A stretch of DNA of 64,000 bases from Sphaerochaeta globosa str. Buddy (GCF_000190435.1 NC_015152.1:2672458-2736457), one strand, 5' to 3'; counted from the stretch's first letter, positions 1-64,000 are shown. Notes: generated by a model not told the origin, from the sequence alone. Numbers and translations are program-made.

Positions 1-1331
1 TTGGGCAGTCGTTTGGTCCAATACTCATCAAGCAACTTGGCAATATCCATTCTTGAGTTCTTTCCGGCTAGATATGCCTGAAGCGGGGCGGCCAATACGC
101 TCCTGTGGTCTGAAGGTGAATACGTAACGCCTTCGGCCAACAACCCGTCGTTGATCAGTTTCTTCAGACTGACATTGAACGGATTCGTGGGCTGTAACGT
201 AACGTTTGAGAACGCAGGGACAATCTCACACTGATTCACCAGACAATCCTGCCCTTCCTTTGTGAATACCAACCAATTCAAGAACAATCTTGCAGCTTTT
301 TTCTGCTCTTCGCTACTGTTGATTTTGTCAATCATAATAAACTTTGTTGCAGCTCCAAAAGCTTTCGCCTGGACAGCGGGGGCACCGTTAATGGGATAGC
401 CGCAGATACCATATTCCATACCCTGAACCGCAAAAGGGGCAAAATCAGGCCATGCCCAAGTTCCATTCAGCCAGAAAGCTGCTTCCCCTTCCGCCACATA
501 GCTGGCATTCAAATCATAGTCTGCAGCGAGCGGATCAGCATGGTTGATATTGGTGGAAATGAGATAGTCGTAGGTATCCATCACACCCTGGAAAATTGCA
601 TTATCTTCATACGTAGTCTTGCCATCGTGTACAGCTTTCAGGAATTGAATCCCACCCTTAATTGTCCCATCCTGCAATGCATATATCCATTGGTAGGTCT
701 TGTTGACAGACCAATCTTCCGAGTTGAGGACGACGGGATACTTCATCCCACCTTTCTGCAATTCAGTACAGAGGGCCTTGAAAGCGTCGAGCGTTGCATA
801 GGCAGTTGGAACAAAGGGTTTTCCAATAATTTTCTCAATTGCAGTCTTGTTATACAGCAAGCCAGTACCTTCAATGGTGAAAGGCATACCATACACCTTG
901 CCATTCATCACCGCCCCTAGTTCTCGCCCCCCAAGAGGAACCCAAGTTTCGTCAGACAAGTCGACCAATTTTTCTGCATACAAGTCCCGAATATTTGCCA
1001 AATCAACAATAGCCAACGTAGGGGCTTCACCTGATGCATACTTCTTGGCCAAAGCATCACCGGGAGAGGATGTCTCATACAGTTCAATGTCGACATTGTA
1101 CGTAGTGCCAAACACCTTACAGCCTGCCTGTAATGCTTCTGTAATTTCTGGTTTTGAATTCATGAATGTAATCGCAACAGTTTTTGGGAATGGGCTTCCT
1201 CCTACCAGCGCAATTTCTTCTGAAGAAACCGAAGACTCCCTCTTGATCGGGGCAGCTTGTTCAATATTTCCTGCAGCAAACGCTGGAAATACAAGGGTAA
1301 TGAGTAACCATACCAGCAAAGCTTTTTTCAT
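1..1331 (-). CDS. Sugar ABC transporter solute-binding protein (C-terminus outside window)
   Basis: Extracytoplasmic binding subunit of a carbohydrate ABC importer (family 1, MalE-like). The frame opens at ATG 1331, preceded by aaaggagag, and has no stop before the window edge, so about 443 residues are visible. The N-terminus MKKALLVWLLITLVF is a signal peptide. Further in, GMPFTIEGTGLLYNK and an AFWLNGTWAW-type segment are characteristic of sugar-binding proteins of this family. The gene reads away from the sugar-acid operon, across an intergenic region now holding an insertion sequence. A LacI-type operator-like palindrome lies about 60 bases upstream of the start. Permease genes would be expected beyond the window edge. 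The class is clear; the sugar cannot be named. Confidence 0.88.
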   Translation of the reverse strand, partial: MKKALLVWLLITLVFPAFAAGNIEQAAPIKRESSVSSEEIALVGGSPFPKTVAITFMNSKPEITEALQAGCKVFGTTYNVDIELYETSSPGDALAKKYASGEAPTLAIVDLANIRDLYAEKLVDLSDETWVPLGGRELGAVMNGKVYGMPFTIEGTGLLYNKTAIEKIIGKPFVPTAYATLDAFKALCTELQKGGMKYPVVLNSEDWSVNKTYQWIYALQDGTIKGGIQFLKAVHDGKTTYEDNAIFQGVMDTYDYLISTNINHADPLAADYDLNASYVAEGEAAFWLNGTWAWPDFAPFAVQGMEYGICGYPINGAPAVQAKAFGAATKFIMIDKINSSEEQKKAARLFLNWLVFTKEGQDCLVNQCEIVPAFSNVTLQPTNPFNVSLKKLINDGLLAEGVTYSPSDHRSVLAAPLQAYLAGKNSRMDIAKLLDEYWTKRLP

Positions 1332-1390
1332 AATTCTCTCCTTTTTATGATACAGCATCTTCTCGTGTAGTGTAGCACTCATTGCATATT

Positions 1391-1404
1391 TGTCAACGCT
1401 TACA
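1391..1404. promoter_or_regulatory. LacI-family operator-like site upstream of the binding-protein gene
   Basis: TGTCAACGCTTACA, close to the TGTAANCGNTTACA pattern used by many LacI-family regulators. It lies 60-73 bases upstream of the start at 1331, where a promoter is expected. It resembles the site at 2745-2760 on the other side of the insertion element. The regulator that reads it is not identified. Confidence 0.45.
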
Positions 1405-1444
1405 TGTGGTAGATTTTTAATTAATTCTACATTTATTTGTATTT

Positions 1445-1469
1445 AAACCCTCTTTTGCACAGTGTTGGT
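1445..1469 (+). repeat. Left terminal inverted repeat of the IS1595-type element
   Basis: 25 bp, the exact reverse complement of 2614-2638. The abutting target duplication copy TTGTATTT is at 1437-1444. Confidence 0.95.
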
Positions 1470-1489
1470 CGCCAACTGCAAATAGAGCG

Positions 1490-2515
1490 TTAGTTTGAGT
1501 ATTTCTCTCTGTAACTGAGCGAAATAGGGTTTTCGAAAACCCTGTTGAGTAGAGTTTCAATCTTTTTGTACGGGTCGTTGGGAGGATTGACAATAAAAGC
1601 AAAGAGGTTCAAGTAATCAGAGAGATTGGCTCTGTCAAAACCGGAATGCGAGTTCAGGAACTGCTTGAGCTGTCGACAGCGCTGGTTGATTTCGTTCATT
1701 GGATTTTCCTTGTCAGGCAAGCCTTTGAGCGACTTCGAGCTATGAGCTTCACTCACCAAGTGCAGGTCTTTCACCAGACTGTCATGGCTTTTCTCTCTAT
1801 CATGGACAAGGGTTGTCCCTGGCTCGATATGATGAAGGAATGCCTCCAACGTTTTCTTGGAGGATGTCTTTCCGTTCCCCTCGATGGTACAGAAAACATG
1901 GCCGGAGAGATCGCATCCTATCCCCATGCAGATCTGGTTTCGTGATAGACCACGATACTGCAGCCCATCCTCCTTCATCTGGATATCTTCTTTCCTCAGC
2001 TTGTAGAAGGTCTCATCGATGTAAGCTTTTCCCCTGAGAACAATAGTATCTTGGTATCCCCTGAGTGTAAGGCAGAGTTTGGATGTCCAGTAATTCGTTG
2101 TTGTGTCGCTGTTTCTGTTTGATTTCGATACTGAGTTGAAGCTCTGCATCCTGAACAAGCCGAGCAGATAATCCACCCATTCGCTTATGGGTATCTTGTG
2201 GTTGTCGAATATGGTGCCCGTTGTGACCGTGAAAGTCCTTTCGCAATCCGAACACCGGTAACGTCTGACATGGTTGCTCGTGAATCCGTATTTCTGGATC
2301 TTGAGGCTCTGGCAATACCGGCACTCCTGGGGTGCATAGGAGTTGAGAAGCTCACTTTCTTCGGTGTCCGAAATTGAGGGATGCTTCTTCTTGTAGTTGG
2401 ACAGATTGATTGCATCAATGAATGATTGCAACGGGGTCGCATCGTCCTTGCCGGTCCAGGGTGTCTCCTTCCTGGATGAAGTGATATGCTTGGGCATTGT
2501 GGTAGTCCTAAGCAT
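1490..2515 (-). CDS. IS1595-family (ISXO2-like) transposase
   Basis: A 341-residue DDE-type transposase that moves the surrounding element. Residues about 60-95 form a zinc ribbon (CRYCQS followed by YRCSDC). The catalytic domain shows YIDETF as the first acidic block, LVHDREKSH as the second, and a C-terminal block around INQRCRQLKQFL that fits the final catalytic region of IS1595 enzymes. The gene fills the element and ends 45 bases from the left inverted repeat. An in-frame ATG at 2497 (MPKHITS) is an alternative start. No frameshift is seen, so the enzyme is probably functional. Confidence 0.88.
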   Translation of the reverse strand: MLRTTTMPKHITSSRKETPWTGKDDATPLQSFIDAINLSNYKKKHPSISDTEESELLNSYAPQECRYCQSLKIQKYGFTSNHVRRYRCSDCERTFTVTTGTIFDNHKIPISEWVDYLLGLFRMQSFNSVSKSNRNSDTTTNYWTSKLCLTLRGYQDTIVLRGKAYIDETFYKLRKEDIQMKEDGLQYRGLSRNQICMGIGCDLSGHVFCTIEGNGKTSSKKTLEAFLHHIEPGTTLVHDREKSHDSLVKDLHLVSEAHSSKSLKGLPDKENPMNEINQRCRQLKQFLNSHSGFDRANLSDYLNLFAFIVNPPNDPYKKIETLLNRVFENPISLSYREKYSN

Positions 2516-2613
2516 TGGGAGAACAATGGGCAGGGACTACCACATCTTCTGCTCCATCGCCCTCTCAATGCCTTATTACCTTACCACTAATTTCAATATT
2601 TTGCTAACAGTTT

Positions 2614-2638
2614 ACCAACACTGTGCAAAAGAGGGTTT
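2614..2638 (-). repeat. Right terminal inverted repeat of the IS1595-type element
   Basis: 25 bp, the exact reverse complement of 1445-1469. The second target duplication copy TTGTATTT follows at 2639-2646. Confidence 0.95.
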
Positions 2639-2744
2639 TTGTATTTTAATTTATTATATTATTATAATATATTGTTTTACATAGTTTTTAAAATTCTCTG
2701 TATGGTAATTGCTTCTACCATAGAATGCAAAATATATAGATTTA

Positions 2745-2760
2745 ATGTAATCGCTTACAT
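2745..2760. promoter_or_regulatory. LacI-family operator-like palindrome
   Basis: ATGTAATCGCTTACAT: perfect 6-bp arms (ATGTAA/TTACAT) around TCGC. It fits the TGTAANCGNTTACA LacI/GalR-type pattern and resembles sites 1391-1404 and 48384-48397. No LacI gene lies beside it, so the cognate regulator is unknown. Confidence 0.55.
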
Positions 2761-2899
2761 ATTCTCTAATCAAAAATATATCAATCCCAAAAAGAAAGAT
2801 CATTTCGTCCTTAGGTATCTAGGGAACAAGCCATTCAAAGCGTAAAAAACGGCTTGTGGTGAATTCGGTGAAAAGTCATCGTGAAATCTATAGTTCGCT

Positions 2900-2919
2900 T
2901 GAAATTGGTTACCATTTCA
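2900..2919. promoter_or_regulatory. Hexuronate-type (GntR/UxuR-like) operator candidate
   Basis: TGAAATTGGTTACCATTTCA is an imperfect palindrome centred on GGTTACC. It resembles the ATTGGTATACCAAT-type operators of the GntR regulators ExuR and UxuR, but is one base shorter in the centre. It lies about 265 bases upstream of an operon carrying a mannonate dehydratase, which makes the resemblance relevant. No GntR gene is in this window. Confidence 0.35.
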
Positions 2920-3125
2920 AATTTCCGATAAAAATCATTTTGTACAAATGGATATATTGTTTTTAGGATACATATACAGGAGTATGTATAAGTAAAATTA
3001 TACCTAATCGTATTTATCTTTTTTTATTATATATATTTAATTAATTTTTAAGAAAATTACCTGTACTTCTAGACAATAAATGAGATAGTTGTTTTATGCA
3101 AATAATAGTTATATTTTTCATGGAT

Positions 3126-3147
3126 TTCTACGTTTCTTAGCGTAGAA
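3126..3147. promoter_or_regulatory. Inverted repeat close to the operon start
   Basis: TTCTACG and CGTAGAA, separated by 8 bases, 35-56 bases upstream of ATG 3182. It could be an operator for the operon's AraC-type regulator or a leader hairpin; the sequence does not decide. Confidence 0.35.
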
Positions 3148-3181
3148 TAACTATAGAGAAGCAATTCCAAGGAGAGAATCT

Positions 3182-4528
3182 TTGATGAGAGCAAGCCAAC
3201 AAATCGATCCAGAAACCCTCAGGATCACCGACATGCGATTTGCAGATATCATCGATGCACCGAAGCGATGTACTTTGATGAAGATCATGACAAATCAAGG
3301 CATCGAAGGGTACGGAGAAGTCAGAGATGCTGCCAGTAAAACTTATGCACTTATGCTAAAGAGCAGAATCATCGGCGAGAATCCCTGCAATGTAGATAAG
3401 ATTTTTCGAAAAATCAAACAATTCGGAGGTCACTCCCGTCAAGGTGGTGGGGTCTCAGGCATCGAAATTGCACTTTGGGATATTGTAGGCAAAGTCTATC
3501 AAGTCCCTCTTTACCAACTGCTCGGAGGCAAGTATCGAGACAAAATACGAATCTACTGTGATACCGATGTAGAAGGTAGACATAGTGGGTTGGAAATGGG
3601 GAAGGCACTGAAAGAACGGATGGCGATGGGATTCACTTTTCTAAAAATGGATCTTGGTATCGGAATGTTATTAGGTAAAGAGGGAATGCTTACTGCTCCT
3701 TTAGGATTACTTGAGGAGATGAAAACCTATGCTCCGCATGTATTGAATGCCCAAGGTGGTTCTGTTACTTCGGACATGATCAGTCATCAGAAGAGTTATG
3801 CCCTTGCCACTACAGCTCACCCATTTACTGGGATTCACCTTACGGAAAAGGGTCTGGATTACCTGGAAACGTATATTTCTGACGTCAGATCGGTTATTGG
3901 GTATGACATCCCGCTGGCTGTAGACCACTTTGGTCACGTTTGTGTTGAGGATGGCATACGTTTCGCCCGTAGGATGGAAAAGTACAATCTTGCCTGGATC
4001 GAGGATATTGTTCCCTGGATGTACACTGACCAGTATAGGCGCCTTAAGGAAGCAACGACCATTCCGGTCTGTACAGGGGAGGATATCTATCTCGCAGAAA
4101 ACTTCAAACCGTTGGTGGAGTCGCATGCTGTCTCGGTTATCCACCCAGACATTTTAACCTGCGGTGGAGCTGCAGAACTGAAGAGAATAGCCGATATGGC
4201 CGATGATGCCGGTATTGCAGTGGCCATTCATATGGCTGAAAGTCCAATCGCGTGTATGGCAGCGGTACATGTAGCAGCAGCAATGCATAATGTCATGGCC
4301 TTGGAACTACACTCTGTGGATGTTCCGTGGTGGAAGAATATTGTCATCGGTCTTGATGAGCCGCTTATTCATGATGGATTCATCAAGGTGCCAGAGAAAC
4401 CAGGACTCGGTATTGAGTCTTTGAACGATTCGGTTATTCAAGCGCATCTCAATCCCAAGATTCCAGGCCTGTGGGAAAGCACCGATGAGTGGGACCAGGA
4501 GTTCTCAAACGACAGACTCTGGAGCTAA
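3182..4528 (+). CDS. Enolase-superfamily sugar-acid dehydratase (mandelate racemase/galactonate dehydratase-like)
   Basis: Probable cytoplasmic Mg-dependent enzyme that abstracts the alpha proton of a sugar acid and eliminates water. It has 448 residues, longer than the usual 380-400. The N-terminal capping domain is followed by the barrel. Visible active-site segments are FLKMDLG (second strand, only one Lys where KxK is common), AVDHFGH, WIEDIVPW and TGEDIYL (the three acidic metal ligands), and IHMAES (the His strand). The start at ATG 3182 has aaggagag upstream. It is the first gene of the operon and is followed by an RraA-like aldolase and a TRAP transporter, so the substrate is likely an imported aldonate or uronate. 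The exact substrate cannot be read from sequence. Confidence 0.82.
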   Translation: MMRASQQIDPETLRITDMRFADIIDAPKRCTLMKIMTNQGIEGYGEVRDAASKTYALMLKSRIIGENPCNVDKIFRKIKQFGGHSRQGGGVSGIEIALWDIVGKVYQVPLYQLLGGKYRDKIRIYCDTDVEGRHSGLEMGKALKERMAMGFTFLKMDLGIGMLLGKEGMLTAPLGLLEEMKTYAPHVLNAQGGSVTSDMISHQKSYALATTAHPFTGIHLTEKGLDYLETYISDVRSVIGYDIPLAVDHFGHVCVEDGIRFARRMEKYNLAWIEDIVPWMYTDQYRRLKEATTIPVCTGEDIYLAENFKPLVESHAVSVIHPDILTCGGAAELKRIADMADDAGIAVAIHMAESPIACMAAVHVAAAMHNVMALELHSVDVPWWKNIVIGLDEPLIHDGFIKVPEKPGLGIESLNDSVIQAHLNPKIPGLWESTDEWDQEFSNDRLWS

Positions 4529-4561
4529 AGGCTCCAATACTATAAGGATGGGTACAAAGCT

Positions 4562-5494
4562 ATGATTTTCACGACACCAGAGGAGTTGATTTCAATAACC
4601 CCCCAATGGAAAGGAGAACGGTTTGCCGACGGGAGGCCCAAGGTAGCGGACCGCTACTTGGAGGCTTTACGACAGATGACATTGGAGGAGCTATGGAAGG
4701 TCATCTTCGTCAAAGGGTATGAAAACCAGTTCATTGCGATGAAGTCGCTCCACCCGGAGTTCAAGGAGTCCGGGGATGTTAATTGTAAGCTGATCGGTAG
4801 GGCGGTAACTGCCATGTATGCCCCCTCTCGGCCGGACTATCATGAAGCTTCCCTCACCCTTGCACAACAGAAGGGGCTTTCCGGTACACCCAACCAGTGG
4901 ATTATCGACAGCCTCACCGAAGGCGACGTAATTATTATTGACATGTATGACAAAATCTATAAGGGAACCTTCGTAGGTGGTAATTTGCTTACTGCCATCC
5001 AAACGAAAACAATTCATGGTGGAGCTGTTATCTGGGGCGGCATACGAGATGTAGAACAAATGCAGAAGGTACCCGATGTACAGGTATATTACCGAGGCAT
5101 CGATCCAACCCCAATCAGAGATTTCTCCATGCTTCAGATGAATGGTGCCATCAGGCTTGGCCAGGGTCGGGAAGCAGCCATCTGCCTCCCCGGGGATATT
5201 GTGTACGGTTGTAGTGGCGGAGTGCTCTTCATTCCTCCACACCTAGTAGCTTCTGTGGTCGATGGAGCGTTCAAGACGCAGATCAAGGACCTTTTTGGAT
5301 TTGAGATGATCTCCCTGAATCGATTCACTACCGCCCAAATAGATAAACATGTCTGGACGAAAGAAATGCTCGATCTGTTGGTCGAGTTCATCAAAACCGA
5401 CCCAAAAGCAGATGCTTACCGCGGAATCGATTGGTCGGAAGAGTATTCTTTAGCAAATGACCTGACCGCACACAGTGGTCAAAGTGCATTATAA
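4562..5494 (+). CDS. RraA/HMG-aldolase-family protein
   Basis: 310 residues with the RraA-like fold (4-hydroxy-4-methyl-2-oxoglutarate aldolase/oxaloacetate decarboxylase relatives, formerly annotated as dimethylmenaquinone methyltransferases). The family's hallmark glycine-rich loop and metal-site segment appear as VGGNLLTAIQTK and WGGIRDVEQM, followed by CLPGDIVYGCSGGVLFIP. Members near sugar-acid genes usually cleave or decarboxylate 2-keto acids. Here it follows a sugar-acid dehydratase by 33 bases, so it may act on the keto product. It is longer than minimal RraA (about 160-230 residues), with an N-terminal extension of about 80 residues. The reaction is inferred from context. Confidence 0.78.
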   Translation: MIFTTPEELISITPQWKGERFADGRPKVADRYLEALRQMTLEELWKVIFVKGYENQFIAMKSLHPEFKESGDVNCKLIGRAVTAMYAPSRPDYHEASLTLAQQKGLSGTPNQWIIDSLTEGDVIIIDMYDKIYKGTFVGGNLLTAIQTKTIHGGAVIWGGIRDVEQMQKVPDVQVYYRGIDPTPIRDFSMLQMNGAIRLGQGREAAICLPGDIVYGCSGGVLFIPPHLVASVVDGAFKTQIKDLFGFEMISLNRFTTAQIDKHVWTKEMLDLLVEFIKTDPKADAYRGIDWSEEYSLANDLTAHSGQSAL

Positions 5495-5529
5495 ACCGTT
5501 TATTTCGTTGTTCCAAAAAGGAGGAAAAC

Positions 5530-6537
5530 ATGAAAATGGTAAAACGTATCGTATTGGCTCTGCTCGTGCTCCTGCTCAGTTCATCGTTGTTCGCAACCGG
5601 ACAAGCAGAGACCGCGGCAAAGCCCGTTGTCTTGAAAGTCAGCATGGCAGAAACCTCGACTGACATCAAGGGCGATATCATCAAGGATATGGCCGCTGAG
5701 GTTGAGAGTGCTACCAATGGAAGAATCAAGTTCGAAATCTACTACAGTAACGAACTGGGTTCCTTGGCCGACGTCACAGAACAGATGGTCATGGGTGGAA
5801 ATATCTTGGCAGGAACCTCCGGTGACTTCTATGCCACCTATGGAAGTCCTGACATCATGGGGACGGCGCTACTATACGCTCTTCCAACCCCTGATGCCGT
5901 GCAGAAGTTCAATGACTCTCCGCTTTTCCAAAAAATGGCGAACGACATTGAGAAGGCCTCTGGACTAAAGATGCTCTGCATGAACTGGGCTGCTGCCCCT
6001 AGAAGTGTGATGTCTACCAAACCTATCAACAACATTGCAGACTTGAAGAATCTCAAGCTTCGCGTTCCCGGTGCAGCAGTTTCTGCCTTCTTCCAGGCTT
6101 TAGGCTCCTCCACCGAGTCGATGCCCTTTAGCGAAATTTACACAGCCATGAGTCAAGGAGTGCTTCAGGCTTGTGAAGCTCCATTGAGTACCCTTTACTC
6201 TTACAGCCTGCATGAAGTCGCCAAGAACATCTATCTCTCGGAACACTCCCTCGCTCCGTCATGCTGGGCAATGAGTGCCACAATCTTCAACAGTCTCTCC
6301 TCCGCCGACCAGAAGGTCCTTCAAGATGCTATGGTCAAGTACGGGAAGGTTTTCACCCAGAAGGGATTGGAAACGCAAGCCTCGTATCGTCAGAAGATGG
6401 AAGAAGCCGGTGTGAAGTTCGTCAAACCCTCTGCTGTGGATGTCGAGACTCTGAAGAAGGCAGGCAAGGCTAGCTTTGCAATGTTCCCGAATATGACTGC
6501 GGGGCTCTTCGATCAGATTTCTGCGATAATCTACTAA
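5530..6537 (+). CDS. dctP: TRAP transporter solute-binding protein (DctP family)
   Basis: 335 residues. It is exported by a signal peptide (MKMVKRIVLALLVLLLSSS, then FATGQAE) and captures a carboxylate-bearing solute for the TRAP permease. Family features include the KFEIYYSNELGSLADVTEQM region and the FxxLRVPG-type segment NLKLRVPGAAV containing the Arg that usually binds the substrate carboxylate. The start at ATG 5530 has aaaggaggaaaac directly upstream. It is followed by an 18-bp-stem hairpin and then the two membrane subunits. Given the operon, the ligand is probably a sugar acid. Confidence 0.92.
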   Translation: MKMVKRIVLALLVLLLSSSLFATGQAETAAKPVVLKVSMAETSTDIKGDIIKDMAAEVESATNGRIKFEIYYSNELGSLADVTEQMVMGGNILAGTSGDFYATYGSPDIMGTALLYALPTPDAVQKFNDSPLFQKMANDIEKASGLKMLCMNWAAAPRSVMSTKPINNIADLKNLKLRVPGAAVSAFFQALGSSTESMPFSEIYTAMSQGVLQACEAPLSTLYSYSLHEVAKNIYLSEHSLAPSCWAMSATIFNSLSSADQKVLQDAMVKYGKVFTQKGLETQASYRQKMEEAGVKFVKPSAVDVETLKKAGKASFAMFPNMTAGLFDQISAIIY

Positions 6538-6544
6538 CCTATTT

Positions 6545-6590
6545 GAAGACCCTCCTTTCGATGGGAAAGCCTATCGGAAGGGAGGTCTTC
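6545..6590 (+). terminator. Intercistronic hairpin after the TRAP binding-protein gene
   Basis: An 18-bp stem (6545-6562 with 6573-6590, a few G-T pairs) around a 10-base loop, immediately after the dctP stop. No long T-run follows, so it is probably a partial terminator or a 3'-end stabiliser that raises binding-protein levels over permease levels. Confidence 0.6.
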
Positions 6591-6621
6591 TCTCAAATTC
6601 ATACAACACAGGAATGAGTAA

Positions 6622-7164
6622 ATGAAAAAGAAACTCCTTTGGTTGATACTTCACATTGAGGAAACCATCTCGGTCATCGGCCTCTCGGGAATGTTGCTGT
6701 TTACCATCTTCAATGTGGTCATGCGCTATGCATTCGATAGACCCAAGAGCTGGGCGACAGAACTTGCGGTCATCTGCCTGGTCTGGGCTACCTTTCCCGG
6801 AGCTGCTGCCTGCCATAAAAAGAATCTCCACTATGGAATGGATTTCCTCGTCAACCGACTGCCCGAGAATATGCAGTATAGACTTCGTCAAGTCCTAATG
6901 GGGGTTTGCGTAATTCTATTCGCAACACTGACCTATGTGGCTATCGCATTTACCATCAGAACTACCAAGACTACTTCATTTTTCATGGTCTCCTACCGAT
7001 TCATCAACAGCGCAGCCATCGTCGGGTTCCTCAGCATGACCATTTATTCGCTCTACTTCTTCATCAAGAGTATCAAAGCACCTGACTATTTCAAGCAATA
7101 CTACGCTAATGCCTATCAAGAAACCGACGATATGAAAGTCGAGCTTCAAGGAGAACAAGCATGA
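6622..7164 (+). CDS. dctQ: TRAP transporter small membrane subunit (DctQ family)
   Basis: 180 residues with about four transmembrane segments (ISVIGLSGMLLFTIFNVVM, a segment around VICLVWATFPGAAA, then VCVILFATLTYVAIAF and AIVGFLSMTIYSLYF). The MRYAFDRPKSWATELA stretch and the central acidic/His region are typical of DctQ. It partners with the large subunit, whose start overlaps its stop by 4 bases (ATGA), indicating translational coupling. Confidence 0.88.
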   Translation: MKKKLLWLILHIEETISVIGLSGMLLFTIFNVVMRYAFDRPKSWATELAVICLVWATFPGAAACHKKNLHYGMDFLVNRLPENMQYRLRQVLMGVCVILFATLTYVAIAFTIRTTKTTSFFMVSYRFINSAAIVGFLSMTIYSLYFFIKSIKAPDYFKQYYANAYQETDDMKVELQGEQA

Positions 7165-8441
7165 ACCTTATCCCATTGTGTATCCTTGCCATTAGCTTCA
7201 TGCTTGGCTTCCCCTGCGCCTTCGCCCTGATCATCTCGGTCATCCCCTACTTCATCCTTGACCCCTATATTTCAATCAACGTCGTCATACAACGACTTGT
7301 CTCCTCTTCAGAGAGTATCTCCTTAATGGCCGTCCCCTTCTTCATCACCGCCGGCACAATCATGAACTACTCAGGAATTTCCGGAAAGCTCATGTCTCTA
7401 GCCGATGCCCTGGTGGGTCATCTTACCGGTGGTCTTGGACATGTCAATGTCCTTCTTTCCACCTTGATGGGAGGTATCTCCGGAAGCGGAGCTGCCGATG
7501 CTGCAATGGAATGCAAACTCCTTGTTCCCGAAATGGAGAAGCGGGGGTATGACAAAGGCTTCAGCGCTGCAGTAACCGCAGCTTCAGCTTGCATTACTCC
7601 AATCATCCCTCCTGGAGTTGGGTTAGTCGTCTTCGCCTTCGTCTGTGAAGTTTCCCTTGGGAAACTGATGAGTGCTGGATATATACCCGGTTTACTGATG
7701 ATGATCGGCATGATGCTGTTAGTTGGCTTCATCAGCCGAAAGCGAGGATACAAGCCCTCAAGAACAAAACGGGCAACCATCAAGGAGATTTTGACTCTGA
7801 CTAAGCAGTCCAGTTGGGCGCTCTTCCTCCCCTTTGGATTAATAATGGGCCTTCGTTTCGGCATGTTCACCGCCACTGAAGGTGGAGCTATGATGGCTCT
7901 CTATTCCCTGATCATTGGTAAATATGTCTATAAGGAACTGAAGTTCCGTGATCTTCCCAAGATTCTCTATGAATCGGTATTGAGCATGGCAGCCGTCATG
8001 CTGGTCCTCACCGCAGCCAATGTCTTCAGTTACTATCTTAGCTGGGAAAGAATTCCCCAAGCCCTCAGCGCTTCACTCATTGAAATCAGCAAAAACAAAT
8101 ATCTCTTCCTACTCTTCGTCAATGTACTTCTGCTTATTCTTGGGATGTTCCTTGACGGCATGGCTACGATGATTATCCTAGCCCCATTATTGGCACCAGT
8201 TGCGACCGCATTGGGAATCGATTTGGTACAATTTGGTCTGGTTATGTGCCTCAACTGCGCCATCGGGGCGATCACCCCACCATTTGGGACTTATATCTTC
8301 CTTGTCTCAGGGACGGTCAAGGTGAAGACAGACCTCCTTGTCAGGGAACTACTTCCCTTCATAGGGGTTTGTATCGCGGTGTTAATAGTAATAACCTATA
8401 TCCCATGGTTTACCATGGTCATACCCAATCTTCTCTTCTAA
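7161..8441 (+). CDS. dctM: TRAP transporter large membrane subunit (DctM family)
   Basis: 426 residues, highly hydrophobic, the sodium-coupled translocation subunit. Family signatures are the two re-entrant hairpin regions, GGISGSGAADAA and AITPPFGTYIF, and the ACITPIIPPG segment. About 11-12 transmembrane helices are expected. It overlaps dctQ by 4 bases. Together with 5530-6537 and 6622-7164 it makes a complete three-part TRAP importer. Confidence 0.93.
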   Translation: MNLIPLCILAISFMLGFPCAFALIISVIPYFILDPYISINVVIQRLVSSSESISLMAVPFFITAGTIMNYSGISGKLMSLADALVGHLTGGLGHVNVLLSTLMGGISGSGAADAAMECKLLVPEMEKRGYDKGFSAAVTAASACITPIIPPGVGLVVFAFVCEVSLGKLMSAGYIPGLLMMIGMMLLVGFISRKRGYKPSRTKRATIKEILTLTKQSSWALFLPFGLIMGLRFGMFTATEGGAMMALYSLIIGKYVYKELKFRDLPKILYESVLSMAAVMLVLTAANVFSYYLSWERIPQALSASLIEISKNKYLFLLFVNVLLLILGMFLDGMATMIILAPLLAPVATALGIDLVQFGLVMCLNCAIGAITPPFGTYIFLVSGTVKVKTDLLVRELLPFIGVCIAVLIVITYIPWFTMVIPNLLF

Positions 8442-8454
8442 AGGAAGGCTAGGA

Positions 8455-9237
8455 ATGTTTGACTCTGATTTTATCCAATCTATCTGTAGTCTTGAAGGAA
8501 AAAACGCCATTGTTACGGGGGGCAACCAAGGTATCGGTAGGGGCATCGCCTGTTCTCTTGCCAGGCTGGGAGCCCATGTTACCATTGTAGGAAGGAATCC
8601 TCGAACCCTTCAGGAGACGTTGAAGCTACTTCCTGGCGAGTATCATGAAGCATATACTCTTGATGTTTCAGACAGGAAAGAAGTAAACGCATTCTTCCAG
8701 ACTTACAAAGAACATCATGAATGTCTTGATATCTACATCAACAATGCAGCTTACTCGGTCCATGCCACCTTGGAGGAAACAAAACAGGAGGATATCGATG
8801 GGCTTCTGGATACCAACCTCAAAGGTGCTCTTTGTTGCCTGCAGCAGGCCGCAAGGATCATGAAGGCGCAGAGAAAGGGCTCGATTGTGGTTATCACCTC
8901 AGTCAACGGGTTGAACCCTCACCCCACCCAGGCGATGTACTCGGTCACCAAATTCGCCTTGGAAGGAGCAGTGAAAGCCCTCGCTTCCTCCCTCGGCCCT
9001 TACAACGTTCGGGTCAATAGCTGTGCACCTGGTGCCATCGACACCCCAATCAATGCGGAGGCTTTCAATACCCCCGGATTCAAGGAGGAATTCAACAAGA
9101 AGGTTGCTCTCAGACGAATCGGAACTATAGAAGAAATCGGGGAAGCAGTAGCTCTACTTGCAGGAGACGCCTTCCGATACATGACCGGAGCCACCGTCGT
9201 CATCGACGGAGGACTGATGCTCAAGCAGGTTCCCTGA
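8455..9237 (+). CDS. SDR-family oxidoreductase
   Basis: 260-residue classical short-chain dehydrogenase, probably acting on a keto-sugar acid. The Rossmann motif GGNQGIGRGIA sits near residue 20 and the structural motif is INNAAYS. The catalytic Ser is in ITSVNG and the active-site pair is in YSVTK. CAPGAIDTPI is the usual segment after the active site. Between TRAP genes and a mannonate dehydratase, a role like fructuronate reductase or another aldonate oxidoreductase is plausible but not shown. It overlaps the next gene by one base (TGATG). Confidence 0.88.
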   Translation: MFDSDFIQSICSLEGKNAIVTGGNQGIGRGIACSLARLGAHVTIVGRNPRTLQETLKLLPGEYHEAYTLDVSDRKEVNAFFQTYKEHHECLDIYINNAAYSVHATLEETKQEDIDGLLDTNLKGALCCLQQAARIMKAQRKGSIVVITSVNGLNPHPTQAMYSVTKFALEGAVKALASSLGPYNVRVNSCAPGAIDTPINAEAFNTPGFKEEFNKKVALRRIGTIEEIGEAVALLAGDAFRYMTGATVVIDGGLMLKQVP

Positions 9238-10082
9238 TGCTCGGTTCGATAATTAAGGAAGCACAACCCAAAGTTGGGGAGATCTATTTCTGGTGGATAG
9301 GACAGAGCGGCTTCGTCTTGAAGACCGACTCCCTTTGCATCGTAATTGATCCATATCTTTCAACCACCTTGGAAAAGGCGACTATGGAGCAGAGTTGGAA
9401 ACGTCACATTCGCATGATGGACATCCTGATCGAACCTATAGAGCTCTCCAAGGTTGATTACATACTCATCTCCCATGAACATCGAGACCACTATGACCAA
9501 GTGACGGTCAGCGGAATTCTCTCCTCCAATCCTGCATGTACCGTCATCGCTTCCAAAGCTCTCGCCCAAAGAATTAAGGCGGAACAAAACTGTAGGGTCA
9601 TCAGTCTCGATGATGGACAACATTGGGATGAGAATGGATTGACTATAGACTCCATCCGGGCAAAGCATAACAACTATGACCAGAAGGAGGAAACAGGGTT
9701 CCCCTACCTGAGTTACGCCATTCGGCTTTCCTCCCATACCCTATTCTTTGCAGGGGACACAATTCCCCATCCCCCCTTGGAAGCCTTTTTATCCAGTATC
9801 AAGCCAGAAATGGCATTCCTGCCGATCAATGGCTACACCCAGGAGCTTCTTGAGAAGGGGTTTGCCTCGAATCTTACATACTTGGAGGCCATCAACCTCG
9901 CACTCAAAACAAACGTTGAAATCGCCATTCCCTGCCATTACGATATGTTCACAATCAACACGGAGCAGGTTGGTCGGTTCGTCAACGAGGCGAACAAACA
10001 AGGCCTTTCGTATCTGATTCCCACCGTGAACGATACCTATATTCTGGAACAAGGAGGCACTATCAGATGGATATTGCACTGA
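9237..10082 (+). CDS. UlaG-like metallo-beta-lactamase-fold hydrolase
   Basis: 281 residues of the metallo-beta-lactamase fold, resembling the UlaG (L-ascorbate-6-phosphate lactonase) group. The metal-binding motif is ISHEHRDHYD (HxHxDH). Later ligands are in FFAGDT and IPCHYDMF. A lactonase that opens a sugar-acid lactone would fit this operon, but that is inference. It overlaps the SDR gene by 1 base and the mannonate dehydratase gene by 16 bases. Confidence 0.82.
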   Translation: MLGSIIKEAQPKVGEIYFWWIGQSGFVLKTDSLCIVIDPYLSTTLEKATMEQSWKRHIRMMDILIEPIELSKVDYILISHEHRDHYDQVTVSGILSSNPACTVIASKALAQRIKAEQNCRVISLDDGQHWDENGLTIDSIRAKHNNYDQKEETGFPYLSYAIRLSSHTLFFAGDTIPHPPLEAFLSSIKPEMAFLPINGYTQELLEKGFASNLTYLEAINLALKTNVEIAIPCHYDMFTINTEQVGRFVNEANKQGLSYLIPTVNDTYILEQGGTIRWILH

Positions 10083-11059
10083 ACTTTTTTGGGGACCACC
10101 ACGCACCGTTGAAAGCCATCGCCCAGCAACTGGGCATCAACAAGGCTGTCTGTACTGTCCCTTACAGCGCAAAGCAGAGTGCCTATATTGAAAGCTGGCA
10201 TACCTTAGCTTTGCGTTCCCAGATGCTTGAGATGAAACAATATGGCATGGAAATTGCCGTCTTGGAAGGAATCAAGTTCATCGATGCTGCCAAACTGGGA
10301 ACCAATGACGCCGATCAGGCCATCGACAACTTCTGTACTCTGCTCAAGAATATGCACCAACTTGGTATCAAGACAGTCTGTTACAACTGGATGCCGATTT
10401 TCGGCTGGTTTAGAACGAACCTTGAGGTTCCTGTCCGGGGTGGTGCACTTGCCACAGCCTTTTCTCTCGATGCTGTGAAGGATCTAGAGGAAACCTCTGC
10501 TGGAAAAGTGAAGGCAGAGGACCTTTGGAAAAACCTTGCATACTTTATGAGTCGCGTGGTTCCTGTTGCAGAAATGTATAAGATACAGCTTGCCCTTCAC
10601 CCGGATGATCCCCCGGTAGGAGAAATAGCCGGTGTAGAACGGATACTCACCAGTAGCGATGCCATGATGAAAGCCATTGACCTGGTTCCCAGCGAATACA
10701 ACGGCATCGCCTTTTGTCAGGGTACTTTCGCTACGATGGGTAGTAATGTACCTAAGGAAATTCGACGATTCGACAAGCGCATCCATTTCGCTCACTTCAG
10801 GGATGTCACAGGAAATGCCGAACAATTCGTAGAATGCTTTGCCGATGATGGGATTACTGATATGGAAGAGACCATCGAAAGCTACTACGACATCGGCTTC
10901 AAGGGAGTCATCCGACCTGACCACACCCCGACCTTCATCGGAGAAAACAACCAGATTCCTGGATACGGCATTTTGGGTAACCTCTTTACCATCGGCTACC
11001 TAAGAGGCCTTATGGAAGCTATAGAGAAACGTAAAATACGGGAGAATCAACGCCTATGA
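10067..11059 (+). CDS. uxuA: Mannonate dehydratase
   Basis: 330 residues of the UxuA family, which converts D-mannonate to 2-dehydro-3-deoxy-D-gluconate in hexuronate breakdown. Family segments are VRGGALATAFSLD, HPDDPPVGEIAGV, CQGTFATMGSNV, HFAHFRDVTGN and IRPDHTPTF; the His/Asp/Cys residues in these blocks are the metal and catalytic ligands. It is slightly shorter than the common 350-390 residues. This is the gene that best defines the pathway. Its start lies within the preceding hydrolase gene and its stop overlaps the AraC gene by 4 bases. Confidence 0.88.
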   Translation: MDIALNFFGDHHAPLKAIAQQLGINKAVCTVPYSAKQSAYIESWHTLALRSQMLEMKQYGMEIAVLEGIKFIDAAKLGTNDADQAIDNFCTLLKNMHQLGIKTVCYNWMPIFGWFRTNLEVPVRGGALATAFSLDAVKDLEETSAGKVKAEDLWKNLAYFMSRVVPVAEMYKIQLALHPDDPPVGEIAGVERILTSSDAMMKAIDLVPSEYNGIAFCQGTFATMGSNVPKEIRRFDKRIHFAHFRDVTGNAEQFVECFADDGITDMEETIESYYDIGFKGVIRPDHTPTFIGENNQIPGYGILGNLFTIGYLRGLMEAIEKRKIRENQRL

Positions 11060-11853
11060 TCTCTGTACAGAATACCTACGATTTTTCCATCGACGAAATT
11101 CTCAGTGCCGTCTTCATTGAGACCCAACGTGACTGGAAGTTGAGCAATCTCTGTTTCATGGACCGTTGGATCCTCTGCTATTCGGTCGACGGAGAGGTCA
11201 CCTATACCATTGACAATCAGTACAAGATGATCAAGAAGGGAGATATTCTTTTCATCCCTCCTGGAAAATCACGTTCCGCTACTACCAGCTCCTTCAGTCC
11301 TTGGAAATTCATCGTTATCAAGTTCCGTCTCTCCCATGTAAATGATGAGACCAAGGCAATTCTTGACTCTATCCCAAACATCCTCCAACTACCCAACCAT
11401 CCGGTCATCCAAGGGTTTAAGGAAATGGAACTGGCATGGAGGACAAAAAAACCGGGTTATATCCTGAAATGCAAAGGGTTGCTCTATTCCATCATGTACC
11501 AGCTTTTTAGCAAGATGGCCGGGAATATGGAACATTCAAAGTACTCCAAAGTGCTATCCAATGTGCTATCGGTCATCGGAAGTAATGTACAAGAGAACTA
11601 TTCGGTCCAAGAACTTGCTGAAATGGTCGATCTCTCATCCTCTTACTTCAGGACAATCTTCAAACAGTTCACCGGGTTCTCACCGGTCCAATACCAGAAC
11701 TATATCAAAATGCACCATGCCTACGATCTGCTTACCTGCGAGCACTATACTATCAGCGAAGTAGCCGACCGGGTAGGTATCAATGATGAGTTTTATTTCA
11801 GCCGGCTCTTCAAACAGGTCATAGGTACACCTCCATCACAGGTGAAACGATGA
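11056..11853 (+). CDS. AraC-family transcriptional regulator
   Basis: 265 residues: an N-terminal cupin-like sensing domain (GEVTYTIDNQYKMIKKGDIL, FIPPGKSRSA) and a C-terminal AraC DNA-binding domain with two HTH units (VQELAEMVDLSSSYFRTIF, then ISEVADRVGINDEFYFSRLF). It is embedded in the operon with 4-base overlaps on both sides, so it probably senses the imported sugar acid and activates its own operon. The short inverted repeat at 3126-3147 is one candidate site. Confidence 0.9.
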   Translation: MISVQNTYDFSIDEILSAVFIETQRDWKLSNLCFMDRWILCYSVDGEVTYTIDNQYKMIKKGDILFIPPGKSRSATTSSFSPWKFIVIKFRLSHVNDETKAILDSIPNILQLPNHPVIQGFKEMELAWRTKKPGYILKCKGLLYSIMYQLFSKMAGNMEHSKYSKVLSNVLSVIGSNVQENYSVQELAEMVDLSSSYFRTIFKQFTGFSPVQYQNYIKMHHAYDLLTCEHYTISEVADRVGINDEFYFSRLFKQVIGTPPSQVKR

Positions 11854-13097
11854 ATACGGATGATTTCAGTACCCTCACCAATCTATCAGCACGTGCTCAG
11901 CATGTCCTAGGGACCAATATTCTCCCCTTCTGGAAAGAAGCTCTCTTTGATGAGCAGAATCAGAGTTTTTACTCATATATTGACCAGAATCGGATACCCG
12001 ACAAAACACGCCCGTTGAACGCCATACTATTGACCCGGATGCTCTGGGCTTACAGTGCCGTCTACGAACAGTCCGGGGACACTGCCTGTCTTAAACTTGC
12101 TGATGCTGCCTACAAAACCCTGCTCAACTCTTTCAGGGATCCTCTCTACGGGGGTATCTTCTACCAAATACAGGCTGACTCCACACCTTTGGTTCTACAA
12201 AAACGGATCTTTGCTCAAGCCTTCTACATCATCGCCCTGGCACGGTATTCAAAGGCTACCGGGAGCAATGAAGCGCTCTTGGAAGCAAGTAACACCCACC
12301 AACTTCTTCTTCAACATGCCCAGATAGTGAGAGGAGGTTTCACCGACACCCTCACTCGCGACTGGCGTGACGAGGTGGATGAACACTTCTGGTGGATGAA
12401 CAACCAAGGAGCGCCTTTCATCTTTAACAGCCAACTGCACATGCTTGAGGCAGCAATTGAACTTCAAGAAGCAGCCCCAAGCGAAAAAAAATCAAATCAG
12501 ATTAAGGACCAAATAACCTTCATTCTCCAATGGTTCCTCGATTGCACGAACAATCATCTATTTATCTCAATCTCAGATCAGGCTAAGCCAATGGATGAAA
12601 CGATAAACTTCTCCAACGAACTGGAGACAGCATACCTTCTCAGACGAGCTGCAAGGCTTTGTGGAGACGAAAAGAGAGTCGACCAACTTTGTACTACATT
12701 GGTGAGAAATGTCATGCATATTGCTTTGGATGAGACGCATGGGGGCCTTTTTTTCTCATCTCATGTTCAGCATGGACTAAATCGTTGCAAGGTTTGGTAT
12801 GTCCATGCAGAGGCAATGGTCGCTCTGTTGGATGCCTATGAGGCCACCAACGAAAACTGTTTCCTAAACTGGGCAACTGAAATATGGAAGTTTATCGAAC
12901 AACATCTGGTCGACTGGGATGGAGGAGAATGGTTTTCTTCGGCAAAAAATCCCTACACAGATGAGGTGAGCATTCAACAACAGAGGGCAAGGGACAGCAG
13001 GACCGGCAAGGAGAAAGCCAGCGCCTACAAATGTCCCTACCATACCGTACGGGCCTGCCTTGAGATTAATCGACGAGTGAAGCAGCTTACTTCTTGA
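11850..13097 (+). CDS. AGE-family epimerase/isomerase
   Basis: 415 residues of the N-acylglucosamine 2-epimerase superfamily ((alpha/alpha)6 barrel; includes cellobiose 2-epimerase and mannose isomerases). Visible features are RMLWAYSAVYEQSGD, GIFYQI, a His-bearing VDEHFWWMNNQGA region, and WYVHAEAMVALLDAYE near the C-terminus. It could interconvert or epimerise the sugar released before uronate processing. Its start overlaps the AraC stop by 4 bases. Confidence 0.8.
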   Translation: MNTDDFSTLTNLSARAQHVLGTNILPFWKEALFDEQNQSFYSYIDQNRIPDKTRPLNAILLTRMLWAYSAVYEQSGDTACLKLADAAYKTLLNSFRDPLYGGIFYQIQADSTPLVLQKRIFAQAFYIIALARYSKATGSNEALLEASNTHQLLLQHAQIVRGGFTDTLTRDWRDEVDEHFWWMNNQGAPFIFNSQLHMLEAAIELQEAAPSEKKSNQIKDQITFILQWFLDCTNNHLFISISDQAKPMDETINFSNELETAYLLRRAARLCGDEKRVDQLCTTLVRNVMHIALDETHGGLFFSSHVQHGLNRCKVWYVHAEAMVALLDAYEATNENCFLNWATEIWKFIEQHLVDWDGGEWFSSAKNPYTDEVSIQQQRARDSRTGKEKASAYKCPYHTVRACLEINRRVKQLTS

Positions 13098-13200
13098 CCA
13101 GAATTACTGGAATCAGCAAAAACTGAGCTTTCAGTGACTTGCCTGAACGAACCTACTAGACTTCCTTCCTCAATGGCAAACAAAGCGGAGACATTACAGA

Positions 13201-13998
13201 ATGCATCTACAAACACAATACCTCCCACCAGCTTCTAAGCATCCAGTTCAACCTTCGAAATTGTCGTATCTATGCCAATCTCACCAAAGGGCGTGGCTTA
13301 ATCCATTGACGGAGAAAAAGCTCAGCAATATCCTGCCCGGCATAGCAGCAAACACTTTTTCAATTCTCGCAGACTCGATATCGACCTTCGCTGGTTACGT
13401 GCCTGAGGAGAATGAACTTTTCTATCCAAAAGATGGCGTAGATGTCGTAGATGTCTCTCAAACCTGGTGGCATATCCTTTCAAAGAGAACAGGCTTAAGT
13501 CTTTTGGTCAATGAGTCCTATTCGGGCAGCAGAGTCAGCCGGACGGGAAACAGACCGATTACCTCTTCCTTTCTGGACGAGAAGAGACAAAGCCCACTAT
13601 GCGGCGATATAATCATCATTTTTGGGGGAACCAATGACTGGGGAGCGAAGGAACAACCCGCTACCAAAGAAATCTTTACCGAAGCATACCGGAACTTGGT
13701 AGAGATGATGCTAAAGCGACACACAAAAAGCAAGCTCTATTTCTGCACACCGCTGCAAAGGACCGACCACGCACTAACAGAACAGAACATCCATGGGTGG
13801 ACCCAACTTGACCTTGCCGACAGCATTCGATCTATCGTTGCAGACTATCCGAAAGCTCACCTGATCGACCTTGCCCTGCATCCAATCACCGAAGGAGATG
13901 GGATGCTTACCGACGGTCTCCATCCAACCCGCATGGGCATGGAAGTGCTCGCTTCCCTGATGCAGGCAGGCTTGAACCTTGTAATGGATTATCAGTAA
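13201..13998 (+). CDS. SGNH/GDSL-family hydrolase
   Basis: 265 residues with the four SGNH blocks: ILADSIS (catalytic Ser, with Ala in place of the usual Gly), SYSGSRVS (Gly), FGGTNDWG (Asn) and DGLHPTRMG (Asp and His). Probably a carbohydrate esterase removing acyl groups from an oligosaccharide. The domain seems to begin near residue 50, so the first 45 residues may be non-coding and the true start could be later; ATG 13201 has only a distant GGAG. There are 103 bases between it and the epimerase gene. It is the last gene of the co-directional run. Confidence 0.72.
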   Translation: MHLQTQYLPPASKHPVQPSKLSYLCQSHQRAWLNPLTEKKLSNILPGIAANTFSILADSISTFAGYVPEENELFYPKDGVDVVDVSQTWWHILSKRTGLSLLVNESYSGSRVSRTGNRPITSSFLDEKRQSPLCGDIIIIFGGTNDWGAKEQPATKEIFTEAYRNLVEMMLKRHTKSKLYFCTPLQRTDHALTEQNIHGWTQLDLADSIRSIVADYPKAHLIDLALHPITEGDGMLTDGLHPTRMGMEVLASLMQAGLNLVMDYQ

Positions 13999-14070
13999 CA
14001 GCTGATGAATTCGACAGGCAGCTCCGCCATGTACCGTCCAGGTACCGCATGATTCTTCTACGTACGGCAT

Positions 14071-14104
14071 TAATCTCCCATTGAGTGTATTGTATGGGAG
14101 ATTA
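14071..14104. terminator. Inverted repeat at the 3' end of the Fic gene
   Basis: Perfect 10-bp arms TAATCTCCCA (14071-14080) and TGGGAGATTA (14095-14104) with a 14-base loop, touching the fic stop codon. It may terminate transcription from both sides. The arms are nearly identical to the inner arms of the repeat upstream of the same gene, so it may instead be a second binding site. Confidence 0.55.
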
Positions 14105-15157
14105 CTATTGATTATGATTCCGTATATATGTGGTGCTTCTGCCGCCGCCTAGGCGGAAAATGATACCTTCCTCCTTGAGGCGTTTAAGTGCAGCCTCAAC
14201 GGATGAACTACCGAGGCTGGGACAAAGCTCGAGAATCTGCGTCTTGGTGAATACTCCCAAGGTATCACCAACTGCTTTTCTTACAATCTCATACGGGGTA
14301 CTCTTGAAGTCGACCGAACCAAGCCTGGTTTCAAAATCACGATAACAATTCAAGACAATCCCCAGAAAGTACTTGATGAAGGGAACGTAATCATTTTTCC
14401 TGTCACGCCAGCTGTTGGAGGCTTTCTCCAATACATCGTAGTACGTATCCTTTGACTTCTCAATCTTCTGCTCCATGCTGATGTACTTGCCGACAATGAA
14501 ACCGCTTTGGTACAACAGCAATGTAGTAAGGAGCCGGCTCAGTCGGCCGTTGCCATCATTGAACGAGTGAATGCAGAGAAAATCGCAAATGAAGATTGGA
14601 ATCAGGATCAGCGGATCAATCACTTGATTCTCACGAGCCTGCTGATAGCTGCTACAGATTGCATCCACTGCCATCGGTGTCTCAAAAGGCTCAAGCGGCG
14701 TGAAGCGGGTAAAGGAGCTGCCATCGGTATGAGTCTCAGTGGTGTAATTTTGGGAATTCTTGAACTTCCCACCGAAAGTCTTGTCAGTGTATGCAAGTAG
14801 GTCCCTGTGCAATTGCAGAATTATATCGCTCTTGAGCGGGATATGCTCGTAGCTTTCGTGAATCGTATTCAGGACATCGCGGTAGCCTACGATTTCCTGT
14901 TCGTCGCGGTTTTTAGGGGTAGTCCTTTCCTGGACCAAATCCCGCATCCGTGCACTTGAGGTCCCAATGCCTTCAATCCTGTTCGAACTGTCGGTGCTCT
15001 GGATCTTTGCCACCTCGATCAAACGTTCCAGTTCGACCGGTTTCTGCCTGAGATACAGCTCCTGTTTTCCCTTATGCTCGCGAATCTGAGCAACAAACGA
15101 GAGGACCTCACTGTCCCAAGAGCTTTCTTTCAATTTGATATAATCGAATTGGTGCAT
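14105..15157 (-). CDS. Fic-domain protein with C-terminal winged helix
   Basis: 350 residues. An N-terminal Fic_N-like region (residues 1-110) is followed by the Fic domain. The catalytic loop is HSFNDGNGRLSR, matching HxFxDGNGR with Ser for the common Pro, so AMP- or other nucleotide-transferase activity is expected to be intact. The last 65 residues look like a winged-helix DNA-binding domain (FTKTQILELCPSLGSSSVEAALKRLKEEG). Fic proteins of this layout may regulate their own expression. The gene is framed by closely related inverted repeats on both sides. An inhibitory helix of the (S/T)xxxE(G/N) type is plausible around SNRIEG in the N-terminal part. Confidence 0.87.
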   Translation of the reverse strand: MHQFDYIKLKESSWDSEVLSFVAQIREHKGKQELYLRQKPVELERLIEVAKIQSTDSSNRIEGIGTSSARMRDLVQERTTPKNRDEQEIVGYRDVLNTIHESYEHIPLKSDIILQLHRDLLAYTDKTFGGKFKNSQNYTTETHTDGSSFTRFTPLEPFETPMAVDAICSSYQQARENQVIDPLILIPIFICDFLCIHSFNDGNGRLSRLLTTLLLYQSGFIVGKYISMEQKIEKSKDTYYDVLEKASNSWRDRKNDYVPFIKYFLGIVLNCYRDFETRLGSVDFKSTPYEIVRKAVGDTLGVFTKTQILELCPSLGSSSVEAALKRLKEEGIIFRLGGGRSTTYIRNHNQ

Positions 15158-15159
15158 CT

Positions 15160-15230
15160 TTCTCCCACGTGTTTCCTTTATCTCCCATAGAATACTCTAT
15201 TTTGGGAGATAATCAATCCCTGTGGGAGAA
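15160..15230. promoter_or_regulatory. Nested symmetrical inverted repeats upstream of fic
   Basis: Two concentric inverted repeats share one centre near 15195. The outer arms are TTCTCCCAC (15160-15168) and GTGGGAGAA (15222-15230). The inner arms are TTATCTCCCA (15178-15187) and TGGGAGATAA (15203-15212). All arms carry the core CTCCCA/TGGGAG. The block lies just upstream of the fic ATG at 15157, in the promoter position, so a regulator (perhaps Fic's own winged helix) binding four half-sites is the simplest reading. Confidence 0.65.
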
Positions 15231-15261
15231 AACAACTCACTACATCCGCTTGGAGACAGAA

Positions 15262-15289
15262 AGCCCGTCCTTTTTTGTCTGGGCGGGCT
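15262..15289 (-). terminator. Terminator after lpdA
   Basis: A fully paired 9-bp GC-rich stem (agcccgtcc/gggcgggct) with a 10-base loop, 10 bases past the lpdA stop on the minus strand, followed by TTTCTGT. It separates the pyruvate dehydrogenase operon from fic. Confidence 0.7.
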
Positions 15290-15298
15290 CTCTACTAT

Positions 15299-16705
15299 TC
15301 ACCTATTTAGCGTATCGGTTGCTGTGCCTTCTGCAAGTTCTGCAGCAAGTGCAAACGTCTCGCTGAGGGTTGGGTGCGGATGGATGCTTAGCGAAATATC
15401 CTGGGCGACAGCGCCCATCTCAAGGGCAAGCACAGCCTCAGAGATAAGCTCGCCTGCATTCCTCCCACAAATTCCCGCTCCCAACAAGCGTCCTGTCTTT
15501 TCGTCGTAGAGGGCCTTGCTGACCCCCTCGGAGGCGACAGCGCTCAATGCCCTCCCATTTGCCGTCCACGGGAACGAACCTTTCTTGAAGGCTATCCCCT
15601 TCTCCTTAGCCTCCATTTCGGTCAAACCAATCCATGCGACCTCGGGGTTTGTATAGGCGACAGAGGGGATCCCCATGGGAGTGAAAGCAGAAGCGTGTCC
15701 CGATGCCACCTCGGCTGCCACCTTGCCCTGGTGACTGCTCTTATGGGCGAGCATGGGGTCTCCCACAACATCTCCAATGGCAAACACATGAGCGACATTG
15801 GTCCTCAGCTTCTTGTCCACCTCGATCCAGCCGCGCTTGGTCGTCTTAATCGACGTATTCTCTAGTGTAATGCCATCGGAATTGGCCTTCCTTCCCACTG
15901 CTACAAGCACAGCATCAGCTTCGATTGTGCTAGGAGCCTTCTCCCCCTTTAAATAGAGCACAAGGCCATCCTTTCTCGCTTCCACCTTCTCGACTTTCGT
16001 GGAGGTATAGATGGCTGCATACTGCTTCTTGAGCTTTCTCACCAATGGCTGCTTGAGATCGGTGTCAGCAGGAGGGATGAGGGAATCCATCATCTCAATA
16101 ATGGTAATCTCCGAGCCCAGGGCGTGGTACATGGTAGCCACTTCCAGCCCTATGATCCCTCCCCCTATGATCGCAAGCCGCTTGGGAATGTGCGTGAGCT
16201 CCAAGGCTTTTGTAGAGTCCCAGATACGCTGGTCCTCGTAAGGAATGCCCGGTATCTGCACCGAACGGGAGCCGACGGCGATAATCAAGTCTTCAAAGGT
16301 AAGCTTCAGCTCTTCCTTATCGGTAACCACCTTCAGCTCGGTATCACTGAGAAACGTACCGACTCCCACCAAGCGTTCGACCTTTCTTGCCTTGCATAAC
16401 TGGTCCAGCCCCGAGGTAAGGGTATGTACGACCGAATCCCTATGGGCTCTGATCTTCTCCAGGTCAAACGTAGGCTTACCGAAAGACACTCCAAGCGGAG
16501 CAAGCTTTTGGGCATCCTCTATCACCTCGGCAAGGTGGAGCAACGTCTTGGAAGGGATGCAGCCTACATTCAGGCATACCCCTCCCAAAACAGAGCTCTT
16601 TTCGATGAGCGTTACCTTCCGACCTAAATCAGCAGCCCTAAAAGCTGCACTATACCCACCGGGTCCTCCTCCGAGGACCACGAGGTCTGTTTTCTTTTCT
16701 TGCAT
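15299..16705 (-). CDS. lpdA: Dihydrolipoyl dehydrogenase (E3)
   Basis: 468 residues. A flavoprotein that reoxidises dihydrolipoamide with NAD in the pyruvate dehydrogenase complex. FAD-binding GGGPGGYSAA is at residue 13, the redox-active disulfide is in GGVCLNVGCIPSK, the NAD-binding motif is IIGGGIIGLEVA, the second FAD segment is VFAIGDVVGD, and the C-terminal catalytic HPHPTLSE is present. There is no N-terminal lipoyl domain. It is the last gene of aceE-aceF-lpdA, 14 bases after aceF, with an aggaggtg ribosome-binding site. Confidence 0.96.
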   Translation of the reverse strand: MQEKKTDLVVLGGGPGGYSAAFRAADLGRKVTLIEKSSVLGGVCLNVGCIPSKTLLHLAEVIEDAQKLAPLGVSFGKPTFDLEKIRAHRDSVVHTLTSGLDQLCKARKVERLVGVGTFLSDTELKVVTDKEELKLTFEDLIIAVGSRSVQIPGIPYEDQRIWDSTKALELTHIPKRLAIIGGGIIGLEVATMYHALGSEITIIEMMDSLIPPADTDLKQPLVRKLKKQYAAIYTSTKVEKVEARKDGLVLYLKGEKAPSTIEADAVLVAVGRKANSDGITLENTSIKTTKRGWIEVDKKLRTNVAHVFAIGDVVGDPMLAHKSSHQGKVAAEVASGHASAFTPMGIPSVAYTNPEVAWIGLTEMEAKEKGIAFKKGSFPWTANGRALSAVASEGVSKALYDEKTGRLLGAGICGRNAGELISEAVLALEMGAVAQDISLSIHPHPTLSETFALAAELAEGTATDTLNR

Positions 16706-16719
16706 CTGTACACACCTCC

Positions 16720-18030
16720 TTAGAGTAGTACACGTCGCAAATCGCCCAAGAGGGAGGCGAGATACGTGGTAAAGCGAACTGCTGCAGCACCATCGATGAC
16801 TCTATGGTCGTAGGCTACAGAGAAAGGCAGAACGTCACGGGGAGCAAATTCCTTGCCATTCCATACCGGCTTCTTGGTAAGCCGTGAGACACCAAGGATG
16901 GCAACCTGCGGTGGGTTGATCAAGGGCGTGAATGCCGTACCACCGATTCCTCCGAGGCTTGAAATGCTGAACGATCCTCCGCTAAGGTCCTCCGGCTTCA
17001 GTTTTCTGTCTCGGGCACGCTGGCTTATGGATGTAATCTCTCTTGCAATCTCTGTCACACTCTTCGTATCGGCATCCTTGAGAACCGGTACGATCAGGCC
17101 CTCGGGGGTGTCCACAGCAACCCCGATATGGTAGTAGTGCTTGAGAATCAACTCACCGCTGTCCTCATCAAAGGAAGCGTTCATCTCAGGGAACTTCTTC
17201 AATGCTGCGACAACAGCCTTGATAATGAAGGGAAGGATGCTGATATTCACAGGCTCGTCACTTCGCTTCATCTCTTCCTTGATCGCCTTTCGCAAAACCT
17301 CAAGATCGGTGACATCAGCCTCATCAAATTGGGTGACATGAGGAATGATCTGCCAACTCTTCTGCAGATGCGGTCCGGAGATTTTCTGAATACGGGAAAG
17401 TCTCTTTCGTTCGGTCTTCCCGTACTTTGAAAAGTCCTCCAGCTCGATTTTGCCGAAGGAAGCAGTAGACTCTTTGCTACCACTGAGAGCCTTCTTGACC
17501 AAAGCCTGCACATCTTCATGCAAGATCCTTCCGTTGGGCCCGCTACCCTTCACCAGAGCAAGATCGACTCCGAGCTCCCGTGCATACTTGCGTAGTGAAG
17601 GGGTAGCATGAAAGACAGCACCCGGTGCCTGTTCATTGATAAGCTCACTGGCAGGTTCTTTCTCTTCGGCCACTTCTGTCGGCTGCTCAATTTCAGCAAC
17701 CACTTCCGGCTTTATTTCTTCCTTAGGTGCAGCAGGTTGTTGTTTCTCGGGCTCTTTTGCAGAGCTTTGCTTTGCTTCTTCAACTTCTTCTGATGCAACC
17801 TCAATCTCCGCCACCAGAGAGCCCTTGGAGACAGTATCGCCCTCCTTGATCAGAACCTTTGTGACGGTCCCTGCAAAGGGGGAAGGAATATCGATGACAG
17901 CCTTCTCACTTTCAAGAGCTACCACGGAGCCTTCAACTGCAATGATATCACCGACTTTGATGTACACATCAATGATCGGCACATCTTCGAAATCCCCGAT
18001 ATCCGGGATGAGTATTTGCTTTATTGCCAT
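16720..18030 (-). CDS. aceF: Dihydrolipoamide acetyltransferase (E2)
   Basis: 436 residues. Core of the pyruvate dehydrogenase complex, transferring acetyl from lipoate to CoA. There is a single lipoyl domain (residues 1-78, lipoylated Lys in [13 protein letters not shown]) and a long Glu/Pro/Ala-rich linker (about 80-125). A peripheral-subunit-binding domain follows ([27 protein letters not shown]), and then the catalytic domain ending with [11 protein letters not shown] (HxxxDG). E. coli-type E2 often has three lipoyl domains; one is a common variant. It follows aceE by 13 bases. Confidence 0.95.
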
Positions 18031-18043
18031 GTTTCCTACCTCC

Positions 18044-20710
18044 TTACTTCAACAATGGATTGGGCTTATCAACGTCAATGCCATATTTCTTTAGTGCCTC
18101 ACTTACGCGCTTGGCAGGAATGGTACCTTCATCGGAAAGTCCCTTAAGCGCTGCAACGGCGATATAGTACCGGTCAACCTCAAAGAACCGTCTGAGGGCC
18201 TGTCTGAAATCAGATCTGCCAAATCCATCAGTACCCAGGATGGTAACCCTTGGATTGGGGATGAGCCTTCTGATCTGCTCAGGATAGGCCCTGATATAGT
18301 CGGTGCTTATCACCACCGGTCCGTCGTGGCCTTCCATAAGCTTGGTAAGGTACGGCACCTTCGCTTCAGCTTCCGGATGGGTGAGGTTGTATCGCTCTGC
18401 TTCAACGCCGTCACGATGCAGTTCATTGACCCCGAGAATGCTGTAGATGTCCGCTTCCACCCCGAAGTCCTTTGAAAGGAGCTCAGCAGCTGCGATGACT
18501 TCCCTCAGTATGGTTCCACTTCCCATAAGCTGGACGACAGGATTCTTGTTCTTCTTGGCTTTTTTGAAGAGGTAGGCACCCTTCCTAATCCCTTCCTCGA
18601 CCCCCTTGGGCATCTCTGGATGGGTGTAGTTCTCATTCATCAGCGTGATGTAGTAGAAGATGTTCTCGTTATCCTCATACATGCGCTTCAATCCATCCTG
18701 GATGATTACAGCAAGCTCATAGGAGAAGGTGGGATCGTATGCCTGACAGGTTGGGTGGGTGGATGCCAAAAGCAACCCATGCCCGTCCTCATGCTGCAAA
18801 CCCTCACCGTTTAAGGTAGTTCTTCCGGCAGTTGCTCCCAGTAAAAAGCCCTTTGCCCCACTGTCCCCTGCGGCCCAGATGAAGTCACCGATACGCTGGA
18901 AACCGAACATTGAGTAGAAAATGAAGAAAGGAATCATGGAAACCTTATGGTTTGCATAACTGGTAGCAGCTGCTATCCAAGAGGAGATGGCTCCGGCTTC
19001 GGTAATTCCCTCTTCCAGAATCTGTCCCTTCTTATCCTCGCGATACCAAAGGAACGAATCCTTGTCCACCGGCTCGTACAACTGGCCGTCCGGTGCATAA
19101 ATTCCAATCTGTCTGAACAAGCCCTCCATACCGAATGTTCGTGCCTCATCGGAGACGATGGGAACAATTCTTTCACCAATGTTCTCGTCCTTAACCAGCT
19201 TGGTAAGCAGACGGACAAAGGCCATGGTGGTGGAAAGCTCTCTATCACCTGAAGAGGCAACCATGTCTTCAAAACTTTTGGATGCGGGAACCGTCAGCTT
19301 CTCTCCATCCTTATAACGGAAAGGAACAGGGCCTCCCATTACCTCTCGGCGCCTTGTGAGGAATTTCCCTTCTTTACTTTCTGGATCAGGCTTGATGAAC
19401 ACCATGTTCTTCGCCTGCTCGTCATCAATGGGTACATGGAAGTGATCCCTGAAGGCGAGAAGGTCTTTCTCTTCCATATGCTTCAGGTTGTGAGCGCCCA
19501 TCGCACCTTCTCCGCTTCCCATGCCATACCCTTTGATGGTCTTGAAAAGAATGACCGTAGGGGCTCCCTTATGGTTCGATGCCGCATGGAAAGCCTGATA
19601 AATCTTTCTTGGGTCGTGACCTCCACGACTTAACTGCCACAGGTCCTTATCGGTCTTGCCTTCAATAAGCGACTCAAGGTATGCATCCCCGGAGAAAAGT
19701 TTCTCACGCAGATATGCGGGGCCTTTAGCCTGTATGGTCTGGAACTCCCCGTCAACCATGTGTGCGAGCTTTTGCAGGAGTAATCCTTTCGTATCCTTTT
19801 CCAAGATGGAGTCCCATTCAGTTCCCCAAATAACCTTGATGACATTCCAGCCGGCACCTCTGAACTTTCCTTCAAGTTCCTGGATAATCTTACCATTGCC
19901 GCGAACCGGTCCATCCAGGCGCTGCAGGTTGCAGTTAACCACAAAGATGAGGTTATCGAGTTTCTCTCTGGATGCGAGAGAGAGTGCGGCCAAGGACTCA
20001 GGTTCGTCCGATTCGCCATCACCCATGAATACCCAGACTTTCCTGTCACCTTGTTTCTTCAGACCCCTTCCTTCCATATACTTCATGAAGCGTGCCTGAT
20101 AGGTTGCCATCGAAGGACCAAGGCCCATCGAGACAGTCGGGAACTGCCAGAACTCAGGCATCAGGTAAGGGTGTGGGTAGGAAGAGAGGCCTTTCCCTTC
20201 TGTTTCCTGCCTGAAATGATCCAGTTGTTCTTCGCTCAGCCTTCCTTCCACAAATGCCCGGGCGTACATGCCTGGCGATGAGTGGCCTTGGAAGTAGATT
20301 AAGTCCGCACCGTGTTCGGACTGTGGTCCCCTAAAGAACCAGTTGAATCCCACTTCATACATTGCTGAAGAGGATGAGTAGCTGGCAATATGCCCGCCCA
20401 AGCCTTTTCCCCCTTCATTTGCCTTAGCTACCATTACCATGGCATTCCAACGGACAAACGCAGACACATTTCGGGCGATAAGGGACTCTTCGGCGGGAAT
20501 GGCCGCACTCGGGTCAGTAATAGTTGTATTGATATAAGGGCTTATGACTCCAGGAGATGTTGCAACACCTTTGTTACGGGCGGTTTGGGTAAGTTCTGAA
20601 AGCAAATAATCAGTTTTCTGATCGCCTTCTTTCTGAATTACACCTTCTAACGACTGTAGCCAATCTTTGGTTTCTGCAGGGTCTGGATCATGAAAAATCT
20701 GTTTACTCAT
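18044..20710 (-). CDS. aceE: Pyruvate dehydrogenase E1, homodimeric type
   Basis: 888 residues. The thiamine-diphosphate-dependent decarboxylase of the pyruvate dehydrogenase complex. The ThDP motif [14 protein letters not shown] ends in [19 protein letters not shown], and [14 protein letters not shown] and HLVQ-free central regions match AceE. The long open frame extends to 20779, but ATG 20710 ([11 protein letters not shown]) has ggagg 8 bases upstream and begins where family members begin, so I chose it. A 25-bp palindrome lies 73-97 bases upstream. Confidence 0.95.
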
Positions 20711-20782
20711 ACATTTCCTCCGATGGTGAGTGTACGTACTTGATAATTTTATCATTAAAAATGCTATTTGTACCTTCAATTA

Positions 20783-20807
20783 ATATACTACCAAAATTGT
20801 AGTATAT
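20783..20807. promoter_or_regulatory. Operator-like palindrome upstream of aceE
   Basis: Perfect 9-bp arms ATATACTAC and GTAGTATAT around a 7-base spacer. It lies 73-97 bases upstream of the aceE start, a position suited to a repressor of the pyruvate dehydrogenase operon. It does not match the PdhR consensus of enterobacteria, so the regulator is unknown. Confidence 0.5.
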
Positions 20808-20930
20808 CAACCTGCAATTGTGTTCACATGCGAGAATTCGTGAAGCCGAATACTTTGAAAGTGTATTTCTGACAAAGAGTTGCATATATGTAGCTTAAAA
20901 TAGAATTTTTTACAATAAAATAAAAACAAT

Positions 20931-20957
20931 GGCTTCATGCCAGTTGGACATGAAGCC
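20931..20957 (-). terminator. Rho-independent terminator between the lipoprotein gene and aceE
   Basis: Perfect 9-bp stem GGCTTCATG/CATGAAGCC with a 9-base loop. On the minus strand it is followed by a T-rich tract (ATTGTTTTTATTTTATTG). It ends the unit at 21019-22272 before the aceE promoter. Confidence 0.8.
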
Positions 20958-21018
20958 AAGAATGAGAAGAGCACGTTACCGCCTATCGGCAGTCCCGCAG
21001 GATCTGAAAAACGATTAC

Positions 21019-22272
21019 TCAGAAAGCACGGATGGCTCGAACATGAGCACAATAGGTCTTTGCCGCTTCAAGTGGTTCGGTTGGGTCTGAGAAGTTATCC
21101 ATGAACGCAATTGCGGAGGAACGCTCGGAGGAACTCCAATAGTATGTATTAAAAAAGCCCCCAAGCCCACTTTGATGCAGTACCTGATACATCAAAGCAA
21201 GCTCGTCGTGGCTGGGGAGAAACCAATCATCGTAGGTCACCCCATCATGTTCAACCGAGAGATTTGCACAAAGCAGGGCAGCATACTCTCCATCTTGCCC
21301 GAGTTCATCGACGATCAGGTTGGTGTTTGCATAACCATCACCGATAGCAGAGTCTGCCGCTCCGACAAGCCGAAACTGCTCCGCACTACTCCACTGCTTG
21401 GCCACCCACTGAGTAGATACCGGGGCTGCCTCCAAATATCGCCATCCATCACTATATAAGCCCTTGTCAAAGAAAACATGCCCACCCGCAGAACTATTGA
21501 GATTCGTCGGGCTCCACTGTGCATAGAGCGTCGCAGTACTACCAGTAGACTTATCCCAGTTTTTGACACTGCTCATATCCGCTGCATAGTACAGGGTTCC
21601 TCCACTGCCTGCTTGATCAGAGTATCCACAGAACTGATACCCGGGTCTCTGAGGCGGATCCATATCAGGTGGCATGGGTTCTCCCAATACGGCAATAACA
21701 TGGGTAGTTCCCCCAGAGCCTCCCTGCGGATCAAGGGTGATGGAACACAGGGGTATCCAAAGCGCATAGAGCGTCTGATCAACAGGTCCCATGGTGTACC
21801 GGCCTTCGTCACTATATTCTCGCTCCCCATCAGGGCTGGTCGACCAACCGGTAAAAACATAGCCAGAGTTTATGAACGCACATGTTGGCAGCGAAGCCTC
21901 TTGTCCGGTTGCAAGGGTAAGAGAACCCATTGACCTATCGCCACCGTTCGCATCAAAGCGTAGCGTTTGGACTGTAGGGGTCCACTTTGCATAGAGCAGG
22001 GTGTCGGCATCCACAACATCAGTGGTGAAGTTCCATGCCGTACTACAGGTACTTTCCTTATACCATCCGGCAAACGCATAGCCTTCTCGCTGCGGATTTT
22101 CCGGCTCGGAAAGTCGGTTTCCTTTGGCCACCCCTACTGCATCCAGGGAACTTCCCTCCCTACTGTCAAAATGGACCTGGACCATCTCAATTTCATCAGT
22201 ACAGGATATCAACAGAAGCCCCATCGTCAGTATCTAGCCTACTACAAGTACCATACGTTGCAATGTGTGCAT
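21019..22272 (-). pseudogene. Lipoprotein with InlB-type repeats and DUF1566-like C-terminal domain; amber stop in signal peptide
   Basis: 418 codons from ATG 22272, which has gaaggaagag upstream. The first 24 codons read as a lipoprotein signal peptide ending in the lipobox LLISC, except that codon 13 is TAG (22234-22236). The longest uninterrupted frame starts only at ATG 22224, leaving MGLLLISC, too short to be exported well. Behind the Cys come about four Listeria-Bacteroides (InlB B-type) repeats, seen as YAFAGWYKE, YVFTGWSTS and AKW/ALW/AQW strands. After these comes a C-terminal DUF1566-type domain with DDWFLPSHDELALM and YYWSSSE. The C-terminal domain is shared with the two giant lipoproteins at 35628 and 43177. 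The gene is probably inactivated by one nonsense mutation, unless re-initiation or a sequencing error applies. Confidence 0.75.
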
Positions 22273-22907
22273 CACGAACTCTTCCTTCTCTATCCCTCAG
22301 CCACGTTCTTAAGCATGACGCTTGCCACCACGTACAGGCAAAGCATCAAAGCTGAGACAGCAAATAGGGGATGTTGGTATGTTATGGATGGCAGTATAAA
22401 TTCCAGACTTTTAGCGGGTCAAGTAAAAAGGAGAGAATAATTGCTAATAGACCATCATGTATACAATACTGAAACGCCAATCACTGGTAACGTCTCGAGT
22501 AAAAAAGAATATACTGCAGAGCAAAAAGCCGTTGGTGTCACTTACTATCAGAAACGCAGCAGGGAACTCGCCTCGATAGACTGAAGGCCATACCTTCCTC
22601 CTACTTCAGGCACACACTATCAATGTGCATCCTATTGGATGCAGCAAGAGTGCGGCCTTACAATTTGTAGGAGTTATCAGCAAACGTTTATAACGTGCGG
22701 TTTATACCAAATAGGTTTCGGCGAACCCCATCGCCTGAATGCAGGCTAACCAAAAACGAACTTTTGGTCAATGTTGCTCAGATACCTCAAATCAAAATAC
22801 AAGGAAAACTGCCTTAACCTTGCATAGCAGCACCTCTGAACTCTCTGATAAAAACGGGCCATGATTGATAAGGAAACAAGCTGTTATACGCAGGCTTACT
22901 CGATGCC
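22273..22907. other. Intergenic stretch without a recognisable gene
   Basis: About 635 bases with only short broken frames on both strands. A 27-codon frame at 22501-22584 (KKEYTAEQKAVGVTYY at its start) faintly recalls the first residues of IS3-type OrfA proteins, too short to call. Otherwise I see nothing. Confidence 0.5.
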
Positions 22908-23490
22908 TCACCCAGGCTGTCCGCTGAAGCGCCAACCTGGACCTTGAACGAACAAATCAAATTCCCTCAGAGGCAGGTATCCGGTATACTCTTTTCAGGA
23001 AAACACGAAGCCAAGTGCTTTAAGTCTTTCAGACCCAAATCCGTCCAGAGTCTCTCGCTGAAACATTTCGTGTAGGAAAAATGCATGCCTTGGATTGCTC
23101 AAGAAATCCATTTCAATATACGGGTTAGCAGCAGTAAGGGTTGTCGTTCAATGTCTGGAATCCAGACCAGGTGCATTGTCCCCTAAAACCCCTGAAAACT
23201 CATCACAGGGTCTTTCAACAATCAACATGCTGTGACCAATCAGCATCCTGTTGGTTTCATCGATGTGTCCGTACGATTTGATCACCTTGCCTTGCTGTTG
23301 CATGCTTTCCATCTGCTCGGAACCGAGTAGGTTATAGGAATATTGAATAATTATATTCTTGGATACCTGCGATAAACAAATAATTCAAATACTTCCAGAG
23401 GAAATCAAGGAAGTTCTTCGCATAATCAACGGTACTAAGAAAAATTTCCCTGAGACTAAAAACACTCTGGTATAGCTCGATTTCTGACAA
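22908..23490 (-). pseudogene. Decayed protein-coding gene of unknown family
   Basis: Three adjacent protein-like segments on the minus strand lie in different frames. The first is 23332-23490, from TTG 23490 (SEIELYQSVFSLREIF, 52 codons). The second runs from about 23340 to 23148 (NLLGSEQMESMQQQGKVIKS). The third runs from about 23150 to 22908 (NPYIEMDFLSNPRHAFFLHE), interrupted by a TGA and then resuming as EYTGYLPLREFDLF. The order and coding-like composition suggest one ancestral gene broken by at least two frameshifts and one stop. I do not recognise the family. Confidence 0.5.
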
Positions 23491-23636
23491 TATTTATTAA
23501 ATAATATTTATTATTATTAATATTTGTTGTTAATTAATGAATATTGGTGTATATTGATTTTAGGTACTTTTTATTCCACATCACCTCCTACTTACAAAAA
23601 GATTCTAGGACAAATCCTAGGGAAAAGAGAAAAATC

Positions 23637-24242
23637 ATGAAAAAAATGTTTATTGTAGTAGCAATCGTATTGCTATCAACCGGACTTCTGTTTGCAGCGC
23701 CAAGCTGGATAGGTGTCCAAGGCACAGCCTCTGTCAAACAGGAAACGGGAACTGAAGATCACACCATCATTCCTATCGGTTTGAATATCGCAGGAACCAT
23801 TGGTATTGGCGATTCCCCCGTCGGAATAGGATTCCAAGCTGGTTTTTCCAAGACAGCTATTCACCAAAGGGACGGAGAGGAGTTGGAAGTCGAGGATTAT
23901 CCGCTGACAATGAATGTTGGAGCTACTGGAAAATTCATGCTCCCCCTGTCAGACTTGCTCTCGCTTGAACTTGGTGCAGGCCTTATGTACGAACGGTATG
24001 CAAGAACTGGCAGTATCCTAGGAACTGATTATGTGATCAACTTCAATACACTCAGTGCGATACTTGCAAGTGACCTGCTCATCCACCTATCCGACTCCCT
24101 CGCAATTGTTGGAGGAGTAGATGTCGCATTCCCCCTTACCGAGCAGGGAGAATACACCCTCGGAGGGAGCTCGACTACGGTAGATTATGATGTCGAAGGC
24201 TACACGATTACGGGAAAACTAGGTGTTGCCCTCAGCTTCTAA
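23637..24242 (+). CDS. Small outer-membrane beta-barrel protein
   Basis: 201 residues from ATG 23637. A signal peptide (MKKMFIVVAIVLLSTGLLFA, cleaved near AAPSW) is followed by alternating hydrophobic/polar strands and a terminal aromatic residue (GVALSF), as in 8-stranded outer-membrane barrels. The frame extends upstream to 23544, but MKKMF with gggaaaagag before it is the natural start. A small hairpin (CTAGGA, 4-base loop, TCCTAG, 23605-23620) sits just before the ribosome-binding site. It is monocistronic, with a strong terminator after it. The specific function is unknown. Confidence 0.72.
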   Translation: MKKMFIVVAIVLLSTGLLFAAPSWIGVQGTASVKQETGTEDHTIIPIGLNIAGTIGIGDSPVGIGFQAGFSKTAIHQRDGEELEVEDYPLTMNVGATGKFMLPLSDLLSLELGAGLMYERYARTGSILGTDYVINFNTLSAILASDLLIHLSDSLAIVGGVDVAFPLTEQGEYTLGGSSTTVDYDVEGYTITGKLGVALSF

Positions 24243-24272
24243 AACCTACTAGAACCTGGCAATCCAAAAGGT

Positions 24273-24319
24273 AAAAGCCCTACATTCTCTGGAGTTCTCC
24301 AGAAACGTGTGGGGCTTTT
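24273..24319 (+). terminator. Terminator after the barrel-protein gene
   Basis: Outer stem AAAAGCCCTACA (24273-24284) with TGTGGGGCTTTT (24308-24319), plus an inner CTGGA/TCCAG stem, and a T-run. A typical factor-independent terminator. Confidence 0.85.
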
Positions 24320-24678
24320 TGTTGCGCTGATCATTTTGAAGAGTATCTCTGCAAAGTTCAAAAATGTGGCATACATCATTCTCGTTTAGTCTAAAAATCT
24401 CTCTATGGAAAGCAGTAGTAAGGGCATATCAACTCTTGGGAATCTGAAACGTACACGTGATCAAAATATTTCCCGGAGTAACCGAGGAAAGCATTACAGA
24501 ATCTGGAGATAAACATTCGGCAATGCAAAAAGAATCTATACGATGGAAAATCAATATACCAGCCTTGTAATAGTAACTTACGGTTCTGAGAGTATTTCCA
24601 AGTACAGAGAACGAATGTAAAAGTGTCATGTTTAGCTTGCTTACAATTCTCAATCAACAAAGCCTAACTACCGTGATG

Positions 24679-24733
24679 TTGTCATAAATATGAGTACTAA
24701 CTATATTTCTTTTATGACAATTTATGGTATACT
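24679..24733 (+). promoter_or_regulatory. Operator pair and extended -10 promoter of the XRE/ImmA/PIN cassette
   Basis: TTGTCATAAA (24679-24688) and TTTATGACAA (24711-24720) are perfect 10-bp inverted arms with centres about 32 bp apart, three helical turns. TGgTATACT (24725-24733) is an extended -10 element just downstream, 31 bases before ATG 24764. The layout suggests repression by the XRE protein encoded first. The rest of the 520-base gap 24243-24763 holds the preceding terminator and no credible gene. Confidence 0.6.
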
Positions 24734-24763
24734 AGAAATGAGAAAGAAGTAAGGAGTACGAAC

Positions 24764-25099
24764 ATGACTATCGATAACGTTGCAATCGGTAATCGCTTAA
24801 AAGAACTTCGCAAGCAGTCAGGATTGATGCAGAAACATATTGCAGATTATCTTGGAGTTGACCAAAGCCTCATTGCAAGATTTGAAAATGGGGATCGGGC
24901 AATGACCTCTGCAACTTTAGAGAAACTCGCTATGTTATACTGTTGCCCGGCAAGCAAGATTCTCTCAGGAGAACCTTGCAACACGTCTCTGAAATTCTCC
25001 TTCAGAACTGATAATGCCAGCATGAAAGACTTAGTGTCACTAGCAGAAATCAATAAGATTGTGTTGAATCAAATGATGATGGACCAGTTTTCCAATTAG
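24764..25099 (+). CDS. XRE-family HTH regulator (antitoxin-like)
   Basis: 111 residues. The HTH spans residues about 8-60 (GNRLKELRKQSGLMQKHIAD, YLGVDQSLIARFENGDRAMT). The C-terminal tail is short. It is the first gene of a three-gene cassette, preceded by a pair of inverted operator arms, so it most likely represses the cassette. The following gene is an ImmA/IrrE-type peptidase, the usual partner that cleaves such regulators. aaggag precedes the start. Confidence 0.85.
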   Translation: MTIDNVAIGNRLKELRKQSGLMQKHIADYLGVDQSLIARFENGDRAMTSATLEKLAMLYCCPASKILSGEPCNTSLKFSFRTDNASMKDLVSLAEINKIVLNQMMMDQFSN

Positions 25100-25107
25100 G
25101 ATTACCT

Positions 25108-25857
25108 ATGGATAAAATGAAACTCAGAACCTATGCAGAGCAAGCTAGACACAGATGGGGAAAGGACTCAACATCTCCTCTTGATATTTTTGCAATTGTG
25201 AGCCAAATCGATACCGCAACGCTAGTATTATTCCCTTTTGGAGAAAATATTAGTGGTATATGCGTAAAAAGTCCTACATCGGCAGTGTTAGCCATCAACT
25301 CAACACAAACCCTGGGAAGACAAAGATTCTCTTTAGCACACGAGATGTATCATTACTGTTATGACAAGACCAATACAACCAACATATGCCCAACACAAAT
25401 TGACTCTGGGGATATTGAAGAGAGGAATGCCGATAGGTTCGCTTCATATCTTTTGATACCACCGTTAGCCCTCAACGAACGAATAGCAAAATTGCGTAAC
25501 GGTTCGAATCGCAATCTCACCACGAAAGATATAGTTGATCTGGAGCAATACTTTCAGGTAAGCAGGAAAGCCATACTATTCCGATTACGTGAAGAAAAAC
25601 TACTCTCACAAGAAGCTTCGAAAAGCATGGAACAAAACGTCAAAATCACCGCTTCTGCATTTGGATATGATTTGGCACTCTATGAACCTAGACCAGTAGA
25701 AAGACAGAAGACCACATTGGGTTACTACATTGAAAAAGCAGAACAACTCTTAAGCGACAACAAAATTTCAACAGGGAAATATGAAGAGTACCTCCTCGAC
25801 GCATTCAGAGCGGACATAGTTTTCGGCCCTGAGACTGAGGATGAGTATGTTGATTGA
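25108..25857 (+). CDS. ImmA/IrrE-family metallopeptidase
   Basis: 249 residues. The zinc-binding HExxH is in SLAHEMYHYCYD, with the third ligand expected in DIEERNADRFASYLLIP. The C-terminal 80 residues carry extra helices. In ICEBs1 and in XRE-coupled pairs this family cleaves the repressor; here the natural target is the XRE protein 8 bases upstream. Its 3' end overlaps the PIN gene by 17 bases, so the three genes form one unit. Confidence 0.86.
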   Translation: MDKMKLRTYAEQARHRWGKDSTSPLDIFAIVSQIDTATLVLFPFGENISGICVKSPTSAVLAINSTQTLGRQRFSLAHEMYHYCYDKTNTTNICPTQIDSGDIEERNADRFASYLLIPPLALNERIAKLRNGSNRNLTTKDIVDLEQYFQVSRKAILFRLREEKLLSQEASKSMEQNVKITASAFGYDLALYEPRPVERQKTTLGYYIEKAEQLLSDNKISTGKYEEYLLDAFRADIVFGPETEDEYVD

Positions 25858-26374
25858 TCCTATATATTTCGATACTGATTGTTTATCGGCCTTTCTGTGG
25901 GTGAAGCATGAAAATGTACTACAATCCCTCTATCCTGGAAGACTATTCATCCCGTATGAAACATATTCAGAGATATCTAAAGTTCCGCACCTTAAAGCCC
26001 AAACGGATAGTATGATAGCCAACCAGCAACTGCAAATCGAACATATTCTTATCGATTCTAAAGCATATGAAATATTTTCTACACTAACCTCGCCAAAAGC
26101 AGGCCGAATGGCCATTGGAAACGGAGAAGCCGCATGCATAGCCTTGGCAATCATCAACGATGGTTTGTTGGCCAGCAATAATCTGCGAGATGTCGCTCAC
26201 TATGTAAAGATATACAACTTACAGCACATTACATCTCCAAGCATACTAGAGGCAGCTCTCAATCAGAAGTTAGTTACCGAAGCACAAGGCAATACAATTT
26301 GGGCTTCAATGTTAGCTAAGCGACGTAAGCTGCCAAATGCCACATTCTCCGATTATCTTTATCTGCACCAGTAG
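25841..26374 (+). CDS. PIN-like domain protein (candidate toxin nuclease)
   Basis: 177 residues. Acidic positions of a PIN-type RNase appear in YFDTDCLSAFL (first Asp), TYSEISKV (Glu), NGEAACIALA (Glu) and ASNNLRDVAHY (last Asp). It overlaps the peptidase gene by 17 bases; an alternative start is ATG 25847. PIN proteins often act as toxins in two-gene modules, but here the controls appear to be an XRE repressor and an ImmA-like peptidase. Toxicity is inference. Confidence 0.68.
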   Translation: MSMLIDPIYFDTDCLSAFLWVKHENVLQSLYPGRLFIPYETYSEISKVPHLKAQTDSMIANQQLQIEHILIDSKAYEIFSTLTSPKAGRMAIGNGEAACIALAIINDGLLASNNLRDVAHYVKIYNLQHITSPSILEAALNQKLVTEAQGNTIWASMLAKRRKLPNATFSDYLYLHQ

Positions 26375-26393
26375 GTAAAAGCATCGAAAATGA

Positions 26394-27032
26394 TCAGCTC
26401 TCATTGCCGGATTGCAATGTTTGCATGAGGGCAAAGAAATGACTGGGCTCACCGGTACTGAAATAAGAAAACCAAGCTTCCAGCGTATTCTCTTCAAACA
26501 CCTCCAGGAGCTCAATAATCTGTTTCGCCCATAAGAGCGAAGCGGTCGAACCAGCAGTAACCAAGTTGCCATCAGTTACCGACCCTTGGTCAACGTACAA
26601 TGCCTGGCCTTTATAGGAGGGAGAAACCATCTCCAAAAACCCAGGTCCGTTGCTGGTATGTCTTCGTTCGTCCAGCACCCCTGCATCAGCAAGCGCAACA
26701 GTAGAGCCGCAGATCGCACAGACCGTTGCACCGACAGCAAGCAATTCCTTTGCTTTCTTGATGATGGCACCATGTTTTGGATCGCTCCATGTATCGGCAC
26801 CCGGCAGAAGCAGCACACTTGCATTACCTACGTTAATATCATCAACGAGGCAATCGACAGCGACCTTCAGGCCTCCCATCGTTATGACCAGATCCTTGGA
26901 ACAACTCACCGTTTTAAGAGATATCCGCTCAGCATCCTTCTTGAAAAAGCGACTACTGTGCAGTTCCGCCGTCACATACCCCAGTTCCCAGTCGGCCAAC
27001 GTATCAAGTACATACACATAGACAGTACGCAT
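26394..27032 (-). CDS. DJ-1/PfpI-family protein
   Basis: 212 residues of the DJ-1/PfpI (class I glutamine-amidotransferase-like) fold. The nucleophile elbow is VCAICGSTVALADAGVLD. The N-terminus MRTVYVYVLDTLADWELGYV matches the group often annotated as intracellular protease or glyoxalase. It is transcribed divergently from the WYL regulator and shares a 97-base promoter region with it, so the regulator probably controls it. Confidence 0.85.
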   Translation of the reverse strand: MRTVYVYVLDTLADWELGYVTAELHSSRFFKKDAERISLKTVSCSKDLVITMGGLKVAVDCLVDDINVGNASVLLLPGADTWSDPKHGAIIKKAKELLAVGATVCAICGSTVALADAGVLDERRHTSNGPGFLEMVSPSYKGQALYVDQGSVTDGNLVTAGSTASLLWAKQIIELLEVFEENTLEAWFSYFSTGEPSHFFALMQTLQSGNES

Positions 27033-27080
27033 AGCTCCTCCTCATGGATTGCTTTCTGTATTGTTCCACTGTGCTGTGCT

Positions 27081-27106
27081 ATTGTTGACATCAGTATGGC
27101 AACAAT
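27081..27106. promoter_or_regulatory. Inverted repeat in the DJ-1/WYL divergent promoter
   Basis: ATTGTTG and CAACAAT arms 12 bases apart, containing a TTGACA-like -35. It lies 24 bases upstream of the regulator start. A candidate binding site of the WYL protein. Confidence 0.45.
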
Positions 27107-27129
27107 GAAAAAGAATTAGGAAACCAACG

Positions 27130-28056
27130 ATGAAAATTGACCGGCTTGTAAGCATTATCATGGTGCTCCTTGACAAGAAGCGTATAGGTGCACAGCAGTT
27201 GGCAGCTATGTTCGAGGTATCACAACGCACCATCTACCGCGATGTTGAAACCATCAACATGGCGGGTATTCCCATACGGTCGACACCAGGGGTAGGCGGT
27301 GGATTTGAGATTATGGAGGAGTACAAGCTGGAAAAGAAGGTATTCTCCAGTTCCGACCTCTCGGCCATCCTGATGGGGCTATCCAGCCTTTCCTCCATGG
27401 TACGTGCTGAAGAAGTGGTGCAGGCCCTTGCGAAGGTAAAAAGCTTCATTCCTGCTGATAAAGCAAAGGACATTTCCCTGAAGGCCAACCAACTATACAT
27501 CGATTTGAGTCCCTGGCTGGGCAACAGGAATGTACAACCCTATGTAGAAATGGTGAAAACAGCGTTGCAGCAAAACAACCTGCTCGCCTTCGACTACGTA
27601 GACCGACATGGGACAAAAACCACCAGGACAGCCGAGCCCTATCAACTCGTGTTGAAGAACAGTCATTGGTATTGGCAGGGATACTGCCATACACGAAAGG
27701 ACTTCCGATTGTTCAGGCTATCCAGGACACTGAACCTGCATATGCTTGAGCAGTCGTTCATTCCCAAGGAATGCCCTAAGCCACAGTTTGAGTATCCGGA
27801 TGCTTTGGCTCCATTGTACACAACCATCACCATTCGGATTCATACATCGGTCATGGACAAGGTGCTCGAATACTGCACCTATGACCACTTCCAGCCTGAC
27901 GGACCTGAGCACTACATCGTTGCTTTTCCCTTCATGGAGAATGACTACTACTACCAGATCCTGTTCGGTTTTGGTACGGAGTGTGAATGCTTGGAACCAC
28001 TAGATATCCGTACAGAAATGAAACGTCGCATACTGGCTATGGCTGCCTTGTACTAG
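27130..28056 (+). CDS. HTH-WYL transcriptional regulator (YafY type)
   Basis: 308 residues. An N-terminal HTH_11/DeoR-like winged helix (IGAQQLAAMFEVSQRTIYRD, residues 15-55) is followed by a WYL ligand-binding domain (AFDYVDRHGTKTTRTAEPYQ, WYWQGYCHTRKDFRLFRLSR) and a C-terminal extension. It probably regulates the divergent DJ-1-family gene and itself. The ligand is unknown. Confidence 0.88.
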   Translation: MKIDRLVSIIMVLLDKKRIGAQQLAAMFEVSQRTIYRDVETINMAGIPIRSTPGVGGGFEIMEEYKLEKKVFSSSDLSAILMGLSSLSSMVRAEEVVQALAKVKSFIPADKAKDISLKANQLYIDLSPWLGNRNVQPYVEMVKTALQQNNLLAFDYVDRHGTKTTRTAEPYQLVLKNSHWYWQGYCHTRKDFRLFRLSRTLNLHMLEQSFIPKECPKPQFEYPDALAPLYTTITIRIHTSVMDKVLEYCTYDHFQPDGPEHYIVAFPFMENDYYYQILFGFGTECECLEPLDIRTEMKRRILAMAALY

Positions 28057-28158
28057 TGGTCTGCACTCCATCGTCCCTGCGCTAGGAACGGTTTTACGTT
28101 TTTGTTCTTGACTCAGGAACATTCGGCTTCTATCACACTATCGCGTAGTCTCACTAAG

Positions 28159-28794
28159 TTATACTTTCATTTTCTGAGACTCTTCCAACTCCTTGAATCG
28201 CCTATACAGCGTCGCCTTTGATAGCTTGGTGATTGTAAGAGCCTCATTGAGCGTGATGCGGCCTGCATTCAGCTTCTGTCTCACCTCATCCAACAGCGGC
28301 AGGGGTACCTTAATGGGCTTTCTTCCAGTATAGACACCCCGCTCCCTAGCTTCCAGTTGGCCCCTGCTCTGCTGCTGTCTTCGCTTGGTTGCAAGAAACT
28401 CATACTCGATCAGATAAGCCTTGATGAGAGTACTACGTTCCAGCTCGGAGAAATGTGTGCCATGGATGTCGATCGGAAGTCTCATCCCCAGCAATTGGAG
28501 AATCGAGAGTGCATGCCATTGTGCACTTTTGATTGAGAGACCGGTGAAGTTGTTGAATCCATCCTGTTGTACCACCAGCTTATCGCCTGTATATATTGTA
28601 TCGGTGTTGATCAACCACTGCAGGCGGTTGAGATAGTCCAGATTCGCTCTACGCAATTCCTCTTGCAGATTTACTCGGTTCGCAGCTGGAGTGCGTTCAC
28701 TGATGAACGTGGGTATTACTCCCACCCTATAATAACGTTCTCTTCTCAATGTCAGGTCGATACCAGGGATTCCTCCCCAATCAACAGGTTCCAA
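28159..28794 (-). CDS. Recombinase-like protein with C-terminal resolvase HTH, 5' end uncertain
   Basis: 211 residues from a TTG at 28794. The C-terminal 90 residues look like a serine recombinase: a helix ELERSTLIKAYLIEYEFLA, the basic linker RGQLEARERGVYTGRKP, and a Hin-type HTH (ITLNEALTITKLSKATLYRR). The N-terminal part lacks the catalytic YxRVS-type serine motif, so recombinase activity is doubtful. No ATG start exists in frame; the open frame extends upstream for 9 codons to the edge of the CRISPR-like repeat at 28822-28853, whose sequence contains the first in-frame stop. The gene may therefore be a 5'-truncated fragment or a chimera. Confidence 0.5.
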   Translation of the reverse strand: MEPVDWGGIPGIDLTLRRERYYRVGVIPTFISERTPAANRVNLQEELRRANLDYLNRLQWLINTDTIYTGDKLVVQQDGFNNFTGLSIKSAQWHALSILQLLGMRLPIDIHGTHFSELERSTLIKAYLIEYEFLATKRRQQQSRGQLEARERGVYTGRKPIKVPLPLLDEVRQKLNAGRITLNEALTITKLSKATLYRRFKELEESQKMKV

Positions 28795-28821
28795 TCCATC
28801 TATTACTTCATAATAGGGCTC

Positions 28822-28853
28822 GTTTCAATCCACGCACCAGCGAAGGATGCGAT
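28822..28853 (-). CRISPR. Solitary type I-C-like CRISPR repeat
   Basis: On the minus strand the 32 bases begin ATCGCATCCTTCGCTGGTGC and end GTGGATTGAAAC, the typical end of type I-C repeats (consensus form GTCGCACCC...GGGTGCG plus GTGGATTGAAAC). The central stem is kept as CGCATC/GGTGCG with one G-T pair. Only one copy is seen, with no second repeat at spacer distance and no cas gene in the window, so this is an orphan or decayed array end. Confidence 0.55.
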
Positions 28854-28970
28854 AGTACATAAGAATTTATCCTCAAACAGTTTATAGGAATCCTTGTCAA
28901 ACAGTACTTGCAGCATAGTGATATACCAATTCCTGAGAATGTTCAACCTATGGCATGCATCAAATAGTAA

Positions 28971-29429
28971 TCAGCCGAGGGACCTCATTCTCGTCGATTC
29001 AACTGTCGCATGGCTGAGTAAGGAGCATGCTATCTCCTCATCGAACTTGGCATCAGCGACTTGGAGGATCCACGGATAGGTTCGGACTATCCTCATGAGA
29101 GCCAAGGCTGCAGCAGAAGGCACTATTGCACTATCATTTTTCCATCTAGCCAGCGTTCTGGCAGGCAATCCAAGGGATCTCTCCATCGAGGCATTGGAAT
29201 ACCCCTGTTCGTTGAGGTAATTCAGAATATTCACCATGGATGATTGCTTTTGCAAGGCAAGCTCTTTCTGTATAAGTACATCATTGCCTGGATCGTCCTC
29301 TTCAAATCCACAGGCCTCGCACCGTATCACCTTCACAGGTACAGTTTTCTTCTGAGCAAAGGGTTCATTCAATGCAAATATTGCTTCCTGTATTACCAGA
29401 GAATCACTTCCACAATAGGAACATTTCAT
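28971..29429 (-). CDS. MqsA-like antitoxin (zinc finger plus HTH)
   Basis: 152 residues. An N-terminal zinc finger of four cysteines (MKCSYCGS and IRCEACGFEE) is followed by an XRE-type HTH (SNASMERSLGLPARTLARWK, residues about 80-125). This matches the MqsA/HigA-like antitoxin layout. It starts 3 bases after the stop of the upstream gene, the toxin-first order seen for MqsRA and HigBA. It presumably neutralises that protein and represses the operon through the twin palindromes at 29867-29913. Confidence 0.8.
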   Translation of the reverse strand: MKCSYCGSDSLVIQEAIFALNEPFAQKKTVPVKVIRCEACGFEEDDPGNDVLIQKELALQKQSSMVNILNYLNEQGYSNASMERSLGLPARTLARWKNDSAIVPSAAALALMRIVRTYPWILQVADAKFDEEIACSLLSHATVESTRMRSLG

Positions 29430-29432
29430 AGT

Positions 29433-29852
29433 TCACTCCTCATTTTTTTCATCATTCAGCATCCCGGCCTTCCTGAATGCAAGAGCAAAATCAGTCTCAT
29501 CTCGTTTACGACAGCGATGAAGAGATTTGATAATCCACCTTTGATTCTGTTGGCTGTAGAAAATCGAGATGTAGCCACAAATCGAGCCTGAGGAAAACGT
29601 ATAGGCATCACAAATCGGTGGAGGGAATTCATTGCTAATTCTATAGTGGGTTGAATTCACAAATTCCATGTTCTCTAAACCACCAGCAGTAATGAACTCG
29701 AGGATTTGACTCTTTGTCGTCAAATTAAAATCATTATAAGCATCTTTGTGTACCCAGTTTTCCAATCCCACGCTTACGTGTTTCCCTGATAGCGTTTCTC
29801 TACATGCCTGCACAAAATCGCTAAAACAATAGTTCGGCCGTGAATTGATCAC
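29433..29852 (-). CDS. Candidate toxin partner of the MqsA-like antitoxin
   Basis: 139 residues, no motif I can name with certainty. The second half (GYISIFYSQQNQRWIIKSLH) resembles the final beta strands of RelE/ParE-type toxins, where aromatic and basic residues dominate. It is first in a two-gene operon, followed after 3 bases by the zinc-finger/HTH antitoxin. Two copies of one palindrome sit immediately upstream of its start. The context is classic for a type II toxin-antitoxin pair; the biochemical activity is inferred. Confidence 0.6.
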   Translation of the reverse strand: MINSRPNYCFSDFVQACRETLSGKHVSVGLENWVHKDAYNDFNLTTKSQILEFITAGGLENMEFVNSTHYRISNEFPPPICDAYTFSSGSICGYISIFYSQQNQRWIIKSLHRCRKRDETDFALAFRKAGMLNDEKNEE

Positions 29853-29866
29853 TTCTCTATTTGAGA

Positions 29867-29913
29867 TTATACACTATGTATAAAATATGTCAACTATTAT
29901 ACAAATTGTATAA
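29867..29913. promoter_or_regulatory. Twin operators of the toxin-antitoxin operon
   Basis: TTATAC-N5-GTATAA occurs twice, at 29867-29883 and 29897-29913, with identical arms and centres exactly 30 bp apart. The pair begins 15 bases upstream of the toxin ATG at 29852 and covers its promoter. Two sites on one helix face suggest cooperative autorepression. Confidence 0.72.
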
Positions 29914-30100
29914 CTCCTCTCCTTTTTCTTCTCTACTCAAGGCATCCTCCTTAGGATGCGCAACTGTCTTGTATTCAGAAAGTCATTGCATTTTGCTTCA
30001 AGCAAAAAAGAAAATATTGTGCTATCTCTCACTATCACCTCCTGTTGAGCGCAGTCCCGTGCTGCATTATACTTTTCTCACGTTAGCAATGGAGAGGACC

Positions 30101-30781
30101 ATGCAGAAGAACAGTCTATACGAACCACTTTGGCAGTACATTGCAGAAAAGGATGTACAGTCTTTGACACTGTCTTTTGCTGAAATACAAGCAATCTTGG
30201 GGTTTCCTATCAACCATGCCTTCCTGAATTACAAGAAGGACCTTCACGCCTATGGCTGGCTCTGCCACAAAATCTCCATGAAAGAGCAATATATAATGTT
30301 TCTTCGCCTGCCCGAGCATTCCACAATACGAGAAAAAGCCAGCTTCTCAGTTTTGGGGAAGGAAGGTTCAACAGAAGAAGGACCTGGATTTGTGCAACGA
30401 CTCTGGCAGGAAGCCAACAATCACTTCGACCACATAGAACCGTATGCGAAGAAGGACAGCAATGGGAAGGTATGCGGCATCTGGGGTCTGATGAGCGACA
30501 TGTCTCGGTCCTTCAAGCCCTGGGAACAGAATTTTACTCGAGGATTATACCTTGCAGGAGTTGAGTGCCTTGACGATATACAGACCCCTGATGGTTGGAC
30601 ATGCTGGACAATCCCAGGTTTTGAATATCTCTCAGTTGAGTGTTGGTCAGCTTCTATCTTTGAAACAACGATTGCTTTTCTTAAGGCTCATAAAATGCCT
30701 CTTGCAGGTGCAGTTCAAGACTTCACAGACCCAGCAACAGGGAAAGCCTTCATGTTGTTCCCCATCCGAAAAAATAGCTGA
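30101..30781 (+). CDS. GyrI-like effector-binding domain protein
   Basis: 226 residues from ATG 30101, preceded by ggagagg. The N-terminal part (residues 1-75) has the LSFAEIQAILGFPINHAFLN pattern of a small uncharacterised domain. From about residue 85 the protein resembles GyrI/AraC effector-binding domains (GIWGLMSDMSRSFKPWEQNF, LYLAGVECLDD, WTIPGFEYLSVEC, and a final FMLFPIRK strand). The open frame runs back to 29861 but that part overlaps the toxin operators and looks non-coding. Probably a small-molecule sensor or binder; its partner is not evident. Confidence 0.65.
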   Translation: MQKNSLYEPLWQYIAEKDVQSLTLSFAEIQAILGFPINHAFLNYKKDLHAYGWLCHKISMKEQYIMFLRLPEHSTIREKASFSVLGKEGSTEEGPGFVQRLWQEANNHFDHIEPYAKKDSNGKVCGIWGLMSDMSRSFKPWEQNFTRGLYLAGVECLDDIQTPDGWTCWTIPGFEYLSVECWSASIFETTIAFLKAHKMPLAGAVQDFTDPATGKAFMLFPIRKNS

Positions 30782-30794
30782 TCAAAATCCCCTA

Positions 30795-32153
30795 CTACGC
30801 CCTCAACATGCTCCCAACAAAGGATTTCGCCTCTTGCTTGCTCAAAGCCCCTACAGCCACAGCCCCGATCAGCGCAGCTCCCAAGCCTGCCCCATCATCT
30901 ACTTGAGCTATGCTGGTCGGTAGCTTGAACTTCCGATCCAGTGCCTCCTGAAATAGAAAGTTTTTTCGTACTGAGCTTCCGGTTGCAATAATTCTTTCCA
31001 TTGCTAGGAACACCTCAGAGGCCTCAACGCTGAATTGATATAACTCATCTACAATCCCATCGATTGTTCCCACTACTAAATTCCCCAGTGTCAGATTGTC
31101 CAACTGGATGGAACTGACCGAGCCCCTGGCATTCGGCTCCTTTCTTGAGCCATTGAACCTCGTATCGACAGCCAGGGAACCAGGAATACCATGACTTTTC
31201 CCTTCTTTCTTCATAAGCTCGAACACAGCCTCATCAGAAATTTTCATTCCAGCACTGCTGATAATGGAAGCAATACAGTGGTGGAGGGTCTCATAGGCCT
31301 TGCCTGCAGTCAACGTTGCCCCGACATGTAAATATCCTTCGCCAAGAAAGGGCCTCAGTTCCATGGAGGCAGGACAAACAGGTGAAGTACTGAACAAGGA
31401 AATCTGACCGCTGGTTCCCATGCTGACCAACGCAGAATGAGGCCAGTCGGAAACCATACCAAAGAAACCGGCTTGGTTGTCACCAACAGGGAAGGCCACG
31501 GGAATACCCTCAGGGGTATATCCAGCCAACTCAAAGGGAGAGCAGGCATCTAGAAACCGGGACTCTTTCAATCCGAACACTTCTTCGATGACTCTGTCAT
31601 TGAAACGAGAGGAAACCGGATCGAAAGCGCCGAACGGACCTAGACAACTTGGATCAGACTTATCGATCGTTTTTCCCACCAAGCGACTTGTTATATATTC
31701 CAGAATCCCGCAGAAACCTACAGCTTCAGCAGGGACATTTTTGAGTCTTCTGTTGGCATAGTGGGCAAGCAAGCCATAGCCGCAAGGAAGATGTACTCCG
31801 GTTTTCTCAAACAACAGCTGCTGCGAGTCCATTCCGTCCACCTGCTCCATGGCCCTCCGGTCGAGCCAGGTGTAGAGCGGAGAAACAGCAATTCCCGAAG
31901 CATCGTAGTAGACGATACCGTGTACCTGGCCTGTCACGCACAGGGAGCCTATCGGTTCTTTCACTTGCAAAAGCAGTGTTCGCACAGCGCTCTCTATCGC
32001 ATGCGGGTCCTGAGCATAGGCATACGACTCGCCAGTCTGCAGCTGGACATTGGGAATCGAGCGGGCAGGCAACAAGGTGCCTCCATTCAGGTCCAAGACC
32101 ACCATCGAAATATTCGTTGTACCAATATCAAGTCCGACATGTACCCTACCCAT
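30795..32153 (-). CDS. FGGY-family carbohydrate kinase
   Basis: 452 residues. The ATP-binding N-terminus is GLDIGTTNISMVVLDLNGG. The sugar site region VTGQVHGIVYYDASG and YTWLDRRAMEQ resembles sedoheptulokinase/xylulokinase-type members. The C-terminal lobe has IATGSSVRKN and a DDGAGLGAALIG segment. ATG 32153 (MGRVHVG) with aaggatg upstream is preferred over the more distant ATG 32249, whose codons are made of a 12-bp tandem repeat. It is convergent with the GyrI-like gene. The substrate is not determinable. Confidence 0.85.
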   Translation of the reverse strand: MGRVHVGLDIGTTNISMVVLDLNGGTLLPARSIPNVQLQTGESYAYAQDPHAIESAVRTLLLQVKEPIGSLCVTGQVHGIVYYDASGIAVSPLYTWLDRRAMEQVDGMDSQQLLFEKTGVHLPCGYGLLAHYANRRLKNVPAEAVGFCGILEYITSRLVGKTIDKSDPSCLGPFGAFDPVSSRFNDRVIEEVFGLKESRFLDACSPFELAGYTPEGIPVAFPVGDNQAGFFGMVSDWPHSALVSMGTSGQISLFSTSPVCPASMELRPFLGEGYLHVGATLTAGKAYETLHHCIASIISSAGMKISDEAVFELMKKEGKSHGIPGSLAVDTRFNGSRKEPNARGSVSSIQLDNLTLGNLVVGTIDGIVDELYQFSVEASEVFLAMERIIATGSSVRKNFLFQEALDRKFKLPTSIAQVDDGAGLGAALIGAVAVGALSKQEAKSFVGSMLRA

Positions 32154-32220
32154 ACTACATCCTTCATTCGTAAGGGTAGTATACGTGACCTGGAACCACA
32201 AGAAAAGAGAATATATGCTC

Positions 32221-32256
32221 TGCATATTTATCTGCATATTTATCTGCATATTTATC
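32221..32256. repeat. Three tandem copies of a 12-bp unit
   Basis: TGCATATTTATC repeated three times without change, upstream of the kinase gene and about 100 bases before the LytTR gene start, between divergent genes. It could vary promoter spacing by slippage; no function is shown. Confidence 0.75.
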
Positions 32257-32358
32257 TCTCATCTTACATCCCTCCAACAAATTCTTCGTAGACTTCTCTC
32301 TCCATTTACAGTACAGTAAACCAGTCTGAATCTTGGTGTTGCACGACAAGGAAGAGGT

Positions 32359-33093
32359 ATGCTAGATATTGCCATTTGCGACGATGACCCCGGCCAGCTG
32401 GCGCTGATTCATTCCTATACAGCTCAATTTGTGCAAGAAAATAACATCCAAGCCTCCATTCACCAATTCATGCATCCTGATGAACTCTTGCGAACCTGTG
32501 AAAAACGACGATATCACCTGTATATTTTGGATATTGTCATGCCCATGCTCAACGGGGTTGAAGTAGGCAAAACCATCCGTGAACACGATCAACAAGCCAT
32601 TATTCTTTATGCAACTTCTGAACCAAGCTTCGCTCTGCAATCGTTTGCGACAAACCCCATCAACTACCTGCTAAAGCCGATCGACAAGCAGCAACTCTTT
32701 AGGACGCTTTCGCTTGCCGTCTCCAAACTTAATCTCCCGCAAGAGCATACCTGCACGGTGAAAACCCAAGAGGGAATGCGAGTCCTCAGGTTCTCAGAAA
32801 TAGTGTGCTGCGAATACTGTGATCACACCGTCATCTACACACTCACGGATGCCAGAACTGTAACCACGAAAGTAATAAAAGGTACGTTCTCTCATCATAT
32901 TGAACCATTACTGAAAGACAAGCGCTTTTTACGGCCCCATGTCTCCTACATTCTGAACATGGAGTATGTCGAGGGTTTCACCAAAACAAGATTCACCCTT
33001 CGATCGGGCCTTTCAGTTCCCATAGTCGCCAAACAGTATTGCACGATACGTGATACCTACCTCGATTATCTGGCAACGAAGGGACAGCTGTGA
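32359..33093 (+). CDS. LytTR-family response regulator (cassette copy 1)
   Basis: 244 residues. A receiver domain with the acidic pocket AICDDDP and the phospho-acceptor Asp58 in LYILDIVMP, and Lys in YLLKPIDKQ. It is followed by a LytTR DNA-binding domain (residues about 135-240; YCDHTVIYTLTDARTVTTKV, then RFLRPHVSYILNMEYVE). This is the AgrA/ComE type of regulator that binds short direct repeats. It overlaps its sensor kinase by 4 bases. Its closest relative in the window is 40156-40902, with nearly the same receiver. It presumably activates the barrel and giant lipoprotein genes downstream. Confidence 0.92.
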   Translation: MLDIAICDDDPGQLALIHSYTAQFVQENNIQASIHQFMHPDELLRTCEKRRYHLYILDIVMPMLNGVEVGKTIREHDQQAIILYATSEPSFALQSFATNPINYLLKPIDKQQLFRTLSLAVSKLNLPQEHTCTVKTQEGMRVLRFSEIVCCEYCDHTVIYTLTDARTVTTKVIKGTFSHHIEPLLKDKRFLRPHVSYILNMEYVEGFTKTRFTLRSGLSVPIVAKQYCTIRDTYLDYLATKGQL

Positions 33094-34379
33094 TGCAGGA
33101 TCTACTGAGCAATATCCTGCGGGGCAGTGTCACCTCATTCATGAATATCCTGCTCCTATTCTCCCTGACCAAACCAAAATATGGACGTAAAAGTACCGTC
33201 CTTGCTGCAGTACTGGTCTTTGTGAGCAACATCGCCTTCACGCTCTGGTTCTATCTGAAGGAAGACCTTACCTCCCTATCCCGGTTTGATATTGTGATGT
33301 TTATCGTAGTCGGACTAGCCCTCAAGCCCCTCACAAGGCATAGTTTCATACAATGGTGCTTCAACTTTCTTACAACCCTCAATATTGCGATGATGATCAT
33401 CATCATCAGCTTTCATATGGGAAGGCTCTTCCCCGTGCCACAGTATGCCAATACCCTCATCCGTTTCGTACTCTACCTACTGGTCATCGTACTTTTTATC
33501 AGGTTCTTTCGCCCCTTGTACGAGTCGGTTGTCAACAACTGGCCGATGTTCGCTGCCCTGATAATCTGCATGTTCCTCAATCTGTCCTACTACTTCTCCA
33601 TCACTGACGACATCAAAAATACCTTGGTTATGTTCAAATGGCCTCTCTTCCTGTTGGTCGCTTTTTCCCTAGCCGCCTATGGGACAGTCTTTTATTCGCT
33701 GAAGCGCTTTACTGCAATGTATGCATTGAAAGCAGAAAACCTGAATATGCAGCATGAGCGAATACTTCTCTCCCAAGCAGCCTCTACCATGACAGAGAAG
33801 CTTATGCTCATGGATACAATAGCCTATGAACACAGCCTCGTCTCCCATGACCGCAGACACTTCAACAGCATGCTCTTAGGCCTTCTGAAACAGGGAGAGA
33901 TTGAAGAGGCCATGGACTGTCTGCAAAAGCAGAATGAAATCAAAACAAGTCCTAGCAAAATCTATTGTGAAAACAAAGCCGTGAACGCCGCAGTCAGTTA
34001 TTACGTGGATATGGCAGAACAGAAAGGCATTCAGACAGACATCAACCTCACCATTGCAGCCCAATTGCCTGTCGATTCGCTGGAATTGGCGCTTGTGGTA
34101 TCGAATCTCTTCGAGAACGCGATCCAGGGAGTCTCTCTTTTGAGTGAAACCCAGAACCGATATATCCATCTCACCTGCCACCAGGTCGGACGGCTCTTGC
34201 TTGAAATAGCCAACCCTTGCAGGGAAACAGTACAATTAGGCCCCGATGGGCTTCCGTTCACTAATCAGGAAGGCCATGGAGTGGGAACCAAGAGCATCGC
34301 AGCCTTTGCGGCCAAGTACGATGCAGAACTGCTCTACTCTGTAGAGGGCGGTCAGTTCAGAGTGAGACTGCTCGTCTAA
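33090..34379 (+). CDS. GHKL-type sensor histidine kinase (cassette copy 1)
   Basis: 429 residues. About seven N-terminal transmembrane helices (residues 5-210; for example FDIVMFIVVGLAL, LIRFVLYLLVIVLF, WPLFLLVAFSLAAYG) form a membrane sensor like AgrC. A short coiled region follows, then the phospho-His box SLVSHDRRHFNSMLLGLL, the N box VVSNLFENAI and the G box EGHGVGTKSI of the GHKL ATPase domain. The large membrane domain and lack of an extracellular sensor domain suggest a peptide or membrane-borne signal; no precursor peptide gene was found. Translationally coupled to the response regulator. Confidence 0.9.
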   Translation: MMQDLLSNILRGSVTSFMNILLLFSLTKPKYGRKSTVLAAVLVFVSNIAFTLWFYLKEDLTSLSRFDIVMFIVVGLALKPLTRHSFIQWCFNFLTTLNIAMMIIIISFHMGRLFPVPQYANTLIRFVLYLLVIVLFIRFFRPLYESVVNNWPMFAALIICMFLNLSYYFSITDDIKNTLVMFKWPLFLLVAFSLAAYGTVFYSLKRFTAMYALKAENLNMQHERILLSQAASTMTEKLMLMDTIAYEHSLVSHDRRHFNSMLLGLLKQGEIEEAMDCLQKQNEIKTSPSKIYCENKAVNAAVSYYVDMAEQKGIQTDINLTIAAQLPVDSLELALVVSNLFENAIQGVSLLSETQNRYIHLTCHQVGRLLLEIANPCRETVQLGPDGLPFTNQEGHGVGTKSIAAFAAKYDAELLYSVEGGQFRVRLLV

Positions 34380-34550
34380 CTTCTCCTTGCTTTATAAGTA
34401 GGAACTCAAGCCTTTTAAGGAAAAACTCTTTCTCCCCCATCCGAATTTGCTAGGCTAACACCCAAACAGATTTTTGGTTGGCACTCCCTGCATGTTCCTT
34501 TTCCTCACAAGTATGCAGCTGAATGCCAACCGAGTAAGAGGGGTCTCATC

Positions 34551-35618
34551 ATGGCATTCAAAGTTCGGACGGCAGCTTGCACAGCTCTCCTGCTTCTTCT
34601 CTCTACCGTATCGTTATGTGCCGAAAGCACTTCCTTGCAGGTCGTAATCAAGCCAGCCTCCGCCAGCGTCCAAGCCATACGCTACCAGACAGGAATAGAG
34701 CCAACCAATACATGGATGGAAATGGATGCAGCCAACCCAGTTCTAGTGCTTGAGAGCTTCGACAGTACCCGGGACAGCCTCTTCGTCCAGCAGTCGGTGG
34801 ACAAACTTTCCTGGAACTACAGCTATGAATACAAATACAACCCCTCCGACAAAAGGTGGACTATCCCCCCGATCCGGATTGTTATCAGGCCAACCTCGGA
34901 GAAGGTCCGGTCCATACGCTTCCAGACCGGGGCCGAGGCAACCGATGCGTGGACAGAAATGGATGCATCCAACCCCGTTTTGGTGCTTGAGGTATTCGAC
35001 AGCAACCGGGACAGGCTCTTTGTCCAGCAGTCGCAGGACAGCCAGAACTGGGGCCCAAGCTACGAATACAAATACAACCCATCGGCAAGGTCCTGGACGG
35101 TCTCTCCTATTGGATCTGAAACATCCGGTCCCGTTGAATCGCTGGACCTGAAGCTGTACAACCTCTACCCGCTGAGCAAGAGCTCCACCTACTACTCGTA
35201 TGTGATTGGGGCCGGGCTGAAGATGAACATCGCCTTGGACAAGCAAGAGACCCTCCTCGGGTACACGGAGCTCGCCTACAGCAGGGGCCCGTCGAAGTCC
35301 GACTGGGTCGATACCATGCAGGCGCTCAACATGTCGGTGGGGATGGGGTATCGATTCAGCCTTACCGAAAAGTTACAGCTGGCCCCCGAGCTCGGCTACG
35401 GGGTTGTGCTCCATCTGCTGAATGCGGATTTCGACGAGGATGGGACAAAGTCCTTCGAGCCCTTCATCGACCAGCAGGTCCGCCTCTCACTGAACCTCAC
35501 CTACGCCCTTTGTGAACAGTACACCCTCATCGCCGCCCCGCTGGGTGTCGTGTTCTTCGAGAAAGGCAACATCGGGACCCTGTTGGGCCTCCAGGCCGGC
35601 CTTCGATTCAACTTCTAG
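34551..35618 (+). CDS. Outer-membrane barrel protein with duplicated N-terminal module (cassette copy 1)
   Basis: 355 residues. Signal peptide (MAFKVRTAACTALLLLLSTV, cleaved after CAES), then two tandem copies of a roughly 78-residue module. They start VVIKPASASVQAIRYQTG and IVIRPTSEKVRSIRFQTG and each ends in YEYKYNPS plus a Trp. The C-terminal 165 residues look like an 8-strand outer-membrane barrel ending in LQAGLRFNF with the terminal Phe. The paralogue at 42337 has only one module. It ends 9 bases before the giant lipoprotein gene, so the two are co-transcribed; the barrel may anchor or help expose that lipoprotein. Confidence 0.8.
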   Translation: MAFKVRTAACTALLLLLSTVSLCAESTSLQVVIKPASASVQAIRYQTGIEPTNTWMEMDAANPVLVLESFDSTRDSLFVQQSVDKLSWNYSYEYKYNPSDKRWTIPPIRIVIRPTSEKVRSIRFQTGAEATDAWTEMDASNPVLVLEVFDSNRDRLFVQQSQDSQNWGPSYEYKYNPSARSWTVSPIGSETSGPVESLDLKLYNLYPLSKSSTYYSYVIGAGLKMNIALDKQETLLGYTELAYSRGPSKSDWVDTMQALNMSVGMGYRFSLTEKLQLAPELGYGVVLHLLNADFDEDGTKSFEPFIDQQVRLSLNLTYALCEQYTLIAAPLGVVFFEKGNIGTLLGLQAGLRFNF

Positions 35619-35627
35619 GGGATTGCC

Positions 35628-38600
35628 ATGAAAAAAACCACCATAACGATGCTACTCAGTCTATTCGTGCTTGCCGCAGTCCTGCTCGGCTTCACCGCCT
35701 GCAGTGACATGATGGAAAAGCTGGGGAACATCAGCCTTACCATCGTCCTGGACACCCCCGATGTACAAGTGGCATCCTATAGCTTGGAGGGATTGCACAA
35801 CACTCCCAATACACGTTTTAGCATAAGCGACATCACCCCTCCGAGGCACTCGCTCTCCTCGCTGAAGAAAGGGACGTGGGATCTCACTGTCACCGCCTTC
35901 AACGCCGACGGGGACCAGATCGGCGCCGGCACGAGCCGCGTCGACCTCAAGGAAGGCCAGATAGCGGAGACCACCCTCTTGGTCGTCTTCAACCAGGCCG
36001 TACCCGCCGCAAGCTCCTTCACGTTCTCAGCCCCCACGCGCTTTGACAGTTTTGACGGCATTTTATCCGGGTCGACGGCGAACATGGAGTACCGGCTGGC
36101 ATCGGAGCCGGAAGACACCCCCTATACGGCATGTACTGAAGGTACTACCATTCTGGGGACCGGCACGTACCTGCTCAGGTACGCAGCCGCACACGGCCTG
36201 AGGGCAAGCGAGCCGCTTCGTGTCACCGTGCCGCAGTACCAGCCGATCCAGCTGACCATCGCAGACCCGACGCTGACCACCGGCAAAGTCTATGACGGGA
36301 CGACGGAGGTGTCCGGCACCGTTACGCTTGGAGCCCTCAGCGGGGTACGGGAAACTGACACGGTAACCGTAAGTGCCCGGACAACCTATGACGACAAATC
36401 ATCTGGAAGCGGGAAAACCATCACGCTCACCTACACCCTCGATGGACCTGATGCAGGCAACTACATCAAGCCGGTCGACAAGGCTGTAACGAGATCCATT
36501 GAGAAGAAGCCGCTTACCGTCTCGGGAACAACCATCACCAACTCCAAGGTATATGATGGAGAGACCTTTTCGGCGGTCATCTCCCACGGCGCCCTCTCTG
36601 GAATTGTGACAGGCGATACCGTCACCGTCTCTGCAAGTGCAGCATACAGTGACAACTCTGCAGGGACCGATAAAACAATCACAGTGAGCTATACGCTGGG
36701 TGATACTGATGCCGCTAACTATCTTAAACCAATTGACGATTCCTCCTTCATTGGAGAAATCACCAAGAAGCAACTCACTGTTTCCGGCACTGAACCTATA
36801 CTTGCCAAGCAATACGACGGCACTCCATCAGCTCAGCTACAGAACAGCGGGAATCTCATAGGGGTTGTACCTGGTGATGCTGTGACATTGCAAACAACTT
36901 CAACCTATTCCGACACTACGATAGGAAGTGGAAAACAAATTACCGTCCGCTATGCAATCAGTGGCGATACCACCAATTACTTGGTGCCTGAGAATGCTAC
37001 GTTCAATGGCGGGCAGATCACACAAAAGCAACTCACTGTTTCGAATCTTGCCCTTACTTCCAGCAAGGTGTATGACGGCACGACCTCTGTAGCATCCCCC
37101 ACATTTTCTTTCGATGGAAAGGTCCTGGGCGAGGATGTACGGGTGACGGCAACTGCAACCTATGATTCACCTACTGCGGGAAATGCAAAGCAAATCACCG
37201 TTGCCTACGCCCTGGAGGGAATCGACAAGGGCAACTATCTCAAGCCAATCGACCCAGCAGCCACCATTGCGGGTGTAATCTCCAAGAAACAATTGACGGC
37301 CAGAGGGACAGAGCTCACCCTGACCAAGGTATATGATGGAAATACTGCTGCAGCAATCACGGTGTCCGGTACGCTCTCGGGCATTGCAGCAGGTGATGCA
37401 GTCGATTTCAGCGTCACTGCCGCCTATACCTCGGAAACAGCGGGTGAAAACAAAGATATCATTGTTGTCTACTCGCTTACCGGTGATGCAAAGGATAATT
37501 ACATCAAGCCGGAGAGCTATGTGCGCTCAGGCGTAATTCAGAAACGGCAACTACAGGTGACCACACCGACAACAGTAGCAACGACGAAAATCTATGACAG
37601 GACGCTGAGTGCACAGATTACGCAATACAGCAGCCTCAGTGGTGTTATTCCAGGAGACACGGTGACGTTGGCAACAACGGCTGCATATGTGACGAAATCT
37701 GCAGAGATAGATAAATCGATTTGGGTGCATTACACCATCGCTGGTGCCGATGAGAGCAACTACATACAACCCGCTGATGTTTTAGCAACAAGTCAGGGAG
37801 TTATCACCAAGAAGCAGCTTACCGTTACAGGAACAACCATCACAGCAAGCAAAGTATATAACGGGACGACTTCCGCTGCGGTGGGATTACCCGGCTCATT
37901 GGCAGGTGTTGTTTCCGGTGATTCAGTGTACGTATCAGCAACAGCTGCCTACGATACAAAAGCGGCAGGCACAGGCAAGCCCATTACTCTCACGTACACC
38001 TTATTCGGAACAGACCAGAACAACTACTTCAAACCAGTTGACTCAATTGCATCACAAGCAGGTGTGATTACCCCAAAACAACTTGATGCCAGGATTGAAG
38101 ACTATGTTTCCACCAAGGTGTATGACGGTACCACTTCTGCAACAGCTCCCCAAATAACTCTGATTGGAAAGCTTTCGCCCGATACTGTAACAGTAACGAC
38201 AACAGCTACTTATGACTCTGCTGCAGCAGTGACCAATAAAGTGATTGGACTTGTGTTCACGCTTTCAGGAGACGACAAGAACAACTATCTCAAGCCAATT
38301 GACATGGTATTGACAAGAGCAGGCTCAATCTCAAAGAAGCAGCTTACGATTAGTGATCCTACCTTGGAGACAATAACAAAGGTCTACGATGGCACAACAG
38401 CTGTCGCTGGTACCGTCACACCAGGGACTCTCTCCGGCGTGGTGTCAGGAGAAGAGGTTACCGTAGAAGCTGCTGCAAGCTATGAGTCGGCCGACGTTAC
38501 CTATGCAACGAGTGGTTATAATAAGATCACAGTCAAATACACGTTGGATGGCCCCAATGCAAGCAATTACGCCCCACCAGTCTGGGCTTTCCCTTGGGGA

Positions 38601-39965
38601 TCCATTGAGAAGAAACAACTGAGCGTCATCGGCACTGTCTTCCCTGCATCAAAGGTGTATGATAAAACATCTACAATCACCATCACATCACAAGGGACGC
38701 TGTCCGGTGTGATTGGAAGTGATGTTGTAACTCTGAGCAATGTTGTTGCATATTTCTCTGGTATTGCTAGTGATGATGTAGGAACCAACAAGGCCGTTAC
38801 CATTAACTATACCATCAGCGGGACTCATGCCAACAATTACTACCTGAATAGTGATACAAGCAAAACTGCCTCAATTACCGCAGCAGTTTTGACTGCAACG
38901 GTGGGAGACTATACCCAGCAATACGGATCTGCTGTCCCTGCCTTCACCGTCAATGTCACCGGCTTTGTTGCAGGGGATAGCGCTACCAATATATGGGGAT
39001 ATACCGCTCCTACTGCAACAGCAGGAACCAATTCCTCCTCTGCTGCAGGAACCTACACGATTCGCATATCAGGAGGCAGCGCCCCCAACTACAGCTTCAC
39101 TATGACTGACACGGGAACTCTGACCATCCAGAAGCCTGCCGGCCCTGCAATCAGTGATACCATAATGGGCTATATTCCTGCGTCTCCTGCAAGCCAGACG
39201 GTCATCAACGTTACAGGGTTCTCTACGAACTTAACTAACCTCGAGGCGGCTGTTGCCATCAATGGTTCAACATTCAGCAGTTATGTCGATATTGCAGTAG
39301 ATAGTCGTAATCGTGCAATGATAGTCCCCACTACGACGGTAACTACTGCTACCAAAGTCCGGATCAGAGTGAAAGAGACAGACATTCTAGCGGCAGGACC
39401 TGCAAAGGAGATTGCTCTCACCTCCCAAGCCCTTGCGATCGGAGACTATTATCAGGGTGGTATTGTGGCCTATTTCTTTGTAAGTGGGGACCCTGGCTAC
39501 ATAGCTGGGCAAGTTCATGGTTTGATTGCAGCAACAAATGACGTTTCATCCACAGGAGTTGCTTGGTCGAATAGTACGACTACCATTGTGGGAACATCAT
39601 CAGGTATCGGAACAGGATTGAATAATACCAATCAAATTGTTACGTCAATCGGCTCTTCAGCGTCATCCTATGCTGCAGGTATGACTCGCAACTACAGGGG
39701 AGGTGGATATTCCGACTGGTTCCTGCCTTCAAAAGATGAACTATATAAAATGCGCTTAGCGTTTGTTTCTATCGGTAATTTCGCATCACCAGCATCATTC
39801 TATTGGAGTTCCACTGAGGAAAAGGCGTGGTCGCGCGAAGAAACGGCATATACAGGTGATACAGTGCATGCGATAGAATTCAATCCCAATAGTGGCAATT
39901 CAATATTGGTTTCAAATTCTCCGAAAACATACGCTTACTTCGTCCGTCCCGTCCGAAATTTCTAG
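35628..39965 (+). CDS. Giant surface lipoprotein with ten YDG repeats, MBG and DUF1566-type domains (cassette copy 1)
   Basis: 1445 residues. The signal peptide ends in lipobox GFTAC (Cys25). Residues 30-205 are an N-terminal domain shared with the paralogue. From about 207 to 1087 there are ten YDG-type repeats of about 88 residues, each with a KVYDGTT-like start, GD-V-V strand, NY-KP near the end and a closing KKQLTV strand. One MBG-type domain follows (1087-1169, VGDYTQQYGSAVPAF). After a linker, the last 180 residues form a DUF1566-type domain (YSDWFLPSKDELYKM, FYWSSTEE, FVRPVRNF). Such repeat stalks with a terminal lectin-like tip are typical of adhesins, so attachment or ligand binding is inferred. 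It is the last gene of the cassette. Confidence 0.88.
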   Translation: MKKTTITMLLSLFVLAAVLLGFTACSDMMEKLGNISLTIVLDTPDVQVASYSLEGLHNTPNTRFSISDITPPRHSLSSLKKGTWDLTVTAFNADGDQIGAGTSRVDLKEGQIAETTLLVVFNQAVPAASSFTFSAPTRFDSFDGILSGSTANMEYRLASEPEDTPYTACTEGTTILGTGTYLLRYAAAHGLRASEPLRVTVPQYQPIQLTIADPTLTTGKVYDGTTEVSGTVTLGALSGVRETDTVTVSARTTYDDKSSGSGKTITLTYTLDGPDAGNYIKPVDKAVTRSIEKKPLTVSGTTITNSKVYDGETFSAVISHGALSGIVTGDTVTVSASAAYSDNSAGTDKTITVSYTLGDTDAANYLKPIDDSSFIGEITKKQLTVSGTEPILAKQYDGTPSAQLQNSGNLIGVVPGDAVTLQTTSTYSDTTIGSGKQITVRYAISGDTTNYLVPENATFNGGQITQKQLTVSNLALTSSKVYDGTTSVASPTFSFDGKVLGEDVRVTATATYDSPTAGNAKQITVAYALEGIDKGNYLKPIDPAATIAGVISKKQLTARGTELTLTKVYDGNTAAAITVSGTLSGIAAGDAVDFSVTAAYTSETAGENKDIIVVYSLTGDAKDNYIKPESYVRSGVIQKRQLQVTTPTTVATTKIYDRTLSAQITQYSSLSGVIPGDTVTLATTAAYVTKSAEIDKSIWVHYTIAGADESNYIQPADVLATSQGVITKKQLTVTGTTITASKVYNGTTSAAVGLPGSLAGVVSGDSVYVSATAAYDTKAAGTGKPITLTYTLFGTDQNNYFKPVDSIASQAGVITPKQLDARIEDYVSTKVYDGTTSATAPQITLIGKLSPDTVTVTTTATYDSAAAVTNKVIGLVFTLSGDDKNNYLKPIDMVLTRAGSISKKQLTISDPTLETITKVYDGTTAVAGTVTPGTLSGVVSGEEVTVEAAASYESADVTYATSGYNKITVKYTLDGPNASNYAPPVWAFPWGSIEKKQLSVIGTVFPASKVYDKTSTITITSQGTLSGVIGSDVVTLSNVVAYFSGIASDDVGTNKAVTINYTISGTHANNYYLNSDTSKTASITAAVLTATVGDYTQQYGSAVPAFTVNVTGFVAGDSATNIWGYTAPTATAGTNSSSAAGTYTIRISGGSAPNYSFTMTDTGTLTIQKPAGPAISDTIMGYIPASPASQTVINVTGFSTNLTNLEAAVAINGSTFSSYVDIAVDSRNRAMIVPTTTVTTATKVRIRVKETDILAAGPAKEIALTSQALAIGDYYQGGIVAYFFVSGDPGYIAGQVHGLIAATNDVSSTGVAWSNSTTTIVGTSSGIGTGLNNTNQIVTSIGSSASSYAAGMTRNYRGGGYSDWFLPSKDELYKMRLAFVSIGNFASPASFYWSSTEEKAWSREETAYTGDTVHAIEFNPNSGNSILVSNSPKTYAYFVRPVRNF

Positions 39966-39972
39966 TATACCC

Positions 39973-40004
39973 TACCTCTGCCAAGCATCTGCTTGGCGGG
40001 GGTA
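39973..40004 (+). terminator. Terminator of cassette copy 1
   Basis: A 15-bp stem (39973-39987 with 39990-40004, containing CCAAGCA/TGCTTGG) directly after the giant lipoprotein stop, followed by TTTTCC. Confidence 0.82.
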
Positions 40005-40155
40005 TTTTCCTTAGTACCATGCTGGGTATTACCCGTTTATAATCGGTTAATCCGGCTGTTCTTACACACTTCTCACAAGTTTGTAATAGACTTCTGTTCA
40101 GTTATACGGTAGAGTATTTTAGTTAAAACTAAGGTTTGTTCTGCAAGGATACTGT

Positions 40156-40902
40156 ATGCTGGATATTGCCATCTGTGATGATGATCCCACCCAATTGAGC
40201 CTGCTTGCCTCCTATACAGAAGAGTTTATCCAGGCAAACGCAATCGGGGCTGTAATCCACCAATTCGATCACCCCGACAGACTTTTATCCAAGTGTGAAA
40301 AACAACACTATCATCTCTACATCCTGGATATAGTAATGCCCATGATCAACGGGTTGGAAGTGGGAAAAGCAATCAGGGAATACGATCAGGAAGCATTCAT
40401 ACTCTACGCCACCAATGAACCAAACTTCGCGCTGCAATCATTTGCAACACACCCCATCAATTACTTGATCAAGCCCATCGACAAGCAACAATTCTACAGT
40501 ACCCTGCAACTGGTTGTCTCCAAGTTGAATCTTTCAGAGGAGAAAACTTGCCTTATAAAAACTCGTGAGGGAATCCGGGTAATCCGATACTCGGAAATCC
40601 TCTCTTGTGAATACTCAAAACACACCGTGACCTATACGCTCACGAGGCAGCGATGCTTTACCACGTGCGTGATCAAAGGTACATTTTCACAGCATATCGA
40701 GCCCCTGCTGCAAGACTCGCGTTTCATCAGGCCGCACGTCTCCTATGTGCTGAATATGGAACATGTTGACAGCTTTACCAAGTCTCAATTCACGCTCCGG
40801 TCGGGACAGAGCATTCCCATAGCAACAAACCACTATGAGGCAGTACGAATTGGTTACATGCAGTATCTGGTTGCAAAGGAAACTGAACGATGCAGGACCT
40901 GA
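40156..40902 (+). CDS. LytTR-family response regulator (cassette copy 2)
   Basis: 248 residues, paralogue of 32359-33093 throughout. Receiver with AICDDDP, the phospho-acceptor Asp in LYILDIVMP and YLIKPIDKQ; C-terminal LytTR domain (YSKHTVTYTLTRQRCFTTCV, RFIRPHVSYVLNMEHVD). The DNA-binding half has diverged more than the receiver, which would let the two copies keep separate targets. Its 3' end overlaps the kinase gene by 13 bases. Confidence 0.92.
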   Translation: MLDIAICDDDPTQLSLLASYTEEFIQANAIGAVIHQFDHPDRLLSKCEKQHYHLYILDIVMPMINGLEVGKAIREYDQEAFILYATNEPNFALQSFATHPINYLIKPIDKQQFYSTLQLVVSKLNLSEEKTCLIKTREGIRVIRYSEILSCEYSKHTVTYTLTRQRCFTTCVIKGTFSQHIEPLLQDSRFIRPHVSYVLNMEHVDSFTKSQFTLRSGQSIPIATNHYEAVRIGYMQYLVAKETERCRT

Positions 40903-42176
40903 TCAGCAACATCCTACGGGGAAGTGTTACGGCTGTCATGAACGTCCTGCTCCTCTTCACCCTGACCAAATCAAAATACGGAAGGACCAGTACCATCGTC
41001 GCGGCAACCCTGGTATTCCTGGCCGATATCTGTTCGACTATGTATCTATACCTGTATGCCGACCTCACAGCAGTATCACACGTAAATCTGCTTACCATCA
41101 TCATACTGGGCATTTTTCTCAAACCCTTATCCAAAACAAGCACCATGCAGTGGGCATTCAACTATCTGACAACGATGAACATCATGATTATGATCGTCAT
41201 CGCCAGTTTCCAAATTGGAATGCTTTTTCCCTTCATTCCTCACATTCATACACTCTCGCGCTTGGTTCTCTATGTGCTGGTAATTTTCTTATTCAATCGA
41301 TACCTGCTTCCACTCTATCGGTCTGCGGCCGATAACTGGCCGATATTCTCAGTCTTGGTAATTTGCCTCTTTTTGATCCTCTCTTATCCCTTTTATGCAA
41401 CCACCGATATAGTTGGAACCTTACAGACGTATCGCTGGCCGCTCTTATTGCTTGTCGTTCTTGCAACAGCGGCATACGGGACCATTTTCTATTCACTCAA
41501 GCGTTATAGTGTAATACACGCCTTGGAGACGGAAAACCTGAGCATGCAGTACGAAAAAACCCTACTCTCCCAAGCAGCTTCCACGATGGCGCAGAAACTT
41601 GATCTCATGGATAAGGTTGTCTACCAGAACAACCTTGCATCTCATGACCGCCGACATATATACGGTATGCTGCTGCAATTGTTGCAGCAAGGCGAAACCC
41701 AGGAAGCGATAGGTTGCCTACAAGTACAGCTTGCAACAAAACAACCGGCAACGAAAGTCTATTGTGAGAATACAGCAGTAAATGCAGTAACCAGTTATTA
41801 TGCTGAAATGGCAGAACAACAAGGGGTACAGACAACTATAAACCTGTCTGTGCCGGCTCAACTTCCCTTCGATTCTCTCGAGTTTTCCATGGTTATCGCA
41901 AATCTTTTGGAGAATGCAATAGAAGGCACACTGTCCATTCAGGAAGACCGAAAGAAATGTATTTCTTTCCATTGCTTTCAAAAAGGGCGAATTCTGTTGG
42001 AAATCACAAACCCATGCAGGGAGAATATCGTCCTCGATGCTGATGGTCTGCCTATAAGTAACAGGGAAGGCCATGGTATCGGGACCAAAAGCGTCGTCGC
42101 GTTTGCAGCGAAGTACCATGCCGAGCTTATCTATAACATCGATCAGGGAATATTTACCGTACAACTGTTCATGTAA
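40890..42176 (+). CDS. GHKL-type sensor histidine kinase (cassette copy 2)
   Basis: 428 residues, paralogue of 33090-34379 with the same plan: about seven transmembrane helices, the phospho-His box NNLASHDRRHIYGMLLQLL, N box VIANLLENAIEG and G box EGHGIGTKSVVAFAAKYHAE. The membrane part has changed more than the catalytic part, compatible with altered signal recognition. Both kinases begin with an almost identical MQDLxSNILRGSVT stretch. Confidence 0.9.
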   Translation: MQDLISNILRGSVTAVMNVLLLFTLTKSKYGRTSTIVAATLVFLADICSTMYLYLYADLTAVSHVNLLTIIILGIFLKPLSKTSTMQWAFNYLTTMNIMIMIVIASFQIGMLFPFIPHIHTLSRLVLYVLVIFLFNRYLLPLYRSAADNWPIFSVLVICLFLILSYPFYATTDIVGTLQTYRWPLLLLVVLATAAYGTIFYSLKRYSVIHALETENLSMQYEKTLLSQAASTMAQKLDLMDKVVYQNNLASHDRRHIYGMLLQLLQQGETQEAIGCLQVQLATKQPATKVYCENTAVNAVTSYYAEMAEQQGVQTTINLSVPAQLPFDSLEFSMVIANLLENAIEGTLSIQEDRKKCISFHCFQKGRILLEITNPCRENIVLDADGLPISNREGHGIGTKSVVAFAAKYHAELIYNIDQGIFTVQLFM

Positions 42177-42336
42177 TATCTAAGTAGAAAAACATACTAT
42201 TTATGTAAATCCGAGTTCTTGCTGTGAGTAATCAGCTAGAATTTATTCCAAATTTTCTGACAAACGACTCAGTACTTTGTTCTTTTATCAACAGAGAGAC
42301 AATTACAAAGGTCGTTCTTGCACGAGGGGTTTAACC

Positions 42337-43167
42337 ATGAAACTCAGCGTTCGGACAGCGGTTTGTACTGCGCTCCTGCTTCTTGCATCTTCTCTATCGA
42401 TTTATGCTTCGGCTTCACCCTTGCCGATTGTAATCAAACCGACCTCCGAGCAGGTTGTGGCAATCCGGTACCAAACCGGACACAAAGCAAAAGGACCTTG
42501 GAAAGAGGTGAATGCCGACCATCCCATCCTGTCACTTCAAGCATTCGACAGTATACAGGATGTCCTCTTCGTTCAGCAAAAAGAACCAAACAAGGGTTGG
42601 AGCCGTAGCTATGAGTACCGGTACGACGAGCAGACAAACAGCTGGGACGTAACGCTGCCGACTCTCAAGAAACCGTTGTTCATTGACTCGATGGAGCTTA
42701 AACCGTATGCGTTGTTCCCGACAAATTCGAGTTCCACGCTTTATTCCTCAGTGATCGGGGGAGCTGTCAAGTTCAACCTCAGCGTCGACGAACACAAGCC
42801 CTTGTACGGATACGTGGAAGGCGCATACAGCCGAGGACCTTCAAAGTCTGATTGGGTTAATGTGATGCAGGCGGTCAACATTTCAGCAGGGTTTGGTTAC
42901 AGGATACGTTTGGGAAAGAGCGTGGATCTTGCACCTGAGGCGGGCTACGGCTTGGTCCTCCACATCCTCGACGGCGACCAAGACCTGGATGGGACGGATT
43001 CGCTTGAGGTTTTTGTCGACCAGCAGGCACGCCTTGCGCTCACCTTCAGCTACACATTCTGTGAAGCTCATGCATTCTTCATCGCTCCTTTGGGTGTCAT
43101 GTTCTTCGAGAAATCAAGGGTCGCAGCACTGTATGGCGTCCAAGCTGGAATGCGCTTCAACTTCTAG
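42337..43167 (+). CDS. Outer-membrane barrel protein with single N-terminal module (cassette copy 2)
   Basis: 276 residues from ATG 42337 (MKLSVRTAVCTALLLLASSL), preceded by gaggggttt. The open frame starts at 42277, but the signal peptide aligns with the paralogue from 42337. One N-terminal module (IVIKPTSEQVVAIRYQTG up to YEYRYDEQ) is present against two in copy 1. The barrel follows (YVEGAYSRGPSKSDWVNVMQ, nearly the same as copy 1), ending in VQAGMRFNF. It lies 9 bases upstream of the second giant lipoprotein gene. Confidence 0.8.
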   Translation: MKLSVRTAVCTALLLLASSLSIYASASPLPIVIKPTSEQVVAIRYQTGHKAKGPWKEVNADHPILSLQAFDSIQDVLFVQQKEPNKGWSRSYEYRYDEQTNSWDVTLPTLKKPLFIDSMELKPYALFPTNSSSTLYSSVIGGAVKFNLSVDEHKPLYGYVEGAYSRGPSKSDWVNVMQAVNISAGFGYRIRLGKSVDLAPEAGYGLVLHILDGDQDLDGTDSLEVFVDQQARLALTFSYTFCEAHAFFIAPLGVMFFEKSRVAALYGVQAGMRFNF

Positions 43168-43176
43168 GAAAAAACC

Positions 43177-46100
43177 ATGAAAAACATCAATACAACACTA
43201 TCAATCATATCTATCGTGATACTTTGCACTCTGCTTAGCTTCGTTGGTTGCAGCGATATGATGGCTACGCTTGGGAACATCAGTCTGACCATCGATTTGG
43301 ACACTCCCGAAGTTGAGGTGGCCTCTTATACCTTGGAGGGGAATTTAGTCGATACGGCTACCAGATTCACCCTGAACAATATAACCCCGCCAAGGCATAC
43401 ACTCACTGAACTGAAGCAGGGAAGATGGAACCTAAGCGTTAAAGCGTTCGACGACCAAGGCAGTCAGATAGGAATCGGGACCAAGGCGGTCGATCTCAAA
43501 GAAGGCCAGATTGTCGACACCTCGCTTTTGGTGGTATTCAGCCAGAGCACGCCGCTGGCAAGTGCGTTCACCATCACAGGACCCTCGCGTCACGATTCCA
43601 GAGAGGGTTCAGTCGCAGGAACAACGGTGAAGATGGAGTACCGACTTGCTTCAGCTGCCGAGGATGCTCCCTTTAGCGCCTGCTCTGCTGGTATCACCTT
43701 GCTTATACCGGGGACATACAAAGTCAGATATGCTGCTGCACATGGTCTTCAGGCTAGCGAATGTCTTACCGTCACCGTCCCTGCATACACGCCGATTCAG
43801 CTGACGATAACCAGTACCTCTCTGACCACGACCAAGGAATATGACGGGACGAATACCGTGCAAGGAAGCATTACACCGGGAACTCTGAGTGGTATGCTCA
43901 GCGGGGATGAGGTGACTGTTCACACACAAGCTGTCTATGATTCTTCCTCTGTAGGGAACAGTAAAACCATCACCGTTACCTACTTCCTTGGAGGCGCTGA
44001 TGCAAACAACTATCTCAAGCCGGTCGACGCAGCGGTGACAGGCATCATTCAGCAAAAGCAGCTCTCCATCACAGGAACCAGTGTTGATACTTCCAAGGAG
44101 TATGACAATGCAACCAGAGCCGAGGTTTCCAACCTAGGAAGCTTGGTTGGCGTCATTGGCTCGGAACAGGTCTCGGTAACTGCCTCAGCTGTGTATAGAG
44201 ACAAAAATGCAGGAACGGGCAAGCAGATCACCGTTACCTATGCCCTCACTGGTGATGACAAGGACAACTACCTCAAGCCAGTCGACGACGCAAGTTTTGC
44301 GGGTACGATAACCAGGAAAGCACTTACTGCCAATCTTCCTTCCATCCAACTATCCAAGGAGTATGATGGCACAACAGCTGTTTTTACGACATCCGGAAGC
44401 CTCGACGAAGATGATGTGATACCTGGTGACGATGTGCAAATTCATGCCCAGGCTTCCTATAACTCGGCAACCGCGGGTGATGAGAAGACAATTACAGTAA
44501 CCTATAACCTCAGAGGTGATGATGCCAATAACTATACGTTACTGGCAGATTCTTCCAACAGTAGCCTCCCGGGAGTAATCTCCAAGAGGCGGCTGACGGC
44601 CACTGTTGGAAATCATACAAAGATATACGGTCAAGCAAATCCCTCATTCACTGTGAATGTTACAGGTTTCGTGAACGGAGAGACGGCCTCAACAGCCGGC
44701 GACTATGTTGCACCGATTGCATCTACTGCAGCCACTACCACCACCGATACGGGAAACTATGAAATCTCCATATCGGGAGGAAGTGCAACCAACTACAGCT
44801 TCAATACCAGCGATACAGGTACGTTGACGATCAACAAGGCCACGTATGATATGAGCGCAGTCTCTTTCACCGACAAGACGGTTACGTACAACGGGACCGA
44901 GCAGAGCCTGCCCATTTCCGGGACTCTGCCTTCAGGCGTTACTGTTTCCTACACCGACAATGCGAAGACCGATGCAGGAACCTACACCGCTACCGCTCAT
45001 TTCAGCGGCGATGCCACCAATTACGAGGCCATTGCCGACAAGACGGCTACGCTGACGATCAACAAGGCTGTTTTGACAGCGACGGTGGGAGACTACTCAA
45101 AGACTTATGGAACTGCGAACCCTGTATTCACTGTATCCGTTACGGGCTTTGTGAACGGCGAGACGGCCTTAACAGCCGGCGACTATGTTGCACCGACTGC
45201 ATCTACTGCAGCCACTACCACCACCGATACGGGAAACTATGAAATCTCCATATCGGGAGGAAGTGCAACCAACTACAGCTTCAATACCAGCGATACAGGT
45301 ACGCTGATCATCGAACCAATCACTATGACGGGCTCTGTCATCCTTACTGGCAGCTGGACGTATGGCGAGACCCTCACAGCTGTTCCAACTCTCACAAATG
45401 CCGGGCCTGCTCCAACCTATATATGGGTGCGTAATGGTGGGCTTATAGCTGGTGCAACAGAATCTACGTATACTTTGACTGAAGCTGATATCGGGTATTC
45501 CATCAAAGTAGCTATCAATGCGACAGCGGGTAACTATAAGGGTCAGGTTGTAAGCACAGCAGCAAACATATCAAAAGCTGCAGGAGCTTCTTTCAGCGGA
45601 ACCATCAGTGCATACTATCCGTATTCACCTGCAACAAAGACAATCGTCAACGTAACTGGCTTTGATGTTAATCAGACAGGACTGGAGGCAAATATCTCTA
45701 CGGATGGGACGACGTATGGATCATATGATGAACTCGAAATCGACAGTCGGGGCAGGGCCATGATATCAACAACTTCCGCTACAAAAGTCAAAATCAGGTA
45801 TAAGGAGACACCAACAGCCTTCCCAGGAGCTGACCTAGTGCTCAACGTCGCAGAGCAAGACTTGGCAATCGGAGACTACTACGCAGGAGGTGTGGTAGGG
45901 TACATCTACCAAACCTACGATCCTGGGTACGTAGAAGGACAACTGCATGGCTTGATCGCAGCCAAATCTGATACGTCTACCAATGGAAGTAAATGGTCCA
46001 CTAATACTACATTGACTATTGGCACGGGAATCGGAATCGGAACGGGATCATCTAATACCGATGCCATCATCCTGGCCCTTGGTGGCAGCGAGATAGGTAT

Positions 46101-46368
46101 GTACGGTGCAAAAGAAGCACGCTTGTATACCAATGGAGACTACAATGATTGGTTCCTCCCTTCGTGGCATGAGTTGTTGAAACTACGAGACAATAGAGTT
46201 GTCATCGGCAATTTCGTTGCCAGTGTCTACATGAGTTCTTCAGAGTCTACTCAACCTGGCTGGGACCCGTGGCCATATTTCCATGCAGTTTATTTTGATG
46301 GGGATATGCGGAACCATGTGTTCGATAAACCTGCCGTAACACCTATCAGGGCAGTACGCTACTTCTAA
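43177..46368 (+). CDS. Large surface lipoprotein with YDG, MBG, Ig-like and DUF1566-type domains (cassette copy 2)
   Basis: 1063 residues. Lipobox SFVGC (Cys25), then the N-terminal domain shared with copy 1 (30-205). Three YDG repeats (about 207-474, with KEYDG starts) are followed by an MBG domain (474-556, NHTKIYGQANPSFTV), a related MBG-type domain with YNGTEQSLPISG (556-632) and a second MBG domain (632-715, DYSKTYGTANPVFTV). An Ig-like domain comes next (715-805, YIWVRNGGLIAGATESTYTL). The C-terminal DUF1566-type domain has YNDWFLPSWHELLKL and the final IRAVRYF. The two MBG domains share an almost identical 130-bp DNA segment. Same inferred role as copy 1, with a shorter and more mixed stalk. 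Confidence 0.88.
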   Translation: MKNINTTLSIISIVILCTLLSFVGCSDMMATLGNISLTIDLDTPEVEVASYTLEGNLVDTATRFTLNNITPPRHTLTELKQGRWNLSVKAFDDQGSQIGIGTKAVDLKEGQIVDTSLLVVFSQSTPLASAFTITGPSRHDSREGSVAGTTVKMEYRLASAAEDAPFSACSAGITLLIPGTYKVRYAAAHGLQASECLTVTVPAYTPIQLTITSTSLTTTKEYDGTNTVQGSITPGTLSGMLSGDEVTVHTQAVYDSSSVGNSKTITVTYFLGGADANNYLKPVDAAVTGIIQQKQLSITGTSVDTSKEYDNATRAEVSNLGSLVGVIGSEQVSVTASAVYRDKNAGTGKQITVTYALTGDDKDNYLKPVDDASFAGTITRKALTANLPSIQLSKEYDGTTAVFTTSGSLDEDDVIPGDDVQIHAQASYNSATAGDEKTITVTYNLRGDDANNYTLLADSSNSSLPGVISKRRLTATVGNHTKIYGQANPSFTVNVTGFVNGETASTAGDYVAPIASTAATTTTDTGNYEISISGGSATNYSFNTSDTGTLTINKATYDMSAVSFTDKTVTYNGTEQSLPISGTLPSGVTVSYTDNAKTDAGTYTATAHFSGDATNYEAIADKTATLTINKAVLTATVGDYSKTYGTANPVFTVSVTGFVNGETALTAGDYVAPTASTAATTTTDTGNYEISISGGSATNYSFNTSDTGTLIIEPITMTGSVILTGSWTYGETLTAVPTLTNAGPAPTYIWVRNGGLIAGATESTYTLTEADIGYSIKVAINATAGNYKGQVVSTAANISKAAGASFSGTISAYYPYSPATKTIVNVTGFDVNQTGLEANISTDGTTYGSYDELEIDSRGRAMISTTSATKVKIRYKETPTAFPGADLVLNVAEQDLAIGDYYAGGVVGYIYQTYDPGYVEGQLHGLIAAKSDTSTNGSKWSTNTTLTIGTGIGIGTGSSNTDAIILALGGSEIGMYGAKEARLYTNGDYNDWFLPSWHELLKLRDNRVVIGNFVASVYMSSSESTQPGWDPWPYFHAVYFDGDMRNHVFDKPAVTPIRAVRYF
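44691..45300 (+). repeat. Pair of near-identical 130-bp direct repeats, 480 bp apart
   Basis: 44691-44820 and 45171-45300 differ at only two or so positions (including C for T at 45197), while flanking MBG sequence has diverged. The offset is exactly 160 codons, so recombination between them would delete or add a domain block in frame. Recent duplication or gene conversion. Confidence 0.9.
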
Positions 46369-46377
46369 AGGTATCTA

Positions 46378-46403
46378 CCCTGCCAGGCAATTGCTTGGCA
46401 GGG
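46378..46403 (+). terminator. Terminator of cassette copy 2
   Basis: CCCTGCCAGGCAA directly joined to TTGCTTGGCAGGG, a 13-bp self-complementary stem with one G-T pair, followed by AATCTTTATT. It resembles the terminator of copy 1 (both carry a CCA-GCA/TGCTTGG core). Confidence 0.8.
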
Positions 46404-46446
46404 AATCTTTATTACTATAGTTGTCACGTAGGAATATACTCTTAGC

Positions 46447-46809
46447 ATGAAACGCCTATTGTTTTCCCTAGTACTGAGCATTCTTCTCATCTCCTGTTCT
46501 CTCTTTCCCGATCAGAGGATAGCATTCACGTTCACCAACGCTTTGGGCAGTACCATACAAACGGTTTCTGTTTACCCCATCCACAATTCCGAACTTGCCG
46601 CCTCATCTTCCACACTTGCCTGCAGTCAGACAAAGACTCTCCAACTCAACTTGAAGAAGGCTACCAAGAGTGATAGCTGCTATGTCGTTGCTATTGAGCA
46701 TGAGGGGATTACCACTTCCGTTGAGTATGGCTACTACTCCAATGGCTTTCCCTTGGAGAAACAGGTGAGCATCGTAATCGATAGCGAATTCTTGGATGCT
46801 GGGAAATGA
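46447..46809 (+). CDS. Small lipoprotein of unknown function
   Basis: 120 residues. Lipobox LLISC at Cys18 after MKRLLFSLVLSI. The mature part is a short beta-rich domain (FTFTNALGSTIQTVSVYP, then GYYSNGFPLEKQVSIVIDSE). No family recognised. A diverged copy of its last 30 codons lies at 48201-48302, so the gene was once duplicated. It stands alone behind the terminator of cassette 2. Confidence 0.72.
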   Translation: MKRLLFSLVLSILLISCSLFPDQRIAFTFTNALGSTIQTVSVYPIHNSELAASSSTLACSQTKTLQLNLKKATKSDSCYVVAIEHEGITTSVEYGYYSNGFPLEKQVSIVIDSEFLDAGK

Positions 46810-46959
46810 AGAAAGTTCTGTCTTTATCGTCCCTATGTATGGAATAAACATCTAGGTTACCCTTCTGAGAATCGGTTTGTACTCTAGGACTTACGCTGAT
46901 AGGTTCTTTATTGTTTCTTTTATTTTGACTTGTTTCATTGTTAGCGGTACATTACTAGT

Positions 46960-47943
46960 ATGATGGTACAAATAAAGCGTGATACACTGAATCGATATTT
47001 GCAATCTCTGTTCGGATTTGAAACTGACATCCACGAGTATTCATTGCCAAAGACTTCTCCACTCTATCTAGCTGAAGGCTACCAGTTCCTGCTTATTACC
47101 ATGCAGCTAACCAAGTTCATTGCTATGGGACCTGTTACGCAAGAGTATCGATTACCCACTCTGGTCAAGCATCTATCAAAAGTAGTTCAGCTGACTGGTC
47201 TGCCTTGTGCTTTGGTTTTTTCCCTATTGCGTACACAGCAACGCAGTGTACTTATTCAACTAAGGATTCCTTTCTTGGTACCCGATGCACAAGTATACCT
47301 TCCCTTTATTGGGTGTGTGTTCACTGAAAAGAAAAGGAGTACGCTCCCCTTGCCGGAGGCGATGGCTCCAGGTACACAACTTGTTTTTCTCTATTTCTAC
47401 TATCTGAAATCCAGTCATGCAGTTACGGCTACAGATTTGGCAAAACACCTGAAACTATCAAAGGCAACGCTCACCAGGGCAATAAGCTCGCTTGAACAGC
47501 TTGGCCTCCTCACGGTGACGAGTGAAGGAACGAAGAAGTTACTTTCACCTGCCAGCACCTCCAACCATAAGCTACTGGAAGCAGCTAAACCATATTTACA
47601 ATCACCAGTGCTTAAAACCATCTACCTCTCAGAAAAACCAACCAACGTGTTGCTTGGGGGAATGTTGGCTTTGGCCTCTCTTACATCTCTTTCAGAGGAT
47701 TCATCGGATGGATCGTACGTCATACCAAGGCGTAAAACAAACCAGCAGGAATTTCAGAAGATAAGTAAACAGGATTTCTTGGACTTCGGAGGCTTTCCTG
47801 TTGAAATCTGGAAGTATGATCCTACTTTATTGGTACCAAGCAAAACGGTAGATATCATCTCGTTGCTGTTGAGTTTCACCGGGGAGTACGACGAAAGAAC
47901 TGAACAGGCGCTACAGACATTGAAGGAGAGCGTTTCGTGGTAA
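46960..47943 (+). CDS. Winged-helix (MarR-like) protein, probably antitoxin-like regulator
   Basis: 327 residues. A central winged-helix region (VTATDLAKHLKLSKATLTRA, SSLEQLGLLTVTSEG, residues about 155-200) lies between an N-terminal domain of 140 residues and a C-terminal domain ending VDIISLLLSFTGEYDERTEQ. The layout resembles regulators paired with nucleotidyltransferase-type partners. Its stop overlaps the start of a second, truncated frame (47937-48113), so it was the first gene of a two-gene unit. Confidence 0.6.
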   Translation: MMVQIKRDTLNRYLQSLFGFETDIHEYSLPKTSPLYLAEGYQFLLITMQLTKFIAMGPVTQEYRLPTLVKHLSKVVQLTGLPCALVFSLLRTQQRSVLIQLRIPFLVPDAQVYLPFIGCVFTEKKRSTLPLPEAMAPGTQLVFLYFYYLKSSHAVTATDLAKHLKLSKATLTRAISSLEQLGLLTVTSEGTKKLLSPASTSNHKLLEAAKPYLQSPVLKTIYLSEKPTNVLLGGMLALASLTSLSEDSSDGSYVIPRRKTNQQEFQKISKQDFLDFGGFPVEIWKYDPTLLVPSKTVDIISLLLSFTGEYDERTEQALQTLKESVSW

Positions 47944-48113
47944 AAGCCTCGTTTGTTGAGGAATTTTGGGATGTTATCCATGAAGAAGGGTATACAGTCC
48001 AAGAGAAGAACTCAGGTAAGCCCCAGTTCTATAGATTCTCTAAACCTAGCAATGAGATTTTCCCGGACAGTGACTATGCTTATGTACCAAACAGGTGTGC
48101 TACAAATTTTTAG
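47937..48113 (+). pseudogene. Truncated second gene of the HTH unit (nucleotidyltransferase-like remnant)
   Basis: 58 codons from GTG 47937, with gaaggagag upstream and a 7-base overlap with the HTH gene. The N-terminus VVKASFVEEFWDVIHEEGY and the KPQFYRFSKPSNEIFP segment recall proteins annotated as AbiEii-like nucleotidyltransferases that continue for hundreds of residues. Here the frame turns into unrelated sequence after EIFP and stops. The gene appears cut by a deletion. The family assignment is from memory and tentative. Confidence 0.45.
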
Positions 48114-48200
48114 CTTTGCAATGATGCTTATGTAATCTGTTGTGTATTTCAAACAGTAAAGATCCAAAGAAAGGATCGATCCCTGTAGATGAATATATCC

Positions 48201-48302
48201 ATGTCAACATTGGGGTACGACTACTACTCCAATGGGTGTCCCATGGAGAAACAGATTGGCATTGTAATCACCAGAGAGTTCTTGGATATGGGTAATTACT
48301 AG
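48201..48302 (+). pseudogene. Remnant copy of the 3' end of the small lipoprotein gene
   Basis: 34 codons; GYDYYSNGCPMEKQIGIVIT and REFLDMG align with GYYSNGFPLEKQVSIVIDSE and FLDAGK at the end of 46447-46809. No signal peptide or ribosome-binding site. It shows a former second lipoprotein gene, or that the HTH unit lies within what was a tandem pair. The rest of the gap 48114-48459 holds the LacI operator and nothing else I can support. Confidence 0.7.
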
Positions 48303-48383
48303 CTCTCAAGGTTTCTAGCCATATGGACTCTGTATCCTCCAAACGTATTGCATCTTTGATGCTATCAGGAACCTTAGTAAAAT

Positions 48384-48397
48384 TGTAAACGATTACA
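48384..48397. promoter_or_regulatory. Perfect LacI-family operator of the RbsABC-type operon
   Basis: TGTAAACGATTACA fits TGTAANCGNTTACA at every fixed position. It lies 63-76 bases upstream of the transporter ATPase start. A TTGACA at 48407-48412 may be the -35. The repressor is most likely the LacI protein encoded at the end of the same operon. Confidence 0.7.
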
Positions 48398-48459
48398 GTC
48401 CAATCCTTGACAGATGCAATAAGCCATGTGAACATGGTACTTGGCAAGGAGATGCGGCC

Positions 48460-49956
48460 ATGAGAAACGTCATACTGTCAATGAAAGCCATTGACAAGCG
48501 GTTCGCCGGCGTTCATGCACTCAAGGGTGTTGACTTCGAGTTGTGCGAAGGCGAAATCCATGCACTGGTTGGTGAAAACGGAGCCGGCAAATCGACTCTG
48601 ATGAAAGCACTGACCGGAATATTCCCGAAGGACTCAGGAGAAATCCACTACCTTGGCAAGCTCTTCAATCCACAGGGGCCCAAGGAAGCACTGGATGCAG
48701 GCATTGCAATCGTGCACCAGGAACTGAACATGATGGAGCACCTTACCGTTGCCCAGAATTTGTTCATAGGTCGCGAGGCAACCAAACGCAATGGTTGGCT
48801 ACTGGATGAAAAGGAACAAAACAAGCGTGCTTCAGAGCTCTTTGAGAAGCTGAACATGCATATCGATCCCCAGGAGAAAGTGAGCAACCTTACCGTAGGC
48901 AAGCAGCAAATGGTAGAAATTGCCAAAGCAGTCTCACACAACCTGAAAGTTCTCATTCTCGATGAACCTACCGCAGCCTTGACGGATCGAGAGATCAACG
49001 ACCTGTTTATCATAATGAAGGATCTCGCCCAAAAAGGCGTAGGCATGATTTACATCAGCCACCGCCTCGACGAAATCGGGGTCATCACCGACCGAGTCAC
49101 CGTACTGCGCGACGGTGAGTATGTCGGTACCAAGGAAACCAAGGACCTGAGCAAGGATGAGATGATCAACATGATGGTCGGCCGGGTAATCTACGAGAAG
49201 CCCAAAACCAAAAGTACCGTTCCCCCCGATGCCCCGGTGGTTCTGAAAATTGAAAATCTCAATGCCGGAAAGTTGGTGCAGAACATCTCCTTCGAGCTGA
49301 GAAAAGGTGAAATCCTTGGCTTTGCAGGTCTTATGGGAGCAGGACGCACCGAAACCATGCGCGCGCTCTTCGGAGCCGACAGAGCCTCCGGCAACATATT
49401 CATCAATGGCACGAAAACCCTCATCGAGAACCCTCAGGATGCCGTACGCAACGGTATCGGATATCTCTCGGAAGACCGCAAACGCTTCGGCTTGGCTATC
49501 AAGCTCTCCGTCCAAGAGAATGCAGTCATGGCATCCTACGATGACCTCTGCCCCTCCCTTTTCCTCCCCCGGGCGAAGCTCGTCAAAATCGCTGGCGAGT
49601 ATGTAGAGAAGCTGAATGTAAAAACCCCTTCGCTCGACCAGTTTGTCAGAAACCTCTCGGGGGGAAACCAACAGAAGGTAGTCATCGCCAAATGGTTGAT
49701 CAAGAATTGCTCGGTGCTCATTTTCGACGAACCGACCCGCGGTATCGACGTAGGGGCGAAGAGCGAGATTTACCACCTGATGAACGACCTGGTTAAAGAA
49801 GGTAAGTCAATCATTATGATCAGCAGCGAACTGAACGAAATTCTCAGGATGAGTGACCGCATCGCCGTCATGTGCGAAGGAAAACTCACCGGAATTCTCA
49901 ATATCGAAGAGGCAACCCAGGAACGAATCATGGCCTTGGCTACCCAACGAGGATAG
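48460..49956 (+). CDS. Sugar ABC transporter ATPase with two nucleotide-binding domains (RbsA/MglA type)
   Basis: 498 residues. The first domain has Walker A GENGAGKSTLMKAL, signature NLTVGKQQMVEIAK and Walker B VLILDEPTAALT. The second has the degenerate Walker A GLMGAGRTETMRAL, signature NLSGGNQQKVVIAKW and LIFDEPTRGIDVG. One fused protein with a weak second P-loop is standard for ribose/galactose/xylose importers. It is followed 12 bases later by the permease gene. Confidence 0.93.
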   Translation: MRNVILSMKAIDKRFAGVHALKGVDFELCEGEIHALVGENGAGKSTLMKALTGIFPKDSGEIHYLGKLFNPQGPKEALDAGIAIVHQELNMMEHLTVAQNLFIGREATKRNGWLLDEKEQNKRASELFEKLNMHIDPQEKVSNLTVGKQQMVEIAKAVSHNLKVLILDEPTAALTDREINDLFIIMKDLAQKGVGMIYISHRLDEIGVITDRVTVLRDGEYVGTKETKDLSKDEMINMMVGRVIYEKPKTKSTVPPDAPVVLKIENLNAGKLVQNISFELRKGEILGFAGLMGAGRTETMRALFGADRASGNIFINGTKTLIENPQDAVRNGIGYLSEDRKRFGLAIKLSVQENAVMASYDDLCPSLFLPRAKLVKIAGEYVEKLNVKTPSLDQFVRNLSGGNQQKVVIAKWLIKNCSVLIFDEPTRGIDVGAKSEIYHLMNDLVKEGKSIIMISSELNEILRMSDRIAVMCEGKLTGILNIEEATQERIMALATQRG

Positions 49957-49968
49957 GAGTGACTATCA

Positions 49969-51147
49969 ATGAAACTGAAAGAGAACACTAACATCAGGGA
50001 GAAAAAAGGAGTGAGTGCACAGAAGTTGCTTGCACCCCTTGCGCTTGTCATCATCTATGCCTTCTTCGCCCTGTTCGGCAGAAACTTCTTCTCCTACACA
50101 ACGCTGGTCAACATCCTCGACTCCTCCTACTACATCGGCTTCATTGCCATCGGGGTAACGTTCGTCATCATCACCGGCGGCATCGACCTCTCCTGCGGCA
50201 CCATCATGATGGCATCCACCATCATCGGTGGTACGGCTTATAAGACATGGGGATGGCCCATGTGGCTCTCTCTCGTCCTCATTCTCCTCGTTTCCACCAG
50301 CTTCGGGCTATTCAATGGAATTCTGGTCAGCCGCCTGAAGCTTCCCCCGTTCATAGCTACTCTCGGCACGATGATGATCAGCCTCGGTATCGGCTCAATC
50401 GTATCCAATGTCCGTAGTGCCACGTTCCCGGCCCGTGGAGCAGCGGACAGCTGGTTCAAGGGCATCTTCAAGTATATCGCCCCCGACAATGCCAGTTATC
50501 CCACGGGGGCATTGGTTCTTTTCGGTACGGCCTTCATCGCATACATCATCCTGACACGGACCAAGATGGGCCGTTACATATTTGCCGTAGGCTCCAACAA
50601 GGAAGCAGCCCGCCTCTCCGGTGTCGATGTAGCCAAGTGGGAGATGATGGCCTATGTGATCAGCGGTTTTCTGGCAGGTGTGGGCGGCATTGCCTTCGCA
50701 GCCGTCTATACCACCGTCATGCCCGCCCAAGGCCAAGGTTTTGAGCTGTACGCCATTGCAGGAACGGTCATCGGAGGAACAAGCCTCAGCGGAGGAGCAG
50801 GATCTGTGCTCGGTACCATGATCGGTGTCTACATCATGAGTGTCCTTCGGGCAGGACTGCCATCCATGGACCTGCAAGCCCAATACCAGACATTCTTCAC
50901 CGGTATAGTCGTCCTGGGCGCAGTAATGCTGGATATTTACCGCACCAAAAAATCCACAGAAGTCCGCATACTCTCAGCCTCCGACCGGTATCGCCAGGAG
51001 ATGCTGTTCAAACTCAGCCAATTGCAGGGTGAAGAAGCAGCTGCCCTGAAAGTGGAAATGAACAAGGAGTACCGACGGCTCAGGCGTGAGGAGAAACTGC
51101 AGCGGGCAGCATTGCGCAAGCAAGAAAAGGAATTTGAGAAATCATAG
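49969..51147 (+). CDS. Sugar ABC transporter permease (RbsC/MglC type)
   Basis: 392 residues with 8-10 transmembrane helices. The family segments GGIDLSCGTIMM, GTMMISLGIGSI and AGTVIGGTSLSGGAGSVLGT are present. The last 60 residues form a charged, probably coiled tail (VEMNKEYRRLRREEKLQRAA) not usual for RbsC; it may be a lineage-specific cytoplasmic extension. The gene is downstream of the ATPase and upstream of the binding protein. Confidence 0.92.
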   Translation: MKLKENTNIREKKGVSAQKLLAPLALVIIYAFFALFGRNFFSYTTLVNILDSSYYIGFIAIGVTFVIITGGIDLSCGTIMMASTIIGGTAYKTWGWPMWLSLVLILLVSTSFGLFNGILVSRLKLPPFIATLGTMMISLGIGSIVSNVRSATFPARGAADSWFKGIFKYIAPDNASYPTGALVLFGTAFIAYIILTRTKMGRYIFAVGSNKEAARLSGVDVAKWEMMAYVISGFLAGVGGIAFAAVYTTVMPAQGQGFELYAIAGTVIGGTSLSGGAGSVLGTMIGVYIMSVLRAGLPSMDLQAQYQTFFTGIVVLGAVMLDIYRTKKSTEVRILSASDRYRQEMLFKLSQLQGEEAAALKVEMNKEYRRLRREEKLQRAALRKQEKEFEKS

Positions 51148-51199
51148 ACGCGAGAATATCCGGGGTCGTATGATCCCGGAAGAAAATAGGAGGGTTATT

Positions 51200-52294
51200 A
51201 TGAAGAGAACCTTAGTCGTTCTATTGGCTCTGGTTGTACTCGCTTCGGTAACTGTATTCGCCCAAGGCGTGCAGGAAGCCAAGAAGCCGTACATCGCCGT
51301 TGTCTCCAAAGGGGAGCAGCATGATTTCTGGCAGCAGGTAAAACTTGGTGCCAACGCAGCTGCTGCAGCGTATGGCGTCGACATTACCTTCGAAGGACCT
51401 CCTTCTGAAAGTGATGTGCAAATCCAGGTAGAAATGCTGAACAATGCCATGGCAAAGAACCCGGTGGCTATCGCATTGGCAGCCCTGAATACCAGCAGTG
51501 TTCTTGACCAATTACAGCAGGCCAAGAGCCAGAAAATTCCCGTAATCGGGTTTGACTCTGGTGTACCCGAAGCCCCGGCTGGATCGATTTGGGCAAATGC
51601 TTCCACGAACAACTATGCGGCAGCCGGTATGGCAGCTGATAAGATGTTCGAGGTGATCAAGAGCCGAATTGAAGCAGCAACCGATGCAAAACCGGTAAAA
51701 ATCGTGGTCATGAACCAGGATGCTTCCGGTGAATCACTGCTGAGCCGCGGCAAGGGTTTCCGCGACACAATCGTCAAGTTGATCGATGAGAAAACCGCTC
51801 TTTCCAAGAGTGATATCGCAGTCATCGGCAACACCGCCTACATCGCCGCAGACAGCCCCAGAAGCGGGAAGAAAGTCATCATTGAGATGATCGTTCCTGC
51901 CTCCGCTGCCATGACTGACGCCACCAATGCCGCCCAAGCAGTATTGAACAAGGTAAGCAGCGACAACATTCTGGGAATCTTCTGCTCCAATGAAGCAACC
52001 GTAAAGGGTCTTTTGGCCGCCACCAACGATGGTGCTACGCTGAAGACCAATGCTGCTCTGAAGAACGTAGTGGTTATCGGTTACGATGCCGGTGCCGCCC
52101 AGAAGAATGCAGTGCGCAACCAGTACTTCCTCGGTTCCATCACCCAGGATCCGTACCAGATCGGTTACAAGGCAGTCGAGTTGGCCTACAAGGCCTACAA
52201 GGGCGAACCAGTTGCCGATGTCGATACCGGTGCCAAGTTCTATAACTTCCAGAATATGGATAATGCCGATATCAAGGGCCTGATCTACGATTGA
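51200..52294 (+). CDS. Sugar ABC transporter binding protein (RbsB type)
   Basis: 364 residues from ATG 51200 (MKRTLVVLLALVVLASVTVF, cleaved near AQG), with taggaggg directly upstream; the frame open to 51086 is not used. It has the type I periplasmic binding fold of ribose/galactose binders: YIAVVSKGEQHDFWQQVKLG at the N-terminus, ALAALNTSSVLDQLQ and IGFDSGVPEAPAG, and GYDAGAAQKNAV in the second lobe. A short hairpin (51159-51180) lies before the gene and a strong one after it. Confidence 0.92.
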   Translation: MKRTLVVLLALVVLASVTVFAQGVQEAKKPYIAVVSKGEQHDFWQQVKLGANAAAAAYGVDITFEGPPSESDVQIQVEMLNNAMAKNPVAIALAALNTSSVLDQLQQAKSQKIPVIGFDSGVPEAPAGSIWANASTNNYAAAGMAADKMFEVIKSRIEAATDAKPVKIVVMNQDASGESLLSRGKGFRDTIVKLIDEKTALSKSDIAVIGNTAYIAADSPRSGKKVIIEMIVPASAAMTDATNAAQAVLNKVSSDNILGIFCSNEATVKGLLAATNDGATLKTNAALKNVVVIGYDAGAAQKNAVRNQYFLGSITQDPYQIGYKAVELAYKAYKGEPVADVDTGAKFYNFQNMDNADIKGLIYD

Positions 52295-52310
52295 TACACC
52301 TTACTTTCAA

Positions 52311-52334
52311 CTGGGGGTCGTACAAGACCCCCAG
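52311..52334 (+). terminator. Hairpin between the binding-protein and lacI genes
   Basis: Perfect 9-bp stem CTGGGGGTC/GACCCCCAG with a 6-base loop, 16 bases after the binding-protein stop. The TTTC that follows is short, and lacI begins 5 bases later, so it probably attenuates rather than fully stops transcription. Confidence 0.72.
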
Positions 52335-52339
52335 CTTTC

Positions 52340-53455
52340 ATGGAGAGCATACCGGTGGAAGCTAACGTGTCTGTGACAATTAAGGATGTCGCTCGATTGG
52401 CCGGTGTGTCGATCGCTACGGTATCCCGGGTCCTCAACGAAAGCGATGTGGTCAAGGACCAGACCCGTAAAGCCGTGTTGGAGGCTGTAGAGAAACTTGG
52501 GTACAACCGCAACGAGGTTGCTCGTTCACTCAAGTTTCGTCAGACACGAACTATTGGGATTATCGCCCCCGAGCTCTCCAACATTTTCTTCATGGAGGTC
52601 GTCGAGGCTCTGGAGCGTTGCCTCGCTCCGAAAGGGTATTCGATGATCATCACCTCCTCCTACGATTCGGTACAGGAGGAAAAGCGAAAACTGCAGATTC
52701 TCATCGAACGCAACGTCGATGGCATGGTAGTCATGCCCTCGGGCTCCGAGGGAGAGCACTTCCTGTCCAAAGCACTTTCCAATATTCCACTTGTGCTTGT
52801 CGACCGCCGTATCAAGGCCTTGAAGGTTGACTCTGTGGAAACAGACAACCGTTACGGTGTCCACAAAATGATAGAGGCTCTCTGCAATGAAGGCTTCAAA
52901 CGCATAGGATTCATCGGTGGGGATCCCAATATCCATACAGCCGGCGAACGACTTCATGGATATTTGGAAGCAATGGCTGCGTACAACCTGCCCGTAGAGG
53001 ACGAGTTTGTCCTCCATCAAGGACCGATGACCCAGCTCAATGGACGGGACCAGCTGAAAATGGCACTCTCCGATCCCGACCATCCCCAGGCATTCTTCAT
53101 TGCCAACGACTCCATGCACCTTGGGGCTACCATCTATGCAATAGAGAACCTCCAAGAAATCCAAGGCCTCCCGCCGGTGTTCGCCAGTTTTGACTACCTA
53201 AGCTACGCTCCCCTGCTCAAGCTCTGCCACTATGCCGTCTCCCAGCCCTTCGAGCAGATCGGCCAAGAAGTTGCGGCCCTGCTACTCAAGCGCTTAGGCG
53301 GCAATTGGGAGGATTTCCCCCAGCATGTCATGCTCAAGCCGGAGATTAAAGTGCTCAAAGCCAACGGGGGCATCCCGTTTGAGAGGGAAGAAGAGGAGCA
53401 AAGACGTGTACATTCGGATGCGGATGTCTCCGAAAAACTTTGTTCATACTTCTGA
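52340..53455 (+). CDS. LacI-family transcriptional repressor
   Basis: 371 residues. HTH and hinge are VTIKDVARLAGVSIATVSRVL to EVARSL (residues 12-66). The periplasmic-binding-like effector domain follows (IGIIAPELSNIFFMEVVEAL, PLVLVDRR, FIGGDPNIHTAGERL, ASFDYLSYAPLL). The tail is glutamate-rich. Encoded last in the importer operon, it presumably senses the imported sugar and binds 48384-48397. Confidence 0.92.
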   Translation: MESIPVEANVSVTIKDVARLAGVSIATVSRVLNESDVVKDQTRKAVLEAVEKLGYNRNEVARSLKFRQTRTIGIIAPELSNIFFMEVVEALERCLAPKGYSMIITSSYDSVQEEKRKLQILIERNVDGMVVMPSGSEGEHFLSKALSNIPLVLVDRRIKALKVDSVETDNRYGVHKMIEALCNEGFKRIGFIGGDPNIHTAGERLHGYLEAMAAYNLPVEDEFVLHQGPMTQLNGRDQLKMALSDPDHPQAFFIANDSMHLGATIYAIENLQEIQGLPPVFASFDYLSYAPLLKLCHYAVSQPFEQIGQEVAALLLKRLGGNWEDFPQHVMLKPEIKVLKANGGIPFEREEEEQRRVHSDADVSEKLCSYF

Positions 53456-53536
53456 AATACGCTGAACAGATTTCCATTCACTCATGGTATTGGCGTGAAT
53501 AATAGTACACGCTTCTGTGTAATTTTCCTGTACAGA

Positions 53537-53557
53537 GTGTAAAGTTTGGTGTAAAGT
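53537..53557. promoter_or_regulatory. Direct repeats upstream of the TIGR04255-like cassette
   Basis: GTGTAAAGT at 53537-53545 and 53549-53557, 12 bp apart, ending 18 bases before the first gene. They could be half-sites for the cassette's HTH protein. Confidence 0.35.
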
Positions 53558-53575
53558 CTACGTAGGTAGGAAACC

Positions 53576-54397
53576 ATGAACACCAATACCCATGAACTTG
53601 CAACCAATCCGTTTTCTGCAGTATTACTGCAAATGCAGTACACTCCTCTTTTGAATATCGAGCACTACATAGCTCCTATCCAGGATATGCTCAGAAAACT
53701 GGGCTACCCTCTTTGCCATACGATGAAAGGCGATATCGTCCAGCTAACAACATCGGGTGACTTGGAGAAAAAAGCCATTGAGCAATGGATGCTTGTCTCC
53801 TCAGACTATCAGAAAGCCCTTATCCTTGATGCAGAGAAATGCACATTCCAAGTTTTCGACACTCAAGCAAATTCACTTGATGCAATCGTGCGTGAATTTG
53901 AGTTTCTTGTACACACTCTCGATACAATACTCGACTTTTCCATTATTACCAGGCTCGGACTTCGATGCATTCAGAGCATAGTGGAGTCAACGAATCTTTC
54001 GTGGAAAACTATAGTGCAGAAGGGGTTTTTGGGGAGCAGCCTACCTGTCGATATTCCTTGGACTGGATCAGGGTGGTATAACTTTGCACTACAAAGAACC
54101 ATACAGCTACAAGTATTACAGAATCCCAGCATTTTCCAAGTACGAATACTCCAGAACCCATCGGGGAGGCTTTACCCTGACGATATCCTCCGAGATCCAC
54201 GCGGACTCACAGACTTTGTTACACCGCAAACTCTGGTTACCTGCATTGATTTGGATCACTACGGATCAGTCGAATACATAGATAAGCAAACGCTTTTACT
54301 GAATCAGAAAGAAATTTTCCATGCCTTCTATGCAGTAATCATGAAAGTATTCCTTACTACTATCACGACAAAGGAAGCACACGCACTATGGTCATAA
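53576..54397 (+). CDS. TIGR04255-like protein, first gene of a three-gene cassette
   Basis: 273 residues, soluble, no catalytic motif recognised. The N-terminal NPFSAVLLQMQYTPLLNIEH followed by a segment ending FSIITRLGLRCIQSI and the C-terminal IDLDHYGSVEYIDKQTLLL, with EIFHAFYAVI, follow the general pattern of TIGR04255 family proteins. The function of that family is unknown; members are often found in accessory regions. Its 3' end overlaps the HTH gene by 10 bases. Confidence 0.55.
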   Translation: MNTNTHELATNPFSAVLLQMQYTPLLNIEHYIAPIQDMLRKLGYPLCHTMKGDIVQLTTSGDLEKKAIEQWMLVSSDYQKALILDAEKCTFQVFDTQANSLDAIVREFEFLVHTLDTILDFSIITRLGLRCIQSIVESTNLSWKTIVQKGFLGSSLPVDIPWTGSGWYNFALQRTIQLQVLQNPSIFQVRILQNPSGRLYPDDILRDPRGLTDFVTPQTLVTCIDLDHYGSVEYIDKQTLLLNQKEIFHAFYAVIMKVFLTTITTKEAHALWS

Positions 54398-55062
54398 ACA
54401 TGAACGAAATTCCGGTTTCCCAACCAACCCCTTTGCAGGCATTGCCTTGCTTTGGTCCAGTGCATGCTAGTTTCCTACTTTGGGAACAAAGTCACTACAT
54501 CACAATAGGCAATCCTATGGAGCAGACTCCCTATTCCAATTTTCTACTCCCTGCAACGGCATATCGGTTACGGCCTCTCTATAGCAGAATATTCCCATTG
54601 ATTGCAACGCCCACCCCATCCGAGTTGTACGTACTGGATAGCCAGCAACAATTTCACGCACTACACCAATTCTTTGGATTTAGAAAAACTGAATGGGCGC
54701 AGATATTTAACGTCTCCCGCATAACAATCTATGGGTGGCTGAATAAATCCTTGGTTCCTACCGGTGAACATGCGAGCAAGATGGCTTCCCTGTATTCACT
54801 TATCGCTGCAATACCAGAACGCACCGAACATGACTCGCTCGGGGTGTACACACGAATGCACATCAGTATTCTCAATACATCTCTGTTGCAACTTCTCTGC
54901 AACCGGAGTGAGTTTGAAACCGACCGAACAACCCTCGTGCGAATAATAACTGAAGTACTCGAACGGGCTCGAAACAAAGCAAGTGCGTTGGATAGATTAG
55001 AGAATAAACAACGACCTAGCCGTGAAACCTTTGATTACAATCTTAACCAATTGAATCCATGA
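54388..55062 (+). CDS. HTH DNA-binding protein, second gene of the cassette
   Basis: 224 residues. An XRE-like HTH lies in the middle (FFGFRKTEWAQIFNVSRITI, YGWLNKSLVPTGEHASKMAS; residues about 88-135). The remainder has no recognised motif. It overlaps both neighbours (10 bases before, ATGA 4 bases after), so the three proteins are made together. It may repress the cassette and act as its control subunit. Confidence 0.65.
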   Translation: MVINMNEIPVSQPTPLQALPCFGPVHASFLLWEQSHYITIGNPMEQTPYSNFLLPATAYRLRPLYSRIFPLIATPTPSELYVLDSQQQFHALHQFFGFRKTEWAQIFNVSRITIYGWLNKSLVPTGEHASKMASLYSLIAAIPERTEHDSLGVYTRMHISILNTSLLQLLCNRSEFETDRTTLVRIITEVLERARNKASALDRLENKQRPSRETFDYNLNQLNP

Positions 55063-55877
55063 TTGAATCTATCACCGAGGGAATTGTTCTGAGAAATGCC
55101 ATCCAAAACAATGGATGGGAACAAGGGCTGATTCTCTTTGGAGAGAATAAGGATACCATCCTTTCCCATGCAACAGAACAGTTTACTTGGGCAAAGTCAT
55201 CTGATGCGCTTCTTCTTTTCAGCCAAGATTGTGATATCTTGCATCCATCACTAGATTATGAGCCTTTTGCAGAGTTCTTCTGTATCAGGACTATCGACTT
55301 TCTGGATTGTTCAATCGCCTATGGGAAAAACCCACGACGACTTCATCTATGTTGCGATTCATCCTGATTTTTTGAAGTAATCATAAGTCATCACATTCGC
55401 ATCCACAGAGAGTTTCTTGCAGACATATCGTGCACACAACCAAGGATTGTTCTTGCAGAGAAGTCACACACGATTCTGCTTTCCTGGATGTCAAAACGAT
55501 ACAGCAGGCCAGCTTTTCCTGACAGATTCAACGATTATATTGCAAAGATCAAGCATATCGATACGAAACTGAAAACTCTGAATGCACGGTATCCATTTCT
55601 CAAACGGATCTTCTTCCTCGTTGAACCGGACAGGGAGGTTGCGCCCGACCAACAATATAAACTCGCAATCCAAGTACTGCTCGATGGGCGTGCACCTATG
55701 AGCAATACGAATCTAAAATGCCAGATTGAATCTGAAATATGTAAGGTTTTTTCCAATGCCAACATCTTCATCAAGGATGTCTCTTGTGTGTACGAGGATG
55801 AAATGACATTGTATGAGCTAAACTTCTACAAAGTATGGGATAAGGACTATATTACCAATAGATATGGATTTGACTAA
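55059..55877 (+). pseudogene. 'QDCD' protein, third gene of the cassette, interrupted by a single in-frame TGA
   Basis: One reading frame of 273 codons with a single stop (TGA, 55365-55367, codon 103). The part before it holds LLLFSQDCDIL, EPFAEFFCIR and KNPRRLHL; the part after it holds LLSWMSKRYSRPAFPDRFND and ends YELNFYKVWDKDY. These blocks recur together in one family of uncharacterised proteins as I remember it, so the two halves belong to one protein. The stop is therefore probably a nonsense mutation; ATG 55488 could restart the C-terminal half. No hairpin suited to selenocysteine insertion follows the TGA. It converges on the serine hydrolase gene, overlapping by 4 bases. Confidence 0.6.
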
Positions 55878-56935
55878 CTGGCAATACTACGTAAAAGCTG
55901 CATTACCACCTCGATGCGAATATGATTGATTGACTGCACAACCGGTGCATGCAAGCGGTTGGTGAGTATCGTGATGACCAAATCACGCTGAGGATGTATG
56001 TACAGGTAGGTTCCAGTGAACCCTGTATGACCAAAGCCCCCGTTTGGATACAGCTCACCATATTGAATGCCGAATCCGCGCCCACCACCCCAATCATGCA
56101 AGGTTCGGGTGAGCACATCAGGCGAAAGGAAGGTTCCCCTCTTGGAATCGAATGCTCTTCCCACGGCCAGCACATCGGTAGCGTCTGCAAAAATACCCGC
56201 ATGCCCTGCTACTCCCCCGAAATAATAAAATCCGTTGCCGTCATTACACTGCCCGCAGAGGGGAACCTGTTCACTGCGCCAACCATCAAAGTGCAGTCCA
56301 CGTTCCGATACCATGCGTTTTTCTATTTGATTCCCAAACTCCGTGGCAACACAGCGTGACCGCTTAGGATGATAGGTGGCACTCTTCAGGTTTAGGGGTT
56401 CAAACACCAAACTACGCATTGCCTGTTCCAAAGAGAGCTTTGTCACGCTGCTTACCACCATACCCAGCAGCATGAAGTTGAGATCGGAGTACACCACTCC
56501 TGTTTGGAGTGGGGTGGAATGAAGAATATCGTGAAGAATTCCCTCAAAGGATTCCCCTTGTCTTGTATAGAATGGATACCAGGCTGGCAGCCCAGAAGTG
56601 TGGGTCAATAGGGACGAAACCGTTACCTTACCCAAATAGGTTGCAAGTACCGGGTCGGGAAAATGCAGGATATCGAGCAATCGTGTCTGATCGGAAACCA
56701 TAGCGGTATCAATCAGGCGCAATACCGCTAGAGTAGTAAAAAGCTTGGTTAGGGAAGCAAGGTCGAAGAGATGGGAACCATCCAATGGACCACCTTGCAT
56801 GGCAGTAGTGCCCCAAGCTTTTGAGCAGGTGCTTTGTGCATGAGAGAGAGCAATCACCGCCCCGCTGAAGTACTGCTCGCCTATATACTGCTGTACCAAG
56901 GGAGACAAGCTTTCGAGCCTTTCTTGCTCGTTCAT
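55874..56935 (-). CDS. Serine hydrolase of the class C beta-lactamase fold
   Basis: 353 residues. The nucleophile motif SxxK is SLTK (in FDLASLTKLFTTLAV), the Tyr motif is YSDLN, and the third motif is GHTGFTG. There is no signal peptide, so a cytoplasmic esterase or peptidase role is likely rather than antibiotic resistance. It is last in an operon with a peptide importer and a dipeptide epimerase, suggesting hydrolysis of a peptide or amide from cell-wall turnover. It overlaps the GNAT gene by 4 bases. Confidence 0.83.
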   Translation of the reverse strand: MNEQERLESLSPLVQQYIGEQYFSGAVIALSHAQSTCSKAWGTTAMQGGPLDGSHLFDLASLTKLFTTLAVLRLIDTAMVSDQTRLLDILHFPDPVLATYLGKVTVSSLLTHTSGLPAWYPFYTRQGESFEGILHDILHSTPLQTGVVYSDLNFMLLGMVVSSVTKLSLEQAMRSLVFEPLNLKSATYHPKRSRCVATEFGNQIEKRMVSERGLHFDGWRSEQVPLCGQCNDGNGFYYFGGVAGHAGIFADATDVLAVGRAFDSKRGTFLSPDVLTRTLHDWGGGRGFGIQYGELYPNGGFGHTGFTGTYLYIHPQRDLVITILTNRLHAPVVQSINHIRIEVVMQLLRSIAS

Positions 56936-57411
56936 TCACACTCCACCTTGTTCTGTTTGCACATAAGGACTTCAGCTACACCAGCAACTGCAAAATCGGG
57001 AAGCTCCCCTACTTTACAATACCCATGTTTCTCATAGAAAAGCTGCGCTGTTTGGTTGAAATCGGAAACCAACAGGAAAAAACTCTTTCCCAGATGTTTG
57101 GTTGTTTCCTCAAACTCATGAAGTAAAAGATTGCCCACTCCCATACCTTGAAACTGGGGGTCCACTGCAATGAATCGAAGGTAGGGAGCTACCAGAAATG
57201 CACCCTTGAGATGCACCCAGGCAAACCCGGCAACCTCATTTCCCACCCAGGCAACAAACACAGTATTCAAAGGGTCCTTACCTGCATTACGCAGTTTTTC
57301 AAACCAGCTGTCCTCGGTAAACCCGTATACATCCTTCAATGCAGAAGAAGCTGCAAGGCGTGCGCAAGGCTGTAAAGCATCCTCGGTGAAAGGCCGAATC
57401 TCGACTTTCAT
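56932..57411 (-). CDS. GNAT-family N-acetyltransferase
   Basis: 159 residues from ATG 57411 (MKVEIRPFTED), with gaggag upstream. The frame open to 57504 overlaps the epimerase and is not used. The acetyl-CoA motif is FIAVDPQFQGMGVGNLL, followed by FYEKHGY. The substrate is unknown; its place between the epimerase and the hydrolase suggests an amino acid or peptide amine. Confidence 0.85.
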   Translation of the reverse strand: MKVEIRPFTEDALQPCARLAASSALKDVYGFTEDSWFEKLRNAGKDPLNTVFVAWVGNEVAGFAWVHLKGAFLVAPYLRFIAVDPQFQGMGVGNLLLHEFEETTKHLGKSFFLLVSDFNQTAQLFYEKHGYCKVGELPDFAVAGVAEVLMCKQNKVECE

Positions 57412-57412
57412 A

Positions 57413-58444
57413 CTACTCCTCAATAAAGGGCTTCGCCATAGCGAAGGCTTGCAGCAATCCATCGGAAGGAACCAAGGATGAGATTGAGCAACGAGGCAAC
57501 TCATCCTGATAGGTCAAACCGGAAAATACATCCTCTGCCAACAAGGTAGGAGCATCCAGATCAATCCATTTGCACAGGGGTTCCAGCGTCAAGGCATGGG
57601 CAATACCCAAGGACGACTCAATCATGCAACTCAGCATAACCTCAAGGCCGAGCTGTTTTGCCTCTGCAATCAGAACACGAGCCGCCTGGGGCCCTCCGCT
57701 CTTGGCAAGCTTCACCACAATACCGGAGACACTTGGGGCGTACCTTCTCAAATCCTCTGCATTTTGCACCGTTTCGTCCAGTAGGATGGGAATCTCACTC
57801 AGTTCTGAAAGCATCCGAATTTCATCTACCGTTCCCTTGATAGGCTCCTCGATCAATTCAATGTTCAAGGTGTTAAGTTCTGAGATGATGTTGCAAGCCT
57901 GCTCGAAATTCCATCCTTGGTTTGCATCCAGACGGATGACCAAGTCGGGAAAATGCTGTCGGATCAGACGAATTCTCTGGACATCGTCAGGGAAACCCGC
58001 CTTCAGCTTGATGGTTGAAAAACCACAGGTTCGGATGGAATCCAACATCTTCTGCACATCAGCTCGGTAGGAAATGGTGAATGAAGATCCTCTTTGGTAC
58101 TGCTTTTCCAGGGAACCGGCCAAAGCTGGTCCGCTCTGTTGCATCACAAGAGCCTGTATAGCACTGGTATATGCACAGGCACTCATGCTGTGCGAGAACC
58201 GCTTTACTGCTGTCAGAGCCTCGCGTTTAAGAATCATCTCAGCTGTGATAGTCTGCTTGAGATCCTGGAGAATCTGCTCCTTGGTAATACCATAGTAAGG
58301 AACGACAGCCGCCTCTCCATAGGCGACATTCGAATCGTGAATGATCTGAAGAAAGACATTCTCCCGGTAATCGGAACTGCCATGGGCAATATGAAACGGA
58401 TTTTGCAACAGCAATTTCCTAGGAATCGCAGTAACTCTAAGCAT
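57413..58444 (-). CDS. Dipeptide epimerase (enolase superfamily, L-Ala-D/L-Glu epimerase-like)
   Basis: 343 residues from ATG 58444 (MLRVTAIPRKLLL), with gaagg 8 bases upstream. Active-site pattern of the muconate-lactonizing/dipeptide-epimerase group: STIKLKAG (KxK), LDANQGW, LIEEP, LLDETV and VVKLAKSGG (second Lys). It interconverts L-Ala-D-Glu and L-Ala-L-Glu in murein peptide breakdown, the role of B. subtilis YkfB. Placement after an oligopeptide importer supports this. It overlaps the oppF-type gene by 8 bases. Confidence 0.85.
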   Translation of the reverse strand: MLRVTAIPRKLLLQNPFHIAHGSSDYRENVFLQIIHDSNVAYGEAAVVPYYGITKEQILQDLKQTITAEMILKREALTAVKRFSHSMSACAYTSAIQALVMQQSGPALAGSLEKQYQRGSSFTISYRADVQKMLDSIRTCGFSTIKLKAGFPDDVQRIRLIRQHFPDLVIRLDANQGWNFEQACNIISELNTLNIELIEEPIKGTVDEIRMLSELSEIPILLDETVQNAEDLRRYAPSVSGIVVKLAKSGGPQAARVLIAEAKQLGLEVMLSCMIESSLGIAHALTLEPLCKWIDLDAPTLLAEDVFSGLTYQDELPRCSISSLVPSDGLLQAFAMAKPFIEE

Positions 58445-59459
58445 GCACATCACCTTCAACTTTCTCATAGAGGAAACAGGCCACCTGATGGTCTTCACCA
58501 ACTTCCAGCAGCCTTGGTTTTCGCTCTTTGCACATCGGCATTGCCATATGGCAACGTTCAAAGAACGGGCAACCGGGACGAACTACACTCGGGGAAGGGA
58601 CATCACCTTTAAGAATCAAACGCTTTCGCGTTGTAGCGGCAACGGGGTCAGGAATAGGGACTGCGGAAAGCAACGCCTTCGTATAGGGATGCATCGGATC
58701 CTTATACAGGGCATTGGAGGAGGCCATCTCCACAATATTGCCCAGGTACATAACAGCCACCCTATTACAGAAATATTCGACGACCGACAGGTCATGGGCG
58801 ATGAACAGGAAGGTGAGGTCGAATTCCTTCTGCAGGTCTTTCAATAAATTCAGGATCTGGCTCTGGATGGAAACATCCAAAGCACTTACCGGTTCATCAG
58901 CGAGAATGAGCTTCGGTCCAAGCGACAAGGCCCGCGCTATGCCGATGCGCTGTCTCTGTCCCCCGGAAAATTCATGAGGATAGCGCTTGGCATACGACGC
59001 AGACAGCCCGCACTTATCCATCAAACTGAGTGCTTTCTCTTCAATCTCTTTCTCTGACAGCGATAGAATTCCCTTTTTGGTAAAAATCCTCATGGGCTCT
59101 GCGACAATATCGAGGACCCTCATACGGGGATCGAGGGATGAATACGGATCCTGGAAAATAATCTGGAAATCCTTGCGGGCGCGAGTGAGCTCTTCCGCTT
59201 TCAGGGTAGCCAGATCTTTTCCTTCAAAGAGAACCTGCCCTTCAGTGATGCGTTCGAGCCTTGCAAGAGCCATGATGGTTGTAGACTTGCCACAACCCGA
59301 CTCCCCAACCAAACCCAAGGACTCGCCTTTGTATACGGAAAAGGAGACACCATCGACGGCTCGAACAGAGCCTACATTCTTTTTGAATAAAATGCCTTTC
59401 TCCAGGGGGAAATGGACCTTGAGGTCCCTGATTTCCAGTAGGACATCACGCTTTTGCAT
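58437..59459 (-). CDS. oppF: Oligopeptide ABC transporter ATPase (OppF/DppF type)
   Basis: 340 residues from ATG 59459 ([13 protein letters not shown]), preceded by ggaggaagccc. Walker A GESGCGKSTTIMAL, signature FSGGQRQRIGIARAL, Walker B LILADEPVSALDVS. The C-terminal Opp-type extension has cysteines near RPGCPFFERCH, as in Fe-S-bearing Dpp/Opp ATPases. It overlaps oppD by 14 bases. Confidence 0.93.
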   Translation of the reverse strand: MQKRDVLLEIRDLKVHFPLEKGILFKKNVGSVRAVDGVSFSVYKGESLGLVGESGCGKSTTIMALARLERITEGQVLFEGKDLATLKAEELTRARKDFQIIFQDPYSSLDPRMRVLDIVAEPMRIFTKKGILSLSEKEIEEKALSLMDKCGLSASYAKRYPHEFSGGQRQRIGIARALSLGPKLILADEPVSALDVSIQSQILNLLKDLQKEFDLTFLFIAHDLSVVEYFCNRVAVMYLGNIVEMASSNALYKDPMHPYTKALLSAVPIPDPVAATTRKRLILKGDVPSPSVVRPGCPFFERCHMAMPMCKERKPRLLEVGEDHQVACFLYEKVEGDVHA

Positions 59460-60456
59460 GGGCTTCCTCCTTATCTGCGTACAGCCAGCAAGCAACTTTT
59501 CTTGGACTGGAGGACCCGTCAAGAACCAGCTCGGGAGGAAGTTCGCTAACACAACGATTCATCGCCTTGTCACAGCGTTCCCTGAAAGGACAGCCCTCTG
59601 GAAGATGCAGCAAATCGGGGGGAGAGCCCTTGATGGAGTGCAGCCGTTCAACACCTGTGCGGTCAAGACGGGGAATGGAATCAAGCAAGCCTTGCGTATA
59701 AGGATGCTTGGGCGATTGGAACAAATCCAAAACATCGGCTTTTTCCACAATTCGGCCCGCGTACATCACACAGACCTGGTCACACATTTCGGCTATGACA
59801 CCCAAATCATGGGTGATCATAATCACTGATGTCTGCTGTTGGTCCCTCCGAGCTCGTATGAGTTCAAGAATCTGCGCCTGGATTGTAACGTCCAGGGCTG
59901 TGGTAGGTTCATCGGCAATGAGGATATCGGGGTTGCAGGAAAGAGCCATGGCAATCATGACACGCTGGCGCATCCCCCCGGAAAATTGATGGGGATAGCA
60001 CTCCGCCCGTGTTTGGGGATCAGGGATGCCTATGATCCGCAATAACTCAATTGCCTGCATCTTTGCTTCCTTTTTCTTCATCCCTTGGTGAAGGATCAAA
60101 GCCTCGGCGATCTGCTTCCAAATCTTTATAACCGGGTTCAGGGAAGTCAGAGGGTCCTGGAAAATCATGGAGATATGTTTGCCGCGGATGCCCAGTATCT
60201 CGTGTTCCGTTGCTGTCAACAGGTCCTTGTCATGAAACAAGACCTTACCCCCGGTAATCCGGCCGGGTGGGAACTCGATCAAACGCAGGATGGAGAGGTT
60301 GGTAACCGACTTGCCCGACCCGGACTCCCCCACGATACCCAACGTTTGACCCCGTTCAACATCAAAGGAGACCTTGTTTACTGCATTGACGATACCTCGT
60401 TCGGTCTTGAACTCCGTCATCAAGGCTTCCACCTGCAAAATGGGTGATTCTTTCAT
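59446..60456 (-). CDS. oppD: Oligopeptide ABC transporter ATPase (OppD/DppD type)
   Basis: 336 residues from ATG 60456 ([12 protein letters not shown]), preceded by gaggaaagtgag. Walker [15 protein letters not shown], signature [15 protein letters not shown], Walker [15 protein letters not shown], and a C-terminal cysteine-containing motif ([13 protein letters not shown]). Forms the ATPase heterodimer with oppF. Confidence 0.93.
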
Positions 60457-60467
60457 ACTCACTTTCC

Positions 60468-61304
60468 TCATCGGACGTTGCGCAGCCGCGGATCCAGGAT
60501 ATCCCTCAATCCATCGCCTAACAGGTTGAAACCAAGCACCAACAACACGATGGCGAGACCTGGATACACTGCCGTCCAAGGTGCAAACATCATTACCTTG
60601 CGGGCACTGCTGAGCATATTCCCCCAAGAGGGATTTGGAGGCTGCACTCCCAAACCAAGAAAGCTCAACGCCGATTCGAGCAAAATGGCAGTGGAGAGAG
60701 ACAGCGATATTTGAACAATAAGCGGAGCGGTAATATTGGGTAGCAGATGATGGGCCAGAATGTAGTTCCTTCCTGCACCGTTTGATTTTGCCGCCCTGAT
60801 GAACTCATTCCCTTTCAGGGCGATGATTGCACCCCGGCTGATTCTTGCGAACTGCGGAATGTACACAATACCGATTGCGAGCACCACGTTATAGGTGTGC
60901 TCCCCCAACACTGCCATGATGAAAATGGCAAGAAGCAGGGAGGGAAAGGAAAACAGGATATCGGCGATTCTCATTATGACATTATCCGCTTTTCCACCCA
61001 AATAACCTGCCCACACTCCCATGAAAATGCCAATCACAGCTCCTAAAGCTGTAGCACTCACGCTGATGATGAAGGAGACGGAGGTTCCCTTCATAATGCG
61101 TGAAAGAATATCCCGACCGAATTCATCCGTTCCGAAGAGATGGCCGGTGGCAAACGATGGTTGTTGTAGAATCTGTTCAGCATGCATGGCCAAAGGATCG
61201 AAAGGCAACCAGAACAGGGAGACTACACTCATAAGCACATACAGGAGTATCAGGACAAGGCCGGCCATGGCAATTTTGTTTCGCAGCAATCGTGGAGTTT
61301 TCAT
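60468..61304 (-). CDS. oppC: Oligopeptide ABC transporter permease (OppC/DppC type)
   Basis: 278 residues from ATG 61304 (MKTPRLLRNKIAMAG), preceded by aagaggtga. Six transmembrane helices with an N-terminal extension containing HLFGTDEFGRDILSR, and the EAA loop RAAKSNGAGRNYILAHHLLP. It lies 4 bases after oppB. Confidence 0.92.
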   Translation of the reverse strand: MKTPRLLRNKIAMAGLVLILLYVLMSVVSLFWLPFDPLAMHAEQILQQPSFATGHLFGTDEFGRDILSRIMKGTSVSFIISVSATALGAVIGIFMGVWAGYLGGKADNVIMRIADILFSFPSLLLAIFIMAVLGEHTYNVVLAIGIVYIPQFARISRGAIIALKGNEFIRAAKSNGAGRNYILAHHLLPNITAPLIVQISLSLSTAILLESALSFLGLGVQPPNPSWGNMLSSARKVMMFAPWTAVYPGLAIVLLVLGFNLLGDGLRDILDPRLRNVR

Positions 61305-61308
61305 ACCG

Positions 61309-62271
61309 TCACCTCTTCTCATCGACCAAACGGATTCTTGGGTCTGCCAAGGCATACACCAAGTCGGTAACCAAATTGACCAACACAAAGAGGGTCGCTA
61401 TTACCAAAACAATCGCTTGGATGACCGGGTAGTCGCGTTGATTGATCGCATAGAGGGCAAGCCTGCCCATTCCGGGAAGGGCGAACACTTCCTCGATCAC
61501 AATCGAGCCGCCAAGCAGGTATCCGGCATTAAACCCGGTAACGGTAATGACCGGGAGAATGGCATTCTTAAGGGCGTGGATCAGTATTACCTTGCGATGC
61601 GGAAGGCCCTTGGCTTTTGCAGTTCGAACATAATCCATCTGCAGTACTTCCAGCATGCTGTTTCTCGTATAACGCATAACCACTGCGGCAAAACCGAAGC
61701 CGATGGCAAGCGAAGGAAGAAAGAACATTTTCAGGTTCTTCAACGGGTCTTGGAGCAAACTGATATAGTTGCCCATGGGAATCCAGCCTTGGGAATTGGA
61801 AAACGCAATCACCATGAGGGCTGCAAGCCAAAATTGCGGCAACGAGAGCCCGATAAGGCCGAAAACCCGATTCAAAAAATCACCAAAGGTGTTTTGGCGC
61901 AAGGAAGAAAGCACTCCCAAAGGGATGCCGATCAATAGCGCCAGAATGAGAGAATAGAGCGTCAGCTCCAGGCTGATGGGAAGCCTGTTGAGGATATCGG
62001 GCAGCACGGGTCGACCGGTTCTCAGGGAGTACCCGAAATCGCCTTTGAGCAAATCACCCACCCATTCGATATACAGCACGGGAATGGGCTTATCCTCGCC
62101 AAAGAGCCGTTTGAGTTCTTCCATTTGCTCGGGTGTCGCTTCAACTTGGGTACCCATATACATTTGCAGGGCAGAACCCGGGATCATGCGCACTAAAAAG
62201 AACACAATCAAGGAAACCCCGATAAGGACAGGCACGAGAGAGAGCAGTCGTTTGATTATATATTTTCCCAC
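61309..62271 (-). CDS. oppB: Oligopeptide ABC transporter permease (OppB/DppB type)
   Basis: 320 residues, six transmembrane helices. It starts MGKYIIKRLLSLVPVLIGVS as is usual for OppB; GDFGYSLRTGRPV and the EAA loop DYVRTAKAKGLPHRKVILIH are visible. It is separated from the binding-protein gene by a 64-base gap holding a stable hairpin. Confidence 0.93.
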   Translation of the reverse strand: MGKYIIKRLLSLVPVLIGVSLIVFFLVRMIPGSALQMYMGTQVEATPEQMEELKRLFGEDKPIPVLYIEWVGDLLKGDFGYSLRTGRPVLPDILNRLPISLELTLYSLILALLIGIPLGVLSSLRQNTFGDFLNRVFGLIGLSLPQFWLAALMVIAFSNSQGWIPMGNYISLLQDPLKNLKMFFLPSLAIGFGFAAVVMRYTRNSMLEVLQMDYVRTAKAKGLPHRKVILIHALKNAILPVITVTGFNAGYLLGGSIVIEEVFALPGMGRLALYAINQRDYPVIQAIVLVIATLFVLVNLVTDLVYALADPRIRLVDEKR

Positions 62272-62300
62272 GAAACACCTCAGTACAGCAAAGAAGAGAG

Positions 62301-62322
62301 ACTCCTCCCCGAAGGGAGGAGT
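62301..62322 (-). terminator. Tetraloop hairpin after the peptide-binding protein gene
   Basis: Perfect 9-bp GC-rich stem (ACTCCTCCC/GGGAGGAGT) closed, on the transcribed strand, by a C(UUCG)G tetraloop. No strong T-run. It sits between the binding-protein and permease genes, where it would protect the upstream message and reduce permease expression. Confidence 0.72.
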
Positions 62323-62335
62323 GCATCCACAGTTG

Positions 62336-63883
62336 TTACTTGATCACCTGGGCATGGGTCACATAGTAGAGACTTCCATTGCCGATTTGCTTGAAACCTT
62401 CCACGTACGGACTGGTTACCTGGTTTTCGTTCGGGCTATAGAGGAACACCAACGGAGCTTTCTCACTGAGGACCTCCTGCACCTTGTCATAGGTGGCTTT
62501 TCTTTGGGCAGGATCGGTTTGTTCACGTCCCAGTTCCAACAGGGCATCAGTCTCTGCATCCTTATACATGAAGTTGTTCACCCCACCGGTACTGTGCAGG
62601 GATCGATAGAGGAATCTATCAGGTTCGCTGCTTCCACCGCGTAGCTCAACCATGGTGGCAAAGTCACGCTTCACCCAACGATCGATATAGTTGCCCCACT
62701 CCACTACGTCCAGGTTTGCAGTCAGGCCGATATTCTTCAGTTGGTTCTGTACCACCTGTGCTACTGCCAAACCGCCTTCATAGGTTGAGGAACACACGAT
62801 GTCGAAGGAGAATCCATTAGGATAGCCGGCGTCTGCGAGCAATTGTTTTGCTTTTGCATAGTCAGTCTTTCCCAAGGGAAGCTTGTCAGGAGAAATCGCC
62901 CACACTTTGGCAGAGATGGGAATCGGACCGGTTGCGGCACCCATGCCATACTCAGCCATGGTCAGGATTTCCGAACGATCGAGGGCAAGGGCGACAGCCT
63001 GACGGACACGGATGTCATCGAAAGGCTTTTTCTGGTTGTTGAAACTGAACACGCGAACGTTCATACCCGGCTTGCTCATGACGACCACATTCTTGTCGGA
63101 CTTTGCTTGGCGGATGGTTGCACCATCGTTGATGGTAGCCAAGTCCAAGTTTCCGGACCGCACACCAGCATAGAGGGAAGCTTCCTCGGGAATGACTCTG
63201 AAAATGATCTGGTCACTCTTGGGCAAACCCGCTTCAAAGTAGTTGGGGTTCTTTACAAGGGTCATGGAGTTGTCGACCACCCACTCCTGAAGCATATACG
63301 GACCGGTTCCTACAGCAACGCGCTGCAGATTTCCATTCGCCTGTACCGCTTCTTTCGGCACGATGGAAATGTTGTTCGAGGTGAGCGCATCGAGTAGTGA
63401 GGCAAGAGGGGCTGAAAGGGTCAATTTTACGGTGTATGCATCCACGACCTCAATCTTGGAGATGGTGGAGATGTAGGAACGACCAGGGGAAGCGGTAGCC
63501 GGGTCGAGTACACGCTCAAGCGAATACTTCACGTCGTCGGCAGTCAACTCTCTTCCGTTATGGAATTTGACACCCTTTCTCAAGTGGAAGATGTAGGTAA
63601 GGTTATTGGGAATTTCCCATGACTCTGCCAAATCCGGGACCACCTGCATGTTGTCATCAAGACGTACCAAACGGTTGTACAGCAAATCCAAACGACGCAT
63701 CGAAGAGAATGCCGTTACGATATGTGGGTCCAAGCCTACTGCTTCCTGACTCACACCGATTGTCAAGGTCGGGGACTTCTGGGCAGTTGGAGCCTGTTCG
63801 GCTACACCGGCGGCAAACACAGAAGAGACTGCGACCAAAACTAGCAGTACAGTGCACAACACGAACAGATTGCGTTTTTTCAT
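62336..63883 (-). CDS. oppA: Peptide ABC transporter binding protein (family 5, OppA/DppA type)
   Basis: 515 residues. Signal peptide MKKRNLFVLCTVLLVLVAVS to about AAG. Family 5 features are LAESWEIPNNLTYIFHLRKG, VKFHNGRELTADDVKYSLER and FNNQKKPFDDIRVRQAVALA. It is the first gene of the peptide uptake operon and is expected to bind di- to oligopeptides; given the epimerase, murein peptides are a good candidate. No promoter could be placed in the 117 bases left upstream. Confidence 0.92.
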   Translation of the reverse strand: MKKRNLFVLCTVLLVLVAVSSVFAAGVAEQAPTAQKSPTLTIGVSQEAVGLDPHIVTAFSSMRRLDLLYNRLVRLDDNMQVVPDLAESWEIPNNLTYIFHLRKGVKFHNGRELTADDVKYSLERVLDPATASPGRSYISTISKIEVVDAYTVKLTLSAPLASLLDALTSNNISIVPKEAVQANGNLQRVAVGTGPYMLQEWVVDNSMTLVKNPNYFEAGLPKSDQIIFRVIPEEASLYAGVRSGNLDLATINDGATIRQAKSDKNVVVMSKPGMNVRVFSFNNQKKPFDDIRVRQAVALALDRSEILTMAEYGMGAATGPIPISAKVWAISPDKLPLGKTDYAKAKQLLADAGYPNGFSFDIVCSSTYEGGLAVAQVVQNQLKNIGLTANLDVVEWGNYIDRWVKRDFATMVELRGGSSEPDRFLYRSLHSTGGVNNFMYKDAETDALLELGREQTDPAQRKATYDKVQEVLSEKAPLVFLYSPNENQVTSPYVEGFKQIGNGSLYYVTHAQVIK

Positions 63884-64000
63884 CGTTAACTCCTATGAAA
63901 TGATACTCATCTGACATACATCAGAGCTGTTGCATGGTTATGGTACCCAACACCACCGGCTTTCTTGCTCCGGTTACCGCAGGTAGATTTGAAGGCCTCC
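63884..64000. other. Upstream end of the peptide operon, no supported gene
   Basis: 117 bases. Open frames run off the edge on both strands (for example MVMVPNTTGFLAPVTAG on the plus strand from 63937), but none can be assigned. Confidence 0.4.

Follow-up and report, generated by a model that had tools for sequence, protein, structure and literature searches.

A predicted LytTR/GHKL-controlled regulon of outer-membrane barrels and lectin-like-tipped lipoproteins in Sphaerochaeta globosa

We describe two adjacent copies of a four-gene cassette in Sphaerochaeta globosa str. Buddy that, together with unlinked barrel-lipoprotein loci, probably form a surface-adhesin regulon under two-component control, an explanation that we favour as a whole with moderate confidence. 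The case is built on gene order and its conservation, the geometry and restricted occurrence of an operator, the homology of the lipoprotein tip and a shared lipoprotein start, all read from sequence, and on a predicted barrel fold. From these we infer a mechanism in which the GHKL kinase in the inner membrane would sense an envelope or extracellular cue and phosphorylate its LytTR regulator, which would bind two 9-bp half-sites, arranged as a direct repeat with a 21-bp period, immediately ahead of a promoter of the extended -10 type. The bound regulator would switch on barrel-lipoprotein operons, both adjacent and elsewhere in the chromosome. Each operon would yield an eight-stranded outer-membrane barrel with one or two periplasmic beta domains, together with a lipoprotein. 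The conserved lipidated start of the latter (C-S-D-M-M/I) would adjoin the barrel, while a long interchangeable stalk (YDG or InlB-type) would hold an Lcl_C lectin-like tip outside the cell, where it may bind surface glycans or other cells.

Cassette layout, signalling pair and conservation

The sequence-only reading had reported two complete head-to-tail copies with the same gene order, and gene coordinates, Pfam matches and terminators bear this out. Copies A and B each encode a LytTR regulator, a multi-pass GHKL kinase, a barrel and a long lipoprotein, and each has a terminator. Positions are counted from the first letter of the window, the whole 64,000-nt stretch of DNA that was analysed.

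32359..33093, + strand: LytTR response regulator, copy A (Pfam Response_reg 6.8e-15, LytTR 1e-5)
33093..34379, + strand: GHKL (HATPase_c_5) sensor kinase, copy A (Pfam HATPase_c_5; ATG at 33093)
34395..34424, + strand: putative operator A, direct repeat of TAAGTAGGA (34395-34403) and TAAGGAAAA (34416-34424), 21 bp apart
34448..34456, + strand: predicted extended -10 of barrel promoter A, TGC TAGGCT (spacing fixed in orthologues)
34551..35618, + strand: barrel A, with signal peptide, two ~79-aa beta repeats and a predicted 8-stranded outer-membrane barrel (AlphaFold2, structure comparison)
35628..39965, + strand: giant lipoprotein A, 1445 aa (lipobox FTA|CSDMM, Pfam)
39973..40004, + strand: intrinsic terminator A
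40156..40902, + strand: LytTR response regulator, copy B (Pfam Response_reg 3e-14, LytTR 7.1e-8)
40890..42176, + strand: GHKL sensor kinase, copy B (HATPase_c_5 2.7e-14; kinase tree)
42181..42210, + strand: putative operator B, direct repeat of TAAGTAGAA (42181-42189) and TATGTAAAT (42202-42210), 21 bp apart
42237..42242, + strand: predicted -10 hexamer TAGAAT of barrel promoter B
42337..43167, + strand: barrel B, with signal peptide, one beta repeat and a predicted 8-stranded barrel (52% identity to barrel A)
43177..46368, + strand: giant lipoprotein B, 1063 aa, with 3 YDG, 2 MBG_2 and an Lcl_C-like tip (lipobox FVG|CSDMM, Pfam)
46378..46403, + strand: intrinsic terminator B

The two copies share 68% amino-acid identity in the regulator, 57% in the kinase, 52% in the barrel and 50% in the lipoprotein, and the gap between barrel and lipoprotein genes is 9 nt in both. 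Two further claims of the first reading hold in part. Terminators are found in both copies, but the regulator-kinase overlap, said to be shared, is 1 nt in copy A and 13 nt in copy B; a repeat-bearing barrel and a YDG lipoprotein likewise occur in both, but with unequal counts (two barrel repeats and 10 YDG domains in A, one and 3 in B). Lipoprotein A consists in order of an N-terminal domain, 10 YDG domains, 1 MBG_2, an Ig-like domain and the Lcl_C tip. No Rfam element matches at the gathering cut-off between 29000 and 49000. At the flanks of the cassettes, a perfect 12-bp tandem repeat of 3.2 copies (window 32219-32257) sits about 100 bp ahead of regulator A at the predicted start of a xylulokinase-like gene, a sign, perhaps, of a wrongly assigned start or of a repeat that varies in length. 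Directly past terminator B lies a small predicted lipoprotein (window 46447-46809) without a Pfam family above cut-off.

In each cassette a gene for a receiver-LytTR regulator adjoins a gene for a multi-pass HATPase_c_5 kinase, and both the domains and the adjacency uphold the dedicated LytTR/GHKL two-component system that had been proposed. LytTR domains are found in only these two regulators in the whole 3.3-Mb single-contig genome. Among 15 regulator orthologues, D58 and K106 of the receiver are invariant and T86 is nearly so. Kinase A has about seven hydrophobic segments in its first 205 residues, followed by an HDRRH box and N and G boxes; its hydropathy gives no large periplasmic domain, and a comparison with solved structures returned no match at E 0.01.

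The four-gene order had been expected to recur elsewhere, and it does so in about a dozen other Sphaerochaetaceae genomes. For this survey, alignments of the barrel and of the regulator served as queries against 139 family genomes, and the loci found were then read. The same order is present in G091 (also in tandem), G101, G123, G121, G093, G095, G113, G114, G115 and G094, as well as in G122 and G100, where the regulator is masked by a longer overlapping frame and was recovered by the regulator search. Cassette parts are split over two short contigs in G111, while G108 keeps regulator, kinase and operator, has lost the barrel and retains lipoprotein fragments; G100 and G095 carry an additional regulator-kinase pair without a barrel. 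In a phylum-wide sample, members of the regulator clade at E below 1e-120 occur in this family only, and other relatives reach 1e-38 or weaker.

The kinase tree, which is midpoint-rooted and has G094 as a long branch, separates copy-A-type kinases from a second group made up of both copy-B kinases, the two solo kinases and that of G094. The identities of 50-68% and the two old kinase lineages rule out a recent duplication, and from these sequences the duplication looks older than the species compared. Spread on plasmids was also considered and rejected, as 72,556 plasmid records contain nothing that matches barrel A.

The predicted operator and its sites in the genome

Every cassette carries a direct repeat between kinase and barrel, TAAGTAGAA-12-TAGGTAAAA, with its halves exactly 21 bp apart. 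An alignment of the spacers from kinase to barrel shows two conserved blocks, one directly behind the stop codon of the kinase and the other at the -10. When the first half-site was taken as an anchor and compared with downstream sequence, similarity peaked sharply at 21 bp, where a mean of 5.9 of 9 positions match; every other offset between 15 and 29 gave 1.5-3.8. In both window copies the -10 has its GCTA 54 bp downstream, a distance that changes little in most other cassettes, and the predicted barrel promoter has an extended -10 just downstream of the repeats and no recognisable -35. LytTR repeats typically measure 9 bp and flank a 12-bp spacer, with strong conservation of spacing and weak conservation of sequence (PMC6193735); this gives the 21-bp period of the predicted operator. 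A scan of the window with one mismatch allowed returned only operators A and B (chance mean 0.13). Direct repeats of the LytTR type, sought before 34551 and 42337, are present at both positions, and the target promoters have the two ~9-bp repeats about 21 bp apart seen with LytTR/GHKL systems. This geometry is that of a LytTR operator, to which the regulator would bind as an activator. The same pattern has no match ahead of either regulator gene in the window, which gives no sign of autoregulation through this site.

The exact motif has three matches in the whole 3.3-Mb genome, namely operator A, operator B and a site at an unlinked barrel-lipoprotein pair. The third site is not independent of the motif, because it had been spotted by inspection, in a region read on account of its barrel, before the pattern was drawn up. 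Behind the single genome match with one mismatch come a decayed barrel and then a tip lipoprotein, and of the eight matches with two mismatches one lies upstream of another tip lipoprotein; these two sites had no part in building the pattern. The unlinked loci are as follows.

G000:C1:2662078-2662135, - strand: third exact operator site, near 2.66 Mb and some 10 kb to the left of the window
L081 8153-9004 and 3808-8142, - strand: unlinked barrel and lipoprotein, the latter 1444 aa with an InlB-type stalk
L087 6236-10172: decayed barrel (in-frame TAG), then a small Lcl_C-type lipoprotein, plus a second small one, with an operator-like site ahead of each (1 and 2 mismatches)

A stricter pattern, derived from the cassettes themselves, found 17 sites in 13 of the 139 family genomes. 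All 13 are among the 15 genomes with the regulator clade, and the other 124 have none. A reversed control pattern gave about 9 matches in the 139 genomes, so stray single matches elsewhere would not be surprising, yet none was found. All but one of the 17 sites precede a barrel (16 sites). The remaining site (L098 1501-1558, in G091) has no intact gene behind it; at about the normal distance there is a short frame resembling a signal peptide, possibly the remnant of a decayed barrel. On L094, a contig outside the set from which the pattern was trained, regulator, kinase, operator, barrel and lipoprotein are all present. Distant barrel-lipoprotein pairs in G106, G110 and G113 gave no operator match. 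Taken as sequence evidence, the operator argues strongly for co-regulation and fits LytTR binding, and the distribution of sites looks like a regulon in trans, in which the cassette pair would control unlinked barrel-lipoprotein loci too.

Barrels and lipoproteins

The barrels match no Pfam family above cut-off. An AlphaFold2 model of barrel A built with 11 sequences (pLDDT 79) has two beta repeats followed by eight long strands at residues 195-354, as in 8-stranded barrels of the OmpA/OmpW type. Residues 191-355 of the model align with NspA, OmpA, OprF and OmpW at Z 15-17.6 (Foldseek, VIA-align), with NspA at Z 17.6 and OmpA at Z 16.7. Both termini of OmpA-type barrels face the periplasm, and the N-terminal repeats, which number one or two among the orthologues, should therefore be periplasmic. 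A related repeat is also present in a 395-aa outer-membrane protein of the same genome (G000:839260; L125 5234-6421, + strand), where a single N-terminal copy of the barrel type is followed by a repetitive, acidic linker and, at the C-terminus, by a region that looks like a barrel of its own.

The barrel had been thought to help the lipoprotein reach the outer face, a role that the predicted 8-stranded OmpA-type fold with periplasmic repeats weakens. Known translocons are larger, and the predicted model has only eight strands, in place of the large export barrel of a Slam-like translocon. The lipoprotein could not be exported through so narrow a barrel; the more likely role, as judged from the model, is that of an anchoring or display partner, which most probably holds the lipoprotein fast, positions it or stabilises it. 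Its role is the least certain part of the proposal.

Inspection shows a signal peptide and lipobox in both window lipoproteins (FTA|C and FVG|C), and 21 relatives are similar. Behind the lipobox, the sequence reads C-S-D-M-M or C-S-D-M-L in lipoproteins of the cassettes and C-S-D-M-I in the large ones of InlB type, while the domains that follow are only about 30% identical. DNA encoding C-S-D-M-M/I occurs four times in the genome and no more, each time in a lipoprotein of the predicted regulon, whose fifth lipoprotein starts C-N-D-T. The shared start could be a docking or sorting signal, and common ancestry is the simpler alternative.

The stalk is separable from the tip, consisting of YDG and MBG domains in the cassettes and of InlB-type Flg_new repeats in the unlinked lipoproteins (13 matches in L081, 18 in L084), with the same kind of tip. 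In lipoprotein A, the C-terminal Lcl_C match falls below the Pfam cut-off. A profile of 16 tips matches the Lcl C-terminal domain structure 8q4e at E 1.7e-13, and 15 of the 16 match PF07603 (Lcl_C/DUF1566) at E <= 0.01, many of them below Pfam's own cut-off. The structure model of the tip is poor (pLDDT 52), and the assignment is made from sequence comparison alone. The Lcl C-terminal domain is trimeric and binds sulphated glycosaminoglycans (PMC11162425), and by homology the tip is probably sugar-binding. Tip homology and stalk length together point to a surface-adhesin role, with the tip presumably exposed at the surface.

Alternative explanations and known systems

The adhesin regulon was weighed against other readings of the same genes. 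Peptide quorum sensing of the Agr/Com type, in which the kinase would detect a secreted autoinducer and the adhesins would be made at high density, had been suggested from the sequence and is matched by the domain make-up of AgrC/AgrA and ComD/ComE, with several membrane segments, HATPase_c_5 and LytTR (PMC8895600). AgrB (PF04647), however, has no match anywhere in the genome, and no conserved small gene was seen in the cassettes; the suggestion is left unsupported and seems quite unlikely to us. The kinase might instead serve envelope feedback, monitoring the periplasmic repeats of the barrel, or unassembled barrel and lipoprotein, and adjusting their synthesis. The tight linkage of the kinase pair to the barrel and the position of the repeats ahead of an 8-stranded barrel with periplasmic termini would suit such a role, but G100 and G095 have kept kinase copies that are linked to no barrel, and the kinase has no large periplasmic domain; we consider feedback unlikely, if worth keeping in view.

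The remaining alternatives concern the surface proteins. If the barrel were a dedicated translocon, flipping the lipoprotein out to the cell surface, this would account for the constant adjacency of the two genes, with the 9-nt gap in both copies, and for the common C-S-D-M start; a closed, narrow barrel of eight strands argues against it, and this reading appears very unlikely. The lipoproteins could also be periplasmic, or could link outer membrane and wall, as products of an envelope-structure operon. The predicted periplasmic repeats of the barrel would agree with this, and the surface location of the lipoproteins is itself deduced; but a stalk made of about a dozen Ig-sized domains would exceed the periplasm in length, and the tip belongs to an adhesin family (PMC11162425), which leaves this reading little probability. 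Within the adhesin regulon, we put forward only tentatively, as a possibility with the balance against it, a two-partner display in which the barrel with its periplasmic repeats would recognise the C-S-D-M start and fix stalk-swappable, lectin-tipped lipoproteins at the surface under one LytTR/GHKL-operator switch.

AgrC/AgrA and ComD/ComE resemble the present pair in kinase and regulator domains and in paired direct repeats about 21 bp apart before their targets, but here no AgrB was found, the repeats precede target operons and not the regulator gene, and the targets are outer-membrane barrels and lipoproteins. HdrRM and BrsRM of Streptococcus mutans, which are LytTR regulatory systems (LRS), likewise use 9-bp repeats with 12 bp between, upstream of controlled promoters (PMC6193735). 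These are autoregulating pairs of a LytTR regulator and a membrane inhibitor, whereas here the regulator has a receiver domain, no repeat precedes its gene and a kinase takes the place of the inhibitor, which sets the cassettes apart from the LRS arrangement of regulator, inhibitor and own-operon repeats. Legionella Lcl (8q4e, PF07603/DUF1566) has a homologous C-terminal tip on a long repetitive stalk, but its stalk is collagen-like and it is a peripheral trimer, unlike these lipoproteins with a YDG or InlB-type stalk and a barrel partner. OmpA, NspA and OmpW share the predicted barrel fold (Z up to 17.6) at about 10% identity; N-terminal beta repeats and a constant lipoprotein-gene neighbour distinguish the barrels described here.

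Every component type is known. A literature search, with most subscription papers outside its scope, found no description of the combination, of the regulon or of LytTR control of spirochaete outer-membrane lipoproteins, and no work naming both Sphaerochaeta and LytTR. The predicted LytTR operator lies outside the usual Firmicute examples. The sorting of spirochaete outer-membrane lipoproteins and the timing of their synthesis have mostly been studied in hard-to-handle pathogens; this free-living lineage, a relative of those pathogens, offers a compact regulon with a defined predicted operator, a candidate barrel partner and interchangeable stalks, making the link from regulator to surface adhesin directly testable.

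DUF1566 is a common target domain of diversity-generating retroelements, as in Treponema TvpA and other targets with a C-type-lectin fold (PMC4159848). Variation of the tips by such an element was considered, and no supporting reverse transcriptase was found: there is none near the cassette, and the sole RVT_1 match in the genome (L126 1674-3092, + strand) lies far from it and looks on reading like a group II intron protein. An Lcl_C-type domain also occurs inside a phage-tail-like protein of the same genome (L127 4957-7065, - strand).
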